Program-made: the position numbers and the translations under genes
Notes under the pieces: model-generated
What the model saw: only the letters and a program-made list of their open reading frames with translations
What the model was told of the DNA's origin: nothing
Database searches by the model: none
Shown here: piece by piece, positions 1 to 64,000 of the stretch
Position numbering within the stretch: the first letter of the stretch is position 1
How the letters are laid out: every line of letters starts with the position of its first letter
NCBI GenBank assembly: GCA_017935675.1
Contig: JAGBHE010000008.1
Location: 51,087 to 115,086, forward strand
Origin: Clostridia bacterium
GTDB lineage: Bacteria; Bacillota; Clostridia; UBA1381
Reading direction: 5' to 3'
Length of the DNA stretch: 64,000 bases

Positions 1-263
1 TTTTCTCTTTCCGCAAAATCACCAAGCACAACACCGGGGCTTTTAAAAACAATGTCATAGTTTTCCGCCGCCTTCATATAGTCGGCGTCTGAAAAAACCC
101 GCTCAGGTATATCGGACGCACCCTTTTCATCCGCAACCGCAATTTCAGCAAAGCCTCCGGCTTCCTTAAGCAGCCTGTACGTGGAGCGTCCCTCACGTCC
201 GAATCCGAGAATAAGAACCTTTTTCCCGGAAACAAGCCCTTTCACATATTCCTTAAGCATCAT
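1..263 (-). CDS. murD2: MurD2-like UDP-MurNAc-L-Ala--L-Glu ligase, N-terminal part
   Basis: Only the first 87 codons lie in the window; the gene runs off the left edge. The N-terminus has the Rossmann-like segment KKVLILGFGREGRST, as in the first domain of MurD ligases, which join glutamate to UDP-N-acetylmuramoyl-L-alanine in the cytoplasm. The ATG overlaps the stop of the upstream murL in an ATGA quartet (260-263), so the two are probably translationally coupled. Known biology: MurD2 (L-Glu-adding) pairs with MurL in the pathway first shown in Xanthomonas. The choice of MurD2 over ordinary D-Glu-adding MurD rests on the neighbour, since the substrate-binding part is outside the window. Confidence 0.75.
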   Translation of the reverse strand, partial: MMLKEYVKGLVSGKKVLILGFGREGRSTYRLLKEAGGFAEIAVADEKGASDIPERVFSDADYMKAAENYDIVFKSPGVVLGDFAERE

Positions 264-1609
264 TTATCCGCCCCCGTCAGCGCGCTGCGCAGTATTTGTT
301 CAAATTCCGGTTCAAGAAGATTTTCTTCATTGTAATAATCCTCATATGGATTTTTCATGGCAGAATACTTCCTGTACAGCTCGGTATTTTTATAATAATC
401 AAAAAGAAACGGCAGTTCGTCATTGCCGAAGCCTTTTATCGCTTCACAAACAGCAAAATTTATTTCATTCCGGCTTCCCACACATTCAAATGGCTTCTCC
501 GGCAAAAGTCCCGTAAGCTTTTTAAAATCCTCAAGCATCGCCTTGTCATCAGTCATATCACGGCCAAAAATTCCGATAAGCCTTTCATGCGATATGTGAG
601 GTGACATTATAAGGAAAACAAAAAGACATTTCGGGCATCTGCCGCACCAGCTGTCTGTTTTGCTTCCTGCATTGCAGCTTCGGAATACATCATGATACGC
701 GGTAAATTCCGAAAAAAGCCCTGCAATCTGATATTCGCTCAAGGGTCTTAAAAAGCTGAAATATCTTATTCCGCTGCCTATATATTCTTTTTCATAATTG
801 ACAAAATCATTCTCAAATTCAAAGCTTTTTGAATACTGATGATTTACGCTGCTTCCGCTGACAGTAGCTTCATTGGCACTGGATTCATTTGAAAGCGCCA
901 CATAACGCAGTCCTGCAATACTTGCGGAAATCAGTGACGAAAAGGCAACAATAGCGGAAAAGGGCGTATGCCCGTTAAGAAAGCCCTGTGCGTTAAGCTC
1001 AAGCATACGCTTGTCAAGTGTACGTTTTACCCTGTACGCATCAAGTCCGGCCGTTTTCACGGTTGCTTCGGTAGCGCCCCGCGAATTTATGACATATGCC
1101 ACCCGTCTGCCGCCGTACTTCGATAGCAGCTCAATAGTCACTGCGGAATCCTTGCCGCCTCCGACAGGGATAAGAACACCGCCGCTGCAGCCGGCATCGG
1201 ATTCACAGCTTTTTTCAGCGCCCTCGGAAATAAGCTTCATAAAGGAATCGGAATCCGCGTTTATGGAATTCACATAAAAAAATTCTCCAAGCCCGTTAAA
1301 ATAAAGCTTTTTCCACCATGCGGCCTGCCGGACGTCAAGCCCTCCGCACAAAATCCGGACTCTCGGCGGACAAGCTATTTTCCAATAGCTTATAAGCTCT
1401 GCCATACCAAGATTGAAAACCATATTGTCCAGAAGGAACTTATCTGTTTTCTCCGCATTCCCCGGAAAAATCCAGTACGGATCAAACTCTGAAAGCCCCG
1501 GGATTTCAAAGTGATATATAACTTTTGTTTCATTCTTGCTTTTTTCTATATCATAGCCTCTGTACACAAACTCAGGATATTTTCCCCTTAGCTCCGGATA
1601 CTTCTCCAT
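260..1609 (-). CDS. murL: UDP-MurNAc-L-Ala-L-Glu epimerase MurL
   Basis: The 449-aa protein has a PP-loop (GGGKDS, residues 150-155), a conserved SNESSANE segment (240-247) and a CGRCPKC cysteine cluster (322-328), features I associate with the MurL family; length also fits. MurL epimerises the terminal L-Glu of UDP-MurNAc-L-Ala-L-Glu to D-Glu, with ATP use, replacing the need for free D-Glu from MurI. It is a soluble enzyme with no signal peptide. The ATG follows a GAGG Shine-Dalgarno, and the stop overlaps the murD2 start. The family was recognised from motifs and context, not by a search; the alternative is another PP-loop ATPase. Confidence 0.85.
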   Translation of the reverse strand: MEKYPELRGKYPEFVYRGYDIEKSKNETKVIYHFEIPGLSEFDPYWIFPGNAEKTDKFLLDNMVFNLGMAELISYWKIACPPRVRILCGGLDVRQAAWWKKLYFNGLGEFFYVNSINADSDSFMKLISEGAEKSCESDAGCSGGVLIPVGGGKDSAVTIELLSKYGGRRVAYVINSRGATEATVKTAGLDAYRVKRTLDKRMLELNAQGFLNGHTPFSAIVAFSSLISASIAGLRYVALSNESSANEATVSGSSVNHQYSKSFEFENDFVNYEKEYIGSGIRYFSFLRPLSEYQIAGLFSEFTAYHDVFRSCNAGSKTDSWCGRCPKCLFVFLIMSPHISHERLIGIFGRDMTDDKAMLEDFKKLTGLLPEKPFECVGSRNEINFAVCEAIKGFGNDELPFLFDYYKNTELYRKYSAMKNPYEDYYNEENLLEPEFEQILRSALTGADK

Positions 1610-1772
1610 ATCAGCTGCCTCACATTCCTTTTACTTATTTTCACCAACGCATAAAGCATCATCGTCTACGTAATATTATACGATATTTCACATAAAATGT
1701 CAACAAAAAAAGAGATTATTATCACGGTTTTTGAGTAAGTAAACAAATTGCTGACAAAACACCCGCTTTCAG

Positions 1773-1799
1773 AACACAAGGGGACGGTTCTCTTGTGTT
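1773..1799. repeat. Palindromic dispersed repeat, copy 1
   Basis: Arms AACACAAG and CTTGTGTT (8 bp, perfect) enclose the 11-nt core GGGACGGTTCT. Closely related copies lie at 60210-60236 (one arm change) and 60483-60508, with diverged ones at 44505-44537 and 59480-59536. It lies between murL and the SLH gene and is not followed by a T-run, so it is more like a REP-type element than a terminator. Confidence 0.8.
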
Positions 1800-1822
1800 G
1801 AATGCTGCTTAAAATAACAAGG

Positions 1823-1869
1823 AAAATCCCTTAAAAACAGCCGGATTGCTGCTGTTTTTAAGGGATTTT
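1823..1869 (-). terminator. Hairpin terminator after the ponA operon
   Basis: A perfect 19-bp inverted repeat (1823-1841 and 1851-1869) with a 9-nt loop lies 20 bp past the SLH gene stop. The T-rich tail is better on the plus strand (TTTTTTT), but the only gene ending here reads on the minus strand, where ATTTTCC follows. Confidence 0.7.
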
Positions 1870-1888
1870 TTTACAACCTTTTTTCGAA

Positions 1889-2923
1889 TTAATAAACACT
1901 TCCGAGCCTATAAAGCCTGTTTATTCCGGCAACAGCCTGTTCGGTTGTCAGAAGCTGAGAAGGATTAAACATGCCGTCGGTACCTGTCATAATTTTATTT
2001 GCACCGACAAAATTTACTGCGTCCGCGGCCCATTTGGAAACGCTTGCCAAATCAGCAAAATCAACCAAATTATACACGCCCTGCAGCTTTAAAAGCTCTG
2101 CGGTTTTCTTAATAATAACTGCTGCTTCCTCTCGTGTAAGCGCATCACCCGGCGCAAAAAGCTCATCGGATTTACCGTTTACTATTCCGAGAGCATGGAG
2201 CATATTTATGCTGCTGTCACAGTTTTGCGTATCGGTAAAATAATTGGTCAGATATGCAGTCCCGCTTTCACGGAAATAATCCTCAAGCTTTGCATAATTC
2301 ATATTAACCGCAATCAAATTTGCAATCATCACGCAAAATGCCTCTCTTGATATCGAACGACCGAACCATTCCATTGTCCCATACGGAAGCAATGAATTTG
2401 ATGCGCTGTACAAAACCTCGGTAACAGCCCATTTTTCGGAGGGAAACTCAAGAAAATCCATACTTTCGTTTATAGTAAACTGAGAATGTCCGTATTTTTC
2501 AGGCGAAGACATAAAGCTTACATACAATTCTCCAATAATATCGTTATCCTCAGAGGCCGTGTAGCAAAGATAATTATCCTGTCCGAATTTTCCAACCTGT
2601 ACTCCGGAGTTAAGAAAATACGTTCTTTCTCCGTTTGTGGTCTGTAATACTATGCACACTCCGGAAAACGGATTTTTAACAATTCTTCGCTCTAAAGTCA
2701 TACCGCCCGCAAGCGATATAAATTTATTAATCTGTTCGCCGGAAAGCTTCATGGCCTGCGCCTTCTCAAGGCTCATCATATATCCGCCGGTCACCGTACC
2801 GGCATCATAAATCTCCATAGCCTCAAGCATCGTAAGGTTTTTCTCCGGAATAAATTCAGCCCCGGCAGAAGCTGACGAAAGGAGAATAAATGATAAAGCG
2901 GTGCAAATCAATTTTTTCAGCAT
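1889..2923 (-). CDS. Secreted protein with C-terminal S-layer homology (SLH) region
   Basis: About 344 aa. The start at 2923 (MLKKLICTALSFILL) is preferred: it has AGGGG upstream and opens directly with a signal peptide, while the longer frame from 2953 would overlap the upstream gene. The C-terminal third has SLH-like blocks (LGIVNGKSDELFAPGDALTR and GANKIMTGTDGMFNPSQ), which in Gram-positives bind pyruvylated secondary wall polymer. The N-terminal part (about 30-190) is not recognised. It is third in an apparent operon after ponA and a stalk-domain gene, 11 bp behind the latter, which suggests a role at the cell wall. SLH blocks are diverged. Confidence 0.8.
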   Translation of the reverse strand: MLKKLICTALSFILLSSASAGAEFIPEKNLTMLEAMEIYDAGTVTGGYMMSLEKAQAMKLSGEQINKFISLAGGMTLERRIVKNPFSGVCIVLQTTNGERTYFLNSGVQVGKFGQDNYLCYTASEDNDIIGELYVSFMSSPEKYGHSQFTINESMDFLEFPSEKWAVTEVLYSASNSLLPYGTMEWFGRSISREAFCVMIANLIAVNMNYAKLEDYFRESGTAYLTNYFTDTQNCDSSINMLHALGIVNGKSDELFAPGDALTREEAAVIIKKTAELLKLQGVYNLVDFADLASVSKWAADAVNFVGANKIMTGTDGMFNPSQLLTTEQAVAGINRLYRLGSVY

Positions 2924-2934
2924 AGAATCAACCC

Positions 2935-4143
2935 CTATACAGTATACGGCCATAGAACGGCAGTAGTGCCGCCGGGAAGCTCAATGAAAAATTCAAAATT
3001 TGACGGATCCTTTTCGTCTACGTAATAGTCAAGCAGCTTAAATCCGGGTATATCGTTTGAATATATCAGCTCATTGTCCTGAACACTGCCTGCGTACTCT
3101 CCCTTTTTGTACAAAGTAACCTCTTTAAACGAATACGGGTGATTGTCATTATATTCACGCAAATAGTTTCTTCCGACAGAGATTTCCGGCTTCCAGAGGT
3201 ATCTGCAAATATCCGAACCCTCAAGGGAATAAACACCCGTGCATATCATATTGTCAAGGAAACACAATCCGTCAACATCGGAGATAATATTTTCCTCGCC
3301 GTCCAGGAACAGATTTTCATTGAAATATATCATTCCGTCATCACTGTTATTCGCTTTCATCTGAAAAACATCAACACCGTTATATCTGTAAACCCCTGCA
3401 CATTTCCCGTCTTCACTGTTGTAGAACACAAAGATTTCCTTATATGAATCTCCGGAAATAACATCCTCAACAGCCACCGCATACGGCTCCTTTGACGCGT
3501 CAAGCGCAGAATTAAAGCTCGTTCCTCCTATCCAAAGAGCCGGAACATTCTTTGTTCCGTCCTCAAGAGTTCTTAACGGAACGAATGCCAGTGTATCCGT
3601 TTCTCCGTTTCCGTCAAGGTCAAAATACGGTATATCGTTCAAATCAGCGGATACGTAAAAGCCTGCGTCCTGAACTGTCATAAAGCCTGTTTTCCACTGT
3701 GAATTGGCCCTGTATGCCTTTCCGGTGGTTGAAATAAGCACTGAATTTCTCGTTCCGTTCCATGTCACTCCGAAATCCATAGCCTCCGAAATAGCACGCA
3801 CAGGTATTGCCAGCCTGTCGCTTATGAGCGATGCCGGAACATCAAGGGCAACGGGCTTTCCGTTTTTAACAAGATACGGCTGATCGATACTGATTGAAAC
3901 CTCATATCCGTCTTTTGAAAGAGTTGCGGTTCTTGTTTCGTCATTCCACTCCACAGAAGCTCCTGCCTTTTCAAATACAGCACGTACAGGCACCATTGTT
4001 CTTCCGTTTACAAGAGACGGAGACTGATCAAATGTAACCTCTTTATTATCTACAAACACCTTTATCCCGTTGTCTGCCAAAGCGGAAGCTGAGGTCAGAA
4101 CCGCTATCATACCCGCTGCCATAATAATTCTTTTAAGTTTCAT
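2935..4143 (-). CDS. Secreted stalk-domain (copper amine oxidase N-like) protein
   Basis: The 402-aa protein has a signal peptide (about 1-23) and then a copper-amine-oxidase N-terminal-like stalk domain (about 25-140) with the typical repeats NGRTMVPVRAVFEKAGASVE and SDRLAIPVRAISEAMDFGV. Such domains are common on clostridial surface proteins and carry no oxidase activity. Residues 150-402 are a beta-rich region I do not recognise; a segment rich in Asp/Gly (DLDGNGETDTLAFVPL) looks like an FG-GAP-type calcium loop. AAGGAAGG precedes the ATG. Downstream of ponA in the same operon. Confidence 0.85.
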   Translation of the reverse strand: MKLKRIIMAAGMIAVLTSASALADNGIKVFVDNKEVTFDQSPSLVNGRTMVPVRAVFEKAGASVEWNDETRTATLSKDGYEVSISIDQPYLVKNGKPVALDVPASLISDRLAIPVRAISEAMDFGVTWNGTRNSVLISTTGKAYRANSQWKTGFMTVQDAGFYVSADLNDIPYFDLDGNGETDTLAFVPLRTLEDGTKNVPALWIGGTSFNSALDASKEPYAVAVEDVISGDSYKEIFVFYNSEDGKCAGVYRYNGVDVFQMKANNSDDGMIYFNENLFLDGEENIISDVDGLCFLDNMICTGVYSLEGSDICRYLWKPEISVGRNYLREYNDNHPYSFKEVTLYKKGEYAGSVQDNELIYSNDIPGFKLLDYYVDEKDPSNFEFFIELPGGTTAVLWPYTV

Positions 4144-4176
4144 AACAATTTAACCTTCCTTAATAAATTTACATGT

Positions 4177-6582
4177 TTATTCACCGACAGCTCCTGTTTG
4201 TCCGTCGCCGCCGCCCGGTTCGGGAACTGCAGTCTGCTGCGGCGTATCTGCCTTCTGAGGCACCTCCGGCGCCTCAGTTACTGCCGGAGCGTTGATTCCC
4301 GGAGACGGCACCGTATCCCCGTCAATCTCAGCCGGCTTTGTCGGGGTTTTTGTTTTCTTTGGTTTTTCCGAAGCTGTTTCTGTTTCTGACGTTTCATCGG
4401 GAGCAGCGGTAGCCCTTGATTTTGACTTGTGTCCGCTGCAGGTTTTCTTCGGCTGCTTTCCGTTTACAAAATATGCCGTTATACTGTCGCAGCTTCTTTT
4501 TGCAAGATAACCCGTATCAGTGCAAATTTCCGTCTCAACTACATCTGCCGGCTTTGTAAGCTCCTTATCCTCTAGCCCTGAATGAACGCTTTCCATAACC
4601 TTTTTCCATACGGCTGTAGATGGATTTGAAGACGCTCCGATGGACTTCGGCTGATCATAACCGTACCATACAGCCCCCACGTAATGCGAGGTGAAGCCCA
4701 CAAACCATTTATCAATGTTATCATTGGTGGTTCCCGTTTTCCCGAAAGTTTCAAAGCCTGAAAGCTTAGCTGCACGCGCCGTACCGTAAGAATCATTTAC
4801 CGGAGCTCTCAGAAGATCAGCCATTATATACGCAGTCGAAGCTTTCACCGCCTGAGTGGACGAGGACTGGTTTTCAAGAACAACATTGCCTGACGAATCG
4901 GTGACCTTTGTATAAGTATGAGGCTTGAAATACTTTCCGCCGTTTACAAAGACAGCGTAAGCAGCCGCCATTTCCTTGACCGTCACACCTGAAGTCAAAC
5001 CTCCGAGAGCAAGTGAGCTGTAGTTTTTATCAGCAGACTGAAGCAGAGAAAGCTTAAAATTGTTTTCAAGGAATGAATAAGAACGGTTTATTCCTATCAT
5101 GTCAAGAACCTTTACCGCAGGAATATTTGAGGATCTCCCGACTGCTTCACGCACTATCATATCTCCCTTAAATCCGCTGTAAGAGTTTGACGGCTCCCAG
5201 TTGTCGCTTCCGATTGTTATTTTTTCATCCTTCAGAATAACCGATGCGTCTATTTTCTCAAGATCAAGCGCCGGAGCGTAAACAGACAGAGGCTTTATAG
5301 CTGAGCCCGGCTGACGCTTTGCCTGCGTTGCGCGGTTGAAGCCGCGGATGTCGGTCTTTTGCCCGATACCGCCCACAAGCCCTTTTATTTCACCTGTATA
5401 AGGGTCAACGATCACCATTGCCGCCTGAGCAGAGCCGCTCGGAAAATTGGATTTATTTTCAAATACCTTTTCAATCTTTTCCTGAATCTCCGGATCGATT
5501 GTGGCATGAATTCTGAGACCTCCGTTTGTCAGCTGCTGCTGGGCAAACTCTTTGGAATAGCCCTTAACAGTCTGCAAATCGGAAATTACGTCATTTACAA
5601 CCTGATCTACAAAATACGAGGACACATCCCCGCCGGAGCTGCTTTTTTTCTCAACAACTTTAAGAGAGCTTGCAACTGCCGAATCATGCTCCTCCTGAGA
5701 AATCATCCCAAGCTCAAGCATTTTTCCGAGAACCCTGTTCCTTTTCTCAATGGTGTTTTCGGGATTTACATACGGATCGAATTTTCCCGGCAGCTGCGTT
5801 ATTCCCACAATCGCCGCCGCTTCGGCAATACTGACCTCAGAGGCCGACTTCCTGAAATAAGTATTTGACGCAGCCTCAACGCCATAGCAGTTATTTGCAA
5901 AAAAAGCTATATTAAGATACATGGTAAGTATCTCATCTTTATCAAGCTGCTTTTCGAGAGCAATGGCACGCATCATTTCCTTAATTTTACGCGTTGCCTT
6001 TTTATCAGCCTCCTTAGTTATGTTTTTAATAACCTGCTGAGTGATTGTACTTCCGCCGTAAGAGGAATCCCCGACTCCAAGCTTGCTCAGAACGTATTTT
6101 ACGGTTGCCCCGAAGGTTCTCTTAATGTCAACTCCATGATGCTTGTAAAACCTCTGATCCTCAATTGCAACAGCTGCATTTTTAAGATTCGGACTGATGT
6201 CTGAGCTTGACACCCATTTTTTGTTCATAATTGACTTTATCTGCTCAAGCTCAGCCTCATTTCCGGAGCTGTCGGTATACATGATGTAAGACGAATGGTT
6301 AAGGGCAAGCTCGCTGATGTTCATGTCGCTTATTTCGGTTGATACTGCCGTATACATTCCGATGCCTACACCCGTCCCGACAATTACGCATATAATTGCC
6401 GCCGCAATACACACAATTCCTATATTTCTTAAAACAAGATTTCTTTTTTCCTTTCTTGCCTTCTTTTTGAGTCTTTTTTCAAGACGGGACGAGCTTTTCC
6501 TCTGCCCGGCACGCTGCCTGTGCAGCTCCTCGCTGCCCGCTTTATAATCATATTTTCTTTCATCGTCACCACGATTATCCAA
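4177..6582 (-). CDS. ponA: Class A penicillin-binding protein (transglycosylase/transpeptidase)
   Basis: This 801-aa membrane-anchored bifunctional peptidoglycan synthase has a basic cytoplasmic tail, one TM segment (about 53-80), and a GT51 glycosyltransferase domain with EDQRFYKHHG (141-150) and GGSTITQQ (176-183). The transpeptidase has catalytic Ser427 in GSAIK, SSN at 484-486 and KTGT at 615-618, so it is predicted active. The last 100 residues are a Pro/Thr/Glu-rich tail. The start is TTG at 6582, with GGAGG 9 nt upstream; no in-frame ATG is nearby. It is first in an operon with a stalk protein and an SLH protein. Confidence 0.95.
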   Translation of the reverse strand: MDNRGDDERKYDYKAGSEELHRQRAGQRKSSSRLEKRLKKKARKEKRNLVLRNIGIVCIAAAIICVIVGTGVGIGMYTAVSTEISDMNISELALNHSSYIMYTDSSGNEAELEQIKSIMNKKWVSSSDISPNLKNAAVAIEDQRFYKHHGVDIKRTFGATVKYVLSKLGVGDSSYGGSTITQQVIKNITKEADKKATRKIKEMMRAIALEKQLDKDEILTMYLNIAFFANNCYGVEAASNTYFRKSASEVSIAEAAAIVGITQLPGKFDPYVNPENTIEKRNRVLGKMLELGMISQEEHDSAVASSLKVVEKKSSSGGDVSSYFVDQVVNDVISDLQTVKGYSKEFAQQQLTNGGLRIHATIDPEIQEKIEKVFENKSNFPSGSAQAAMVIVDPYTGEIKGLVGGIGQKTDIRGFNRATQAKRQPGSAIKPLSVYAPALDLEKIDASVILKDEKITIGSDNWEPSNSYSGFKGDMIVREAVGRSSNIPAVKVLDMIGINRSYSFLENNFKLSLLQSADKNYSSLALGGLTSGVTVKEMAAAYAVFVNGGKYFKPHTYTKVTDSSGNVVLENQSSSTQAVKASTAYIMADLLRAPVNDSYGTARAAKLSGFETFGKTGTTNDNIDKWFVGFTSHYVGAVWYGYDQPKSIGASSNPSTAVWKKVMESVHSGLEDKELTKPADVVETEICTDTGYLAKRSCDSITAYFVNGKQPKKTCSGHKSKSRATAAPDETSETETASEKPKKTKTPTKPAEIDGDTVPSPGINAPAVTEAPEVPQKADTPQQTAVPEPGGGDGQTGAVGE

Positions 6583-6672
6583 TACATTTACCCTCCTGTC
6601 ATCTGAGAAGCTTTTTCAGGCACTGCCGCATTTTTTTTGCGGCAACCTTCACGGATAAATACACCTGTTTAT

Positions 6673-6701
6673 ATTATATAAGATAATAATCTTTTTTTCA
6701 A
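6673..6701 (-). promoter_or_regulatory. SigA-type promoter of ponA
   Basis: On the minus strand TTGAAA (6701-6696), a 17-nt spacer, and TATAAT (6678-6673). The leader then has a TGCCGCA/TGCGGCA hairpin at 6624-6643 before the ponA Shine-Dalgarno. Confidence 0.75.
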
Positions 6702-6812
6702 GTCTTTTTTTAAAAATTTAATAATTTATGCATATTTATCAGCGATATGGAAAAAAATACAACTATATTACTGAATAAAAACAATAATTATAAGAAAAAG
6801 GCGGTGTAATTT

Positions 6813-7175
6813 ATGAAAAGTAAATATATAGCGGCGGCCGTGTGCGCAGGCGTTCTTATTCTGACGATATCCATATGGGTGGGATTTTTATCGGTACGAA
6901 ACGACAATGACCTGCCGGCGCCTGTTCAGACCGCCGAACCGGCAGTAACCCCTGCCGCTTTGCAGACCGAAGCCGTAATCGTCGAGGAAACGCCTGTTTA
7001 TACAATAATTCTGTCCGGCTCAACCCTCACCATGCTGTCAGACGAAAAAAAAATAAAGGAAGCTCTGATTGCTCCCGATGTTTTTCCCTCTGCCGACATT
7101 GAGGCACTCAGTGCCGGAATAACATATTCATCATATGAGGAAGCCCTGATGGACTGGGAAAGTTTATCGGGTTAA
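6813..7175 (+). CDS. Small membrane-anchored protein, BofC C-terminal-like
   Basis: A 120-aa protein with one N-terminal TM helix (about 5-27), a short Pro/Ala/Thr-rich linker (residues 32-55), and a 60-residue C-terminal region ending in GITYSSYEEALMDWESLSG. The pattern of a short beta unit followed by GI..S.EEAL..WE.L is like the C-terminal domain of BofC-type proteins found in many clostridial membrane proteins. This is a weak resemblance only. An AAGGCGG site precedes the ATG. It is upstream of groES but separated by the groESL promoter. Confidence 0.65.
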   Translation: MKSKYIAAAVCAGVLILTISIWVGFLSVRNDNDLPAPVQTAEPAVTPAALQTEAVIVEETPVYTIILSGSTLTMLSDEKKIKEALIAPDVFPSADIEALSAGITYSSYEEALMDWESLSG

Positions 7176-7267
7176 TGAAAAATCGAGAAATTAAGCGATT
7201 AAAAAAGAAAAATAAAGAATTTAAAATATATTTTAATGAAACCGGCTTCCACTGTCCTATGCAGAAT

Positions 7268-7296
7268 TTGCCTATTTTGAAAAAAAAGTTCATAAT
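7268..7296 (+). promoter_or_regulatory. SigA-type promoter of groESL
   Basis: TTGCCT (7268-7273), 17-nt spacer, CATAAT (7291-7296). The predicted start point falls in the CIRCE operator that follows, the usual arrangement for HrcA repression. Confidence 0.75.
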
Positions 7297-7300
7297 AGCA

Positions 7301-7327
7301 TTAGCACTCAACAAGAGTGAGTGCTAA
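7301..7327. promoter_or_regulatory. CIRCE operator (HrcA binding site)
   Basis: TTAGCACTC, 9 nt, GAGTGCTAA: a perfect match to the CIRCE consensus. HrcA binding here represses groESL until heat shock. hrcA itself is not in the window. Confidence 0.98.
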
Positions 7328-7642
<315 letters not shown>

Positions 7643-7664
7643 TATTTTAATTTCAGGAAGGTGA

Positions 7665-9293
<1,629 letters not shown>

Positions 9294-9303
9294 TTCATGA
9301 GAC

Positions 9304-9348
9304 AAAAATCCCGTCAGATTCCCATAACCGGAATCTGACGGGATTTTT
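9304..9348. terminator. Bidirectional terminator between groEL and the convergent stalk gene
   Basis: A perfect 19-bp stem (9304-9322 and 9330-9348) with a 7-nt loop, flanked by A- and T-runs on both sides. It touches the stop codon of the minus-strand gene ending at 9348. Confidence 0.95.
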
Positions 9349-11471
9349 TACTTTGCCTTAATACGGAGGCTGTCTATTATTTTATCCATCGCCGCGTCAT
9401 AAACGGTGTTTTTTATATTCTCATGATATATCTTTAAGGCAACGGCAACCTCCTCATCATTCAGCGGCGCACAGTAGTATGTAATATAAATCCTGCCTGT
9501 TTCGATGCTTTCCGCATAAATTTCGGCCGTATAACCTTCCATGCCCATCACCTGTGCTTTTTCGGGGGATTTTTCCATTGAAATCTTTACATACGCACTT
9601 GACGCGTTAAGCATTCCCGCAATCATTTTTCTTAAATATTCCTCAGGAGTATACAGCTTTTTGTTGAGCCCGTCATCATAATAAGCAAGAGAGTTTTTCG
9701 AAACGGAAATACCCTTGCCATCCATCTCGCTTATAAACATTGGCATAAGCTGCGGAAACATTGTGCTGATTTCAAGAACAGAACTGTCATAATACATAGA
9801 GTCTGAAATACCTATACCGCTCACTCCCTCGTTAGCGTTCCATCCAACCGGGAGCTGCATTGTAAAATCTCCGCATTCCTGCTCCGAGATAATCTGCAGC
9901 ATATCAGACACGCTGTCGGCGTCAAGGGCGTCTCCAACCTCATCATAGTTTATCTCGCCGGGAGTAAAGGACTGCACCACTGCCTCTGCGCTTTCGAGAA
10001 AACCTGCCTGTTCTCCGTCACGCTTGTCATAATAAAGCACAAGCTCATACCTGTAATTTCCCTCTGTGATATAATAATATCTGTAAATATCCGTATTGTC
10101 CCCATAGGATTCGGAGGTCTCAAAGGTCTTTGCGGCGCGTCCGTTTATTACAGTGTCCGTAACAGCCGATACACTTCTTTTTTCGGGATTTACAGTCTGC
10201 TCACATATTTTTCTTCTGCTCTCAGCCCAGTCTGCAGTGCTTTGCCCGTCAATGCATGAAAGGGTTGTGATATATATACAGGCGTCATGAACGCCGCGGC
10301 TGCCATATAATAAACCAAGGCTGTCATTGTCCTCCTCCTCCGCTTCAACCGAAGAAGGACAGCGCACTGTCACATGGTTATAAAAACCGTAGTATTCATC
10401 AACAGTCCATTCACCGTTAAGCTTAATGCTCCAGCTGTAATTCCCGTCCGTATATTCATCCTTCTTTTCCTTCCCGTCCTCAATCGGATTTATTTTTGCT
10501 AGGTCAACGGTGTTTTCCTCATCTCCACCTGTGTAGTCAAACTCAAGAGATTCAAGAAATGCGGTTACATCCGGATTATCCTTTGCACCGGCAAAGCTTT
10601 CAAAGCCGCGTTCTATTGTTATGTAATACACGTATTCATCGGTTACATAGCCGTAGTACTCCGATATAGCGTCAACCGTGCGGAATTTCGTATACACATA
10701 CGAAACACCCTTATGCTCTCCCCGGCCTTTATCATACATAACTCTCATATTTCGGGAATATGAATAGCCGCCGTAGGTTTCAGACTGGAGCAGAGCGTAA
10801 AGCCGGTCCGCGTCTGTTTTATTTTTATTTTTTTCTGCCTTCAGCGTAATATAAATATCCTCCATGGCAAACTGATATCCGGTGTACATAAAGCTGTCAT
10901 TCATATCAAAATTGTCCGTTTTTGAAAAACGCCAGTGCTCCTCCGAATGACCGACCTTGCTTTTTGCGGCATACTTGAAAAGAAGCTTGAAATTTATACC
11001 TTCGTCAATACCGCCCCCGGAAACTATTACTATCTCTCCGGTTTCTCCGTCATATGTAACATCTGCGCCGAGAGACTCAGCAACAAAGCGGAGCGGAGCC
11101 ATGATTATTCCGTTTTCTCCGCGCACAGGCGCCTCCGGCATCGGAATTGTGCTGCCGGCAATTACAGCATATGCAGAGCCCGGAGTATAAATCATTTCCA
11201 CGTCCTCATATGTCACCGTCAATTTTCCGTCAGCCTCTGACGCCTCCGCGCCGAGAGCGCCGACAAGAGTAAAAAATTCCGTCATTGCCACTCCGTGATC
11301 GGTAATATAAGCACTCACGGCAGATTCGGGCTGTTCATCATTTATTGTCATGGTACCGGCATTGATATTTATCCTTATTGTATCTGATATAAGCTCTCCC
11401 TCCGGAGCTGCTTCTGCCGTTGCGAAAGCAAGCATCGCTGCAAGCGCTGCAGCTGCTATTTTTTTAATCAT
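9348..11471 (-). CDS. Large secreted protein with N-terminal stalk domain
   Basis: The 707-aa protein has a signal peptide (1-21) and a stalk domain (about 30-155; IMAPLRFVAESLGADVTYDG). Two related beta-rich regions follow (about 160-320 and 340-500), and a third mixed region (about 520-707). Tyr- and Asp-rich segments are frequent, and no catalytic motif is recognised. It lies 17 bp downstream of the stalk-HtrA gene, with AGGAGG before its ATG, so it is a likely substrate, partner or co-regulated surface protein. Function unknown. Confidence 0.8.
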   Translation of the reverse strand: MIKKIAAAALAAMLAFATAEAAPEGELISDTIRININAGTMTINDEQPESAVSAYITDHGVAMTEFFTLVGALGAEASEADGKLTVTYEDVEMIYTPGSAYAVIAGSTIPMPEAPVRGENGIIMAPLRFVAESLGADVTYDGETGEIVIVSGGGIDEGINFKLLFKYAAKSKVGHSEEHWRFSKTDNFDMNDSFMYTGYQFAMEDIYITLKAEKNKNKTDADRLYALLQSETYGGYSYSRNMRVMYDKGRGEHKGVSYVYTKFRTVDAISEYYGYVTDEYVYYITIERGFESFAGAKDNPDVTAFLESLEFDYTGGDEENTVDLAKINPIEDGKEKKDEYTDGNYSWSIKLNGEWTVDEYYGFYNHVTVRCPSSVEAEEEDNDSLGLLYGSRGVHDACIYITTLSCIDGQSTADWAESRRKICEQTVNPEKRSVSAVTDTVINGRAAKTFETSESYGDNTDIYRYYYITEGNYRYELVLYYDKRDGEQAGFLESAEAVVQSFTPGEINYDEVGDALDADSVSDMLQIISEQECGDFTMQLPVGWNANEGVSGIGISDSMYYDSSVLEISTMFPQLMPMFISEMDGKGISVSKNSLAYYDDGLNKKLYTPEEYLRKMIAGMLNASSAYVKISMEKSPEKAQVMGMEGYTAEIYAESIETGRIYITYYCAPLNDEEVAVALKIYHENIKNTVYDAAMDKIIDSLRIKAK

Positions 11472-11488
11472 ATCTCTTATCCTCCCTA

Positions 11489-12637
11489 TTATTCACTTTT
11501 TTTCTCAGGCTTTTCACCAAGAACAACATCCGCATAAATTATTTCTCCGCCGGTTTTTACACCTACCCTGACAGAATCACCGGGATTATAGCCCTTCATA
11601 AGCTCGTTAAGCTCCACTATGCTGTTTACTGCCGTGCCCGCAGCCGAAACAAGGACATCACCTGTTTTGAAGCCCGCACCGGCAAGGGGTGATGTTTTTT
11701 CAAGGCTCTTTATCGTAAGTCCTGCTTCAGACGGTACACCAAGCTCCGCAAGCCAGTCTTCCCTGAACTCCGCTCCGAAATAAGGACGTCTTACACGTCC
11801 GTTAACCTCAAACTGGTTCAGGACATATTTTACGGTATCAACAGGGATTGCAAAGTTTGTTCCCGTTCCCTCATAGCCGTTTGAAGTAATCCCCACAACT
11901 TCACCCTTCATATTTACAAGCGCTCCGCCGGAATTTCCGTGAGTTATGGCTGTATCCGTCTGAATAAGCCGGTAAGGCTCACCGACACTTCTGTTAATAC
12001 CGCTGATATAACCGACCGTTGCCGAGTTTCTGAGCGAAAAGGTTATTGGAGTGCCGATAGCTATAACCCTCTTCCCCACCGTTATATCCTCCGTATTCGC
12101 AAAAGCAGCGACGGGCAAGCCGATTTTTTTGATTTTTACTACTGCAAGATCAGTTTCTTCATCTATATACTTAAGCTGCGCCTCATAGCCCTTTCCGTCG
12201 TTCATAACTACAAGTATTGTATTCATATCCTTAACAACATGCGCATTTGTAAGTATTTCCCCGCCTGATTTAATAATTATTCCGGAGCCGCTCATCAGCC
12301 CCTCCTGCGTACCGAAATAGCTACTAACCTCCCCCCTGCCGATTATACCTACAACCGTGGGACTTACCGCTTCGATTATTGACGGAATAATGTCATCCTC
12401 CGCAGTCCTCGGGAATGCAACGCTTGCCGTTGCTGTTTCATTATTCCACGACACGCTTGCACCTGCCGCCTCAAATACACCTCTCAAAGGAACATATGTT
12501 CTGTCATCAATAATAACGGCGTCGGTATCGATATGTACTCCGTTTACCTCAACCGTAGGCGCGGCGCAAACGACGCTCCCTGTAAATATTGTCGCCATCA
12601 AAAATACGGCAGCTGCTTTTCTGCATTTTTTTATCAT
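11489..12637 (-). CDS. htrA: HtrA-like serine protease with N-terminal stalk domain and C-terminal PDZ
   Basis: About 382 aa from the ATG at 12637 (GGAGG upstream; the frame also opens at a TTG, 12655, without a good site). A signal peptide is followed by a short stalk half-domain (DDRTYVPLRGVFEAAGASVS, about 45-64). The trypsin-like domain has His133 (TNAHVV), Asp163 (TDLAVV) and Ser236 (GNSGG), so the triad is intact, and a PDZ domain spans about 290-375. HtrA proteases handle misfolded exported proteins. Most Gram-positive HtrAs have an N-terminal membrane anchor; here a secretion signal plus stalk domain takes that place. Confidence 0.92.
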   Translation of the reverse strand: MIKKCRKAAAVFLMATIFTGSVVCAAPTVEVNGVHIDTDAVIIDDRTYVPLRGVFEAAGASVSWNNETATASVAFPRTAEDDIIPSIIEAVSPTVVGIIGRGEVSSYFGTQEGLMSGSGIIIKSGGEILTNAHVVKDMNTILVVMNDGKGYEAQLKYIDEETDLAVVKIKKIGLPVAAFANTEDITVGKRVIAIGTPITFSLRNSATVGYISGINRSVGEPYRLIQTDTAITHGNSGGALVNMKGEVVGITSNGYEGTGTNFAIPVDTVKYVLNQFEVNGRVRRPYFGAEFREDWLAELGVPSEAGLTIKSLEKTSPLAGAGFKTGDVLVSAAGTAVNSIVELNELMKGYNPGDSVRVGVKTGGEIIYADVVLGEKPEKKSE

Positions 12638-12683
12638 TAAATTTTCCTCCGTCAACCAAATTTTTTAATTCCTGCTTATATAT

Positions 12684-12712
12684 ATTGTACCATTATTTTT
12701 CATGCTTGTCAA
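12684..12712 (-). promoter_or_regulatory. SigA-type promoter of the htrA operon
   Basis: On the minus strand TTGACA (12712-12707), 17-nt spacer, TACAAT (12689-12684). No extra operator is evident. Confidence 0.85.
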
Positions 12713-12735
12713 CATATTTATTATCCGAAGCTCCA

Positions 12736-12780
12736 CAAAAAAACAGGCAAAACGGAAAATTTTCCATTCTGCCTGTTTTT
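12736..12780 (-). terminator. Terminator of the NlpC/P60 gene
   Basis: Stem ACAGGCA/TGCCTGT with an internal GGAAAATTTTCC palindrome as the upper part, followed on the minus strand by TTTTTTT. It starts 2 bp past the stop. Confidence 0.9.
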
Positions 12781-12781
12781 T

Positions 12782-14059
12782 TTAATATACTCTTCTTGCA
12801 CCGACATAACCGTTTTTGCGGTATGCGGTATTTATTGAAGAAACCTTGACAACATCACCTGTCTGAGGTGCATGTATCATCTGTCCGTTTCCAATATATA
12901 TGCCGACATGATGTATTCTTCCGCCCTTTGCAAAGAACAGAAGATCTCCGGGCTGTAAATCCTTCTTGTTTACCGCCCTGCCGTTGCCGAACTGTGAAGC
13001 CGCTGTTCTGTTAACGCTTATTCCCACAGACTTGCAGACATACTGCACAAGACCCGAGCAGTCAAAGCCCTTAGGCGACGTGCCTCCGTAAACATATTTA
13101 ACTCCGAGATATTTTCTTGCCTGATTAACTATTGCCTGCCCCTTTGAGCTTGCAGCCGGTGTAGTATAGGTGCCGCTGCTGCCTGATGATTTTTTCGCTT
13201 TGCTTGAAGCCTTCTTTGCCGCAGCCGCTGCAGCCGCCTTTGCTTCAGCTTCCTTTTTCGCTTTTTCAGCTGCAGCCTTTTCAGCCGCCGCTTTCTCTGC
13301 CGCAGCCTTTGCTTCAGCGGCCTTACGTTCCGCTGCCGCCTTCTGAACCGCTGCAACATCACTCTTTGAAACCCATGCTCCTGTCAGCTCAATTGAGGTG
13401 GAAACAACAAACCCCGCTTCAAGATCAGAGCCGAAAAATACCTTTGTATAGCCGTTTTCATCATAAAGAAGCACAATATCGCTTCCGTTTTCCAGCTGAC
13501 CGATAACGGACGAATTCTTTGAAGCTGAGCTTCTGATATTAACATTACCGCCTGTGGTTTTTACCTTGGCCGCTTTGTAATTGTCATAATGCATTGCTGC
13601 ATAGTCGGCTTCAGCCTTGCTTTCCGTCACATGCTCTTTCATTACATAACCGGTCTTGCCGCCATTGTAAAATATTTTATAAAAGCCCTCTGTGGATTCG
13701 GTTATTTCAACGCCATCGCATTTTTCAAGACTGTCTATAACATTTCCCTCTTCCGACGGAGCGTCATAAACATTGAGATTTCCGTAGGTAAGAAGCACAT
13801 AGCTTTCCTGAAGCGAGCTCTTCTTATTAATAACTTCCTCAAGCTCCTCCTGAGTATATGTCTCATTAAGCTGCTGTGCCGCATCTTCGGGATCAATTTT
13901 TATTTCGCTTTGTGTAAACACCATTTCAGCTTCTGCAGAATTGCTGAGCAGAGCGGCGAGCCGGTTGCTTGCTTTAAAATCATAAGCCTGCTTAACCGCC
14001 ATGGAGCCGATCATGGCAACCGCTGTAAGCGCCACAACCGTATGCTTCGCATTTCTCAT
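12782..14059 (-). CDS. Secreted NlpC/P60 cell-wall hydrolase with SH3 domains
   Basis: The 425-aa protein has an N-terminal hydrophobic signal (about 7-25) and two SH3b-like domains (about 90-150 and 165-225). A 65-residue Ala/Lys/Glu-rich coiled-coil linker (about 235-300) comes before the C-terminal NlpC/P60 domain (310-425). Catalytic Cys334 (DCSG), His384 (HHVGIYIG) and His396 (MIHAPQ) are all present. It should cut gamma-D-Glu-diaminoacyl bonds in wall peptides during growth or separation. The linker is coded by a GC-rich, slippage-prone Ala/Lys/Glu codon tract. AGGAGG precedes the ATG. Confidence 0.95.
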   Translation of the reverse strand: MRNAKHTVVALTAVAMIGSMAVKQAYDFKASNRLAALLSNSAEAEMVFTQSEIKIDPEDAAQQLNETYTQEELEEVINKKSSLQESYVLLTYGNLNVYDAPSEEGNVIDSLEKCDGVEITESTEGFYKIFYNGGKTGYVMKEHVTESKAEADYAAMHYDNYKAAKVKTTGGNVNIRSSASKNSSVIGQLENGSDIVLLYDENGYTKVFFGSDLEAGFVVSTSIELTGAWVSKSDVAAVQKAAAERKAAEAKAAAEKAAAEKAAAEKAKKEAEAKAAAAAAAKKASSKAKKSSGSSGTYTTPAASSKGQAIVNQARKYLGVKYVYGGTSPKGFDCSGLVQYVCKSVGISVNRTAASQFGNGRAVNKKDLQPGDLLFFAKGGRIHHVGIYIGNGQMIHAPQTGDVVKVSSINTAYRKNGYVGARRVY

Positions 14060-14115
14060 GTAATAAAAACCTCCTAAGTATCTTGCCGTATATGTATCAT
14101 CAAAATAATAAATAC

Positions 14116-14144
14116 ATTATACAACATTTTCCGACGTTTGTCAA
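14116..14144 (-). promoter_or_regulatory. Consensus SigA promoter of the NlpC/P60 gene
   Basis: TTGACA (14144-14139), 17-nt spacer, TATAAT (14121-14116): exact consensus. The leader is only about 50 nt, so a c-di-AMP riboswitch, often found before such genes, is not in the transcript. I see nothing else in the AT-rich stretch 14145-14395. Confidence 0.95.
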
Positions 14145-14395
14145 ATACTTTTTTAATTTTTTTGTAATATTCCTGTAATATTAATGTGCTTTTTGTAACA
14201 TTTCTTTGGGTGTTTTGTCACATTTACAGGCAAAAAATTATTGATTTACACCATCATTATAAAATATATGAGATTAGATTATGTGCTATTTTAACAAAAT
14301 TTATCTTTTTCGTTCTAAAACACTTTTTGTTGCATTTATATCGCCAATATTACAAATACATGACACAAAATTATTCCCGGCTGTATAAATTGACG

Positions 14396-14427
14396 AAAAA
14401 AACCGGAGGGCGCCATACCTGTCCGGC
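14396..14427 (-). terminator. Terminator after xerD-like gene
   Basis: On the minus strand the stem CCGGA/TCCGG (14426-14422 and 14407-14403) is followed by a run of seven T. It lies about 30 bp past the recombinase stop. Confidence 0.75.
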
Positions 14428-14457
14428 ACAGCCGCCGCTCCTGCCGATTCAATCATA

Positions 14458-15342
14458 TTATGCTCTCGGATGAGCCTTCTGATATACCTCCCTGATATGG
14501 GAATCAATAATTGCGGTGTAAACCTGAGTTGAGGAAATATCAGCATGTCCCATCATTGTCTGTATCGACTTAAGGTCAGCTCCGTTTTCAAGAAGATGAG
14601 CCGCAAAGGAGTGACGCAGGGTATGAGGCGTAATTTCCATATCAATTCCCGCCTTTTCTCCATATCCCTTTATTATTTTCCAGAAGCCCTGCCGTGAAAT
14701 ATGCCCTCCGGAACAATTGACGAACAGCATTTCCTCGTCTTTTCCGCCCGTAAGAATACTGCGCGACCATAATATGTAACTCGATACAGCCTCCGCCGCC
14801 CTGTCTCCTATAGGAATAATTCTTTCGCTTCTGCTTGAAGCACAGACTATATATCTTGCTTTAAGGTTTACATCGCAAAGCCGCAGATTAATAAGCTCCG
14901 AAACCCTTATTCCGCTGGCGTATAAAAGCTCAATCATCGCCTTGTCCCTGCAGCCCTTGACATCCTTGATGTCCGGAGCCGATAAAAGCCTGTTTACCTG
15001 CTCGGCGGTCAGAACCTTCGGAGGCTTCTTCTCAACATGAGGAGCTTCAAGATTTTCCGTCGGGTCATTCGCCGAATAATTAAAGCTTATAAGGTATGAA
15101 TAAAAGGATCTCACCGAGGTAAGCATCCTTGAAATACTCGATGCGGCACGTCCTCTTTTTTTCAAATCCAAAAGATATGATAAAACATCGCTTTTCGTTG
15201 CCTTTTCCGCTCCGCTTATTCCGCATCCGGAAAGATAATTTATGTACTGTGATACGTCTCTTTTGTATGATTCCAATGTATTCTCGGATTTATGCTTCTC
15301 ATTTTTCATATATGAAATATATTCTTCAACACAGCAGTCCAT
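14458..15342 (-). CDS. xerD: XerD-like tyrosine recombinase
   Basis: About 294 aa from the ATG at 15342, which has AAGGAG 7 nt upstream; the frame can extend to a TTG at 15372. An N-terminal SAM-like core-binding domain (1-90) precedes the tyrosine recombinase catalytic domain (110-290) with Arg146 (SGIRVSEL), HTLRHSFAAH, GHADISST and the nucleophile Tyr in VYTAI. The family resolves chromosome dimers at dif. Odd: the beta-hairpin that normally reads GKGxK carries ASSRSE, so the catalytic Lys seems absent. XerC/XerD or a similar housekeeping integrase is likely; no mobile-element cargo is next to it. Confidence 0.88.
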   Translation of the reverse strand: MDCCVEEYISYMKNEKHKSENTLESYKRDVSQYINYLSGCGISGAEKATKSDVLSYLLDLKKRGRAASSISRMLTSVRSFYSYLISFNYSANDPTENLEAPHVEKKPPKVLTAEQVNRLLSAPDIKDVKGCRDKAMIELLYASGIRVSELINLRLCDVNLKARYIVCASSRSERIIPIGDRAAEAVSSYILWSRSILTGGKDEEMLFVNCSGGHISRQGFWKIIKGYGEKAGIDMEITPHTLRHSFAAHLLENGADLKSIQTMMGHADISSTQVYTAIIDSHIREVYQKAHPRA

Positions 15343-15446
15343 TTCCATACTCCTTCTTGTGTAATCCTCCAATCCGGCATGCCGGTTGGTGTAATCATTC
15401 TGTTACCTTTGCGTAATAAACCGATAGTAATAATAATATTATTATA

Positions 15447-15694
15447 CCATAAGTAAAAATGCTTGCTCGCAAGGGCATTTTTACGCAGCCGTCAATATGC
15501 TCATAGGCAAAATGAAATTTTGCAAGCCGTAGCATACGGCTCAGAGCGAAGCTCCTATAAGGATATTCTACCATAAGTAAAAATGCTTGCTCGCAAGGGC
15601 ATTTTTACGCAGCCGTCAATATGCTCATAGGCAAAATGAAATTTTGCAAGCCGTAGCATACGGCTCAGAGCGAAGCTCCTATGAGGATATTATA
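15447..15694. repeat. Two 124-bp tandem repeats with stable hairpins
   Basis: Units 15447-15570 and 15571-15694 are nearly identical (2 differences seen), and the flanks carry short extensions of the same unit. Each unit has AAAATGC/GCATTTT, a long imperfect hairpin built from GCCG, TATGC and GCAAAAT arms, and GAGC/GCTC. The stretch lies between xerD and spoIIM in a 435-bp region with no gene. No T-run terminator or open frame of note. Confidence 0.95.
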
Positions 15695-15777
15695 CCACAA
15701 ATTTTGAATTTGTGAAGTCTTTTTTTGAAATTTTGATTGGTAATTTAATATTATTTTACACTTTTATTACAAACACA

Positions 15778-16353
15778 TTACATTCTTGCGGAAATAAACT
15801 TCATAAATATTGTGGTCGCATAGCTTTGTAAAATTGAAACGACACAAAATATAGACAAAAAAATAATCAAAATTAAAATGTATTTTTTTAAAAAATTTTT
15901 TTTATTTTCTCTGCTCAAAAAAGACATTTTTAGTGAAAATGACGAAAAAACTATAAGCGCAGGCAAAAAAACAAGCATTTCCGGCAGTAACGAAATGCAC
16001 GCAAATGCACCCTTATATCCATATATCTTATAAAAGCACGCCGCCGTATAGCCCGTAACAAAGCCTCTTTTTGATACAACGAGCATATTAGGTATAAATC
16101 CCGGCAGCGCGCATCCCGAAACCGCAAGAATAAGCCATAAAATTCCATACTGCCTAACAGAGCTCAACAAAACCGTTCTGTCCGCACCGGAAACATTTCC
16201 GAAAAAGCCGCTGAAATAACCATACAGCTCTGCGCTTTCCTCACCGGAAATTCCCCCGGCGCATATGCTCCCGAAAACAGCACCGGCGGCAAGAAACAGC
16301 GCCGGAATAACCGCAGCTTTCATAACAGCCGAATAACTCATATTATCAAACAT
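15778..16353 (-). CDS. spoIIM: Stage II sporulation protein M
   Basis: About 191 aa from the ATG at 16353 (GGAGG 8-12 nt upstream; the frame reaches 16386 without a site). The hydrophobic protein has about five TM segments. The central block GFVTGYTAACFYKIYGYKGA followed by LLPEMLVFLPALIV matches the GF..G....... G..G......P....IPA pattern of SpoIIM. In Bacillus, SpoIIM with SpoIID and SpoIIP forms the peptidoglycan-degrading machine that drives engulfment, under sigma-E. It is a single gene here. Confidence 0.85.
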   Translation of the reverse strand: MFDNMSYSAVMKAAVIPALFLAAGAVFGSICAGGISGEESAELYGYFSGFFGNVSGADRTVLLSSVRQYGILWLILAVSGCALPGFIPNMLVVSKRGFVTGYTAACFYKIYGYKGAFACISLLPEMLVFLPALIVFSSFSLKMSFLSRENKKNFLKKYILILIIFLSIFCVVSILQSYATTIFMKFISARM

Positions 16354-16400
16354 CTTAAGCCGCCTCCCCGAAAAAACTGACGGCATTTTGCCGCTTATAA

Positions 16401-16429
16401 ATAATATTCCGGTAAAGAAAAAAATATAA
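16401..16429 (-). promoter_or_regulatory. Candidate sigma-E-like promoter of spoIIM
   Basis: TTATATT (16429-16423), 14 nt, AATATTAT (16408-16401), a partial match to sigma-E -35 and -10 boxes. Weak by sequence; supported by what is known of spoIIM control. Confidence 0.3.
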
Positions 16430-16479
16430 CTAAAAGTAAGATACAGGTAACTTCAATCTTAATGTCAATCACAATACTT

Positions 16480-16572
16480 ACAAAAACTCTTCCGGCTTGT
16501 CCGCTTGCCGAGAATTTGGTTGCAGCTGTTGAACAGAAGCCGGATGCTTAAAAGGCAATTATCACAAAATAT
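16480..16572 (+). pseudogene. Decayed 3' end of a stalk-domain gene
   Basis: Frame 1 from 16480 reads TLPACPLAENLVAAVEQ, then an in-frame TAA, then KAIITK. This aligns with the end of stalk domains such as SENLDAKVEW...QKIIITK, which ends the 21335-23536 gene, and with the ARFVAESLGAAVEW repeat. A Gln codon CAA has become TAA, and the original stop TAA has become TAT. It is a remnant left by recombination or deletion. Confidence 0.7.
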
Positions 16573-16740
16573 ACTGTATATAGTTGTGCATATCAGAGAA
16601 TTTTAATAAATTATTCCTACATTCTTGAAAAATCTGGCCATTTATGTTAAAATATTAGCAGAATATATAATATTATGAACAGGCGGGGTAATATGGTTCT
16701 TTAAAACTTAATAGGAGGTACATTTTATGTTGCGGTTTAT
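16573..16740 (+). repeat. Surface-gene leader, copy A
   Basis: This stretch aligns with 23537-23660: shared blocks include GTTGTGCATAT, TTTTAATAAATTATT, ATTATGAACAG (ATG for ATT in copy B at one base) and an AATAGG(A/T)GGT ribosome site before an ATG. Copy A has about 40 extra bases in the middle. It carries the promoter of the island. Confidence 0.75.
16625..16653 (+). promoter_or_regulatory. SigA-type promoter of the surface-protein island
   Basis: TTGAAA (16625-16630), 17-nt spacer, TAAAAT (16648-16653), about 180 bp before the first large gene. Confidence 0.6.
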
Positions 16741-16816
16741 TTATTCGGGGCAGAAGTCAGGTCAGTATAATTTACTGCTTTCCTTTCTTTTGCCTTTTTT
16801 ATCTGAAAAAATATAG
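16727..16816 (+). CDS. Small 29-aa open frame before the island
   Basis: ATG with AGGAGG 6 nt upstream, 29 codons, then TAG 15 bp before the 717-aa gene. The sequence starts MLRFIYSGQKSGQYN and then is hydrophobic (LLLSFLLPFL). Its ATG is at the position where the RCC1 gene starts in leader copy B, so it is either a leader peptide or the stump of a deleted secreted-protein gene. Translation is plausible; function unknown. Confidence 0.45.
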   Translation: MLRFIYSGQKSGQYNLLLSFLLPFLSEKI

Positions 16817-16831
16817 AAAGGACTATTAAAC

Positions 16832-18985
16832 ATGAAAATAATAAAAAAACTTATTTCAGTATTGGCAGTTCTTTCATTTTTTTCTGCGGGGACATATGCA
16901 GAAGCGGATGTTTCCAAGAATCTATCGTATAAGGCAACTGCCGACAGCGGAAATATTTCTGTAACAGAGGATAAACTAACAGGACAGACTGATTATTCGA
17001 ATCTTAACGTAAATGTCATTAAAGACATTAACGGTCAAAAAACAGTCATATACAGCGGAGCTTTAGGAGGATATGCAGACGGAGCATTTTCAAATATTGA
17101 TTTTTCTGAAAAGGATTTTATTTTTATTCTTGATTGGAATACTATGGGAAATGAAGCAATATGCATTGTTCCTGTATCCGGCAAAATAAAAACACCATTT
17201 AATACCTTTTCAGTAAAAAACACTGCTGATAATTTATTCCGGCTTGATGATGCCTTAGCACACACCGAAATTGTCGATGGTATTAACAAAAAAACATATA
17301 ATGTTAATGTACTTCCTGATGAATATTTAGAATATATGGAAACATTGGGACGTGAAAGCGGAAATTACGGAGATGGCTCAGTTCCCGCTCCGACGATTAC
17401 ATATGATTACAGCATCAGTAAAATAAATCTTCGGGATAATGAGGATATGCCGTCAGACCGCCTTGTAAACGGCGGAGTTTTACAAAGCGTTACGGTTGAA
17501 AGCAACGGCATAGATGATAATGTAATATTGGCCGTTGCCGAATATAATGGTTATACTTTGACTAAGCTGACTTCCTACAGTATAAATTTGGAGAATAATA
17601 AGGATGTTGTTATGACAGGCTATAAACTGTCCGATATAACGCCGGACACTTCAATTAAGCTTTTTGTGTGGGACGCATACTGGGGTACAAACCCAAAGGC
17701 AAATCCTGTAACCTTATTCCCCGAAAACGATGTGGATATATCAATAAATTTCTTATATGATGATATTTATTCAGAAAAAGAACTTCAAGGCGGACAAACC
17801 ATAACAGCTGAAATAACTGCAAGAAGTACAAAATGGTGGCCGCAGGCAATGAGCTTATATTTTGCACTGTACGATGAAAATGATAAGCTTGTAAGCATTG
17901 CAAATACAAACAGTTCAATTATAAGCGATGGTAATTATCAATTTTTATCTGTCGCATTACAGCTGCCTGATAAGCTGCCGGCAAACTATAAGATAAAATC
18001 GTTTGTTTGGAATACTCAATCTATGCATCCGTATATGGAAAATGAAACCATATCCTGCACCGATGATTATTATGCTGACAATATTTCAGAAGCAAAAACC
18101 ATCAATATCTCAAAAGCTGTAAAAGGGCGGATTAATACGGATAACGATTTAGATTATATAAAATTCGTTCCTTCATCAACTCAGGACTGCTTGATTCAAA
18201 TTTCGGGGAACGGTCAAACGGCAGGAACATTATATAATGCAGACGGAGATATTATAACATCAATCGATAATTTCTCCAATCAAACAATAGGTGCTCTTAC
18301 GGAAATGACACTGATTAAAGACCAAACATATTATCTCGGTCTCAGCGGAACGGCTGAAAGCAATTATACACTAACCGTTGCGCCGAACAATAAATCAAAT
18401 GACAGTATTTTTGTTACCGGCAGCGGCATAGCTGCCGAGGGCTCGGCAATCTCAGACAAAGCTCAGACCTTTAAGGCTGAATTGATTTCTTCCGACGGTA
18501 CTGCTATATGCACCCGGGAATTTAATTCTGATGCAAACGGAGGATATAATTTAGAAATACCGGCTGACATTTCAAACGGAGAATATTATTTTATTATTTC
18601 GCAGAATAATACCGTAAAAAAGCTTTGGCATATAAACACATTAGTCAACAACAGCACATTTGAAGCAGAAAAAGGCGAATATTGTATCATACCTATTGCC
18701 GCCTCAAATACAGCATCGCTTGAAAATGTTGTTTTTTCTGTATGCTATAATGCCGATGATTTTGAGTTGTATGATGCATGCGATTTGACAGCCGATACAG
18801 AAAATACTGTGACAGAAATTTCTGACAAGCAGATAAGGATTTTGAAGGTATGTCCTTCTTATATGGCGTTTGAAGCAGCACAGATTGATTCAAACGGTCA
18901 AAATAATATTATTAACACGGTAAAACTAAAATCAAAGAAAAACGCTGTTATAAAAGCATCTGTATGCGCATATACAGTACAGTAG
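16832..18985 (+). CDS. Large secreted beta-rich protein with PPC-like domain
   Basis: The 717-aa protein has a signal peptide (1-24). Two related regions of about 100 aa (about 195-290 and 295-405) each end in a Leu/Ile-K-x-F-V-W motif (SIKLFVWDAYW, KIKSFVWNTQS). A PPC-like beta domain (about 415-520; DNDLDYIKFVP) and a bacterial-Ig or cohesin-like C-terminus (about 620-717) follow. No catalytic site is recognised. It has no SLH region, so anchoring is unclear. AAAGGA precedes the ATG, and the next gene begins 15 bp on, so they are cotranscribed. Confidence 0.8.
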   Translation: MKIIKKLISVLAVLSFFSAGTYAEADVSKNLSYKATADSGNISVTEDKLTGQTDYSNLNVNVIKDINGQKTVIYSGALGGYADGAFSNIDFSEKDFIFILDWNTMGNEAICIVPVSGKIKTPFNTFSVKNTADNLFRLDDALAHTEIVDGINKKTYNVNVLPDEYLEYMETLGRESGNYGDGSVPAPTITYDYSISKINLRDNEDMPSDRLVNGGVLQSVTVESNGIDDNVILAVAEYNGYTLTKLTSYSINLENNKDVVMTGYKLSDITPDTSIKLFVWDAYWGTNPKANPVTLFPENDVDISINFLYDDIYSEKELQGGQTITAEITARSTKWWPQAMSLYFALYDENDKLVSIANTNSSIISDGNYQFLSVALQLPDKLPANYKIKSFVWNTQSMHPYMENETISCTDDYYADNISEAKTINISKAVKGRINTDNDLDYIKFVPSSTQDCLIQISGNGQTAGTLYNADGDIITSIDNFSNQTIGALTEMTLIKDQTYYLGLSGTAESNYTLTVAPNNKSNDSIFVTGSGIAAEGSAISDKAQTFKAELISSDGTAICTREFNSDANGGYNLEIPADISNGEYYFIISQNNTVKKLWHINTLVNNSTFEAEKGEYCIIPIAASNTASLENVVFSVCYNADDFELYDACDLTADTENTVTEISDKQIRILKVCPSYMAFEAAQIDSNGQNNIINTVKLKSKKNAVIKASVCAYTVQ

Positions 18986-19000
18986 AAAGGAGCTGTGAAA

Positions 19001-21310
19001 ATGTTAAAAATCAAACATTTTGCGAAAATGACAGGCGGCATTATTGCCTTTTCACTTACACTGTTATTGAGCTTCACCTCATTTGCCGCTCCTGTGACAA
19101 ATCTGCCCACCGCAGTATCACAGCCAAACGGCGAGGAATTAAGCCTTTTTGTAAGCGGTGATGAATATTTTAATTATCTGCACGATGCAGATGGAAATAT
19201 CATTATGCAGAATTATGATACAGGATATTATACTTACGCAAAAATTGAAAACGGCAAAGTCATTGCCGGAGATGTGACAGTAACATACAATTCAGACGAG
19301 GGTCCGATGCCGGTCAACCCAAGTACAATTATTTTTGAAGATATTCCGGAAAGCTACATACAAAATATATGTGAAAATTCGCCGCTGAACAATAACGCGG
19401 AAATGCTTTTGAATTCACGGGGACTTGTTAATGAAAGAAAAACTCATCCGTTTCTGAATGAGACTGTAAACAATATTGTGATATTTATAGATTTTCCGGA
19501 TGTGACCTTTAACTCATCTCTTGATGCAGAGTACTTTAACAGTATTCTTAACACAAACGATAACTCTCTGAAAAGCTGGTTTGATACGGCGTCATACGGC
19601 AAAACATCGTTGGTGTCACACTTATATCCAACGCCTGACGGAACTATGCTTGCAACATATACGGATATATATCCGAGAACAACATATCAGGTACATCATA
19701 AGGATGCAAACGGAAATGATGTCTACGAGCTTAACGGAAAAACCATAAGCAGAACAGCACTTGAACATGATTTGCTTCAAAGAGCCGTTAATGAGGTCAG
19801 CAGTCAGATCTCCGAAGAATTAAATATAGATATTGACGAAAACAATTATGTTGACAGCGTTACATTTATTATTGCAGGAAACAGCGGAGCATGGAATACT
19901 CTATTATGGTCTCACCAATGGTCTATGTCCAGGGATGCAAAAATTAACGGCAAAAAAGTATCTACATACACTTTTATTATGGAAAATGAGGTGCGGCCTA
20001 ACGGACGCTATGATTCTGTTTTACAGCATGAACTGTTTCATCTGTACGGAGCGCCTGACTTATATCATTATAAAAGCGGATACGGAACCGTTGTCGGACG
20101 ATGGGACAATATGGATAGCTCTGCAGGGCAAATGACATGTATGTATTTAAAATATAAATACGGAAATTGGATTGATGAAATCCCGGAAATAAAAGATGAT
20201 ACTCTAACATATACAATAAATAAAAACACGCTGCCAGCCAATAATTGTTATGTTCTGCGCTCCCCGTACTCTGCCAATGAGTTTTTTGTAGTTGAATACA
20301 GAAAAAAAGAAGCCCCCTTTGAAGACACCATCCCCGGTGACGGTGTGGTGATATTCAGAATAGACTCTCGGTTTAACGGAAACAGCTCATATAACGGCAC
20401 AACAAGATTTGATGAGGTGTTTGTTTCACAAAATCCTCCGGCAAACTCGGCACGCTATCCGTATTACAGCGATACAGTCGATTTGAAATTGCAGGACGGA
20501 ACGGACGCAGGTATTACATTAAATCACTTTGTGCTTTCTGGCGATACAGCTTCCTTTAAGGTGTCATTTACATATGATAAGTTAATAGATCGCTTTATGG
20601 ATAAAAGAGTTGCAGACGCTGTATGCGCACAGTTAAACAAATCATATGATGAAGTCACAGCAGAGGATTTACAGTCAATTACATCTATTACATTAAATCC
20701 TATAGGCACATATGATTTATCTGTTGACTTAGATGGAATAGAATATTTAACAAATTTGCAGTCTCTTATAATGAATGACTGTAAAATAAGTGATATATCT
20801 GCGCTGAGTTCTCTGACTCACTTAGAACATCTTGAGTTAAAAGACAATGAAATCGAGGATTTTTCACCATTAGAAAATCTTACCTCCCTGCAATGCCTTA
20901 AAATCAGAGGTAATATATCAAACGACTATTCTGCCGTTGCAGAGTATTATAACAGTATTGCAGAAAAAGATTTTTCACTGAACAATCAAGATGATATTGT
21001 ATTCAGAGTGCCGGATTTCAACACCGAAAATAACATTGGAGACATACGCATAGAATGTTCTGAAACGGTGCCGGAAAAAATACATATTACAATTGAAAAA
21101 TATGCTGCTGACGGTACATTGCTCACCAAATCAAAACATGAAAATTTCAGTTGGACACAAAGCAATCCAACACTTTATGTTTCATCTGATTTTAATTGTA
21201 ATGACGGAGCATATATTGTAATAAGCGCATATGAACGCAGAAGGTTTTCAAAGTTAATTTCAAAATGCACAATAAAGCCCGTTGCTTTTGATTTTACATA
21301 CTTTGAATGA
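19001..21310 (+). CDS. Secreted M6-type metalloprotease with leucine-rich repeats
   Basis: 769 aa from the ATG at 19001 (AAGGAG upstream; a GTG two codons earlier is less likely). A signal peptide is followed by a pro-region (about 30-140) and a catalytic domain with HELFHLYGAPD (residues 343-353), the HExxHxxGxxD signature of M6 (immune inhibitor A) proteases. A C-terminal internalin-like LRR segment (about 575-640; SDISALSSLTHLEHLELKD) precedes a final beta domain. It probably cuts host or dietary proteins outside the cell, and LRRs may guide it to targets. All zinc ligands of the motif are present. Confidence 0.92.
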   Translation: MLKIKHFAKMTGGIIAFSLTLLLSFTSFAAPVTNLPTAVSQPNGEELSLFVSGDEYFNYLHDADGNIIMQNYDTGYYTYAKIENGKVIAGDVTVTYNSDEGPMPVNPSTIIFEDIPESYIQNICENSPLNNNAEMLLNSRGLVNERKTHPFLNETVNNIVIFIDFPDVTFNSSLDAEYFNSILNTNDNSLKSWFDTASYGKTSLVSHLYPTPDGTMLATYTDIYPRTTYQVHHKDANGNDVYELNGKTISRTALEHDLLQRAVNEVSSQISEELNIDIDENNYVDSVTFIIAGNSGAWNTLLWSHQWSMSRDAKINGKKVSTYTFIMENEVRPNGRYDSVLQHELFHLYGAPDLYHYKSGYGTVVGRWDNMDSSAGQMTCMYLKYKYGNWIDEIPEIKDDTLTYTINKNTLPANNCYVLRSPYSANEFFVVEYRKKEAPFEDTIPGDGVVIFRIDSRFNGNSSYNGTTRFDEVFVSQNPPANSARYPYYSDTVDLKLQDGTDAGITLNHFVLSGDTASFKVSFTYDKLIDRFMDKRVADAVCAQLNKSYDEVTAEDLQSITSITLNPIGTYDLSVDLDGIEYLTNLQSLIMNDCKISDISALSSLTHLEHLELKDNEIEDFSPLENLTSLQCLKIRGNISNDYSAVAEYYNSIAEKDFSLNNQDDIVFRVPDFNTENNIGDIRIECSETVPEKIHITIEKYAADGTLLTKSKHENFSWTQSNPTLYVSSDFNCNDGAYIVISAYERRRFSKLISKCTIKPVAFDFTYFE

Positions 21311-21334
21311 TATATTTGAAGGAGGTCTTAGATA

Positions 21335-23536
21335 ATGTTTAATAGATTTATTAGTGCAATTATCGCAATAACATCTATTTACATGTTTAATATTGTATCC
21401 TATGCAATGCCGGGATATATAAGCAGCGTTACAATATCAGGCAGTGCAGAGCTGACAATGCGCATAGGCGATGAAATCACGTTGGAAGCCATAGCAGTTC
21501 CGGAAGGCTTTGAACATGCGTATATGGTCTGGAGTACTGATAATACAAATGTCATAAGTATAGACGGAGATGACGGAACCACAAGGTTTGAATCGGCTCA
21601 AAGCAGCGCAAAGATAAAGGCATATGCCGCAGGTACAGCAATAATTACTGTATATGCAGCCTTGGAACCTAATCCTGATGAATATGCCGAACATGCTTCG
21701 GTTACAATCCATGTGACAAACCAAGAAAGCGTCTTAAAAAATCAATGTATCCGCAGCGGTATATATGATTTAGACGGCAAAATGCAATACCTTGCCGATG
21801 TGCTTGTTTCTGAGGTAACAGTTAATGCTTCGGCAAATGCATTGGTACAGCAGGAAGATATTCCGGAGCAGGAAGATATTCCGGAGCAGATTTTATCAAA
21901 TGCAAACGACGGCGAACAGTTTCTGCTGACGGACATAAAAACGGATAACGAAGAAAACCCGTATCCCGGTATTGAAAAGACGAATGTAACTGTTTCATTA
22001 CCGAAGTCAAGCGGCGGACCGGAGCAAAGCTTAGGTAAGGATTACCGGCTGTTTTTTGCCGAAGCCGAAAACGCACCGTTAACCGACATCACCGACAAAA
22101 TAGTAATCAGCGACAAATCATCAGTCACCTTTGAAGCTGAAAAATTGGGTATATATGTTCTGTATTTTACCCCTGATGTTTATGATGTTGTGTTTTACTC
22201 TGAAAATCCGATTTATGATGAAGGCGGAAATATAACAAATCCCGAGTGCATTTACAAAGAAATTACAGGTTTAAAAAGCAATGACGCAATAGATTTTCCG
22301 CCTGTGCCCGAAAAAGAGGGATATGTTTTCACAGGGTGGAAATCACTTATTGGCAGCGGAATTCACTATACCTTACCGCAGCCTTTATATGCTGTTGATA
22401 ACAGTGCGTATTATGCCTCATGGTGTCCCGAAGATGAATATGAACCGATAAAAATTGAAATCAGCTCCGACAGCATTGTAAAAGGCAAAGAGGACGGCAA
22501 AAAGATAACACTTAAAACCGACTACGGCATATTTGCAAGCGGTGAAGATTTTCCAAGCAAATGGCGTGATAATTATGATGCGGAAACTGATGAAGCGATA
22601 AAGGCCGAAATACTTGCCGATTGGAAATCCAAATGGAATATCGTAGGCTGTGATGATATTTTAATAGGGTCAGCACAAAGAATTGACGATAAAACAGTTG
22701 AGCTTACATTATCGGGAAACAGCAGTAATGTTTATAACAGCTGCGAAATTTACATTGAGTTTAACAGCTCGCTGCTCCTGCCGGAGCCTTACGAGGAAAA
22801 CGGAGAGCTTGTATACTCGAATGACACCAAAATACAGCAGGATGCAGACGGCATCAGAAAACAAATGTACAGCTCCGACAATGCCGTTACTCTGAATAAA
22901 CAAAACCGCCCGAGCAGCGGCGGCGGTGGCGGCGGCGGTTTTGCCGGCTATACCGTAAAGTTTGAAACAAATGGCGGCAATGCAATTAAAAATCAAACCA
23001 TTAAAAGAAATTCCGCTGTAACAAAGCCTGAAAATCCCGTAAAAGACGGATTTGAATTTGCCGGCTGGTATAAAGATAAGGAATTGACTAAAGAATATGA
23101 TTTTACCGCCAAAGTAACAAACAGCTTCACGCTTTACGCGGCATGGACTGACATTGATATTTCCAAGCATCAAATACTGTTGACAATAGGCGAAAAATCA
23201 GCTACCGTTTTCGGTGAAACAAAGTCAAACGATGTTGCTCCTAAAATTGTAAATGACAGAGCAATGCTTCCGGCGCGGTTTGTCGCCGAAAGCTTAGGCG
23301 CTGCTGTTGAATGGGATAATGACACAAGAACAGTTACAATCACAAAGGACGATATATCAATCATTATTACTATCGACTCCAAAACCGCTATTGTAAACGG
23401 TAAGTCTGTTGTTCTTGACAGTCCGGCATTTATTGAAAACGACAGAACCTATACTCCTATTAGGTTTATATCTGAAAATTTAGACGCAAAGGTTGAATGG
23501 GAGCCGGAGACTCAAAAGATAATTATCACAAAATAA
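21335..23536 (+). CDS. Secreted Big/InlB-repeat protein with C-terminal stalk domain
   Basis: The 733-aa protein has a signal peptide (1-24), a Big_2-like Ig domain (about 28-130), and a first InlB B-repeat-like region (about 285-365). A domain starting KGKEDGKK (about 385-510) is shared with the RCC1 gene. A Gly7 linker leads to a second InlB B-repeat (VKFETNGG...FAGWYKDKELTKEYDF, about 545-605) and then a stalk domain (615-733; MLPARFVAESLGAAVEWD). It is a typical multi-domain adhesin. AGGAGG lies 25 bp after the M6 protease stop. The end of this gene is homologous to the remnant at 16480. Confidence 0.9.
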   Translation: MFNRFISAIIAITSIYMFNIVSYAMPGYISSVTISGSAELTMRIGDEITLEAIAVPEGFEHAYMVWSTDNTNVISIDGDDGTTRFESAQSSAKIKAYAAGTAIITVYAALEPNPDEYAEHASVTIHVTNQESVLKNQCIRSGIYDLDGKMQYLADVLVSEVTVNASANALVQQEDIPEQEDIPEQILSNANDGEQFLLTDIKTDNEENPYPGIEKTNVTVSLPKSSGGPEQSLGKDYRLFFAEAENAPLTDITDKIVISDKSSVTFEAEKLGIYVLYFTPDVYDVVFYSENPIYDEGGNITNPECIYKEITGLKSNDAIDFPPVPEKEGYVFTGWKSLIGSGIHYTLPQPLYAVDNSAYYASWCPEDEYEPIKIEISSDSIVKGKEDGKKITLKTDYGIFASGEDFPSKWRDNYDAETDEAIKAEILADWKSKWNIVGCDDILIGSAQRIDDKTVELTLSGNSSNVYNSCEIYIEFNSSLLLPEPYEENGELVYSNDTKIQQDADGIRKQMYSSDNAVTLNKQNRPSSGGGGGGGFAGYTVKFETNGGNAIKNQTIKRNSAVTKPENPVKDGFEFAGWYKDKELTKEYDFTAKVTNSFTLYAAWTDIDISKHQILLTIGEKSATVFGETKSNDVAPKIVNDRAMLPARFVAESLGAAVEWDNDTRTVTITKDDISIIITIDSKTAIVNGKSVVLDSPAFIENDRTYTPIRFISENLDAKVEWEPETQKIIITK
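21851..21889 (+). repeat. 18-bp coding tandem repeat
   Basis: CAGGAAGATATTCCGGAG occurs twice in a row and is followed by CAG, coding QEDIPEQEDIPEQ. In-frame, so copy number could vary without frameshift. Confidence 0.95.
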
Positions 23537-23652
23537 ATGTATGCAGTTGTGCATATAGGAGATTTTTAATAAATTATTTCTATTGTCTTCAATATAATGT
23601 TATGAACAGACGGTATAGTATGTTTTTTTAAATTCAATAGGTGGTGTTTTAT
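23537..23652 (+). repeat. Surface-gene leader, copy B
   Basis: Homologous to 16573-16740 with a central deletion. TATAAT at 23592-23597 may be a -10 box; no good -35 is seen. It ends in AGGTGG and an ATG that is followed at once by TGA; the overlapping GTG starts the next gene. Confidence 0.7.
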
Positions 23653-26600
23653 GTGAGAAAGATTATATTGTTGCTGTTATGTACTTTGATACCGGCCATG
23701 CCCATTAATGTATTTGCTGCGGGTGGTGGAATATATGTTGGAGATAACAGTAGTGAAACGCTTTTTACAGGCTCGGCATCTTCGCATTATTTGCTTCTTT
23801 CAAGTAATGGTATTGTTTCGGCGTGGGGCAAAAATACTTATGGGCAATGCGGCACAAAGCCATGTGACGAAACCAACGAAATAAATTATATTGATTTTGA
23901 AAACAAGGTTGTAAAAGTAGCTGCAGGAAATGATTTCAGTCTTGCATTGGATGAAAATAATATTGCATGGGGCTGGGGAAACAATATTAGATTTCAGCTT
24001 GGAATTTCAAGACCGACAGATATAAGTGGTGTTCCCACATATTTTACTAAGCCGGAAAAAATCGCTGAAAATGTAATTGATATTGCAGCAGGAGATAACT
24101 TCAGCATTTTGCTGAACAAGGATGGTGAAGTGTTGTTTTCCGGAATGTCAGCGTCTCATACTTTAAGAAAACTTAAAATTCCTGAAATTGGTGACAGCAT
24201 CCCCAAAATCAAAAAAATAAATGCAAGCTATAATAACTTTGTTGCTGTAAGTGAAGATAATTACGTGTTTTACGGCAAAGCCGACAGACAAAGAGTGGAT
24301 GTTATAGAAATGCCTGCAGTTGACGAGGTTCAATCAGCCGTTAGCGGAAAAGAACATTTAATAATACGATGCCTTAACGGGAATAATGTAGAGTTTTACG
24401 GATATGGTGACAATTCAAAGAATCAGTTGGGTATCAAAAATACATCTTATGCTTCTGAACCGATTTTGTCATTATCAATCCCTAAAGAGAAGGGTCAATA
24501 CATAGCTGAATTCGCAGGTGCATATGATACCGTCGTAAATGTTTGGAACAACCTTTCCGCATCTGATAAAATGGCAGAATATCGTTGGGGGACCTCTCTT
24601 GTTTTGGAGGCAGATGGTCAAGATGTGGCGATGATTGACCAAACAACTATAGAAGAACCGGAAGAAGCTGCAGTAGACTATCAGATGATAGCTGTCGGCA
24701 ACGAAAAAAATATCGGATTTAATTTTATGACAAATGAGATTGTGTTATTTAACTATTCTCAAGCACCACAAATATTTCCGCTGATTAAACCCGCTGATGA
24801 GATAAAAACGATGTATGAATACCAATATAAAGATGTTGATTATCATACATATGATGTTAATTTCATAAAACTAAATGAGGATGCATTTTTAAGCGAAAAT
24901 TCCGATGAAAAATATTTGTATTGGGAATACGTAAACGAAAATCAATTCCGAGTGAAAATAAAAGATTTCATAAACGGAATAGGACAAAGCGGATTTAATC
25001 CCTCGATCAGTACCGTTATGCTCAGCAGGGAAATAACCGGAGAAAACAGGCACATTGGAACTTACGGACCGTCTATCTGGAATTTTAATATCAGGAATGA
25101 GCTTTATAAAACTGACACTTTGGAGATAAACCATAAAAGCGAAAACGGTGTGGAATTTACAGTTTCTTTGTTTGAAGTAAATCGTATGGAGGAAAAACCG
25201 CTTAATATTTCGTCAGATGTGAATGTTTTTTATGAAAATCCGGGAGAAATAACTGAGAATACAAAGCTTGGATTGTATTTATACGGATTACCAAATGGTG
25301 TAACGGCAATGATATCTGATATATCTGATAATACATTTAAAGTAACCTTGTCGGGAATTTCAAAGGATGATTTGGATTATGATTCAAATATTAGGCTTTG
25401 CTATATCAGAGCCGGCGAAAATCAAATCGGTGGAGCTGTTGTCGGGGAGTTTGATCTAAATGAAAATACAGTCATTGCAGGAGATGAAGCTATAGACGGA
25501 TTTACTATAAAAGCGCTTGAAAACACACCCGAAATTCTTACGGTTTCAGGTTCTTTGACAAAAGGTAAAGAGGACGGCAAAATAATTAATGTATCCATAG
25601 CCGGCGGAGTGTTTAAAGATACTCTTTCATCGGATAAGTGGGTTGTATCAGGCATTGATGGAGTCAGTATTCAATCAGTCAAAAAAATTGATGATAATAA
25701 TGTAGAACTGACGCTGTCGGGAAACAGTAAAGATAAATATACAAATGCAGCGTTAAAAGTTACTTGTGATTCATCTCAGTATTCAGACAGCAGAGAATAT
25801 GATGAAAATACCGGAAACTATTTTTATAACGATTTATCAACATCAAATACCATAGAAGTAAAAAAACAAAGTAAAGGCTCCGGCGGCTCATCAAGCTTGT
25901 CTATAGCTAAACCAACATCAAATGTAAAATCCGGCGAGGTCGCAAAAGGAACAGCTATAGAGTTATTAAGCTCGGTAAATAAAGCTAAAATATATTATAC
26001 AACCGATGGTTCGCAACCGGATAATAAAAGCTTGTTATATCAAGAGCCAATTAAAATAACAGAAGATGTAACAATAAAATTTATTGCGGTTTCAGGCACA
26101 AAAAAATCAGCTATACAAACAGTGGCATATACAGTAAATAAAGCTGATATATCATTAAAAAATAATGCTCAAGAAATAAAGTATATTGTACTTGAAAACA
26201 GCAATGTAATCGAAGCAGATAAAGCAATGTCAAGGTATGAAATTTTATTGGCATTGTATCGGTTATTTGATATTGAAGATATGAGTGTAATATCTGAATT
26301 TACAGATGTTGCTGATGACAATGCCGATGTTGTAAATTTGTTTGTCGGAGCAGGTATAATCGAAGGTTATCCGGATAATACTTTCAGAGGTGAATCGGGT
26401 ATTACAAGATCTGAATTTGTTAAGATACTGAGTATCATGTTGAATGCGGAAAAATCAGACACCACAGCATTTAGTGATATATCCGGTCATTGGTGCGAAG
26501 AATATATAAATAATTTTACAAAGTTAAATTTGGTAAATGGTTATCCGGACGGTACATTTAAACCGGATAATATAATCACCAAAGCTGAGGTTATTGCAGT

Positions 26601-26712
26601 TCTTAACAGAGTTGCAAATAAAGACACAGAATCGATTGAAAACATATTTTTCGACAATCTGGATGAAAGTCATTGGGCATATAATGATATTTGTGCAGCT
26701 GTAAAGGCCTGA
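23653..26712 (+). CDS. Secreted RCC1-repeat protein with C-terminal SLH domains
   Basis: About 1019 aa from GTG 23653 (AGGTGG 8 nt upstream). A signal peptide is followed by RCC1-like repeats (about 30-240; VSAWGKNTYGQCG, IAWGWGNNIRFQLG, VEFYGYGDNSKNQLG) predicted to fold as part of a beta-propeller. Beta-rich domains of unknown type, the shared KGKEDGK domain (about 635-740), a Gly/Ser hinge and a chitobiase C-terminal-like domain (about 750-835; KIYYTTDGSQPD) come next. Two full SLH domains and a short third (from about 850) end it. It should be bound to the wall by SLH. The third SLH stops after its first helix. Confidence 0.9.
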   Translation: MRKIILLLLCTLIPAMPINVFAAGGGIYVGDNSSETLFTGSASSHYLLLSSNGIVSAWGKNTYGQCGTKPCDETNEINYIDFENKVVKVAAGNDFSLALDENNIAWGWGNNIRFQLGISRPTDISGVPTYFTKPEKIAENVIDIAAGDNFSILLNKDGEVLFSGMSASHTLRKLKIPEIGDSIPKIKKINASYNNFVAVSEDNYVFYGKADRQRVDVIEMPAVDEVQSAVSGKEHLIIRCLNGNNVEFYGYGDNSKNQLGIKNTSYASEPILSLSIPKEKGQYIAEFAGAYDTVVNVWNNLSASDKMAEYRWGTSLVLEADGQDVAMIDQTTIEEPEEAAVDYQMIAVGNEKNIGFNFMTNEIVLFNYSQAPQIFPLIKPADEIKTMYEYQYKDVDYHTYDVNFIKLNEDAFLSENSDEKYLYWEYVNENQFRVKIKDFINGIGQSGFNPSISTVMLSREITGENRHIGTYGPSIWNFNIRNELYKTDTLEINHKSENGVEFTVSLFEVNRMEEKPLNISSDVNVFYENPGEITENTKLGLYLYGLPNGVTAMISDISDNTFKVTLSGISKDDLDYDSNIRLCYIRAGENQIGGAVVGEFDLNENTVIAGDEAIDGFTIKALENTPEILTVSGSLTKGKEDGKIINVSIAGGVFKDTLSSDKWVVSGIDGVSIQSVKKIDDNNVELTLSGNSKDKYTNAALKVTCDSSQYSDSREYDENTGNYFYNDLSTSNTIEVKKQSKGSGGSSSLSIAKPTSNVKSGEVAKGTAIELLSSVNKAKIYYTTDGSQPDNKSLLYQEPIKITEDVTIKFIAVSGTKKSAIQTVAYTVNKADISLKNNAQEIKYIVLENSNVIEADKAMSRYEILLALYRLFDIEDMSVISEFTDVADDNADVVNLFVGAGIIEGYPDNTFRGESGITRSEFVKILSIMLNAEKSDTTAFSDISGHWCEEYINNFTKLNLVNGYPDGTFKPDNIITKAEVIAVLNRVANKDTESIENIFFDNLDESHWAYNDICAAVKA

Positions 26713-26782
26713 ATAAAATCATATCTCCAATTTGCTAAAAACTAAATTATGCTCAATTGTATTATTTTTCGGGTGCAAAGAC

Positions 26783-26820
26783 AAAAATCGTCAAGGTTCG
26801 ACAGAATCTTGACGATTTTT
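26783..26820. terminator. Bidirectional terminator between RCC1 gene and ruvX
   Basis: A 13-bp perfect stem (AAAAATCGTCAAG at 26783-26795; CTTGACGATTTTT at 26808-26820) with T-runs both ways, between convergent genes. Confidence 0.92.
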
Positions 26821-26836
26821 ACTTATTACCTCTTCA

Positions 26837-27247
26837 CTATTTCCTGAAATTAAGATAGTTTTCAAGGATGATACACGCCGCAACGGTATCAAGAACCTTT
26901 TTTCTGTCTTTACCCCTGGTATTTGTTACATTAAGGATACCGGAAGCGCTGACGGTGGAAAGACGCTCGTCCCACAGAATTATTTCACCGTCAAATATTT
27001 TTGCAAGCTCGTCCCTGAAGGAATAAGTAACCTCTGCGCGAAAGCCCTCGGTTCCGTCCATATTTTTCGGGAGTCCCAACACTATTTTCTCCGGCTTATA
27101 CTTTTCTATAATTGCGGAAAGCTCCGCAGACAGCCGTTCTGTACCCTTGTTTTTTATCGTGCCGACTCCCTGAGCCGTCATGCCCAGGGGGTCGGATACA
27201 GCAACACCCACGCGGCTGTCACCGTAGTCTATCCCAAGTATTCTCAT
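26837..27247 (-). CDS. ruvX: RuvX/YqgF nuclease (pre-16S rRNA processing)
   Basis: The 136-aa RNase H-fold protein has GIDYGDSRVGVAVSD at the N-terminus, VLGLPKNMDGTEG in the middle and ILWDERLST, with acidic catalytic residues Asp7, Glu/Asp in WDER and Asp in DTVAA. YqgF is essential for 16S rRNA 5' maturation and was once proposed as a Holliday resolvase. ATG overlaps the mecA stop (ATGA), so they are coupled. Confidence 0.96.
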   Translation of the reverse strand: MRILGIDYGDSRVGVAVSDPLGMTAQGVGTIKNKGTERLSAELSAIIEKYKPEKIVLGLPKNMDGTEGFRAEVTYSFRDELAKIFDGEIILWDERLSTVSASGILNVTNTRGKDRKKVLDTVAACIILENYLNFRK

Positions 27248-27867
27248 CGTATGTTCTCCCCGCTGTACAATTCCTTAATTCCCTCCGCCATTGACACGAG
27301 GCTTGCCTCTTTTGCTATAATCTCACCATGCTCCTGAAGAAAGGTTTCGGAATATATCATACCTCCGAAATCCGTACAATGCTCACACAGAACACAGTGC
27401 GATTCCTCAAAGGTTTTACAGGCTCCGAGAATAAAGTACCATTTATTATTATACCTATATAAGCTGCTGACCCCCAACGCACCGCTTCCCATATGCCTTA
27501 ACGCACCGCAGAGATTTGAAAACTCGTCAAAGGAATATCTGTTCTTTGCCGGCACTCTTCTTGCTGAGGAAACCTTAACCTTTTCCGGATTGATTTTTTT
27601 CGGCAGCGGGCTGCGGCACGTTTCATTTTTCATTCTGGAAATGTACAAAGTAATTCCCGACTTTGACTGAACCGCTTCAACCACCACCTGACCGCTGTAT
27701 GGATTAAAGCCCGTCTCCTTTCTGACATTTTCCATTATATAAAACAAGAATTTATGCAGCTGCGGAGAATCAGGCGAAAGCGTCTCCGGCTTCAGGTTAT
27801 AATATAAAAGGTCATTGATTGTAAGAGTGACCTTTATTTTCTGATTTTCAACAATTTCAATTTTCAT
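27244..27867 (-). CDS. mecA: MecA-like adaptor protein
   Basis: About 207 aa from the ATG at 27867. The N-terminal domain (KIEIVENQKIKVTLTINDL, about 2-75) and C-terminal domain (from about 105; YSFDEFSNLCGALRHM...SSLYRYNNKWYFIL) match the two halves of MecA, which brings substrates to ClpC. The linker is basic and short. The ribosome site is weak, and a TGCGCA/TGCGCA palindrome lies just upstream (27879-27895). A TTG at 27885 is the alternative start. Followed by ruvX with a 4-nt overlap. Confidence 0.85.
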   Translation of the reverse strand: MKIEIVENQKIKVTLTINDLLYYNLKPETLSPDSPQLHKFLFYIMENVRKETGFNPYSGQVVVEAVQSKSGITLYISRMKNETCRSPLPKKINPEKVKVSSARRVPAKNRYSFDEFSNLCGALRHMGSGALGVSSLYRYNNKWYFILGACKTFEESHCVLCEHCTDFGGMIYSETFLQEHGEIIAKEASLVSMAEGIKELYSGENIR

Positions 27868-28008
27868 TGCACAATACCTGCGCAAACATTGCGCACCCTT
27901 CCCTTGATTTACTATACTATTATACTATACTATTTCGGTTTTGGGAATAGGTATTTTAAAAATTTCATACTTTTTTAAAAAAATAGTGTGCAATGTGTGT
28001 TATTTTAT

Positions 28009-28037
28009 GTATATTTAACTTGATTCAGGCAAAAATA
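28009..28037 (+). promoter_or_regulatory. Candidate sigma-F promoter of the spoIIQ-like gene
   Basis: GTATA (28009-28013), 14 nt, then GGCAAAAATA (28028-28037), which fits the sigma-F -10 form GGnrAnAnTw at every defined base. The spacer is one shorter than usual. It supports forespore expression. Confidence 0.5.
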
Positions 28038-28101
28038 TATCTGTAATATCCCATTAAATAACATGTCAGCCGGGAAACAATGTTTGAAAGGAATGATTTT
28101 T

Positions 28102-28905
28102 TTGGAAAACAAAAAAAAGAAAAAGAATAATACCGGAGCAGGCTTCTACATAGCACTGTGCTGCTGTGTAGCCGCTATCGGTATCGTAGGCTTTGTAAAC
28201 ACAAGGCGCAGGCAGGCATCGGAAGAACTCCCCGCTCCGACAGCACGTTCAATGCAGCTGCCGACAATTACAATTTCACCGGATTTAAAGCCGGAAAGCA
28301 AGCCTGTCAATGATAGCATTGAAGCGCAGGCACCAAAGCTTGAGGAAGAAAGCGATACATCTGACGCTGCGCCTGCTTCTGCAGCACCGGTGCATACAAA
28401 AGCTCCTGCGGCGGCAACAGAAGAACCCGACGTGATTGAAAGCGGCGAGGATTTAAGCTTTTATGACGGTAATGTTGTTGAATCAATTTCAATTGCACAG
28501 CAGCCGAAGTTCATAATGCCGGCTGACGGTGAAATATGCTGCGGCTTTTCAGGCAGCACTCTTTACTATGACAGTGTAATGGGAGATTTCAGAACCCATA
28601 ACGGAATAGATATAAAAGCAGCCTCCGACAGCAACGTCGTTGCAGCGTATGACGGCAAAATCGAATCGGTTTATACGGACACCCTCGGCAAAACGGTGTT
28701 GCTTGACCACGGAAACGGCTTTAAAACAAAATATTCAAATCTTGATGATATCGATAACCTCTCAGAGGGAATGGAGCTTAAGCAGGGTGATTTTATAGCA
28801 CATGTAGGCTCCTATGCTTTCGGCGAAAATACAACCGAGCCCCATCTTCACTTTGAAATAATAAAGGACGGGGAATTTGTAAACCCTGAGGATTATTTTG
28901 AATAA
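28102..28905 (+). CDS. spoIIQ: SpoIIQ-like membrane-anchored LytM (M23) endopeptidase
   Basis: About 267 aa from TTG 28102, which has AAAGGA 9 nt upstream; an ATG at 28063 lacks a site. A Lys-rich start, one TM helix (about 12-32) and an acidic Pro/Ala linker lead to a C-terminal M23 domain (about 135-265). Zinc ligands are present: H and D of RTHNGIDI, and HxH of PHLHFE. SpoIIQ is the forespore partner of SpoIIIAH in the channel that links forespore and mother cell. The candidate sigma-F promoter and the spoIIIA operon in the window support this. Other M23 wall enzymes are the alternative. Confidence 0.75.
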   Translation: MENKKKKKNNTGAGFYIALCCCVAAIGIVGFVNTRRRQASEELPAPTARSMQLPTITISPDLKPESKPVNDSIEAQAPKLEEESDTSDAAPASAAPVHTKAPAAATEEPDVIESGEDLSFYDGNVVESISIAQQPKFIMPADGEICCGFSGSTLYYDSVMGDFRTHNGIDIKAASDSNVVAAYDGKIESVYTDTLGKTVLLDHGNGFKTKYSNLDDIDNLSEGMELKQGDFIAHVGSYAFGENTTEPHLHFEIIKDGEFVNPEDYFE

Positions 28906-28954
28906 TACCTCAGCAATCCGCGGATAAAAAAGGCGCAGGATATTAATATTGCAA

Positions 28955-28998
28955 GGGGCAGCACCCTGTCATTCATATATTTGACAGAGCGCTGCCCC
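28955..28998. other. Hairpin between convergent genes
   Basis: GGGGCAGC (28955-28962) pairs with GCTGCCCC (28991-28998), with an inner CTGTCA/TGACAG. No T-run on either side; possibly a weak shared terminator. Confidence 0.5.
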
Positions 28999-29046
28999 GT
29001 ATTCAGTGCAGAATAACTGAAAAATAAAAGCTCAATGTATGATTTA

Positions 29047-29979
29047 TCAACGCTTTCTTTTTCTAAAATAAAATACGGCTGCGGCAGCAATTACAATCAG
29101 CAAAACAGCCGCAATAACCGGCCATACCTTTTTATTATCTTCCGCGTGACTGCCGTCGCTTTGATTTTGTTCCTCCGTCTCCGGCTTTGCTGTCTCAGCC
29201 GAGGAATCCGGCACTTCGGTTGAAGCCGCAGAAACGGATTCCTCCGATTCGGGTTCGGTCTTGGCATCTTCCGCAGGGGCTGATGAAGACGGTGCTGACG
29301 GCTTCGCGTCTGACACTGCCTTATTGCTGACAGCTTCTGAAGGCTTTGGTGAATACGGCTCAAAAACAGCGCTTTGAGCTACCTGTTTTAACGTATCAAG
29401 CTGCTGAGCAGTAAATTCCTTTCCCGTATAATTAAGTGCTCTTATAAATATAAGCTTTCCGCTCTGAACTGTGCCGTAGGTTTGAAAATACAGGCTTCTG
29501 CCGTTGCTCTCGTCCGAAAGACTGCCGCTGATTTGAGCAAAGTTCCCGTTTGCAAGCGTTACGGGTACGCATGATGAAATTTTTGAAGCTCCGTCCGAGG
29601 CAGCAGCATTTCCTATCTGCTCTGCGGCAGCATTCAGCTGTTCTCCGGAAACAGCGTTCAGGCTTCCGCCCTCTATTCCGGAATTGCTTACAGACATTAC
29701 AACATACTGAACAGCCTGAGTTTCATCCACCATAAATGAAATCAGATATGTATTCCCCGCAACCATGTTATTGTACAATGTTTCACGGTCGGTCTGAAGC
29801 ATGGAAATCAACGGATTATCCTGCTTTAAATCCCTTGTTGCGGTTTTAGCTCCGTCCGGGAGCACAATTGATTGTATTCCGCAGTCTGACAGCTCCACCC
29901 TTTCAGAAGCAGACGCAGACGCCGTTGATAGTACTAATATAATAAAAACAAATAATATTTTATTCAGTATCGTTTTCAT
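29047..29979 (-). CDS. Secreted, C-terminally membrane-anchored protein of unknown function
   Basis: About 310 aa from the ATG at 29979 (GGAGG upstream; the frame opens earlier at 30033). A signal peptide (1-25), a soluble extracellular domain (about 30-200), a Ser/Ala/Glu-rich spacer (about 205-275) and a C-terminal TM helix with RKRKR (about 280-310) give a type I topology. The extracellular part has no family I recognise. It overlaps the rmuC stop by 20 nt and so is probably coupled to it. Confidence 0.8.
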   Translation of the reverse strand: MKTILNKILFVFIILVLSTASASASERVELSDCGIQSIVLPDGAKTATRDLKQDNPLISMLQTDRETLYNNMVAGNTYLISFMVDETQAVQYVVMSVSNSGIEGGSLNAVSGEQLNAAAEQIGNAAASDGASKISSCVPVTLANGNFAQISGSLSDESNGRSLYFQTYGTVQSGKLIFIRALNYTGKEFTAQQLDTLKQVAQSAVFEPYSPKPSEAVSNKAVSDAKPSAPSSSAPAEDAKTEPESEESVSAASTEVPDSSAETAKPETEEQNQSDGSHAEDNKKVWPVIAAVLLIVIAAAAVFYFRKRKR

Positions 29980-31198
29980 ATAACCCCTCCGAAATAATTT
30001 TTTTGCTTTCTTCATCAGACAGACTTTCCACATCGCGCAGACGCCGTCTTATAACATTTGTGCGGGTTCCTATAAGCGTATCCAGTTCTCCGTCTATCTG
30101 ACCGAGTTTTTTTCGCGTTTTCTCAAGTATGTCGGAAAATTTATCAAACTCTGTCTTGACAGCGCCTAAAACCTTCCAGACCTCTGAGCTGCGCTTTTGT
30201 ATGGCAAGAGTTCTGAAGCCCATTTGCAGACTGTTCAGCATTGCCGCCATAGTACTAGGGCCTGCAATATTAACATGATATTCCCTTTGCAGGACTTCCA
30301 CAAGCCCGCATCTTACCGTCTCAGCATAAAGTCCCTCAAAGGGCAGAAACATAATTGCAAAATCCGTTGTGTCCGGCGGAGCTATATATTTTGTTTTTAT
30401 ATCCTTTGCAAAGGATTTAATTCTTGCAGAAAGCTCAGAAGTACAAAGGCGTATTTTTTCGCTGTCCGCGCTGTCATATGCCTCCTGAAGCTTTATATAA
30501 CAATCTGCCGGGAACTTTGAGTCTATAGGGAGATATACCGGATGCTCACCGTCACCGGGAAGCTTTACCGCAAATTCCACAACCGCACTGCTTCCTGGCA
30601 CAACAGCATAATTTGTTTCATACTGATCCGGAGATAATATGTTATCAAGTATTGCGCCCAGCTGAATTTCACCGAGAATACCTCTTGTTTTAACATTTGA
30701 CAGCACCTTTTTAAGGTCTCCCACACCGGCAGCAAGACTCTGCATTTCTCCAAGTCCCTTATATACCTGCTCCAGCCTGTCGCCAACCATTTTAAACGAC
30801 TCGGACATTTTTGACTCCAGTGTTTTTTCAAGCTTCTCGTCAACTGTTTTCCGCATTACCTCAAGCCTTTCATTGTTATCACGGCGTATGGCTTCAAGGC
30901 TTGCAGAAACTGCTGTCCTTAAATTGTCAAGCTTTTGTTCATTTGTTTTTTCGAGAGATAAAAATCGTTCTTCAAGAGCATGAAGCCTGCCGTCAAGGCT
31001 TTCAGAAGCGCTTCTTTCCGCCTCGGCAAGTGTTTTTCTTATCTCCTCAAGCCTTCTTCCCTGCATATCTCCGATTGCACTTTGATTTTTTGACAGCATA
31101 TCAAAATAGTCAGGCGTTTTCCCGCTGTTTTTTATTCCGAAAACTATTATCAGAATAATCGCTGCCGCAAGCATGGCTATAATTATATATTCGGTCAT
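29960..31198 (-). CDS. rmuC: DNA recombination protein RmuC
   Basis: 412 aa from the ATG at 31198 (GGAGGG upstream; an ATG at 31222 has none). N-terminal TM helix (about 5-22), a long coiled coil (about 30-145), then the RmuC nuclease-like domain (about 165-370) with VKTRGILGEIQLGAILDNIL and DSKFPADCY. RmuC limits DNA inversions at short repeats in E. coli. Length and layout are normal for the family. Confidence 0.95.
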   Translation of the reverse strand: MTEYIIIAMLAAAIILIIVFGIKNSGKTPDYFDMLSKNQSAIGDMQGRRLEEIRKTLAEAERSASESLDGRLHALEERFLSLEKTNEQKLDNLRTAVSASLEAIRRDNNERLEVMRKTVDEKLEKTLESKMSESFKMVGDRLEQVYKGLGEMQSLAAGVGDLKKVLSNVKTRGILGEIQLGAILDNILSPDQYETNYAVVPGSSAVVEFAVKLPGDGEHPVYLPIDSKFPADCYIKLQEAYDSADSEKIRLCTSELSARIKSFAKDIKTKYIAPPDTTDFAIMFLPFEGLYAETVRCGLVEVLQREYHVNIAGPSTMAAMLNSLQMGFRTLAIQKRSSEVWKVLGAVKTEFDKFSDILEKTRKKLGQIDGELDTLIGTRTNVIRRRLRDVESLSDEESKKIISEGLYENDTE

Positions 31199-31242
31199 AT
31201 CTCTCAAACCCTCCGTCTGCATTTATCCCTGCAAAAGACACA

Positions 31243-31274
31243 AGCCGGGAAGGGATCGGCTCCTTTCTCCGGCT
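31243..31274 (-). terminator. Hairpin between proS and rmuC
   Basis: AGCCGG (31243-31248) pairs with CCGGCT (31269-31274), with GGAAGGG/CCTTTCT extending it. On the minus strand the tail TGTGTCTTTT is a weak U-tract; the plus tail TTTATTTTT is better. Confidence 0.5.
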
Positions 31275-31285
31275 TTATTTTTGCG

Positions 31286-32986
31286 TCATTCTTTAAAATA
31301 GTCAACTGCGGCGCTTATCGCTTCATCAATACTTTTAAGCTCCGGCTCAGGCATCGTTCTTTCCTTAAACTCAACTATTCCGTCGCCGATTTTCTTACCT
31401 ACAACGATTCTTAAGGGTATCCCTATAAGATCGCAGTCCTTGAACTTAACTCCGGCTCTCTCCGCTCTGTCGTCAAGAAGCGCTTCAAGTCCCGAATCAA
31501 GAAGCTTTTCATACAATTTCTCAGCCGCCTCGGTCTGCTGCTCGTCCTTGTAGTTTACAGGCACTACGCATACCTGATACGGAGCTATTGAACGGGGCCA
31601 GATTATACCGTTTTCATCATGGTTCTGCTCAATAGCGGCAGATATACACCTTGTTACTCCTATCCCGTAGCAACCCATAATAACACTGGTCATGTCACCG
31701 TTTTCATCAAGCGCCTTAAGCCCGAGGGCGTCGGAATATTTTGTTCCCAGCTTAAATATATGACCTACCTCTATTCCCTGCGCAGTCTTTATTTGCTGTC
31801 CGCAGCGGGGGCAGACGTCGCCCTCCTCAACAAGGCGCAGATCCGCAACCACATCAGGCTCGAAGTCACGGCCGATATTTACATTTCTGTAATGACGGTC
31901 GGTTTCATTTGCACCTACAACGAAGTTTTTCATAAAGGTAACCTCTTTATCGGCGTAAACGGGGATTTCAAGACCTATAGGACCGGCAAAGCCTACCTCT
32001 GCATGGGTCAGCTCACGGACAACAGACGGAGCGGCAAGCTCCGGGTCGTCGGTACAACCCACAAGGTTTTTAAGCTTAACCTCATTAATCTCCCGGTCGC
32101 CCCTGACCATTACGGCTATATACTTATCATCCGCCTTATAAATAATTGTTTTTGCAAAAACATGGGGCTCTGTTCCAAGAAATTCTGTCAGCTCCTCAAT
32201 AGTGTGCGCCTTCGGCGTATCAATCTTTTCAAGAGGCAAATCCCCCTCCGGGAACTGCTTTTCAGATACAATACACTCTGCCTTTTCATAGTTTGCCGCA
32301 TAGCCGCAAGCGTCACAGTATGCAATTCCGTCCTCTCCGACAGGAGATTTTACCATAAACTCCTGGCTTCCGCTTCCGCCCATTGCTCCGGAATCCGCGT
32401 CTACAATCGTAAAGTCAAGTCCGAGACGTGTAAATATCCTGCAATACGCATCAAACATGGCTTTGTACGATTTGTCAAGCCCCTCTTTTGTCAAATCAAA
32501 GCTGTATGCATCCTTCATAACAAATTCACGGCCGCGCATAAGCCCGAATCTCGGACGCCCTTCATCACGGTACTTTGTTTGTATCTGATAAAGCGTCATT
32601 GGATATTCCTTATAAGAACGTACCTCATTCAGCACTGTTTCGGTAAAAAGCTCCTCATGTGTAGGGCCAAGACAAAAATCCCTGCCGCTTCTATCATGAA
32701 GCTTGAACATGCTGTCACCGAAAACCTCCCATCTTCCGGAAGCCTGATAGCTCTCAGCCGGAAGCAATGCCGGCATAAGGAGCTCAAGTGCTCCGGCTCT
32801 GTCCATTTCCTCCCGGACAATGTTCTCGACCTTTTTAAGAGTGCGCAGCCCCAGCGGCAGATATGAATATATTCCGGCGGCAAGACGTCTTATCATTCCT
32901 GCCCGCAGCATAAGCTGATGACTTACTATTTCCGCCTCTGCAGGCACCTCTCTGAGGGTCGGCATTAGCAGCTTTGACATTCTCAT
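31286..32986 (-). CDS. proS: Prolyl-tRNA synthetase (bacterial type)
   Basis: About 566 aa from the ATG at 32986 with AAAGGA 9 nt upstream. Class II aaRS core with motif 2 [17 protein letters not shown] (about 138-154), an editing insertion domain (about 225-385), motif 3 GCYGIGVTR and a C-terminal anticodon-binding domain. It charges tRNA-Pro. 18 bp after argB in the same direction. Confidence 0.98.
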
Positions 32987-33004
32987 ATGTTTCAATCCTT
33001 TCGT

Positions 33005-33877
33005 TTAATAATTGTCGCCCTTTATCAGCGTTCCGATTCCTGATTTTGTGAATATTTCAAGCAGCAGGCAATGCGGTATACGCCCGTCTATAATATGAAC
33101 TCCCGTAACGCCGGAATCAATGGCGTCAATGCAGCCAAGCACCTTTGGTATCATTCCGCCGCTTATCACTTTATTGTCTATCATTTCAAGAATTTCGTTC
33201 TTGTGTGCCTCATAAATTATATTTCCGCCGTCATCCTTTACGCCCTCAACATCGGTCAGAAGAATGAGCTTTTCCGCATGAACCGCTGCGGCAACCGCAG
33301 AAGCTACAGTATCGGCATTTATATTATAGCTGTTACCCTCATCATCTGTTCCGATAGGAGCAACTACAGGTATATACTGGTCGGAGGCAAGCAAATCCAG
33401 AAGACAATGCTTGATATAAACTATATCACCCACATAGCCTAAATCCTTTTTTTCGCCGCCAAGCTCCGTATATTTCTTTTTGCACTCTATAAAGCTCCCG
33501 TCAATACCGCAGATACCCACAGCCCTGCCGCCTTTAGTATTAAGAAGCGAAACGATTTCCTTATTGGTTTTCCCCATAAGCACCATCTGCGCAATGCGCA
33601 TCGTTTCTGCGTCGGTTTTCCTGAGACCGTTTATAAACTCACTTTTAACACCGTGCTGGTCAAGCTCAGCGGAAATATCAGGTCCGCCACCGTGTACTAC
33701 AATAGGGTTAAGACCGATGAACTTAAGCAGAGTTATATCCTCCATAACGGAATTTTTAAGCTCGTCATTTATCATAGCGTTCCCGCCGTATTTAATTACC
33801 ACCGTTTTTCCGCTGAATTTTTGTATGTACGGCAGAGCCTCTATAAGAATACCCGCCTTTTTAATTAATTCCTCCAT
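33005..33877 (-). CDS. argB: Acetylglutamate kinase
   Basis: The 290-aa cytoplasmic enzyme phosphorylates N-acetyl-L-glutamate, step 2 of arginine synthesis. Motifs: [10 protein letters not shown] (N-terminal phosphate loop), [10 protein letters not shown], and [13 protein letters not shown]. Ordinary length. AGGTGG lies 8 nt before the ATG. It lies between argC and proS; argJ and argD are not in the window. Confidence 0.98.
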
Positions 33878-33903
33878 AGCACCAAACCACCTTTAAATCA
33901 ATA

Positions 33904-34941
33904 TTACAGATAAAATCCGGGGAAGGTAAGTCCCGTTCCCTCCGGCAAGCCGAACATAAGATTCATGTTCTGCACAGCCTGTCCGGCAGCGCCTTTGACA
34001 ATATTATCAAGGGCGGAAACCACTACAGCCCTTTGCAGACGTTCATCGGCAACAACACCGATATCCACAAAGTTAGAGCCCGCAACATGCTTTGTTTCAG
34101 GCAGCTCGCCGGCTGCCAGCACTCTTACAAAAAACTCGTCCTTGTAGAAATCCGCGTAAAGCTCCGCCAGCTCCTGCGTTGTACAGGGCTTGTTCAGATT
34201 TATATAAATCGTTGCAAGTATTCCCCTTTTCTGAGGAATAAGATGAGGTGTAAAGGAAATCATAAGCTCCTCACCGGCAAGCTTTGAAAGCTCCTGCTCT
34301 ATTTCTGAGGTATGCCTGTGAGTTGCAACCTTATATGCCTTTGAATTTTCCGTACATTCGCAGAAGTGGTACGGAAGTCCGAGTCCGCGTCCCGCGCCCG
34401 TAACGCCTGATTTTGCATCAACTATTATGTTTGAGGTGCTTCCGAGTCCGCTTTTCATAAGAGGTGCCGCTCCGAGAATAGAGCAGGTAGTATAGCAGCC
34501 GGGGTTCCCGATAAGTGAGGCATTTTTTATTTTATCCCTGTGAAGCTCGCAAAGGCCGTAAACCGATTTTTTCAGAAGCTCGGGAGCAGAATGCTCAGCT
34601 CCGTACCATTTTTTATAAACCTCCGGATCATCATATCTGAAATCTCCGCTCAGGTCAATAACCTTAACACCGCGCTCGCAGAGGCCGGGGATTACTTCCT
34701 TTGACGCACCGTGAGGAAGGGCTGTGAATGCCACATCACACTTTGCAACAGCGTCCATATCAACCTCTGTGCATTCCAAATCAAGAATATGCCTAAAGTT
34801 TCTGTACACATCACTTATGTTCTGTCCGCAGAAGCTGTGCGAACCAAGTATTTCAAGAGATACCTCCGGATGAGAGGAAAGAAGCCTTACAAGCTCAATT
34901 CCGGCATATCCCGTAGCTCCGAGAACGGCAGCTTTTATCAT
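33904..34941 (-). CDS. argC: N-acetyl-gamma-glutamyl-phosphate reductase
   Basis: The 345-aa enzyme reduces N-acetylglutamyl phosphate with NADPH, step 3 of arginine synthesis. N-terminal GATGYAGIELVRLL Rossmann motif and the active-site Cys in GNPGCYTT (about 145-152) are present. Start ATG 34941. 26 bp before argB. A CAGACAAA/TTTGTCTG hairpin (34970-34994) lies in the gap to pnp, without a T-run. Confidence 0.98.
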   Translation of the reverse strand: MIKAAVLGATGYAGIELVRLLSSHPEVSLEILGSHSFCGQNISDVYRNFRHILDLECTEVDMDAVAKCDVAFTALPHGASKEVIPGLCERGVKVIDLSGDFRYDDPEVYKKWYGAEHSAPELLKKSVYGLCELHRDKIKNASLIGNPGCYTTCSILGAAPLMKSGLGSTSNIIVDAKSGVTGAGRGLGLPYHFCECTENSKAYKVATHRHTSEIEQELSKLAGEELMISFTPHLIPQKRGILATIYINLNKPCTTQELAELYADFYKDEFFVRVLAAGELPETKHVAGSNFVDIGVVADERLQRAVVVSALDNIVKGAAGQAVQNMNLMFGLPEGTGLTFPGFYL

Positions 34942-35000
34942 TTAAATCAAAACCTTTCATTAAAGAGTACAGACAAACCCAAAGGATTTGTCTGCAGTTA

Positions 35001-37091
35001 TCAGTTGTTTTCTAAGTTCACGGCGTCCTTGTGCGACAAGCTGATTTTTCCCGTTTTCTTATCAACCTCCATTACCTTAACAAGAAGCCTGTCTCCCTCC
35101 TTAACAACATCCTCAACCTTTTCAACTCTCCTGTTCGCAAGCTTTGAAATATGGCAGAGTCCGTCCTTTCCGGGAAGGATTTCAACAAAGGCACCGAAGG
35201 CAGTTATTGTTTTTACAAGACCGTCATATATTTCCCCGACCTCAGGCTCCTTAACAATAGCCTCAATAGCCGAGCGCGCCGCGTCTCCCGATTTCTGATC
35301 GGCTGCAAAAATATAAATTGTGCCGTCCTCCTCAATATCTATTTTAGCACCGGTGTCGGCAACAATTTTTTGTATAACTTTTCCGCCCTGGCCTATAACC
35401 TCACGAATTTTATCAACATCAATTGTCATGGTATCAACCTTGGGAGCATACTTTGAAAGCTCACCTCTGGGCTTATCGATAGCCTTAAGAAGAACATTGT
35501 CAAGAATAAACAGTCTGCCCTGTCTTGTCTTTCTGAGCGCCTCTTCAATAACCTCGTAGGACAATCCGTCATTTTTTATATCAACCTGTATAGAGGTTAT
35601 ACCCTTCTTTGTTCCGGCAACCTTAAAGTCCATCTCACCGTAAAAATCTTCAAGTCCCTGAATATCAACCATTGTTGTAAATCCTGTTTCGGTTGTGATA
35701 AGACCGCAGGATATGCCTGCAACCGGAGCCTTAATCGGAACTCCTGCCGCCATAAGAGCAAGGGTCGAACCGCATACGGAGCCCTGCGAGGTAGATCCGT
35801 TTGAGCTGAGAACCTCGGAAACGGTTCTTATGGCATATGGGAATTCAGCCTCTGAGGGAAGCACGGGCACAAGAGAACGCTCAGCAAGGGCGCCGTGTCC
35901 GATTTCACGTCTTCCCGGTCCTCTCGACGGTCTTGTTTCACCGACTGAATATGATGGGAAGTTGTAATGATGCATATATCTTTTTGTTTCTTCATTATCA
36001 ATACCGTCAAGCTTCTGAATCTCAGAAAGAGGCGCAAGGGTTGCAACGGTAAGCACCTGGGTCTGACCTCTCGTGAACAGACCTGAGCCGTGGGTTCTCG
36101 GAAGAAGATCAATCTCGGCGGCAAGGGGTCTTATCTCGTCAAGACCGCGGCCGTCAACACGTCTGCCCTCAAGCAGCCATGCACGGACTATTTCCTTCTG
36201 CATCTTATAGATTATTTCGCCGATATCAGCAGAAATTTCGGGATATTCCTCAGACAAAGCTTCAACAACCCTGTCGGTTATAACTCCAACCCGCTCGTCA
36301 CGAACATTTTTATCATCTGTATCGAGAGCGTGCTGCAAATTTTCATACTCAGCTTCCTTTATTCTGTCATAAAGCTCATGATCTATATCATGATGCTCAT
36401 AGTCGAATTTCTCTTTTCCGATCTCGGATTTTATACCGTTTATAAAATCAACAAGCTCAATTATCGTCTTGTGGGCGAACTTTATTCCGTCCAGCATAAC
36501 ATCCTCAGGCACCTCATTGGCTCCTGCCTCAATCATAACGATTTTTTCACGTGTTCCGGCAACGGTTACAAGCATTTCACTTTTATCTCTCTGTTCCTCA
36601 GTCGGATTAATGACAAACTCACCGTCAACAAGTCCCAGCCACACACCGCCGATAGGTCCGTTCCAGGGGATATCGGATATGGAAATGGCAACAGAGGTTC
36701 CGATCATGGCGGCAACCTCAGGTGAATTGTCCTGCTCAACAGAAAGCACTGTTGCAACAACGGAAACATCATTTCTCAGGTCTGACGGGAAAAGAGGACG
36801 TATGGGACGGTCAATTACACGGCTTGTAAGAATAGCCTTTTCACTGGGTTTTCCCTCTCTTTTAATATATCCTCCGGGGATTTTGCCGACCGAATAGAGC
36901 TTTTCCTCGTAATCAACCGACAGCGGGAAAAAATCAACTCCTTCACGGGGGCTTCTTGAAGCCGTTACGTTTACCATAACAACGGTATCACCGTAACGTA
37001 CAACACAATGTCCGTTAGCCAGCATACACATTTTACCCGTTTCGATAACAAGCGGTCTGCCGGCAAGCATTGTTTCAAAAGTTCTGAACAT
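35001..37091 (-). CDS. pnp: Polyribonucleotide nucleotidyltransferase (PNPase)
   Basis: The 696-aa 3'-5' phosphorolytic exoribonuclease has two RNase PH domains (about 10-220 and 305-540), a KH domain with VIGQGGKVIQKI (about 560-615) and an S1 domain (about 620-690). All parts are present at normal length. It lies downstream of rpsO as in most bacteria, with a 257-bp gap that holds two small hairpins (37268-37309 and 37322-37342). Confidence 0.98.
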   Translation of the reverse strand: MFRTFETMLAGRPLVIETGKMCMLANGHCVVRYGDTVVMVNVTASRSPREGVDFFPLSVDYEEKLYSVGKIPGGYIKREGKPSEKAILTSRVIDRPIRPLFPSDLRNDVSVVATVLSVEQDNSPEVAAMIGTSVAISISDIPWNGPIGGVWLGLVDGEFVINPTEEQRDKSEMLVTVAGTREKIVMIEAGANEVPEDVMLDGIKFAHKTIIELVDFINGIKSEIGKEKFDYEHHDIDHELYDRIKEAEYENLQHALDTDDKNVRDERVGVITDRVVEALSEEYPEISADIGEIIYKMQKEIVRAWLLEGRRVDGRGLDEIRPLAAEIDLLPRTHGSGLFTRGQTQVLTVATLAPLSEIQKLDGIDNEETKRYMHHYNFPSYSVGETRPSRGPGRREIGHGALAERSLVPVLPSEAEFPYAIRTVSEVLSSNGSTSQGSVCGSTLALMAAGVPIKAPVAGISCGLITTETGFTTMVDIQGLEDFYGEMDFKVAGTKKGITSIQVDIKNDGLSYEVIEEALRKTRQGRLFILDNVLLKAIDKPRGELSKYAPKVDTMTIDVDKIREVIGQGGKVIQKIVADTGAKIDIEEDGTIYIFAADQKSGDAARSAIEAIVKEPEVGEIYDGLVKTITAFGAFVEILPGKDGLCHISKLANRRVEKVEDVVKEGDRLLVKVMEVDKKTGKISLSHKDAVNLENN

Positions 37092-37348
37092 AGCAAATAC
37101 TCCTTACATAAAAATATACCACGGAGATAATTTTTAGCGAATAAACACAGCGTAAAAACAAAGATAATCGTTCCACAGCAGGCTTAGAACCTATCTGTCA
37201 TACAAGCTTTATACGCTCTGCTTATTTGCTAAAGCATTATCTCCGGCAGCTGACTGATAATATTATAGGCAAGCGACCGCAAATAAATACATACCTGCAA
37301 TCGTTTGCCCATAAGCGTGTGCGCAAAACAAAACGCTTTGCGGTAATA

Positions 37349-37615
37349 TTACTTTCTGAGACCAAGCTTTGCAACGAGATTTCTGTATCTCTCAATATCC
37401 TGTGATTTCAGGTAATTGAGAAGTCCCCGTCTTTTACCAACCATCATAAGAAGACCGCGCCTTGAATGGTGATCCTTTTTATGATAGTTAAGATGCTCAT
37501 TGTTCAAATGATTGATTCTCTCTGTGAGAAGAGCGATCTGAACCTCCGGAGAACCTGTATCTCCTTCATGAGTAGCATAGGCAGCAATAAGCTCCTGCTT
37601 GCGTTCCTTTGTCAT
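37349..37615 (-). CDS. rpsO: 30S ribosomal protein S15
   Basis: 88 aa from the ATG at 37615 with AGGAGG 8 nt upstream (a GTG three codons earlier is possible). [19 protein letters not shown] and [10 protein letters not shown] are S15 signatures. S15 binds 16S rRNA helices 20-22 early in 30S assembly. Confidence 0.99.
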
Positions 37616-37707
37616 GAATTTCACCTCCTATAAATTTCAAATGATCCCCGCACGCTGAGAAACCGTTGGTGAATCGGTTATCTAAGACCGCGGTTAAAAT
37701 AAAGTTT

Positions 37708-37908
37708 TTAGCCTCTGTTGAAACGTTTGTTAAACTTCTCAACTCTTCCGCCTGTGTCAACAAGCTTCTGTTTACCTGTAAAGAACGGATGACAGTTTGA
37801 ACAAATTTCCACCTGGATATCTTCCTTTGTGGAACCGGTTTCTATCACCGCACCGCAGGCACAGCGGATTGTTGTCGGCTTATAATCGGGATGAATTCCT
37901 TCTTTCAC
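37708..37908 (-). CDS. rpmE: 50S ribosomal protein L31, zinc-binding type
   Basis: The 66-aa L31 has CAC (residues 16-18) and CSNC (36-39), so it is the zinc-holding form. The start is GTG 37908 with GGAGG 10 nt upstream. The C-terminal [16 protein letters not shown] is typical. First in the rpmE-rpsO-pnp direction. Confidence 0.99.
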
Positions 37909-37969
37909 TTCGTTTCATCCTCCCTTCTTATATTTGGCCGCGCGTATTTACCGCCAAAAGCCATTTATC

Positions 37970-37998
37970 AGTATATCATATATTAAGCAGTTTTGCAA
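37970..37998 (-). promoter_or_regulatory. SigA-type promoter of rpmE
   Basis: TTGCAA (37998-37993), 17 nt, TATACT (37975-37970), about 60 bp before the rpmE start. Confidence 0.8.
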
Positions 37999-38102
37999 GT
38001 AGTTTTTTTTATTTTTTCTGCTTTTTTCTCAAAATCGGTATTTTGACCATTTTATTACCCGACTTATCCCCATTTTGCACATATTTGAAATAAAATAAAA
38101 GA

Positions 38103-38131
38103 TTGATTATTTCCGATTTTTGTGGTAAAAT
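38103..38131 (+). promoter_or_regulatory. SigA-type promoter of the trxB-like gene
   Basis: TTGATT (38103-38108), 17 nt, TAAAAT (38126-38131); the leader is very short (about 15 nt) before the TTG start. Confidence 0.65.
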
Positions 38132-38152
38132 AGAAATTGGAGGTATCATGCT

Positions 38153-39022
38153 TTGAAAAATATAATTATTATAGGCTCCGGACCGGCAGGGATTTCAGCT
38201 TCCCTTTATACTGTCCGGGCAGGAATAGAAACAACAATAATATCAAACGGAGAAAGCGCGCTTCTTAAAACGGGAAAAATCGAAAATTACTACGGTTTTT
38301 CCGGTACGGGCCCGGAGCTTTACGAAGCCGGCCGCAGGAATGCCTCAAGACTCGGCGTAAGCTTTATTGATGATGAGGTTGTATCTGTGAGCTCCGAAGG
38401 GAAAATCACCGTAACAACCACAGGCGGAAAATACTTTGCAGACGCAGTCATTCTTGCAACGGGGGTTTCAAGAACGGGAGCCGCCATACCAGGCACAAGG
38501 GAGCTCGAAGGCCGCGGCGTAAGCTTCTGCGCAGTATGCGACGGATTTTTTTACCGCGGACGCGATGTTGCCGTCATAGGTGCCGGAGCATATGCCAAAA
38601 GCGAGGCGTCTGAGCTTATTCCCCTTGCCTCCTCCGTTACGGTTCTTACAAACGGCGATCGGCCCTCAGCCGAATTTGACAAAAGCGTCAGGGTTCTGAC
38701 AGAAAAAATCGTAAAAATAGAAGGAACAGACAGAGTCACGGGTATTTTGCTTGAAGACGGAACACATGTTGACGCCGCAGGAGTTTTTATTGCCCTCGGC
38801 ACGGCAGGTGCCGAAGCCCTTGCAAAAAAGATAGGACTTCTTACGGAAAAAGGCTCAATCATGACAAACCCGGACATGTCTACAAATGTCCCCGGCGTAT
38901 TCGCTGCAGGCGATAACACACCCGGAATGCTGCAAATTGCCAAAGCCGTCTGCGACGGCGCTGCAGCCGGCACCTCGGCAATTAAATATGTCCGAAGTAT
39001 AAAAAACAAAGAGGATAAATAA
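38153..39022 (+). CDS. Thioredoxin-reductase-like FAD/NAD(P) oxidoreductase
   Basis: 289 aa from TTG 38153, with GGAGG 9 nt upstream. N-terminal FAD motif GSGPAGISAS, active-site CAVCD (CxxC), second nucleotide motif GAGAYAKSEA, and FAD-binding VFAAGDNT near the C-terminus: the full TrxB layout, slightly shorter than usual (300-320). The NAD(P) motif GxGxxA has Tyr instead of Asp-Ser. It might reduce a thioredoxin or another dithiol protein. Followed by a fumarase beta subunit. Confidence 0.85.
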   Translation: MKNIIIIGSGPAGISASLYTVRAGIETTIISNGESALLKTGKIENYYGFSGTGPELYEAGRRNASRLGVSFIDDEVVSVSSEGKITVTTTGGKYFADAVILATGVSRTGAAIPGTRELEGRGVSFCAVCDGFFYRGRDVAVIGAGAYAKSEASELIPLASSVTVLTNGDRPSAEFDKSVRVLTEKIVKIEGTDRVTGILLEDGTHVDAAGVFIALGTAGAEALAKKIGLLTEKGSIMTNPDMSTNVPGVFAAGDNTPGMLQIAKAVCDGAAAGTSAIKYVRSIKNKEDK

Positions 39023-39036
39023 TACGATGAAAATAA

Positions 39037-39087
39037 TTTGCACATATCATATTGCTTCCGCACCGACAGCAATATGATATGTGCAAA
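39037..39087. repeat. 19-bp perfect inverted repeat
   Basis: TTTGCACATATCATATTGC (39037-39055) pairs with 39069-39087 around a 13-nt spacer. It is AT-rich, with no T-run after the plus-strand arm. It lies between two genes read in the same direction; processing site or weak terminator. Confidence 0.9.
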
Positions 39088-39125
39088 AACAAAAATATCT
39101 GATTTAAACTGAAAGAAGGCTTAAA

Positions 39126-39704
39126 ATGGAATACATACTTAAAACACCTATTGCAGATGATGACCGTGAAAGGCTCAGAGCCGGAGACAGGGTTCTGCTT
39201 TCCGGTGTGATTTATACAGCCCGCGACGCGGCACATGAGCGCATGACCCGTCTGTACTCAGAGGGAGAGCCTTTCCCGATAGACCTGGCAAGCGCCGCCG
39301 TTTACTACGCCGGACCATGCCCTGCAAAGCCCGGTGAGGTTATAGGCTCCTGCGGACCTACAACTGCCGGGAGAATGGACGCTTACACGCCCCTGCTCCT
39401 CGACTGCGGTCTCAGGATTATGATAGGAAAGGGCGCGCGTTCAGATGCAGTCATGAAATCAATAGTAAAAAACAAGGCAGTTTATCTCGGTGCTGTCGGC
39501 GGCGCAGGCGCTTTAATTGCGAAATGTATAAAAAGCAGCAGCATTGTGGCTTATGAAGACCTCGGCACTGAGGCCATACGCAGACTGGAGATTGAAAATC
39601 TTCCCCTTACGGTACTTGCAGACGCGTCCGGCGGAGACCTGTACGCGGAGGGAATTTCAAAATATAAGGCATTGCTCGGCGAAAAACAGACAATTTATTC
39701 ATAA
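39126..39704 (+). CDS. Fumarate hydratase class I beta-subunit-like protein
   Basis: The 192-aa protein covers the C-terminal swivel domain of class I fumarases and tartrate dehydratases (Fe-S hydro-lyase beta subunit): GDRVLLSGVIYTARDAAHER (about 20-39), YYAGPCPAKPGEVIGSCGPT and GRMDAYTP. The alpha subunit with the iron-sulfur cysteines is normally the adjacent upstream gene, but here a TrxB-like gene stands there. The partner must be elsewhere, or the protein has another use. AAAGAAGG precedes the ATG. Confidence 0.9.
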   Translation: MEYILKTPIADDDRERLRAGDRVLLSGVIYTARDAAHERMTRLYSEGEPFPIDLASAAVYYAGPCPAKPGEVIGSCGPTTAGRMDAYTPLLLDCGLRIMIGKGARSDAVMKSIVKNKAVYLGAVGGAGALIAKCIKSSSIVAYEDLGTEAIRRLEIENLPLTVLADASGGDLYAEGISKYKALLGEKQTIYS

Positions 39705-39729
39705 AAAATATTTTTTTTAAAAAAAGGTA

Positions 39730-39758
39730 TTGCAAAATTACTTATTTTATAGTAAAAT
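39730..39758 (+). promoter_or_regulatory. SigA-type promoter of rdgB
   Basis: TTGCAA (39730-39735), 17 nt, TAAAAT (39753-39758), about 30 bp before the ATG. Confidence 0.75.
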
Positions 39759-39789
39759 GTATTCATATAAATATGTAACGGAGACTGAT

Positions 39790-40377
39790 ATGAGAATTAT
39801 TTTAGCAACAAAAAATGACGGTAAGGTCAAGGAAATGGCTGAAATACTGTCCGAATACGATATTGAAGTCATATCCCAGAAGGACGCCGATATTGACGTT
39901 GACGTTGAGGAAACCGGCTCAAGCTTTGAGGAAAATGCGGAAATCAAGGCACGTGCCGTGGCAATGCTGTGCGATGAGCCTGTGCTTGCCGATGACTCTG
40001 GGCTTTGCATAGACGCTCTCGGCGGGAAGCCCGGAATACTTTCCGCACGTTACGGCGGCGAAAAGCTCCCGTACAGCGAAAAAATAAAAGGTATACTCAC
40101 CGAGCTTGAAGGCGTTCAGGACAGAACCGCACGCTTTGAATGTGCAATGGTGCTTGTATATCCGAACGGGAAAAAAATCTCATCTGCCGGGGCTGTATCA
40201 GGAAAAATTCTGTATGAACCAAAGGGCACGGGCGGCTTCGGATATGACAGTATTTTTTACTGCGATGAGCTTCAGAAATCCTTCGGCGAAGCCACCGATG
40301 AAGAGAAAAACTCAGTAAGTCACAGGGGCAGGGCCCTTAAAGAGCTGTGCGGACAGCTTATTAAAATAAAGGAGTGA
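39790..40377 (+). CDS. rdgB: dITP/XTP pyrophosphatase
   Basis: 195 aa from ATG 39790 with GGAG 6 nt upstream; the frame opens earlier, at 39730, but that would lie inside the promoter. Motifs ATKNDGKVKEM, the catalytic ADDSGLCIDAL and GFGYDSIFY are those of the HAM1/RdgB house-cleaning family, which removes non-canonical purine triphosphates. Confidence 0.97.
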   Translation: MRIILATKNDGKVKEMAEILSEYDIEVISQKDADIDVDVEETGSSFEENAEIKARAVAMLCDEPVLADDSGLCIDALGGKPGILSARYGGEKLPYSEKIKGILTELEGVQDRTARFECAMVLVYPNGKKISSAGAVSGKILYEPKGTGGFGYDSIFYCDELQKSFGEATDEEKNSVSHRGRALKELCGQLIKIKE

Positions 40378-40384
40378 ACACTCA

Positions 40385-40906
40385 ATGGAAATATTCATGG
40401 AATACATTGTAAAACACAAAAGAACCGGAAAAGATATGATGATGGTGGCAGGAATTATTCTTCTTGCTGTTATTCTTGCTCTTGTTTCATCAATCATGCT
40501 GACGGTTCAGATGCTTGCAAGCCTGTGGCTGCTTGTTGTCGCCGGAATAGTGTACGGAGCTGTCATACTGATTAAAAGAACAATTGTTGAGTTTGAATAC
40601 ATTCTGACAAACAATGAGCTTGACATAGACAAAATCATGGCAAAAAGCAGCAGGAAAAGAATTATTACGGTAGATCTCAAGGAAATTGAAATCTGCGCTC
40701 CGATAAACAGTCCGGAGCATAAGTTTGAATATGAAAATACTCAGGCAATAACAAAAACCTATGACTGTATCGGTGATGGAATAACGGACATATACTTTAT
40801 TGACACAAACGGCGAAGGCGGCAGGGTCAGGATTTTGTTCCAGCCGCCATACAAGCTTATAGAAAGCGCCAAAAAATTTAATCCGAGGAAGATTTTTATA
40901 GCTTAA
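40385..40906 (+). CDS. Two-TM membrane protein of unknown function (DUF6106-like)
   Basis: 173 aa: a short basic N-terminus, two adjacent TM helices (about 19-38 and 42-62), and a cytoplasmic beta-rich domain (70-173) with YILTNNELDIDKIMAKSSRK. The layout recalls the DUF6106 family of Bacillota. AAAGGAG overlaps the rdgB stop region, so the two form one operon that ends in the hairpin just downstream. Confidence 0.75.
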   Translation: MEIFMEYIVKHKRTGKDMMMVAGIILLAVILALVSSIMLTVQMLASLWLLVVAGIVYGAVILIKRTIVEFEYILTNNELDIDKIMAKSSRKRIITVDLKEIEICAPINSPEHKFEYENTQAITKTYDCIGDGITDIYFIDTNGEGGRVRILFQPPYKLIESAKKFNPRKIFIA

Positions 40907-40915
40907 TCGCCGTCA

Positions 40916-40951
40916 GGTGCTGCGCTGAAAGCGGCAGCACCGTATTTTATT
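40916..40951 (+). terminator. Terminator of the rdgB operon
   Basis: Stem GGTGCTGC/GCAGCACC with a GCT/AGC upper part, followed by GTATTTTATT. Confidence 0.8.
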
Positions 40952-41053
40952 ATAATGGAAAATGGAAAATTGCGGTTGAAAAACTTTGTTTTTCTTAATA
41001 ATAATTACGAATTCCGCATTCCGAATTGCAATGCATGAAAGGAGCCGGTTTGT

Positions 41054-42607
41054 ATGTACAGAGTATGCAGTGCTGCCGAAATGAGGCAGGCTGATAAGGA
41101 CTGCATAGAAAAATGCGGCATTCCCGGTATAATTCTTATGGAAAATGCCGCCATGGGCTGCGTTGAGGAAATTATAAAGGACTTCGGAAGCGTATACGGT
41201 CTTAAAGCCGCATGCTTCTGCGGCAAGGGCAATAACGGCGGTGACGGGCTTGCAATAGCCCGCCTGCTTTCAAGGCGCGGAGCTGAGGTCACGGTATTTC
41301 TTACCCACGGCGACAGCTACCGCGGTGACGCGGCAATAAACCGTGAAATAATTTCACATATGGACTGCACAGTTTGCCATGTACAGGAGGATATACGTCT
41401 CAGGATTTCTTCATATGATATAGTTGTTGACGCCATATTCGGCACAGGCATGTACGGCACTGTTGATGATGAAACCTACGCACTTATCGAAGCCATAAAC
41501 GAATCCGGGAAATACGTGCTCAGTGTTGACATTCCAAGCGGTGCGGCTGCCGATACCGGCGAGGTCTGCGGGATATGCGTAAACGCTTCAAAAACAGTTA
41601 CCTTTGCCGCATACAAAGCAGGTCTTCTCATGTTTCCGGCATGTGATTTTGCCGGAGAAATAAAGGTTTGCGATATCTGCACGCCGGAAAGTGTGCTCTC
41701 CGGCATAAACAGGTTTTGTATTGATGAGGAATTCGTCAGCAGGAGTTTTCCGCCGCGCTTTAACAATTCACAAAAAGGAGATTATGGCAAGGTTCTTATA
41801 ATCGGCGGCAGCATAGGAATGACCGGTGCTCCGGCAATGGCTGCGGAGGCTGCTCTTCGGACAGGAGCGGGGCTTGTAACTGCAGCCGTCGGGAAATCCC
41901 TGAACTCCGTCTTAGAGGAAAAGCTTACCGAGGTTATGACATATCCCCTTGAGGACATGGACGGACACCTTTGTGCAGCTTGTGAAAATGAGCTCGGAAG
42001 ACTTATAGACAAGGCAGACGCTGTTTTATTCGGACCCGGTCTCGGCACAAGCGATGACATATACTCACTTCTCGAATACGTTATGCGCCGCTGCTCTGTT
42101 CCTCTTATAATAGACGCCGACGGTCTTAATGTCCTTTCCCGTAACATAGGTCTTATTGAAAGCTGCAGCTGTAATCTTATTTTCACTCCCCACGAGGTTG
42201 AAATGAGCAGACTTTGCGGAGAAAGCCTTTCCGACATAACAGACAACAGAATACAGGTATCAAATTCCTTTGCTCAGGAATATGGAGTAACATTAATTTT
42301 AAAAGGACATCATACAATTGTAACAGCAGCGGACGGTACGCAATATATTAATATTACAGGCAACCCCGGTCTTGCAACCGGCGGAAGCGGTGATGTGCTT
42401 GCCGGGATTACGGCTGCCCTTGCCGCACGCGGTATTTGCGAGGATATTGCCGCGGCGGCGGCAGTATACATTCATGGCAAAAGCGGTGATCTTGCCGCGG
42501 ACAGTCTCGGGCCTGACAGCATGACTGCAACCGACATAATCAGATTTTTGCCTCAGACAATAAAAAATATGCGGATGGCAGAAATTACTTGTGGAAAAAT
42601 GCAATAA
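41054..42607 (+). CDS. nnr: Bifunctional NAD(P)H-hydrate epimerase / ADP-dependent dehydratase
   Basis: The 517-aa fusion repairs damaged NAD(P)H. The N-terminal YjeF_N epimerase domain (about 1-210) has CGKGNNGGDGLAIARLL. The C-terminal ribokinase-like dehydratase (about 225-505) has LIIDADGLNVL, LTPHEVEMSRL-type FTPHEVEMSRL and GSGDVLAGI with the catalytic Asp. Normal length. GGAG precedes the ATG. Upstream of alr, as in many Bacillota. Confidence 0.97.
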   Translation: MYRVCSAAEMRQADKDCIEKCGIPGIILMENAAMGCVEEIIKDFGSVYGLKAACFCGKGNNGGDGLAIARLLSRRGAEVTVFLTHGDSYRGDAAINREIISHMDCTVCHVQEDIRLRISSYDIVVDAIFGTGMYGTVDDETYALIEAINESGKYVLSVDIPSGAAADTGEVCGICVNASKTVTFAAYKAGLLMFPACDFAGEIKVCDICTPESVLSGINRFCIDEEFVSRSFPPRFNNSQKGDYGKVLIIGGSIGMTGAPAMAAEAALRTGAGLVTAAVGKSLNSVLEEKLTEVMTYPLEDMDGHLCAACENELGRLIDKADAVLFGPGLGTSDDIYSLLEYVMRRCSVPLIIDADGLNVLSRNIGLIESCSCNLIFTPHEVEMSRLCGESLSDITDNRIQVSNSFAQEYGVTLILKGHHTIVTAADGTQYINITGNPGLATGGSGDVLAGITAALAARGICEDIAAAAAVYIHGKSGDLAADSLGPDSMTATDIIRFLPQTIKNMRMAEITCGKMQ

Positions 42608-42611
42608 GTTA

Positions 42612-42620
42612 TGGTATAAT
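42612..42620 (+). promoter_or_regulatory. Extended -10 promoter of alr
   Basis: TGGTATAAT (TGn plus TATAAT) 5 bp after the nnr stop. No clear -35 at 17 bp; extended -10 promoters can do without one. Confidence 0.55.
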
Positions 42621-42660
42621 AATCGTGTCAGCGCATTGCAATTAAAAGGAGCAAAAATAA

Positions 42661-43815
42661 ATGAGAACTTGGGCAGAAATTAATCTTGACGCTCTTTCGT
42701 CCAATTACAGACAAATCAGGCAGCATATAAACGCCGATGCAAAAATTATGGCCATTGTAAAAGCTGACGCTTACGGGCACGGATTTCTTGAGGTTGCGCG
42801 CACTCTTGAACAGGAGGGCGTTGACGCTTTTGCCGTTGCCCTTATTGAAGAAGGGCTTCAGCTTCGCCGTTCCGGTTTTTCTCAGCCCATACTGATTTTA
42901 GGCTCTATTCCTGAGGAGCATTATGCAGCCGCCGTTCAGAACGGAATTTCCCTTACGGTTTTTTCAATTGAAGCGGCAAGAAAAATTTCGCGGATTGCGT
43001 CAGCTTTGGGAAAGACTGCAAAAATCCATATTAAACTTGATACAGGCATGTCGCGAATCGGCTATGTTATTGATGAAAATAACGATGCGGTTATTGATGA
43101 AATTCTGAAAATCGCCGCACTTGACAGCATTAAGCTTGAAGGCGTATTCTCTCATTTTTCAACCGCAGACGAATACGATAAAAGCTACACATATCTGCAA
43201 TTCAAAAGATTTACCGACATATGTGAGAAGCTCCGTGAAAACGGTCTCACAGATATAATAAGACATATTTCAAACAGTGCGGCAATTATGATGTATCCCG
43301 AAATGCATCTTGACATGGTGCGTCCCGGAATAATACTTTACGGGCTTTATCCGTCTGATGAGGTTGACCGCAGTGTTCTGCGCCTTACGCCCGTTATGAC
43401 CCTGAAAGCGAAAATAACACATATAAAGACCCTGCCGGCAGGCCGCGGCATAAGCTACGGCAATGAGTACATAACCGATGGAGATACGCGCGTTGCGACA
43501 GTCCCCATTGGTTATGCTGACGGGTACGTGCGCGCCATCGCAAAATGCGGCAAAATTCTTGCGGGAGGAAAAAAAGTCAGGATTTTGGGAAGAATTTGTA
43601 TGGATCAATGTATGATTGACGTAACAAATGTCCATAATATTAATGTAGGTGACGAAGTTATTCTCTTCTCTGACAAAGAAATTTTGGCTGACGATGTCGC
43701 AAGATGGATGGGCAGCATCAATTATGAGGTTGTTTGTCTTGTATCAAAGCGTATCCCCAGAATATATATTAAAAACGGGGAGGCGGTTCGGGAACTGAAT
43801 TTTCTTAAAAATTAA
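42661..43815 (+). CDS. alr: Alanine racemase
   Basis: The 384-aa PLP enzyme makes D-Ala for peptidoglycan. The PLP-lysine motif VKADAYGHG (about 34-42) and the second catalytic region GISYGNEY with its Tyr are present, as is the C-terminal beta domain. Fold type III. AAAGGAG precedes the ATG. It is followed by a MazEF-type module, the same order as alrA-ndoAI-ndoA in Bacillus subtilis. Confidence 0.98.
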   Translation: MRTWAEINLDALSSNYRQIRQHINADAKIMAIVKADAYGHGFLEVARTLEQEGVDAFAVALIEEGLQLRRSGFSQPILILGSIPEEHYAAAVQNGISLTVFSIEAARKISRIASALGKTAKIHIKLDTGMSRIGYVIDENNDAVIDEILKIAALDSIKLEGVFSHFSTADEYDKSYTYLQFKRFTDICEKLRENGLTDIIRHISNSAAIMMYPEMHLDMVRPGIILYGLYPSDEVDRSVLRLTPVMTLKAKITHIKTLPAGRGISYGNEYITDGDTRVATVPIGYADGYVRAIAKCGKILAGGKKVRILGRICMDQCMIDVTNVHNINVGDEVILFSDKEILADDVARWMGSINYEVVCLVSKRIPRIYIKNGEAVRELNFLKN

Positions 43816-43861
43816 AAACGCCATGAAAATATCAAAATTTGAAACAGGGGGCCTGATTGCT

Positions 43862-44026
43862 TTGTCACAGAAAAAAGAAGCCTCGCGTGTTTCCTCTCTT
43901 GAGGATCAGCTAAAAAAAGGCTATGCGGAAATGGCTGAGCTTAATCTGGAATTGGCACAGGAGTGCGTTAATTCGGATAACGAAGCCTTAGACAGCTTAG
44001 AGGAAAAACTGATGGAGAGTGAGTAG
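43862..44026 (+). CDS. Short MazE/EndoAI-like antitoxin without the DNA-binding domain
   Basis: TTG 43862 with AGGGGG 10 nt upstream gives 54 aa; an ATG at 43823 gives 67 aa but lacks a site. The block [20 protein letters not shown] resembles the toxin-binding tail of EndoAI (RRGYMEMAKINLNI). The ribbon-helix-helix half of that family is missing. Position before a MazF gene with a 1-nt overlap supports the antitoxin role. It may neutralise the toxin but probably cannot bind DNA. Confidence 0.75.
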
Positions 44027-44379
44027 TGGTGATAGTAAAAAGAGGAGATATTTATTATGCCGACCTGAGTCCCGTTGTTGGCTCTGAGCAAGGCGGTATA
44101 AGACCCGTTCTGATTATTCAGAACGATGTCGGCAACAAGTTCAGCCCGACGGTTATCGCCGCGGCTATTACAAGCAAGATAAATAAGGCAAAAATGCCGA
44201 CGCATATCGAACTCTCGGCAAAGGACTACGGCCTGAACAAGGATTCCGTAATTCTGACCGAACAGATAAGAACTCTTGACAAGAGGCGCCTTAAGGAGAG
44301 AATAGGCAAGCTTGACGGAGAATTAATGGATAAGGTGGATGAAGCGCTGTCTATAAGCTTCGGACTTAGCAGCGTATAA
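44026..44379 (+). CDS. mazF: MazF/NdoA-type mRNA interferase toxin
   Basis: 117 aa from GTG 44026 (GGAG 8 nt upstream; a second GTG follows). It opens [21 protein letters not shown], the PemK/MazF signature, and has [24 protein letters not shown] and [10 protein letters not shown], where Arg and Thr form the active site. It cleaves single-stranded RNA at a short motif. Close to Bacillus NdoA in size and context. Confidence 0.96.
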
Positions 44380-44419
44380 AAGGAGCGGATTGTTCAGATG
44401 AAGATAAAAGCAGAAAAGC

Positions 44420-44455
44420 GCCGCATATCGTACATAACGGTATGCGGCTTTTTTT
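44420..44455 (+). terminator. Terminator of the alr-mazEF operon
   Basis: GCCGCATA (44420-44427) pairs with TATGCGGC (44441-44448), then TTTTTTT. Confidence 0.95.
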
Positions 44456-44504
44456 ACGCGGTTATTGTTTCTCCCGACTCTTATAAAATTTTATTCACTT
44501 ATTG

Positions 44505-44537
44505 AGCACAGGAGAACCGTCCGAGACCACTTGTGTT
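44505..44537. repeat. Palindromic dispersed repeat, diverged copy
   Basis: Core AGAACCGTCC is the reverse complement of GGACGGTTCT in the other copies; the right arm CTTGTGTT is kept, the left is degraded to GCACAGG. It lies right after the GNAT gene. Confidence 0.6.
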
Positions 44538-44572
44538 ATTTATGTAGGTGAAATTCATCAATTAATTATCGC

Positions 44573-45157
44573 TTATACAAATCTGAATAATTGTATGTAT
44601 TTTACATTATCTTCTTCGGAATATCTTTCTCCGAATTTTACAAATTGATTTGGTTCGGAAGAATAGAATTTTAACAGTTTTTCTTTATCTTCACTTTCAA
44701 GATAAACAAGACCACCACCAATATCGTGCTGAACTGCGGTCAAAATATCAAATGTAAAGTCCATCAATTCACTTCCGCTTAAAATCTCATCAGTTTTAAA
44801 ATTATCATTTTTCCCGAACTGTGCAATTAAGAAAGCCGATACCATAAAACTATCAGTATGTTTGTCAAGTCTTGAATACCGTTGTACCTTTTTTCTTGTT
44901 GTATTAGATAATACATCATTGCGAAGCTTCAATGCTTTGTGAGTCAAAGTAAATATTCCTGCAATTTTTCCGTTATCACCATACACCAGATATGTAATTG
45001 ACATTTTCTTTTTAGCAAAATCTATTGCATTTCTTTTGACAAAATTTTCAATCTCTAAATTTCTTGAACATGAAAATTTGGAGAGGGCGGCGCTTACCGC
45101 ATCCTCTCCTACAGAATCAATCATATCTAAAATATTTATAACATCATAATTCATCAT
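44573..45157 (-). CDS. GNAT-like putative toxin
   Basis: The 194-aa protein has a GNAT-like order of elements: a helix, beta strands with SITYLVYGDNGKIAGIFTLT (about 53-72), and a C-terminal strand pair near LVYLESEDKEKLLKFYSSE (about 150-168), which recalls the region before the last strand of acetyltransferases. The acetyl-CoA loop lies in ..VSAFLIAQFGKND.., but it is weak. Overlaps the upstream small gene by ATGA. With its promoter and palindromic operator, the pair looks like a toxin-antitoxin module of the TacT type; the antitoxin is not the usual DUF1778. Confidence 0.65.
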   Translation of the reverse strand: MMNYDVINILDMIDSVGEDAVSAALSKFSCSRNLEIENFVKRNAIDFAKKKMSITYLVYGDNGKIAGIFTLTHKALKLRNDVLSNTTRKKVQRYSRLDKHTDSFMVSAFLIAQFGKNDNFKTDEILSGSELMDFTFDILTAVQHDIGGGLVYLESEDKEKLLKFYSSEPNQFVKFGERYSEEDNVKYIQLFRFV

Positions 45158-45339
45158 TCGTTAGTCAATCCTTTTTCAAACAATGCTCGTATTGCCTCTT
45201 TATCTCTCAGAGGAGGATTTACTTTTGATGTTGGCACCCTTTTAGGCAGTCTGCTTGCCTTTTCAAGTGCATCCACAAATATTTCAGCACTTTTTCTGTC
45301 TTTAATTTCTACATTAGTAAAAATGCTTGAAGTAGCCAT
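45154..45339 (-). CDS. Small putative antitoxin
   Basis: 61 aa, AGGAGG 9 nt before the ATG. The sequence starts MATSSIFTNVEIKDRKSAE and has a helical core (AEIFVDALEKASR) and a C-terminal basic-acidic helix (RDKEAIRALFEKG). No RHH or HTH signature is obvious. It is first in the pair and its stop overlaps the toxin start, the usual order of type II modules. Confidence 0.65.
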   Translation of the reverse strand: MATSSIFTNVEIKDRKSAEIFVDALEKASRLPKRVPTSKVNPPLRDKEAIRALFEKGLTNE

Positions 45340-45364
45340 ATAAGCTCGCCTCCTTAGTTAGTTT

Positions 45365-45389
45365 ATGTATAATTTAAAACCTTATACAT
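45365..45389. promoter_or_regulatory. Palindromic operator of the GNAT module
   Basis: ATGTATAA (45365-45372), 9 nt, TTATACAT (45382-45389): 8-bp perfect arms just downstream of the -10 box and over the likely start point. This is where an antitoxin-toxin complex would repress its own operon. Confidence 0.6.
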
Positions 45390-45396
45390 CAAATAT

Positions 45397-45425
45397 ATCA
45401 TAACACTAAAACCTTGAAAAGTCAA
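45397..45425 (-). promoter_or_regulatory. SigA-type promoter of the GNAT module
   Basis: TTGACT (45425-45420), 17 nt, TATGAT (45402-45397). Confidence 0.75.
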
Positions 45426-45535
45426 TGATTCGCGATGATTTTGCAAAAATTCAGCATTTCGACAAATTTTCTATAATATATTATATTCTAAAAGAACGCA
45501 TTAAGTTAATTAAGTTATTTTTAGCCGTGAGAAAA

Positions 45536-46375
45536 TTACGGCAAAACAGTTATTGTTTCTCCCGGCTCTATGGACATTATCTCGCCGTCTTTTGCAAACC
45601 ACAGCTTAACAGCTGTCGGATTATGTATAATTTTACAGTCAACACTTGTTTCAAGCCGATTATACGCCGTTACATAATCATAAATCTCAATGTTTGTGGC
45701 ATACCATATATCATCTCTTCCGCCAGTGAGCTCTGCAAACTCTTCTAAAACCTCCCAGTTGTTATTATTATTAAATTCATAGCTGTGTCCCCAAAGATAA
45801 AACATATTGCAAAGCCCCCAGCGCGGCTGCTCCTCAACAAATTGCTTTGCCAACTCCATCAGACGAGGGTTTATGTGGTGGCAGGTTGCCCCAAGCCTCA
45901 GCCAATCATCAGGGAAATTAAACCGTTCACTTGAAACAGTGGTTCTCGAATATGCAATACCCGAAAGCCTCAGCGCCTCAACAACCTCATCATTAAAGCA
46001 GCCGAACGGATATGCCATTCCGCGGGCAATAATGCCAAACTCCCTTTCTATATTTTTTCTGTCCTCAAGCACCTCCTGAAGCACCTGGACGCTGCTCAAA
46101 GCCTGAATCCACGGATGTGTTACGGTATGCAGTGCAATCTCATGACCGCCGGCAGAATAAAGCTTTTTTGCCTCAGCCGCATCCGTCAGATATCTGCCGG
46201 ATTCAGAGCTATTCTTATTCTCCGGAAGAAAATGTGAAGAATTGATATTAAAGGTAGCCTTTAACCCGTATTTATCAAGGATCTCCACCATACGTATGTC
46301 ATGAACCGTACCATCGTCATAGCTTAAAGTAAGCACCTTTGCCTTCCCCTCCGGGAGTCTCATCATCATAGTCAT
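45536..46375 (-). CDS. Polysaccharide deacetylase (NodB homology) family protein
   Basis: The 279-aa protein has SYDDGTVHD (motif 1, catalytic Asp plus metal Asp), HEIALHTVTHPW (motif 2, metal His residues) and a GMAYPFGCFNDEVVEAL motif (motif 3). It lacks a signal peptide and TM segment, so it is predicted cytoplasmic, which is unusual for wall deacetylases. GGAGG before the ATG. It is the last gene of the XRE / FAD / WG-like / deacetylase run, 18 bp behind the WG-like gene. Confidence 0.88.
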   Translation of the reverse strand: MTMMMRLPEGKAKVLTLSYDDGTVHDIRMVEILDKYGLKATFNINSSHFLPENKNSSESGRYLTDAAEAKKLYSAGGHEIALHTVTHPWIQALSSVQVLQEVLEDRKNIEREFGIIARGMAYPFGCFNDEVVEALRLSGIAYSRTTVSSERFNFPDDWLRLGATCHHINPRLMELAKQFVEEQPRWGLCNMFYLWGHSYEFNNNNNWEVLEEFAELTGGRDDIWYATNIEIYDYVTAYNRLETSVDCKIIHNPTAVKLWFAKDGEIMSIEPGETITVLP

Positions 46376-46393
46376 TCTTGTTTCCTCCTCTAT

Positions 46394-48109
46394 TTAATCA
46401 AGCTTGCCGTCAAGCATTCTATCCGCTGTCAGACATGTAAAGGCAAAGCCTCCTGCAAGTATATCCTCAGGTGATTTGTCTGCAGCTCCAGCAATATATA
46501 GAGCTGTCATTCCTGCAAATTCACAATGTTTAATATTGCCCCGCAGCTTCTCCGGAATAATATACTTTTTTTTATCGTATGTCTCCGTACCAAAGACCTT
46601 GTCTCCCGAATATCTGTAAACATGCGCTTCTGTTATCCTTGTTCCGAATCTGAAGAGATATTCAAGGTCCTCAGCCCTGAATATATTTTCTGACAAAGCA
46701 ATCCTATCCCATCTGCAGCCCGTCGGATAAGCAGCAATCTCACCGTTTTTGTCCACAATGCATTTATTTGTAAAAAAACCGTCGGAATCATAAACATTTT
46801 CTGCTGCGGCAAGCCCGTATTCATTAAGTGCTGTTTCAGGTATTATTCCCTCCGGCAGGCTTATAACAGTTCTGCCCTCCTTGTCAATAAAGGCGCCGAA
46901 GCGCTTTTCTCCCTCAGACCATGAAACTCCGCACAAGCCTCCGCCATTAAACGGTCCTTTATAATATGAATAATCGCCGAGAAGTCCGCTGCCGGAATTA
47001 AAATCGGAAATAACGGAATCATATTCCGTTTCGGTTACATAGCTTCCGTCAGCCCGTACAAAGCGATATGTAAGACTTTCTGCCCGGCGTACAAAAAACG
47101 TGTCCTCATGGGCAAGACTGATGCTGTCATATTCATTCGGAAACACCGTATTTCCGTTTATGTCTATAACACCGTGGAGATACCTGCCTGCTTCAACAGG
47201 CAAAGCCGTGCTTATATAATCTCTCCCGATAAACGCTCCGCAATAGCCGGGGGCCCTGTCAATAAGCTTTTCATAGGTGCTGCTGTAAAGGGTGAAATCG
47301 CCGCCATTGGTGTAAGTAATTCCGTACACTGCCCACTGTCCTTCGCCGTTTTCAATCAGACTCATTCCCTCAAACCTGTCAGTAAGCTCTATTCCGTCCG
47401 GTGTTGTTACGGAATATCTGAAATCATATTCATCAAGAGTCTGACGTCCCACGTAATACTGGGCAATAAAATTCCCGTCAGGAAGCTTTTCAAGCGAAAC
47501 AGCCTTTGGAATCCGAACGGTATCTATATTCCCCTGCATATCCATGCTGTGACATAAGCCTTTCACATCGCTGTAATACATTATGCCGTCTTCATAAAAC
47601 ACAGTGTTCCAATAGCCCCAATTAAGCCCCTTGGGCTCAAGTCTCTGCGACATGTCAATATCGCTTATAAGCTCCCAATCAGTATTATATATGTACACAT
47701 GATGCGGCAGATCTCCTCCCTCATCATATGAACGTGTAATACTTGTATACATAATATACTTGTCGACTGCCTTTATATAATACGGTCCCGTCACATTTTC
47801 AAGCGCCGGAAGAGTTGCTTCAAGCTCACCGGTAGCCTTGTCATGTATCATCATCATGCCCTGAGACATGACAATATAAAAATCATCGTAATTGTAAAAC
47901 TCAGCTTCTGCAGGATATGAACCGAGAAGCTTGTCCTCTCTGTTATAAAGCTGCAATCCGTCCGAGCGTATAATGTATCCGAAGTCTGCAAGCTCCGCGC
48001 TGCCGTCTGTTTCCGTATAAACTACGCTGTAATCGGCCTGGGCCGCGTTTGCGGAAAATATAAATACAACAAACGCCAGTGCCTGTAAAAAATATTTTCT
48101 CATTTTCAT
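46394..48109 (-). CDS. Secreted WG-repeat-like protein
   Basis: The 571-aa protein has a signal peptide (1-25), then repeated segments with the WG/KWG-like pattern (for instance GVIDINGNTVFPNEYDSISL, about 320-340, and RFGAFIDKEGRTVISLPEG, about 420-440). A beta-propeller-like fold is likely. No catalytic motif. It begins 2 bp after the FAD-oxidoreductase stop with GGGAGG inside that gene, so the two are cotranslated. Function unknown. Confidence 0.75.
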   Translation of the reverse strand: MKMRKYFLQALAFVVFIFSANAAQADYSVVYTETDGSAELADFGYIIRSDGLQLYNREDKLLGSYPAEAEFYNYDDFYIVMSQGMMMIHDKATGELEATLPALENVTGPYYIKAVDKYIMYTSITRSYDEGGDLPHHVYIYNTDWELISDIDMSQRLEPKGLNWGYWNTVFYEDGIMYYSDVKGLCHSMDMQGNIDTVRIPKAVSLEKLPDGNFIAQYYVGRQTLDEYDFRYSVTTPDGIELTDRFEGMSLIENGEGQWAVYGITYTNGGDFTLYSSTYEKLIDRAPGYCGAFIGRDYISTALPVEAGRYLHGVIDINGNTVFPNEYDSISLAHEDTFFVRRAESLTYRFVRADGSYVTETEYDSVISDFNSGSGLLGDYSYYKGPFNGGGLCGVSWSEGEKRFGAFIDKEGRTVISLPEGIIPETALNEYGLAAAENVYDSDGFFTNKCIVDKNGEIAAYPTGCRWDRIALSENIFRAEDLEYLFRFGTRITEAHVYRYSGDKVFGTETYDKKKYIIPEKLRGNIKHCEFAGMTALYIAGAADKSPEDILAGGFAFTCLTADRMLDGKLD

Positions 48110-48111
48110 AT

Positions 48112-49392
48112 TTACATATGTCCTCCCGGGATTTCCGCAGCATTTTTGCCATGTATGATAACAGTTCTGTCCTCGGGAATATATTCATCGGGGAAATGAA
48201 TCATTATATTGTCAGCTTCAAGCTGCGCCTGCAATTTTTTTATATTTACATCAGATACTCCGACGCCGTCCTTAATTGCGAGTATGGACGCCTCGGCAGC
48301 CGCCTGACCCGTGATTACAGACACCGGTATAACCCTCAGCAAATCCCATCCGTAGCCTATGCCTGAAGCGCTTCTTCCGGCTGTAAGCATATTGGGATAA
48401 TCCTTTCGTGTTATTGTACGAAGCGGAACCTCAAAAAGGTGGTCTCTGTGCTCAAAATCATTAATTGCGCCGATTGAGTCATCAAAATGCTTATAAGCGT
48501 CCTCAATCTTTAATGAATAATCACCTGCAATGCGGCAGGTTGTTCTGAGCTGAGGCATTAGCGGGAACTGAGCAATTTCCCTGCTCTTTCTGTCGGTTTT
48601 CTTTAAATTTTCAAGCATTGCATGCTGATTTGTTACAAGATAATCCGTGACCTCTTCTGCGGTAAGTCCCGACCAGCACGGAATATCCGCCGGCTGATTA
48701 TCACCGAAAAGATTTATATTTCCGCCCGTTACCGAGCCGAAAGCACAGCTGATGTCATTTTTTTCGACAGCCTTCGCACAGGTTTCAAGAGTTATAAGCT
48801 TTGCTATATATGTATAAAAGTTTTTTCCCGCAACCGTCGGCACACCGCCTCTGCGAAGCACATCACAGTCTCCTGTAACATCGATAAGCATCCTGCAGCC
48901 GTAATATTCCGTGCCCGACTTGCTTTCGGTAATAACACCCTTGCAAACATTTCCCTCCATAACAGGGTCACAGGCTATACAATCAAACAGAAGCTCTGCA
49001 CCTGACGCCGTTATTTCCTCCGTCAGCTGCAAAGCAAATATGTACGGCGAATACCTCTGAACATATCTTATTTCCGTAGGCTCCTTCGGTTCGCCGTTTT
49101 TCCATTCCTTCGGAATAGTATCATATCCGTATTCCGCGCTCAAACGCGCCCATTTATCGCACAACCCGAAAATAATCTGCTTGCCTCTTCCGTTGCACAT
49201 GGGTACAAACAGATTTATCAGACCGAGTGTTGCCAGACCGCCGAGTATGTTTGACTTTTCAATAAGCAAAACAGACTGTCCCTTACTTGCCGCCGTAACA
49301 GCCGCCGCAGCCCCGGCAACACCGCCGCCGCAAACAATAATATCATATTCCCTTTTCATTTCCATGCTTTTGTTTATCGTTATGCTGTTCAT
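48112..49392 (-). CDS. FAD-dependent oxidoreductase (PF12831-like)
   Basis: About 426 aa from the ATG at 49392, with GGAGG 7 nt upstream; the ATG at 49398 is too close to the site. N-terminal dinucleotide motif GGGVAGAAAAVTAASKG (about 23-39) and VLLIEKSNILGGLATLGL are followed by a domain with LIDVTGDCDVLRRGGVP and a C-terminal LTAGRSASGIGYGWDLLR. The family oxidises unknown substrates and is common beside sugar-degrading genes in gut anaerobes. Cytoplasmic, no signal peptide. Confidence 0.88.
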   Translation of the reverse strand: MNSITINKSMEMKREYDIIVCGGGVAGAAAAVTAASKGQSVLLIEKSNILGGLATLGLINLFVPMCNGRGKQIIFGLCDKWARLSAEYGYDTIPKEWKNGEPKEPTEIRYVQRYSPYIFALQLTEEITASGAELLFDCIACDPVMEGNVCKGVITESKSGTEYYGCRMLIDVTGDCDVLRRGGVPTVAGKNFYTYIAKLITLETCAKAVEKNDISCAFGSVTGGNINLFGDNQPADIPCWSGLTAEEVTDYLVTNQHAMLENLKKTDRKSREIAQFPLMPQLRTTCRIAGDYSLKIEDAYKHFDDSIGAINDFEHRDHLFEVPLRTITRKDYPNMLTAGRSASGIGYGWDLLRVIPVSVITGQAAAEASILAIKDGVGVSDVNIKKLQAQLEADNIMIHFPDEYIPEDRTVIIHGKNAAEIPGGHM

Positions 49393-49439
49393 ATCCATGC
49401 CTCCATTAAATTTGCAAAAAACGGAAATATGCCGTATGT

Positions 49440-49670
49440 TTACGCTTCATTGCCAAGCTTAACCGTTCCCGTCAGCCACCGGGTTGTTACTCCATAGAAA
49501 ACCGCAAGCCTTTCAAGCACCTCAGGCGGCATCTGTGCTTCACCGTTTTCATAGCTGCGGTATGCCGAGCGCGAAACATAGATTTTTTCTGCAACTGCAC
49601 TTTGAGTATAGCCATAATATGCCCTGCAGCATCTTATCCGTTTAACAAGTATTTCTTCTTTATTTATCAT
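49440..49670 (-). CDS. XRE-family helix-turn-helix regulator
   Basis: 76 aa: a single HTH with YYGYTQSAVAEKIYVSRSAYRSYENG (about 19-44) as the Cro/C1 fold. No effector domain. GGAG 9 nt before the ATG lies within the T-run of the yqhY terminator. First gene of the FAD / WG-like / deacetylase run; it may control it. Confidence 0.9.
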   Translation of the reverse strand: MINKEEILVKRIRCCRAYYGYTQSAVAEKIYVSRSAYRSYENGEAQMPPEVLERLAVFYGVTTRWLTGTVKLGNEA

Positions 49671-49683
49671 CCGTCAGCGCTCC

Positions 49684-49713
49684 AAAAAACAGACCGGCCA
49701 AGCAACCGGTCTG
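49684..49713 (-). terminator. Terminator of the spoIIIA-yqhY operon
   Basis: On the minus strand CAGACCGG pairs with CCGGTCTG and is followed by TTTTTT; it sits 8 bp past the yqhY stop. Confidence 0.95.
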
Positions 49714-49720
49714 AATATGC

Positions 49721-50197
49721 TCAATCCTCTATATCATCCTCTGTTTCATCTGCAATAATTTCATTTTTCTTATCTGACGGCACCTGCTTCTCGGCCTTTT
49801 CAAAGCAAACACCCTCAATGTGGACATTAACTGCGCTGACATCAAGACCTGTCATAGTCTCTATATTGTTCTTTATGCTTTCCTGAACACCGGCAGCTAC
49901 ATCATTAACCCTCATTCCGTATTTTATTACAATATAAACATCTACGCTGACGCTGCCGTCATTCATCTCAACCCTGACGCCTTTTGTCTGCCCCTTTTTT
50001 GTGCCGAGTTTTTCAGCAATAACACCTGAAAATGATGTGTACATATAAGCCACACCCTTCGATTCCTCGGCAGCAATCCCCGCAATGGTGGAAACAACCT
50101 CGGCTGAAATTCTCACGCTGCCGCTTGTTCCCGCAAACTCCGCGCTTATGATCTCATCATTATTCTCGTTCATATCTATTATATCATCCATTAACAT
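49721..50197 (-). CDS. yqhY: Asp23/Gls24 family protein YqhY
   Basis: The 158-aa protein has the Asp23 fold (about 23-130; GSVRISAEVVSTIAGIAAEE and VHIEGVCF). YqhY is usually downstream of spoIIIAH and accB-accC in Bacillota, and it affects acetyl-CoA carboxylase activity in B. subtilis. Soluble, acidic tail. AGGAGG precedes the ATG. Confidence 0.93.
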   Translation of the reverse strand: MLMDDIIDMNENNDEIISAEFAGTSGSVRISAEVVSTIAGIAAEESKGVAYMYTSFSGVIAEKLGTKKGQTKGVRVEMNDGSVSVDVYIVIKYGMRVNDVAAGVQESIKNNIETMTGLDVSAVNVHIEGVCFEKAEKQVPSDKKNEIIADETEDDIED

Positions 50198-50243
50198 TGT
50201 GCCTCCTTTACCATTTATCCTTAGTTATATTATATCAAATTTT

Positions 50244-50843
50244 TCAATGAACTTCAACTATTTTTACTTTATTGGGCATAATTTTTAACTGTTCTGTTGC
50301 AATTTCCTGTATTTTAGCGGCATCAGCCTCTGAAAATTCGTCTTTTTGCACAGTTATATTAACGCTGTCTTCCGAAATATACACACATATTTTGTCATAT
50401 CCCTTAGCTCTTGCTATATTTTCAACCGTGCTTTCCATCTGAACATCGTCAGCCACCTTAAGTATCTGCTCCTGAGCCTTTTTTCTGATATCCGTATCAA
50501 AGCTTTCATTGGCCGCGGTCTGGTTAAGAATTTCCAGAGATTTTGACCGTGAAACCTCCCTTTCGGATTTTGCCTGAGCAAAATAATCAACATCCGAAGA
50601 CTCCGGTGCAGCGGCAGCTTCCTCCGCGGCGTTTTTCTCCTCATCCGTCTTTTTCTCTTCCTCAGCTTCAACATTCTGGTTCATTACATACTGTGCCTCG
50701 CCAAGCTTTTTTCCTGCTTCAACATAGCTTGCTCCGTCGCGCACCTTTATATTGTCCTGATAGTGCCAGTTAAGATATCCCGCCATTCCAATCAGCACCA
50801 CAAGAGCTGCCGCAACAATTTCCCTACGTCTTAAAATCATCAT
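50244..50843 (-). CDS. spoIIIAH: Stage III sporulation protein AH
   Basis: The 199-aa protein has a TM helix near the N-terminus (about 9-25), a Glu/Ala-rich spacer and a C-terminal YscJ/FliF-type ring domain (about 95-195; AKSEREVSRSKSLEILNQTA is typical). In the mother-cell membrane it forms a ring that joins SpoIIQ of the forespore. AAAGGA before the ATG. Confidence 0.96.
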   Translation of the reverse strand: MMILRRREIVAAALVVLIGMAGYLNWHYQDNIKVRDGASYVEAGKKLGEAQYVMNQNVEAEEEKKTDEEKNAAEEAAAAPESSDVDYFAQAKSEREVSRSKSLEILNQTAANESFDTDIRKKAQEQILKVADDVQMESTVENIARAKGYDKICVYISEDSVNITVQKDEFSEADAAKIQEIATEQLKIMPNKVKIVEVH

Positions 50844-50889
50844 AATATCACATTCCTTTCAAAAAAATTCAGTACGCCGCTCCGAAAAA

Positions 50890-51324
50890 TCAGCCGCTTT
50901 TTTTATATACCCTGACCTTATGAGGCGGAAGGTCAAGCGCAGCCTGTACAGCCTCGGAAAGCGCGTTTTTAATATTCGGATTATCTGCCCCATCGGCAGT
51001 CACAACAGCCCCCTTTGCTTTTTTTGTATCCTCCTTGCTTCTTTCGGATTCATAATACGTTATCATGACTGATACCTTACCCGCACCCTTTATATCCGAC
51101 AATACGCTGCAAAGCCTTTCTTCCTCGGAAATACCGGATTTTTTTACACTGCTGCGTCCCGTCTGAGGCATCGTCATAAATAGTACTCCAATAATTAATA
51201 TTACAAGAAAAAGCTGTTTATTCTTTAAATTAAAAACATTTTCTATTTCCGGAATGAAATTTTTTGCGGAGAATAGATTTCGTTTAGTCTTTGCCGGATC
51301 CGCTCTGCTTGTTTTTCCGTCCAT
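50890..51324 (-). CDS. spoIIIAG: Stage III sporulation protein AG
   Basis: The 144-aa protein has a basic N-terminus, one TM helix (about 38-54) and a ring-building domain (about 68-140; GAGKVSVMITYYESERS). It is shorter than the B. subtilis form (229 aa) by loss of insertions. SpoIIIAG forms the large ring of the A-Q channel. GGAGG 10 nt before the ATG. Its start overlaps the spoIIIAF 3' end by 82 nt in another frame. Confidence 0.95.
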   Translation of the reverse strand: MDGKTSRADPAKTKRNLFSAKNFIPEIENVFNLKNKQLFLVILIIGVLFMTMPQTGRSSVKKSGISEEERLCSVLSDIKGAGKVSVMITYYESERSKEDTKKAKGAVVTADGADNPNIKNALSEAVQAALDLPPHKVRVYKKSG

Positions 51325-51680
51325 ACCGTTATTTCCTCCACACCTTCAATTTCATAATTCTCATTTACCTTAAGCTTTACGCTGACCTTGGCTGTAATGC
51401 CGAATTCAGCTGAAAGCTTTTCCGCAGCATCCTGTGCAACCCTTTTTTCAAGCTCTTCCCTGACAGCTGTTTTCTGGGCGTTTTCATCTATGGCATCACT
51501 GTATTCATATCCGGAAAACAAATCAATGCCGCGAAGTGCAGCAACCGGCGAAATAATAACACTTATAATCATTATTCCGGTCACGGCCTTCACATATTTC
51601 CGCCATTTATCCGGAGACAGCATAAGCGCTATGGCTGAAAGTACCGCACTTCCTATAACGGTTATCATATAATCGTTCAT
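51243..51680 (-). CDS. spoIIIAF: Stage III sporulation protein AF
   Basis: 145 aa from ATG 51680 with GGAGG 6 nt upstream. Two TM helices (about 5-22 and 32-52), then a soluble domain with EEITVWTEKQAERIRQRLNE. Order in the operon fixes its identity, since AF is poorly conserved. The C-terminal 27 codons overlap spoIIIAG. A GCCGCCT/AGGCGGC hairpin (51694-51709) lies just before its ribosome site. Confidence 0.92.
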   Translation of the reverse strand: MNDYMITVIGSAVLSAIALMLSPDKWRKYVKAVTGIMIISVIISPVAALRGIDLFSGYEYSDAIDENAQKTAVREELEKRVAQDAAEKLSAEFGITAKVSVKLKVNENYEIEGVEEITVWTEKQAERIRQRLNEIYSPQKISFRK

Positions 51681-51717
51681 ATTAATCCTCCATGCCGCCT
51701 TTAGGCGGCTCAAATCC

Positions 51718-51825
51718 ATAACGTGGAAAAGAAGCAAGCAGATTGCCTTCTTGAGGGACGACGGCGTATGTTGATACTCCGAGTCCCGAAAGGAGGTAAG
51801 ATGCGCCGCTTATTTTTCACGTTAT
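51718..51825. ncRNA. 108-bp structured element between spoIIIAE and spoIIIAF
   Basis: Long-range arms ATAACGTGGAAAA (51718-51730) and TTTTTCACGTTAT (51813-51825) enclose a bulged GAAGCAA/TTGCCTTC hairpin (51731-51750) and a stable GGGAC...GTCCC hairpin (51755-51787), which holds GG/CC and GTAT/ATAC with a 4-nt loop. A single-stranded-looking segment follows: plus strand GAAAGGAGGT, minus strand ACCTCCTTTC, the latter equal to the anti-Shine-Dalgarno of 16S rRNA. The strand of transcription is not known. Spliced between two genes of an operon that are usually close together. Structure is seen in the sequence; function is inferred. Confidence 0.6.
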
Positions 51826-52853
51826 CCGCCTCCCGTTGCGGCAAGGATAATGCTTATACATATTATAAACAAAACCGCCGTGGTTGCAACCATGCCGAAA
51901 AGAATAGTTATCGAATTGCTTATATCGGAAAGAAGTCCGGATATCCGCTTGTCCGTTATAGGTTCAATCACCGCCGAGGATATTCTGACCACCAATGCCA
52001 TTACGCCTATTTTGATTACAGGTACTGCGCAGATAGTGCATAAAACCACCAATCCGGCACTGCCCACCGTATTTTTCATCATACGTCCGCCGCTTATAAC
52101 CGTCTCAAGGGTATCCGACAAAAAATTACCGACCACCGGCACAAGACTTCCCACTGCAAACTTCACGGTTTTTGCACTCACCACATCAAGAGCGGGAGCC
52201 GTAAATCCATATATGCCGCATATTCCGGTAAACAAGGTGAAGGACAGCGCAAGAATCCACTTCGACACGGATGAAATAAGCCGGCAGGTACCGGAAATCT
52301 GCACCTGATCGCTTATATTGTTGGCAATTGACAGCACAGTTGAATACGAGGCAAGGGGTATTATGCATTTATGGCATATTATGCTGACTGCATAAACCGC
52401 TGCCGACAGCACGGGGTGAAAGGCTCCCGCGCTTACCGTGCTGCCGGAAGTTATAAGAAGCGTTGCCAGCACAGGTGAAAGCTTCGTTATGAAATCCGTC
52501 ATATCACCCATAACCGTTGTAGCATAGTCAAGGCATACAGAAAAGCATTTTACCGCCGTTGATGCAGCAATTGTATAGCAAGCGAAAAAGGATATTTCGG
52601 TTATCCTTGACTTGAAGTCCTGTCCAAGCAGATTAACAACAGAGGTAAGCGCTCCGAGGCAAAAGAATATCACAAGATAATATGTCAGCTCGTGTAGCTC
52701 ACCTGTAAGAAGATCTATAAGCTTTTCCGCCAATGCAACCGGCGAAAGGGAAAAGCCGCCGTTTGTCATGGCGTCAAAGGTCTCTTGAAAAAGCGGCTCG
52801 TCCGGGATATACTCTCCGGCTGCCATCATGCTACAGCATACTGATAGCATCAA
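51822..52853 (-). CDS. spoIIIAE: Stage III sporulation protein AE
   Basis: The 343-aa polytopic membrane protein with about seven to eight TM segments is the largest membrane part of the SpoIIIA complex, with transporter-like helices. The start is TTG 52853 or ATG 52850 with GGAGG upstream, overlapping spoIIIAD by 23 nt. The end GVMALVVRISSAVIEPITDKRI is typical of AE. The stop codon is the first base of the structured element. Confidence 0.96.
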   Translation of the reverse strand: MMLSVCCSMMAAGEYIPDEPLFQETFDAMTNGGFSLSPVALAEKLIDLLTGELHELTYYLVIFFCLGALTSVVNLLGQDFKSRITEISFFACYTIAASTAVKCFSVCLDYATTVMGDMTDFITKLSPVLATLLITSGSTVSAGAFHPVLSAAVYAVSIICHKCIIPLASYSTVLSIANNISDQVQISGTCRLISSVSKWILALSFTLFTGICGIYGFTAPALDVVSAKTVKFAVGSLVPVVGNFLSDTLETVISGGRMMKNTVGSAGLVVLCTICAVPVIKIGVMALVVRISSAVIEPITDKRISGLLSDISNSITILFGMVATTAVLFIICISIILAATGGG

Positions 52854-53223
52854 TACATACCTCCAGAAAAGTTTTTATAATCGGCATCGCAAGCAGCATG
52901 ATGAACATTTTTCCCACCATTTCTATCTTTGCCGCAATTGCCCCCTCGCCGGCGTCACGGCAGATTTCCCCGGAGATTTCAGCTATATACGAAACACCGA
53001 TTATTTTTATAAGCACAACAAAATACTTGCTGTCCACCCCCGTATTTCTGACCATCTCATCTACCATCGAAAAAACCTTGTCCAATGCACCGAGCATATA
53101 CGTCAGCAGAATGATCCCGGTTGCCATGGCGGTAAACATTGCAAATTCAGGTCTGTAACGCCTGAGAATGACAGAAAAAACCGCTCCCACAACAGCTATT
53201 CCCACAAGCTGAAAAATATTCAA
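52831..53223 (-). CDS. spoIIIAD: Stage III sporulation protein AD
   Basis: 130 aa, four TM helices, RRYRPEFAMFTAMATGIILL near the N-terminus and an ending LLAMPIIKTFLEVCIDAI. It is a partner of SpoIIIAC in the membrane. It sits in the normal place between AC and AE. Confidence 0.96.
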   Translation of the reverse strand: MNIFQLVGIAVVGAVFSVILRRYRPEFAMFTAMATGIILLTYMLGALDKVFSMVDEMVRNTGVDSKYFVVLIKIIGVSYIAEISGEICRDAGEGAIAAKIEMVGKMFIMLLAMPIIKTFLEVCIDAISML

Positions 53224-53257
53224 ACCGACCGTCCTCCCGCAAGGCCGCTGTATGCGG

Positions 53258-53452
53258 CTATAAATTAAATATACTTTTTACCATCTCAAACAATTCACCG
53301 ATTTGCTGAACTATTATCACAAGCACAACTATAAGTCCGGCTATCGTTGTAAGAAGCGCCTGCTCCTCACGGCCCGAGCGCGCAAGAAGCTGATTCAGCA
53401 CCGCAACAATTATTCCGATTCCCGCAACGCGGAAAATAAGATCAACCTCCAT
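53258..53452 (-). CDS. spoIIIAC: Stage III sporulation protein AC
   Basis: 64 aa from ATG 53452 (GGAG 6 nt upstream; the open frame reaches 53485). Two TM helices, GIGIIVAVLNQLLARSGREEQA in the loop, normal length for SpoIIIAC (65-68 aa). Confidence 0.96.
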   Translation of the reverse strand: MEVDLIFRVAGIGIIVAVLNQLLARSGREEQALLTTIAGLIVVLVIIVQQIGELFEMVKSIFNL

Positions 53453-53513
53453 AAAAAACTCCGTTCCGCCGGTCATATCCGGCATAAGTAATAATCGGAT
53501 TCCCCGCTCCGCG

Positions 53514-54014
53514 CTACAAAAGCATAAGCGTCAGCATCACTCCGGATAAAACAGCTCCGTTCATAAAAAGCCTGCTTTTTTCCTCCCGCTCCTTTTTGGC
53601 TCTGACTATGCTGTTGTCAATGAGCGAAACCGCATAATCAAGATGCTTAAGCTGATTTTTCAAATCGCATTTTCCAAGCCCGACTGCCGCTGCCGAAAGA
53701 AGCTCAATATCCTCCCCTCTCAGCATATACTCCGAAGCCGTGCTTTTAAGCGCATTTATAAGGGCCTCCTGTGCCCCCAGCTCCGGCAGCTTGTCTGCGC
53801 AAAGAATAAAACAGGAATTTCCGTACTGCGAGCCAATAGCCGCAAATGCTTTTTCAAGAGGCGTCAGCTTAAGTGAAATCTCACTGCGGAGCAAGGAAAA
53901 AAGCTTTCTGAACTCTTCAAGGGAAGAACATCTTCTGCCGAGAGCGCGGCAGAAGGAATATCCGACAAAGGAAAACGCCGCAATAATCATCAGCGCTCCC
54001 GCCGCCTTATACAT
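53514..54014 (-). CDS. spoIIIAB: Stage III sporulation protein AB
   Basis: 166 aa from ATG 54014 with GGAGG upstream; the frame extends to 54140 inside spoIIIAA but without a site. N-terminal TM helix, helical soluble part (RRCSSLEEFRKLFSLLRSEI), C-terminal TM helix. It resembles the GspF-type platform protein and is thought to bind the AA ATPase. Overlaps spoIIIAA by 8 nt. Confidence 0.95.
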   Translation of the reverse strand: MYKAAGALMIIAAFSFVGYSFCRALGRRCSSLEEFRKLFSLLRSEISLKLTPLEKAFAAIGSQYGNSCFILCADKLPELGAQEALINALKSTASEYMLRGEDIELLSAAAVGLGKCDLKNQLKHLDYAVSLIDNSIVRAKKEREEKSRLFMNGAVLSGVMLTLMLL

Positions 54015-54909
54015 AAACAAGCTCCTCCACAGTTCCGGGGCCGTGCCTGTCCGACAGAGAAATGACGCATTTAAAACAGGCGGTAAGCTCTTTCCCGATA
54101 TCCTTTCTCCAATCCGATGCGTGAATTGTCGCAAATACACTTACACCGGAGCGTGCTGCGGCACGTATTGCCGATATATCCTCCTCATCACCTATTTCAT
54201 CAACCGCCACAACCTGTGGTGACATTGAACGTATCATCAGCTTCATTCCCTCGGTTTTTCCGCACATATCAAATATATCGGTATTTGCACCGAGATCAAA
54301 AGCAGGCATACCGTTATGAACAGCTCCGATTTCTCCGCGCTCGTCAACTACGCTTACGTTTACACCCTTGTCCGAAATCTGGCGTATAAGGTCTCTCAGA
54401 AAGGTTGTCTTACCACAGCCCGGGCTTGACACAATCAACGTGCTTTTAATATTTCCGTTATTAAAAACGGCCTCTGCCGCCATGTCGGCCGCTCCGATGA
54501 CCTCACGGGCAAATCTGTAATTAAGGCCTGTTATGTCCGTAACAAAATCACCTCCGGAGGTCATTCTTCCGCAAAGCCCCACTCGATGACCTCCCCTTGC
54601 TGTTATAAAGCCGTTTTTTATTTCGTCCTGAGCAGAGTAAAGTGAAGACAACGTCAATATGTCAACAGCCTCTTCAATATCGTTCGGAGAAACGGTAACC
54701 GCCCCCTTAACGCTTTCCGTCAGCTTGCCGTATTTTGAAATATACCTTTTCCCGCTGCCGCTGCAAACGCACACCGCCCCGCCTGCTCTCAGCCTGATTT
54801 CTCTGAAATCATCTGTATCAAGAGCGTAAAAATATCGTCTGATTTTCAACGGCAGCAGCTCAACAGGCGTACTCCTCATTTGCTGAACATCAGCACTTAC
54901 TATCATCAT
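54007..54909 (-). CDS. spoIIIAA: Stage III sporulation protein AA (ATPase)
   Basis: 300 aa from ATG 54909 (AAAGG 9 nt upstream; the ATG at 54918 is on top of the site). Secretion-type ATPase: Walker A SSPGCGKTTF (about 161-170), VVDERGEIG and Walker B VVAVDEIGDEED. Energises the A-Q channel. First gene of the operon, reading away from glnN. Confidence 0.97.
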   Translation of the reverse strand: MMIVSADVQQMRSTPVELLPLKIRRYFYALDTDDFREIRLRAGGAVCVCSGSGKRYISKYGKLTESVKGAVTVSPNDIEEAVDILTLSSLYSAQDEIKNGFITARGGHRVGLCGRMTSGGDFVTDITGLNYRFAREVIGAADMAAEAVFNNGNIKSTLIVSSPGCGKTTFLRDLIRQISDKGVNVSVVDERGEIGAVHNGMPAFDLGANTDIFDMCGKTEGMKLMIRSMSPQVVAVDEIGDEEDISAIRAAARSGVSVFATIHASDWRKDIGKELTACFKCVISLSDRHGPGTVEELVYV

Positions 54910-54939
54910 GTCATTCATCCTTTCAAAGTGTTATACTCC

Positions 54940-54947
54940 ATTGTATT
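54940..54947 (-). promoter_or_regulatory. Candidate sigma-E -10 box of spoIIIA
   Basis: AATACAAT differs from the sigma-E -10 consensus CATACAnT at one position and is about 31 bp before the start. No clear -35 is seen at the usual distance. Confidence 0.3.
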
Positions 54948-55047
54948 AATTTCTTTTCTGTTTTAGAACAACCTGTCCGACTATAATGTTATTCAAATTG
55001 CATAATATTTCTCTCCAAAAAAAATTATTTATCTGCTAATTTTAGTA

Positions 55048-55075
55048 TTGACAAATCCTGAAAAAGTGATATAAT
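55048..55075 (+). promoter_or_regulatory. Consensus SigA promoter of glnN
   Basis: TTGACA (55048-55053), 16 nt, TATAAT (55070-55075), leaving a 150-nt leader before glnN. Confidence 0.9.
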
Positions 55076-55093
55076 TTAATCATAAATTGATTT

Positions 55094-55143
55094 TGTTCAC
55101 AGGCGTTAACAGTTTAATTTAAGATAAGACAAAGGTGTTTTAT
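55094..55143 (+). promoter_or_regulatory. ANTAR-type tandem hairpin antiterminator
   Basis: Hairpin P1 (55094-55111) has a hexaloop ACAGGC on a TGTTC/GAACA stem with a 2-nt bulge. Hairpin P2 (55124-55143) has the hexaloop AAAGGT on an ATAAGAC/GTTTTAT stem. Both loops have A at position 1 and G at position 4, the rule for ANTAR targets, and P2 shares bases with the terminator arm. An ANTAR protein that holds P2 would block the terminator. Confidence 0.65.
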
Positions 55144-55170
55144 ATTTTGGGGATATAAGACACCTTTTTT
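55131..55170 (+). terminator. Leader terminator before glnN
   Basis: AAAGGTGTTTTATAT (55131-55145) pairs with 55153-55167, with the T6 tail overlapping the stem end. Placed between promoter and gene, so it acts as an attenuator. Confidence 0.9.
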
Positions 55171-55232
55171 AAATATTAGACTGTTAGTCTGATGCCGTCA
55201 TACGGCGGTAATAAAATTCAGGAGGTTTTATT

Positions 55233-57308
55233 ATGGAAACAGTAGCAGACATTTTCGGAAGCAAGGTTTTTAATCTTACCACAATGAAAGCCAGATTGCC
55301 GAAAGAAACGTATAAGTCATTGGTAGATACGATCAATAACGGCACCAAGCTTGAGCCAACGGTAGCAGAGGTTGTTGCCAATGCAATGAAGGACTGGGCA
55401 ATAGAAAACGGCTGCACGCATTATACCCACTGGTTCCAGCCGATGACAGGTGTAACGGCTGAAAAGCATGATTCATTTATCAGCCCTACAGATGACGGCA
55501 GAGTTGTTATGGAATTTTCCGGCAAGGAACTTGTAATGGGTGAGCCCGACGCTTCAAGCTTTCCGTCAGGCGGTCTGCGTGCTACCTTTGAGGCGAGAGG
55601 TTACACCGCATGGGATCCCACATCCTTTGCTTTTATAAAAGATAAAACTCTTTGCATACCTACTACCTTCTTCTCATATTCGGGAGAGGTTCTTGATAAA
55701 AAAACTCCGCTTCTGCGTTCTATGGAAGCAATTAATAAGGAAGCACTGCGTGTGCTTAAGTATTTTGACTGTGACGCTCCGCGTGTTGTGTCCTATGTAG
55801 GCCCGGAGCAGGAATATTTTCTTACAGATAAAGAGCTTTACGAGAAGAGAAAGGATCTTATGCTTACCGGAAGAACATTGTTCGGCGCTCCCCCGGCAAA
55901 GGGTCAGGAGCTTGAAGATCATTATTTCGGTCAGATTAAAGAAAGAGTTTCGGAATACATGAAGGAGGTTGACGAGGAGCTCTGGAAGCTTGGTGTGCTT
56001 GCCAAGACAAAGCATAACGAGGTTGCTCCCGCACAGCATGAGGTTGCGCCTATTTTCGGTACAACAAACATTGCAACGGACCATAATCAGCTTACAATGG
56101 AAATTCTTAAAAAGGTTGCAAGTCATCACGGTCTTGTCTGCCTGCTGCATGAAAAGCCTTATGAAGGAATCAACGGTTCGGGAAAGCATAACAACTGGTC
56201 TCTCGGCACAACAAACGGAATCAATCTTTTCAAGCCCGGCAAAAAGCCCCTTGAAAACAAAATGTTCCTTCTTTTCCTGTCCGCAGTTATCAAGGCTGTT
56301 GACGAATATGCAGCGCTTCTGAGAGTTGCCGTTGCAACAGCAGGAAACGACCACAGACTCGGAGCAAACGAGGCTCCTCCGGCAATAGTATCAATTTTCC
56401 TCGGAGATGAACTGACATCAGTATTGAAAGCAATCAAAAACGGTGAAACAACTGTTGACAGCGCTACCTCCATTCTCAAAACAGGAGTTGATTCACTGCC
56501 TGTTATCCGCAAGGATACCACCGACAGAAACAGAACATCCCCCTTTGCATTCACAGGAAACCGCTTTGAGTTCAGAATGCCCGGCTCTGCTCAGTCTATC
56601 TCCGGTATAAACATTGTCATAAATACAATTGTTGCCGAAGCATTGTCACAGTTTGCAGACGCTCTTGACGCTGCCGATGATGTACATAAATGCATCGATG
56701 AGCTTATCAAGGATACCATTGAAAAGCATGAACGCATCATTTTCAACGGCAACGGCTATTCTGACGAGTGGTGTGAAGAAGCTGAGCGCCGCGGTCTTCC
56801 GAACCTTAAGACAACCGTTGACGCGCTTCCGGAATTTATTTCGGACAAAGCTGTTGCTGTATTCTCAAAGCATAATGTATTCTCGCCCGTTGAGGTTGAG
56901 GCAAGATATGAGATTATTCTTGAGGACTATTCAAAGGCACTTCATATTGAAATGCTTACAATGCTTGAAATTGCACAGCAGGAAATACTTCCGGCATGCA
57001 TTAAATATTCAAATGACATGGCAGAGGGCATAAGCATGAAGAAGTCAGTAGGCGTTGACGTACCGTCGGAAACCGCACTTCTTAAAAAGATTTCCGAATA
57101 TACCGGCAGTCTTATAGACAGAACCAACGCTCTGAAGGCCATCTCCGAAAAGGTTCCCGAGGAACCGATGGAAATGGCTCAGTATTATAAGAATACTGTC
57201 ATTCCTGCCATGAATGAGGTAAGAAGCGCTGCCGATACTCTTGAAACCCTCGTCGGTAAGGAGTACTGGCCCTTCCCCACATATACGGATCTTCTTTACA
57301 GAATCTAA
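55233..57308 (+). CDS. glnN: Type III glutamine synthetase
   Basis: The 691-aa enzyme joins ammonia to glutamate. It has the length and sequence pattern of [23 protein letters not shown] near residue 115, [19 protein letters not shown], and the catalytic-region motif [20 protein letters not shown] (about 372-391). It forms a double hexamer in the cytoplasm. AGGAGG precedes the ATG. Single gene with its own attenuated leader; no glnR or PII gene is in the window. Confidence 0.97.
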
Positions 57309-57334
57309 GCTATATCACATTTTCCATAAACCCC

Positions 57335-57382
57335 AAAAAAAACAGCCCGCGGCAGCAAATAATTGCCGCGGAGCTGTTTTTT
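57335..57382. terminator. Bidirectional terminator between glnN and the GH127 gene
   Basis: AACAGC/GCTGTT and GCGGCA/TGCCGC stem parts with A- and T-runs on both sides, between convergent genes. Confidence 0.93.
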
Positions 57383-57391
57383 AAATTATTC

Positions 57392-59356
57392 TTATTCTTT
57401 TGTTCTTATCCATGCCGCTATTTTGCTTTCTTTCGTCCAGAGCTTTCCGGCTGATGCATAGTCAGTAAGATGAATACTGCCGCCGCCATTAAGAGGAACA
57501 CAAAGCTCAAGCATATGTTCAAAGGTCGCCTTGTCGCACTCGGGGAAGACCGCGTCTACAAGCCCATCCCGATTCACTCTGATGTCGGCAGGTGCTGCCG
57601 CGTCATAACCGAGTCTGCTGTCTATGGCAAGGGTTATAGGTCCTCTTCTGAGAGAAATATGCTTGCAGGCAAGCGGGTCCTCGTGATCATAGGTTGCAAC
57701 CATATAATTATGACCCCAAATAACATGATTCATCAGGATTTCATGACCGTAGGGTACAGGATAAACAGCATGACAGCTCATATCAAGCTCAAGCTCAATC
57801 ACATCTCCGGCTGACCATTGTCTGCAAAGAGCTATGTATCCGCCACCTGCCGTAACAGCCTCACCGTTAACGCTGAGTTTTGTTTTCTCACTCCAGCCGG
57901 GATTTCTAAGCTTAACGGTAAATCGCTCACCGGCCTCCGGCTCAACCCTTATTTTAATAAGTCCTCCCTTCGGATAATCTGTTTCTGTTTTAAACAAAAT
58001 CTTCTTTCCCGCAGGAGATATAGTTTCTATAGCGCCCGGAATATACAGATTAATAACAAAACCATCACTGCTTCTCATAAGCGCCATTTTTGAAATAAGT
58101 CCTGTTCCTGCAGAGCCGATACATGCGCAGCAGCCGTAATAATGCTTGTCCGGCATCAGCTTAAGTCCGCCTATTCCGTTGCCTCTCGTACCTGCCGTAA
58201 GCGGACTGTAGCTGTCAAAAGGCAGCGGTTCTATTTCTGCATCAGGGTAGGTTTCCCGTATGGTTGGCTCAATGGATTTTTCCGTATTCACCGCACCGAG
58301 ATATGCGTTATACAGCGACACTTCAAAGGCGTCGGCATATGAAGAATTTCCGGTAAGCATTGTAAGCTGCCAGAAAAATTTCATCAGCGTTACCGTAACA
58401 CATGTCTCCTGCATTATCTTTTCATTTGTAGTATTTGCCTGACGGGCGGTGGAATGATCAAAAAGCTCATGGGTACAGCCGCTGCTTCCGATTACCGTGA
58501 AATCACATTCAAGAATCCTGTCCGCATAATTTATAAGAGCTGTTTTATACCACTCGATTCCCGTAATTCTATACAGCTCAAGAAGCCCCTCAAAACAGGA
58601 GGTCATTTCATATGCCTTTGTAACCGGATATTGATACGGCTTGAATTCATTCTTGTATGCAAGCTCAAAAATATTTGCCACAGACGTAGCCCCCGTGCCC
58701 GCTATATACTCGGCAAACTCAAAGTATTTCTTCTCACCCGTTATATTATACAGTCTGACAACAGGCTCTAAAAGAGATGCGGAATTAAGTCCGCGCCAAT
58801 GATTTGTAGCCTCCGTTATCGGCTTTTTGCCATCCTCCTTCGGTCCGATTTTTGACATTATATAATCCGCCTGTCCGCACATACATTCAACGGCTTCTTC
58901 TATAAGCTTTTCATCGCTGCTGATTTCAATATAATACTGAAGACCCAACATGACATATTTTCTGCTCCATATATCCCAGCCGATAAATTCCTTATCCAGG
59001 GCATAGGTGCTTATCCTTCCGAGCTTGTCCTTGCTGCTTATCATGTCCCTGACGGTTTCGGTCAATATATCATAAAGCTCCTTGTCGCGGGTGTATGAGT
59101 ATGTAAAGCATGCTCCGCGCATCATTTTTCCCCAGTACTCGCCGCGCCAGCCGGCATCATCACCATCGGTCTGCTCCCTGAATTGATTTACAAACCTTTT
59201 CCAAAGCACAGGATTTTTAAGCTGAAAATCCTCTATAAAACGGATTGTTTTGTCTAAAATCCCGTCAAAGCTGCTTTTCCCCGCATAGTCGCATATAAAC
59301 TCATTTTTTCCCGGCTTCTGAAAATTAGCCGTTTTGATTTCATTAATACTTCTCAT
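57392..59356 (-). CDS. GH127-like beta-L-arabinofuranosidase
   Basis: The 654-aa protein resembles DUF1680/GH127 enzymes: an alpha/alpha barrel (about 60-420) with HWRGLNSASLLEPVVRLYNIT, and a Cys pair in YGCCACIGSAGTG (about 407-419) where these enzymes hold zinc and the nucleophile Cys. C-terminal beta domains follow. No signal peptide, so it works on imported arabino-oligosaccharides. GAGGAG before the ATG. It is at the edge of the small sugar locus. Confidence 0.85.
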   Translation of the reverse strand: MRSINEIKTANFQKPGKNEFICDYAGKSSFDGILDKTIRFIEDFQLKNPVLWKRFVNQFREQTDGDDAGWRGEYWGKMMRGACFTYSYTRDKELYDILTETVRDMISSKDKLGRISTYALDKEFIGWDIWSRKYVMLGLQYYIEISSDEKLIEEAVECMCGQADYIMSKIGPKEDGKKPITEATNHWRGLNSASLLEPVVRLYNITGEKKYFEFAEYIAGTGATSVANIFELAYKNEFKPYQYPVTKAYEMTSCFEGLLELYRITGIEWYKTALINYADRILECDFTVIGSSGCTHELFDHSTARQANTTNEKIMQETCVTVTLMKFFWQLTMLTGNSSYADAFEVSLYNAYLGAVNTEKSIEPTIRETYPDAEIEPLPFDSYSPLTAGTRGNGIGGLKLMPDKHYYGCCACIGSAGTGLISKMALMRSSDGFVINLYIPGAIETISPAGKKILFKTETDYPKGGLIKIRVEPEAGERFTVKLRNPGWSEKTKLSVNGEAVTAGGGYIALCRQWSAGDVIELELDMSCHAVYPVPYGHEILMNHVIWGHNYMVATYDHEDPLACKHISLRRGPITLAIDSRLGYDAAAPADIRVNRDGLVDAVFPECDKATFEHMLELCVPLNGGGSIHLTDYASAGKLWTKESKIAAWIRTKE

Positions 59357-59479
59357 ATATACTCCTCTATTCTCACGAAAAATATAACCTGCCGCAAACC
59401 GCAGTATCTGCCACTTATTATATAATTATTCCTCAATAATGTCAAGACATAATTCAAAATTTATATTAATTTCAAAAAG

Positions 59480-59536
59480 AACACAAGGAATCGGGTTTGT
59501 TATATACCAATTCACTCCAAGCTGTCTCCTTGTATT
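59480..59536. repeat. Palindromic dispersed repeat, diverged copy
   Basis: AACACAAGG and CCTTGTATT arms (one mismatch) around a 39-nt loop without the GGACGGTTCT core. The right arm touches the stop of the next small gene. Confidence 0.4.
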
Positions 59537-59837
59537 ACTGATCCATCTCTATCTTTATTTTATTGTATCTTCCTGTTTTTGTTTTACTTGACATATCAAT
59601 CTCGACAATCAAGTTATCGGTTTTATCCTTTGTTATGCTTAATGTATATATGTTTCTTGACTTATCATATTCAGCATTTGTTATTATTAAATCTACTGTA
59701 TAATACCTTCCTTTTATGCATCTCAACGCGTCCTCCCGCGCCCTTTTAAAATCAAATTTATTAGGGCGAATAAAAATCGGCACCATCATTAAACACAGTA
59801 TAATCAGTAAGATTGATGTAAATACTTTCTTTTTCAT
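59535..59837 (-). CDS. Small membrane-anchored protein
   Basis: 100 aa from ATG 59837 (GAGG upstream). N-terminal hydrophobic helix (4-22), then a basic region and a beta-rich domain with IYTLSITKDKTDNLIVEI. A PepSY- or YxeA-like fold is possible but not supported by a motif. Lies between palindromic repeats. Confidence 0.55.
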   Translation of the reverse strand: MKKKVFTSILLIILCLMMVPIFIRPNKFDFKRAREDALRCIKGRYYTVDLIITNAEYDKSRNIYTLSITKDKTDNLIVEIDMSSKTKTGRYNKIKIEMDQ

Positions 59838-59904
59838 AATAACCTCATTCCGCCACAAATACATTTTCTCAAATCGACGCAACAATCAATGTAAATCATG
59901 TTAT

Positions 59905-60186
59905 CTATTCATTAACCGTCATAATCTCAACAGCCAAATGACCGTCTTTGCTTTTTTTGAAAAGTGAAACCTGACACCATATTTTCGTTGTCTTTTCATC
60001 TGAGAAAGCAGCTATATCAAATAAACCTTGTGCCCAATCATATTTTACTGCTGTTATATGATATTCATCACCTGTCATATCTTCGATATAGTTAATTGCC
60101 GTAATTGAAGCTGTTTTTCTTAAACAATATGCTGTTATAACCAATAATCCTACAGCTATTAATGTTACCAATAATGTTTTTTTCAT
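59905..60186 (-). CDS. Small secreted or membrane-anchored protein
   Basis: 93 aa with an N-terminal hydrophobic helix ending ITAYC (a possible lipobox), then a mixed domain with DEYHITAVKYDWAQGLFDIA. No family recognised. The upstream site is poor (GGAG 14 nt away). It overlaps no other gene, and the next palindromic repeat begins 24 bp upstream. Confidence 0.5.
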   Translation of the reverse strand: MKKTLLVTLIAVGLLVITAYCLRKTASITAINYIEDMTGDEYHITAVKYDWAQGLFDIAAFSDEKTTKIWCQVSLFKKSKDGHLAVEIMTVNE

Positions 60187-60209
60187 ATTAAATCATCACT
60201 CTCCTCTTG

Positions 60210-60236
60210 AACACGAGGGGACGGTTCTCTTGTGTT
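60210..60236. repeat. Palindromic dispersed repeat, copy
   Basis: AACACGAG, core GGGACGGTTCT, CTTGTGTT: the same as copy 1 apart from one arm base (A to G). Confidence 0.8.
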
Positions 60237-60268
60237 TATACTGTGATTTCCCTGTGCTCTTATTGTTA

Positions 60269-60445
60269 TCAGTTGTAATGATATGTAATTTCCGCAATGT
60301 CGTCAGCTTTTACAACAGGCATTGAAATCGTCTGTCCTTTCTCATCGGAAATCTCAATCATAAATGCATTCTCGTTAAAAATTTCAAGTACCGTTCCCGA
60401 TTCCCCATTTTTTAGCTTAACAACATCAAGCTCGTGAATCTGCAT
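60269..60445 (-). CDS. DUF4926-like small protein
   Basis: 58 aa from ATG 60445 with AAGGGAAG upstream. The whole chain has the beta-barrel pattern of DUF4926: HELDVVKLKNGESGTVLEIF and EISDEKGQTIS. Such proteins are found beside toxins or secretion modules in some genomes; no toxin is seen here. Confidence 0.65.
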   Translation of the reverse strand: MQIHELDVVKLKNGESGTVLEIFNENAFMIEISDEKGQTISMPVVKADDIAEITYHYN

Positions 60446-60482
60446 ATTTCTTCTTCCCTTACGTTTTAACATAAACACTCGT

Positions 60483-60508
60483 ACACAAGGGGCTCGTCTC
60501 CTTGTGTT
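60483..60508. repeat. Palindromic dispersed repeat, copy
   Basis: ACACAAGG and CCTTGTGT arms (8 bp, perfect) around GGCTCGTCT; the core has lost GGACGGTT but keeps its length. Confidence 0.7.
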
Positions 60509-60677
60509 GTAATCTTAATATTATTCATATAGCAATTATAACATTATTATATAAAGAATGTAAATACTCCCGAAGACATGTTGTAATAAATGACAAAAAT
60601 ATGCACACATATTTGTATATATCTCCAACAATGTATCTTTATCTGAAAATGAGGCGGAAGCTTAAAACAAATTACTA

Positions 60678-60706
60678 TTGCATATACAGTCAAACCATGA
60701 TATAAT
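60678..60706 (+). promoter_or_regulatory. Orphan SigA promoter
   Basis: TTGCAT (60678-60683), 17 nt, TATAAT (60701-60706). It points toward the 3' end of the opposite-strand manA and serves only the 4-codon frame that follows. Confidence 0.7.
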
Positions 60707-60729
60707 AAAAAAAGATTGGAGGGACGAAA

Positions 60730-60744
60730 ATGAATCAAACGTAA
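60730..60744 (+). pseudogene. Truncated gene start (ATG plus three codons)
   Basis: GGAGGG 6 nt before an ATG, then AAT CAA ACG TAA. A good ribosome site and promoter with almost no reading frame suggest that the body of the gene was deleted. The rest of 60446-60774 holds no gene I can support. Confidence 0.5.
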
Positions 60745-60774
60745 AATACTCATCTCTTTTTGCTAATACTCATT

Positions 60775-61762
60775 TCAAGGCGCACAAAATAAAATAACTG
60801 CATTACCGTTTATAATAAGTTCTTTTTCTTCTTCAGAAACAAAGATTCGGTCGCCTGTATTTAAAAATATACCATTGATATCGGCATTTCCCGATACTAC
60901 TGCACAAATTCCATAGGAGTTTGTCTTATATATGTATTTTCCTCTTACATCTAATCTTACAAGACTGAATTTATCGGTCATCGTTTTATCAACAAGCACC
61001 GTTTCGTTTTCAGTTATTTTTTTGGGTTCTTTAAAAATTTTTTTTCGCGTCGTTTCTTCATCTGCACCGTCATATATAAAGCAATCAAACATTTTTTCAA
61101 AGCCAAGACCGCTGTGAAGCTTTTCTTCCGAAAGTACAATTCCGGAGGGCGTAATTTTTTCAGGAATAACCATAATATCGGTAGGTTCTTGAAGCTCTGC
61201 AAGAAAACAATTTTTCCCGATTGCATGAGGAACACCCCCGCAAACAAAAATCATATCACCTCTTTTTACTTCAAAACGGTGAAGACAGTTAAGCATCTCT
61301 TCGATATCCTGACTGTCAAACAAAGATTTCCAATATTCTTTTGTAATTCCTTCTTTAAAGCCTATATAAACCTCACCGCCATCGTTTAAAATATACCAGC
61401 ATTCAGTTTTCCCGTAATTGCTGTTAAAATGTTTTTTTTGCAAATTCTACTGTCGGATGAACCTGAATTACAAGGCGTTCATTAGAATCAAGGAATTTAA
61501 AAAGAAGCGACATATTTTCTCTTTTACCAATCATTTTTTCTTTATTATTATTTATTAAATCACGAAGGAATTCCCCTGTTTCGGTTATACTCAAACCCTC
61601 ATTACAAACGTCACGCCCCGGGTTTAATGCCGTTGTCACAGATGCTATCCAATCCTCAGGGAATCTGCTTATGCCGGGATTATCTTTTTTTGCCATTATA
61701 TCAAGATTTTTTCCGCCGTAATATGAACGGAAAACTCTTGTCGGCAGTAATTTATAAATCAT
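60775..61762 (-). pseudogene. manA: Mannose-6-phosphate isomerase with a frameshift in an A8 run
   Basis: Two frames, 61424-61762 and 60775-61443, make up one class I phosphomannose isomerase of about 328 aa. The first half ends ERLVIQVHPTVEFAKK; the second, from the run on, reads KKHFNSNYGKTECWYIL, together the VQVHPDDEYAKKHFN.NYGKTE block that holds the zinc His. The frame changes in a run of eight A (T8 at 61432-61439 on plus). One base fewer restores the gene. It converts mannose-6-P to fructose-6-P. Slippage or a sequencing error could restore function. GGAGG before the ATG. Confidence 0.8.
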
Positions 61763-61830
61763 AAAGCAACCTCCGATTTTTCTGCCATATCAAGAACTAC
61801 TATTTTTTTATCGCCTTTTTAAATTTCAGA

Positions 61831-63726
61831 TTATTTTTTTACTGCTTTAAAAAGAGAACCATCATTTTCCGAAAGTACAAGCCTTCCGTTTTCTATGTTG
61901 TTTCCAAATACACATTCAAGTTTATAACCGTTTTGAAATGTTATTTCGCATTCTTCTTTTTTATTGTTATAATTTATCGCGAAAATATAGTATGAATCAT
62001 CGTTAATCTTGTGTTCAGTAAGTCTTATAAAATCGCTGTCAGTATCACAAATCCTCTTTATGCCTGCCGCTTTGGCAAGCTCACGGTATATTAAATCGTA
62101 TTTTGGCTGATTATCTTTATAGAAAACACCTTTTGAGGCTGCAAGATGCTTTTCAAGAGGAAGTGTGAGAAAATACACATAACCTTTACCGTATTTATGC
62201 TTAAAAAATACCCCTTCTCCGTTTTCGTCTGCTGCAATTTTTTTGCAGCAAAAACTCTCAGGTTTAAGAAAATATGTTGTTTTTATCGGTAAATTCTCAC
62301 CATTGAAATTCATATTTACAACGGTATCAATCTGCTCACGGTATGAAATATCAACGCCTGTCATTTCCGGAATATCTCTCAAAAGTCCGGTATCTGAAGA
62401 AATATAAAGCACTGCACCATCTCTTACCTTCAAAAGAAGCTCATCAAGGCGCTGTTTTGTTATAGCTTTGTGCATACTGATACTCGGGAATATATAAAGC
62501 GCTGAATCTTCAATCGGATCAAGTGCGTAGCAGAACTTAACATCTAAATTTGCACGTTTTGCAAGAATATATGTTGCGTTTAAAACATTATCATCAATAC
62601 CACCATCATCACGAGGGATAATGACTGTTGCATCCTGAGTATGCACAGGAAGCCTTTTTTCGGGGATTTTCCCAAGCTTTTCTCTGAATTTTAAGTTTTC
62701 TTCCACAAGCGGTTTAGCTCTCAAATCCGAATCAAAAAAGCCGTAATTACTTCCGATATTATTCCATCTGTACGGAGCATAAGCATGATTACCCTGATCA
62801 AACGCACACCACCACATTGTTCCGTGACAGCCATGTGCAAGAGCTGTCAAAAGACAGCAACGGTAAAAATCGGCTTCTGTTTTTTGAGAACAGTTCATAT
62901 AACCGATAGATCCGAACTCCTGTACAAAAGTAGGTACTCTACCTATATCTTCACCTATCTTACATCTTATGGGAAGATCAAGGATGGGCTTCATTGTGCA
63001 AAGCGGTTCTGACTGTGTGTTAAAAATATTATAAGGATGTGTTGTATGAATATCGCATATTTCTCCTATCGTTTTTAAATTAACATTTCCATTTTCTATT
63101 GAAGCACTATCAAGCCCCGATACAACAGGACGAGATTGGTCCTGTGTCTTTATGGCGTCTGCAATAACACTGCACCACACATAAAATGTATCACGATTTT
63201 TTGTCATGCCGGGCATATTTGCAGGTTCGTTTCCGAGATCCCAACCTATGATCATTTTTTTATTTTTAAAACGTTTAACAAAATATTTAACAAACCGAAT
63301 CTGCCACTTTAAAACAGTAGGATCACTCAAAAGTGCTTTTCCGTCAAAAGCAGGAGGATTATATGTTCGAAATGACATGTGTCCTGTGATAAGTGCAACT
63401 ATCAATTTCATATCGTATTTTTCCGCAAGCTTGCAAAAACATTCAAATTTAAGGCAAGCATCCTCGCTGACACCCGCTCTGCCCGCTTCGGTATCAGCAA
63501 GAGGTTCTTCTCCGAAAGCATATTCATATTCACCGCCCGGCCCGTAAATAGCATTTAGCGGCTGAAAAACGGGCCACAAAGGAAATATGCGAAGATGAGT
63601 AATCCCGGCATCTTTCAGCAGTGAAAGATCCATTTCTATTGATTCCGGATTAAAATTACTCCACATATTTATTGCACTTTCAGAACCCCAATAATTTATT
63701 CCTGTAAAAAACTCATTATCAAACAT
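61831..63726 (-). CDS. GH5-like glycoside hydrolase, probable mannosidase/mannanase
   Basis: The 631-aa protein has a TIM barrel (about 5-355) with the acid/base Glu in GWDLGNEPANM and the nucleophile Glu in FVQEFGSIGY, as in GH5-type mannanases. A Rossmann-like domain (about 370-480) resembles the trimerisation domain of GH42, and a small beta domain ends it (about 560-631). No signal peptide, so it is probably an intracellular oligosaccharide hydrolase. Upstream of manA, with the AraC gene divergent. Substrate mannoside is an inference from manA. Confidence 0.8.
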   Translation of the reverse strand: MFDNEFFTGINYWGSESAINMWSNFNPESIEMDLSLLKDAGITHLRIFPLWPVFQPLNAIYGPGGEYEYAFGEEPLADTEAGRAGVSEDACLKFECFCKLAEKYDMKLIVALITGHMSFRTYNPPAFDGKALLSDPTVLKWQIRFVKYFVKRFKNKKMIIGWDLGNEPANMPGMTKNRDTFYVWCSVIADAIKTQDQSRPVVSGLDSASIENGNVNLKTIGEICDIHTTHPYNIFNTQSEPLCTMKPILDLPIRCKIGEDIGRVPTFVQEFGSIGYMNCSQKTEADFYRCCLLTALAHGCHGTMWWCAFDQGNHAYAPYRWNNIGSNYGFFDSDLRAKPLVEENLKFREKLGKIPEKRLPVHTQDATVIIPRDDGGIDDNVLNATYILAKRANLDVKFCYALDPIEDSALYIFPSISMHKAITKQRLDELLLKVRDGAVLYISSDTGLLRDIPEMTGVDISYREQIDTVVNMNFNGENLPIKTTYFLKPESFCCKKIAADENGEGVFFKHKYGKGYVYFLTLPLEKHLAASKGVFYKDNQPKYDLIYRELAKAAGIKRICDTDSDFIRLTEHKINDDSYYIFAINYNNKKEECEITFQNGYKLECVFGNNIENGRLVLSENDGSLFKAVKK

Positions 63727-63849
63727 AATTTTCTCCTGACTACTTGACTTTTTTTAATAATTATACTATAATAAAAGCACAATTACTTGGTGTATTTTAA
63801 ATTAAATTATGAATTTTTTAATATTTTAAAAAATTAAGGAGTAAATTCA

Positions 63850-64000
63850 ATGAAGAAATTTCAAAATTCGTACGGAAACATACTGACAGAATCAAATACG
63901 GTATTTTCATATAATATTCATACACATACATATTTTGAAATGATATTGTATGAACCGTTTCACGGAAAAATAACAATAAATGAAAAAGAAATAAGCATTA
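63850..64000 (+). CDS. AraC-family regulator, N-terminal part
   Basis: Only the first 50 codons are in the window. HTHTYFEMILYE and HGKITINEKEISI match the cupin sugar-sensing domain of AraC regulators; the HTH half would lie beyond the edge. AAGGAG precedes the ATG. Divergent from the GH5 gene, which it may control. Confidence 0.75.
   Translation, partial: MKKFQNSYGNILTESNTVFSYNIHTHTYFEMILYEPFHGKITINEKEISI

Follow-up and report, generated by a model that had tools for sequence, protein, structure and literature searches.

The stretch of DNA analysed here (the window, 64,000 nucleotides) carries spoIIIAE (51822..52853) and spoIIIAF (51243..51680) on the minus strand, and Pfam confirms both of these assignments from the first-pass annotation (Spore_III_AE, 3.1e-84; Spore_III_AF, 5.8e-10). 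Between the presumed Shine-Dalgarno sequence (SD) and the start codon of spoIIIAF lies a 140 bp repeat element (51683..51822, minus strand; ACGTG...GGATTA in gene sense), whose boundaries were set by comparison with its other copies in the same genome. The order along the operon strand is the end of spoIIIAE with GGGAGGCGGA, TA, ACGTGAAAAATAAGC...GCTTCTTTTCCACGT-TA-TGGATTTGAGCCGCCTAAAGGCGGCATGGAGGATTA, AT, and the spoIIIAF ATG, and the last base of the spoIIIAE TAA stop is the first base of the element. The left flank contains a GGGAGG within the end of spoIIIAE (51829..51834, minus strand), presumably the native SD of spoIIIAF, with a duplex energy of -11.1 kcal/mol with the 16S tail. The element has its own SD, a GGAGG conserved at the right end of copies (51687..51691, minus strand), which now precedes spoIIIAF, and the ATG of that gene (51678..51680, minus strand) is 2 nt past the element's right end. 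The alignment of SpoIIIAF to its same-genus orthologue begins at residue 1.

A long hairpin of 106 bp with TA at both tips (51719..51824), predicted by folding and by covariation among copies, has 13 bp arms (TAACGTGGAAAA... and ...TTTTTCACGTTA; 51719-51731 and 51812-51824), one TA (51823..51824) being at the left junction, where it is also found in the left flank of empty sites, while a further TA ends the element (51683-51684). One arm of the hairpin includes an anti-SD-like segment, ACCTCCTTTC (51788..51797, minus strand; GAAAGGAGGT on the plus strand), and a 36-codon frame, predicted to be translated, runs from a GTG at the element's left end to a TGA (VKNKRRILPPFGTRSINIRRRPSRRQSACFFSTLWI; 51710..51820, minus strand). 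The arms, the anti-SD-like segment and a small tail hairpin, GCCGCC-TAAA-GGCGGC (plus strand GCCGCC-TTTA-GGCGGC; 51694..51709, minus strand), are all located where the first-pass annotation placed them. The tail hairpin had been described as abutting the spoIIIAF start; it is found in most family-1 copies (see below) and, judged by that comparison, is like the GGAGG a part of the repeat unit and not of spoIIIAF. Twelve of the 14 contexts listed for the AE-AF junction of relatives (plus orientation) are short and lack the element. The other two are a distant cousin of the element at the same junction in another genus (L142; G014:C8:71662-71752; model E 9e-13) and a different insert with a CCTCCCTTGTCAAAGGGAGG palindrome behind spoIIIAE (L143, G019).

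The structure at spoIIIAF is one of about 50 dispersed copies and not an RNA peculiar to spoIIIA, so the suggestion of a spoIIIA regulator is replaced by that of a dispersed repeat. Its left-end pattern occurs at 52 places in its own genome and a reversed control pattern at 0. A search of this genome with a 116-base query returned at least 43 matches, and a search with a family-2 query also returned at least 43, at least 28 of them at 83% identity or more; both are lower bounds, with 40 of 60 or 81 candidates scored. Family 1, with a length of 140 bp, includes 15 further copies, which match most of the 116-base query at 95-98% identity, plus partial ones, and family 2, of about 137 bp, accounts for 25 or so matches at 77-82% identity to this query. 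The spoIIIAF element itself is 92-98% identical to copies in its own genome over 137-140 bases, and 95-98% over the hairpin. With about 50 copies, this is a dispersed, short, non-coding element with inverted ends, as expected of a MITE.

Similar DNA is present in 33 of 61 genomes sampled from the GTDB family (own genome counted). An exact-pattern scan of GTDB representatives matched 49 stretches, from genomes including Candidatus Ornithomonoglobus, UBA6363, SUG1652, SUG1612, E0_DP bin142, CO.O96 bin 268, and S36M_St_31, and a covariance model applied with stricter filters matched 13 of the 196 genomes sampled from the class; 6 of these belong to the own family, and several of the matches are weak. 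The genomes are MAGs, and many copies are at contig ends. The exact-pattern scan of viral contigs gave no match and the phage and plasmid searches found nothing, so a phage or plasmid element was dropped as an identity. Some copies have altered forms. Three (L302:8267, L305:679, L306:659) are 51-75 bp long with an internal deletion, retain both ends, and are still located between an SD and a start codon. L100 (S36M_St_31), and also L083, L087, L081, L097, and L103, have tandem arrays of up to 4 copies with a period of 111. Two copies (L017/L018, G000:C20:98119-98234; L059/L060, G000:C27:88450-88618) are split near the hairpin loop by other inserts, which hold a CAGTGGGGG..CCCCCACTG-type hairpin and look like a second repeat family.

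The position of the copies relative to genes is nearly invariant in the own genome. The right end is exactly 2 nt before an ATG, GTG, or TTG that opens an ORF of 50 codons or more in 40 of the 43 copies for which this could be determined (for one of the 40, what follows is not a gene but the GTG of a tandem copy), as compared to 1.1% of random positions in the same loci. One of the remaining right ends is at 3 nt and two are not at a start, with an ATG overlapping the pattern in both. Left flanks contain an SD, defined as a 16S-tail duplex energy of -5 or below, in 45 of 49 copies against a background of 20% (p 4e-22; the position table has 53 rows, and three antisense readings of the palindrome are excluded from this count), and the median energy over all 52 rows is -9.4, with a background median of -2.3. 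One left end with 2 mismatches (C6:140187, L337) has no row in this table. The element's right end is an SD and its left end is 2 nt followed by NTG; the distance to the upstream SD varies between copies, whereas that to the start codon is constant. The element's own SD is GGAGG at 6 nt from the start in family 1 and AAAGGAG, farther off, in family 2. T precedes AACGTG in 19 of 19 family-1 rows, and family-2 left flanks mostly end in AA.

Counts from other genomes indicate that the start-codon rule is valid across genera but looser than in the own genome. A left-flank energy of -5 kcal/mol is reached in 20 of 42 cases in S36M_St_31, in 5 of 8 in bin 268, and in 18 of 27 in G008, G010, G051, G059, and G060 pooled. 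Of 27 right ends in S36M_St_31, 21 have TG at +4,+5, and in 17 of them an ORF of 30 codons or more starts there. For the family-1-like set from other genomes there is TG at +4,+5 in 23 of 31 raw rows and an ORF start in 22, numbers that reflect a loose right-end pattern; by eye the second rows of L069, L071, L080, L091, and L115, and also L117, are not element ends, the first row of L069 is offset by 2 nt, and several misses are pattern errors. Some copies in other genomes precede an ATG without an SD (L318, L323, L327, L331).

Comparisons with closely related genomes provide sites that lack the element. In G006, which belongs to the same genus (120 of about 130 contigs compared, 6 of these only over 20 kb), the element is absent from the 47 nt upstream of the orthologous gene starts in all nine alignments listed (37 queries), and in six of these nine the orthologue aligns from residue 1, indicating that the starts are native. 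G008 and CO.O96 bin 268 (G028) are 98-100% identical at many loci. At site A, G008:C15 contains CAACGAAAGGTAAAGATTA|AAATGTCATTTTC, and two bin-268 contigs whose flanks are 99-100% identical to it end in the element, as CAACGAAAGGTAAAGATTA|ACGTG.. and ..GGAGATTA|AAATGTCATTTTC; we infer that these two contigs adjoin each other. At site B the empty sequence is AAAAGATA|ATATGAAGTGTTAA (G008:C87) and the occupied one, available for the left side only, is AAAAGATA|ACGTG.. in bin 268. Site C, at 87-89% identity, is GAGGGGTA|AATAAATATATGAG in G008:C17 and GAAGGGTA|element|ATTTGAAACATGAG in bin 268. Occupied alleles are split at TA|NNNTG at all three sites, and neither site B nor site C is a true gene start (ATG-AAG-TGT-TAA at one, and a TTG with a stop after five codons at the other), such that recognition of a DNA motif is preferred over recognition of a ribosome, and the motif probably suffices for insertion. 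There are 488 TA|NNNTG sites in the window and just 31 of these (6.4%) combine an SD with an ORF of 50 codons downstream, suggesting that the motif is supplemented by TIR-like context or by selection. Empty sites have one TA and occupied alleles have TA at both junctions, and because the target and the element's own end are both TA, a target duplication is not provable. L112 and L099 were dropped as an empty/occupied pair, as the alignment matches the L099 element to the second copy in L112. L068 and L313/L093 represent the same occupied site in near-identical genomes, with left junctions that differ in two bases (GAGAATGTA versus GAGAATA).

Folding of 51680-51850 gives z-scores of -8.0 for the plus strand and -4.7 for the minus strand, with none of 200 shuffles as good on either, in keeping with the structured element proposed initially. 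Homologues and covariation, which had been set as a test of that proposal, were both found: beyond the roughly 50 copies and the 33 family genomes, in a set of 35 diverse copies, 19 of 27 consensus pairs have undergone changes on both sides in one copy or more. Folding is better for the strand opposite to the gene in 31 of the 35, with a mean gain of 6.5 kcal/mol, and two neighbouring pairs are U-G or G-U in 15 and 18 copies and would be A-C on the gene strand. An RNA transcribed from the plus strand, one of the options in the first-pass annotation, agrees with the better folding of that strand, but not as an RNA specific to spoIIIA, since the repeat is dispersed. The conserved part on the strand opposite the gene is AAGCAAGCAGATTGC...GATGCGCCGCTTAT, and ACCTCCTTTC is in a freely varying arm. 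The strand bias would fit if the opposite strand had a single-stranded form, either DNA or RNA, of the kind known from HUH-type elements. Rfam covariance models gave no match at the gathering threshold in the window and, within 51600-51900, no match with an E of 1 or lower, so CsfG and raiA, which had been brought up as candidates, are unmatched and a known Rfam RNA was set aside as the identity.

The genes behind the copies include those for enolase (this copy lacks its left flank at a contig end), RbfA, DprA, RibBA, a biotin-synthase-like radical SAM protein, transporters, and hydrolases, and 20 of the proteins belong to unrelated Pfam families with no common function. With housekeeping genes such as those for enolase, rbfA, dprA, and ribBA behind it, the element must be compatible with translation, which presumably survives the insertion. 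Predicted accessibilities for 20 copies are about equal with and without the element, at 0.43 and 0.50 for the SD and 0.49 and 0.46 for the start codon; the spoIIIAF start codon counts against neutrality, with 0.07-0.13 with the element and 0.21-0.30 without. Leader frames are 14 codons long in family 2 and 36 in family 1, and the variation in length and in stops between the families rules out a conserved leader peptide.

We conclude, with a probability of about 0.85, that this hairpin repeat of about 140 bp and about 50 copies is a non-autonomous, MITE-like mobile element, predicted to have inserted between the SD and the start codon of spoIIIAF, whose translation would be kept by the SD at the element's right end. 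The bacterial MITEs RUP, ERIC, and Correia/NEMIS, as presented in the relevant parts of PMC2229807 and PMC3049150, are likewise under 200 bp, non-coding, hairpin-forming, dispersed, and found within operons, and family 1 shares with MITEs the TA at its tips. The element differs in having no proven target duplication and no related transposon found, in inserting precisely 2 nt before start codons, and in carrying its own SD at one end; no target of this kind is described in the passages of these two papers that list MITE properties. ERIC, for which an effect on mRNA processing is reported there (PMC2229807/PMC3049150), is similarly a hairpin repeat transcribed inside enterobacterial operons, and an influence of this sort is conceivable for the present element too, but ERIC has a different sequence and host and is not fixed to start codons. 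A search of open-access PMC full text, with subscription literature outside its scope, returned no paper on an element inserting between an SD and a start codon.

No mobilising enzyme was found among Y1 transposase and IS110 profiles in the 61 genomes. IS110 (PF02371), a bridge RNA system, is present in 18 of the 61 and was rejected as the obvious helper because it is missing from ten copy-rich genomes (G009, G010, G011, G015, G023, G028, G030, G047, G051, and G060). IS630/Tc1 seems a less likely helper, as family-2 flanks are AA and not TA. Each of the left ends traced among the 52 is that of a full, deleted, or interrupted copy; a transposon sharing these ends was not encountered.

It is possible, although we think it unlikely, that a Y1 HUH transposase moves the element, which would then be a non-autonomous single-strand element of the IS200/IS605 or REP type. 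Structure is found preferentially on one strand, the element is hairpin-tipped with no provable target duplication, and the opposite-strand target CANNN| is similar to the CACGT| or CAAAC| of the right cleavage; IS200/IS605-derived elements and REP/REPIN, in the portions of PMC6006769 that describe them, similarly combine one-strand structure with a short motif common to end and target. Three Y1 genes, including a RAYT-like one, are present in the own genome. However, target conservation beyond CA is weak, the hairpin is single and longer, no GTAG-type foot is seen, and Y1 genes are not correlated with copies: Y1 (PF01797) occurs in 33 of the 61 genomes and is absent from the copy-rich G011, G012 (98% complete), G015, G023, G030, G047, and G060, an absence whose weight is limited by MAG incompleteness, and it was thus rejected as the obvious helper. 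There are four element copies, full or deleted, within 12 kb of the RAYT-like gene (L302:1699-2442; G000:C3:88198-88941).

Random insertion followed by selection, in which only insertions between SD and start survive, is rather improbable. Insertions inside genes would indeed be purged and the element does supply an SD, but the constant 2-nt offset is unexplained since 1-5 nt should work too, and although 53 of the 488 TA|NNNTG sites in the window are outside of long ORFs, the copies of this genome are nearly all at starts. We regard as more doubtful still a cis-acting regulatory leader of a regulon, riboswitch- or attenuator-like and retained at starts for regulation. The fixed position before start codons and the conserved, covarying structure are what such a leader would show; nonetheless, the 92-98% identity between copies extends to loops and tails, the downstream genes share no function, the element is absent from the nine same-genus orthologues listed, and the gene strand is the worse-folding one in most copies. 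Translation-guided insertion, with the element's RNA joining an mRNA at the initiating ribosome and returning to DNA by reverse transcription, would account for the constant start-codon distance with a variable SD distance and for the use of GTG and TTG starts, but is very improbable given that sites B and C match NNNTG without being true gene starts. The anti-SD switch or SD-mimic small RNA of the first-pass annotation is barely credible: ACCTCCTTTC, which matches the 16S tail, and the strong plus-strand fold are in its favour, but the segment is confined to one sequence family, with other letters at this place in other families, its predicted probability of pairing with the spoIIIAF GGAGG in the spoIIIA mRNA is about 0.0004 per base, and Rfam offers no match.

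Returning to the MITE-like mobile element, we suppose that the substrate is the hairpin formed when the strand opposite the gene is single-stranded, and that the enzyme recognising it connects the two ends of the element to TA|NNNTG sites in family 1 and to AA|NNNTG sites in family 2. In a hypothetical circle junction, ..GGAGGATTA|ACGTG.., the joined ends would themselves constitute such a site, SD-spacer-TA-NNNTG, which a bacterial translation start (SD, spacer, NTG) resembles. Recombination at a start would leave SD-NTG at both junctions, and with SD-spacer-NTG restored on both sides the insertion would be nearly neutral for translation, permitting accumulation even before housekeeping genes. 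The native SD would then drive the short leader frame within the element (36 codons at spoIIIAF), and the element's SD would drive the gene. A broader and more tentative proposal, which we hold to be somewhat less probable than its negation, is that this element family uses the translation start as its attachment site, its joined ends being a full initiation region, and that a putative recombination system inserts it into SD-NTG junctions, leaving two working starts and a portable 5′ leader for any gene, even a housekeeping one.

Where genomes are compact, one expects to find mobile DNA in dispensable genes or in the gaps between genes. This repeat would instead target the position at which a gene is most vulnerable, 2 nt ahead of its start, and would be harmless because its ends rebuild what was split. 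If this is true, about 50 identical 5′ leaders are present in one genome of a Clostridia family, and many mRNAs carry in addition a short frame driven by an SD and a long RNase-III-like hairpin; automatic annotation of start sites and small RNAs would be misled, and the element would offer a compact system for insertion at a motif a few bases long.
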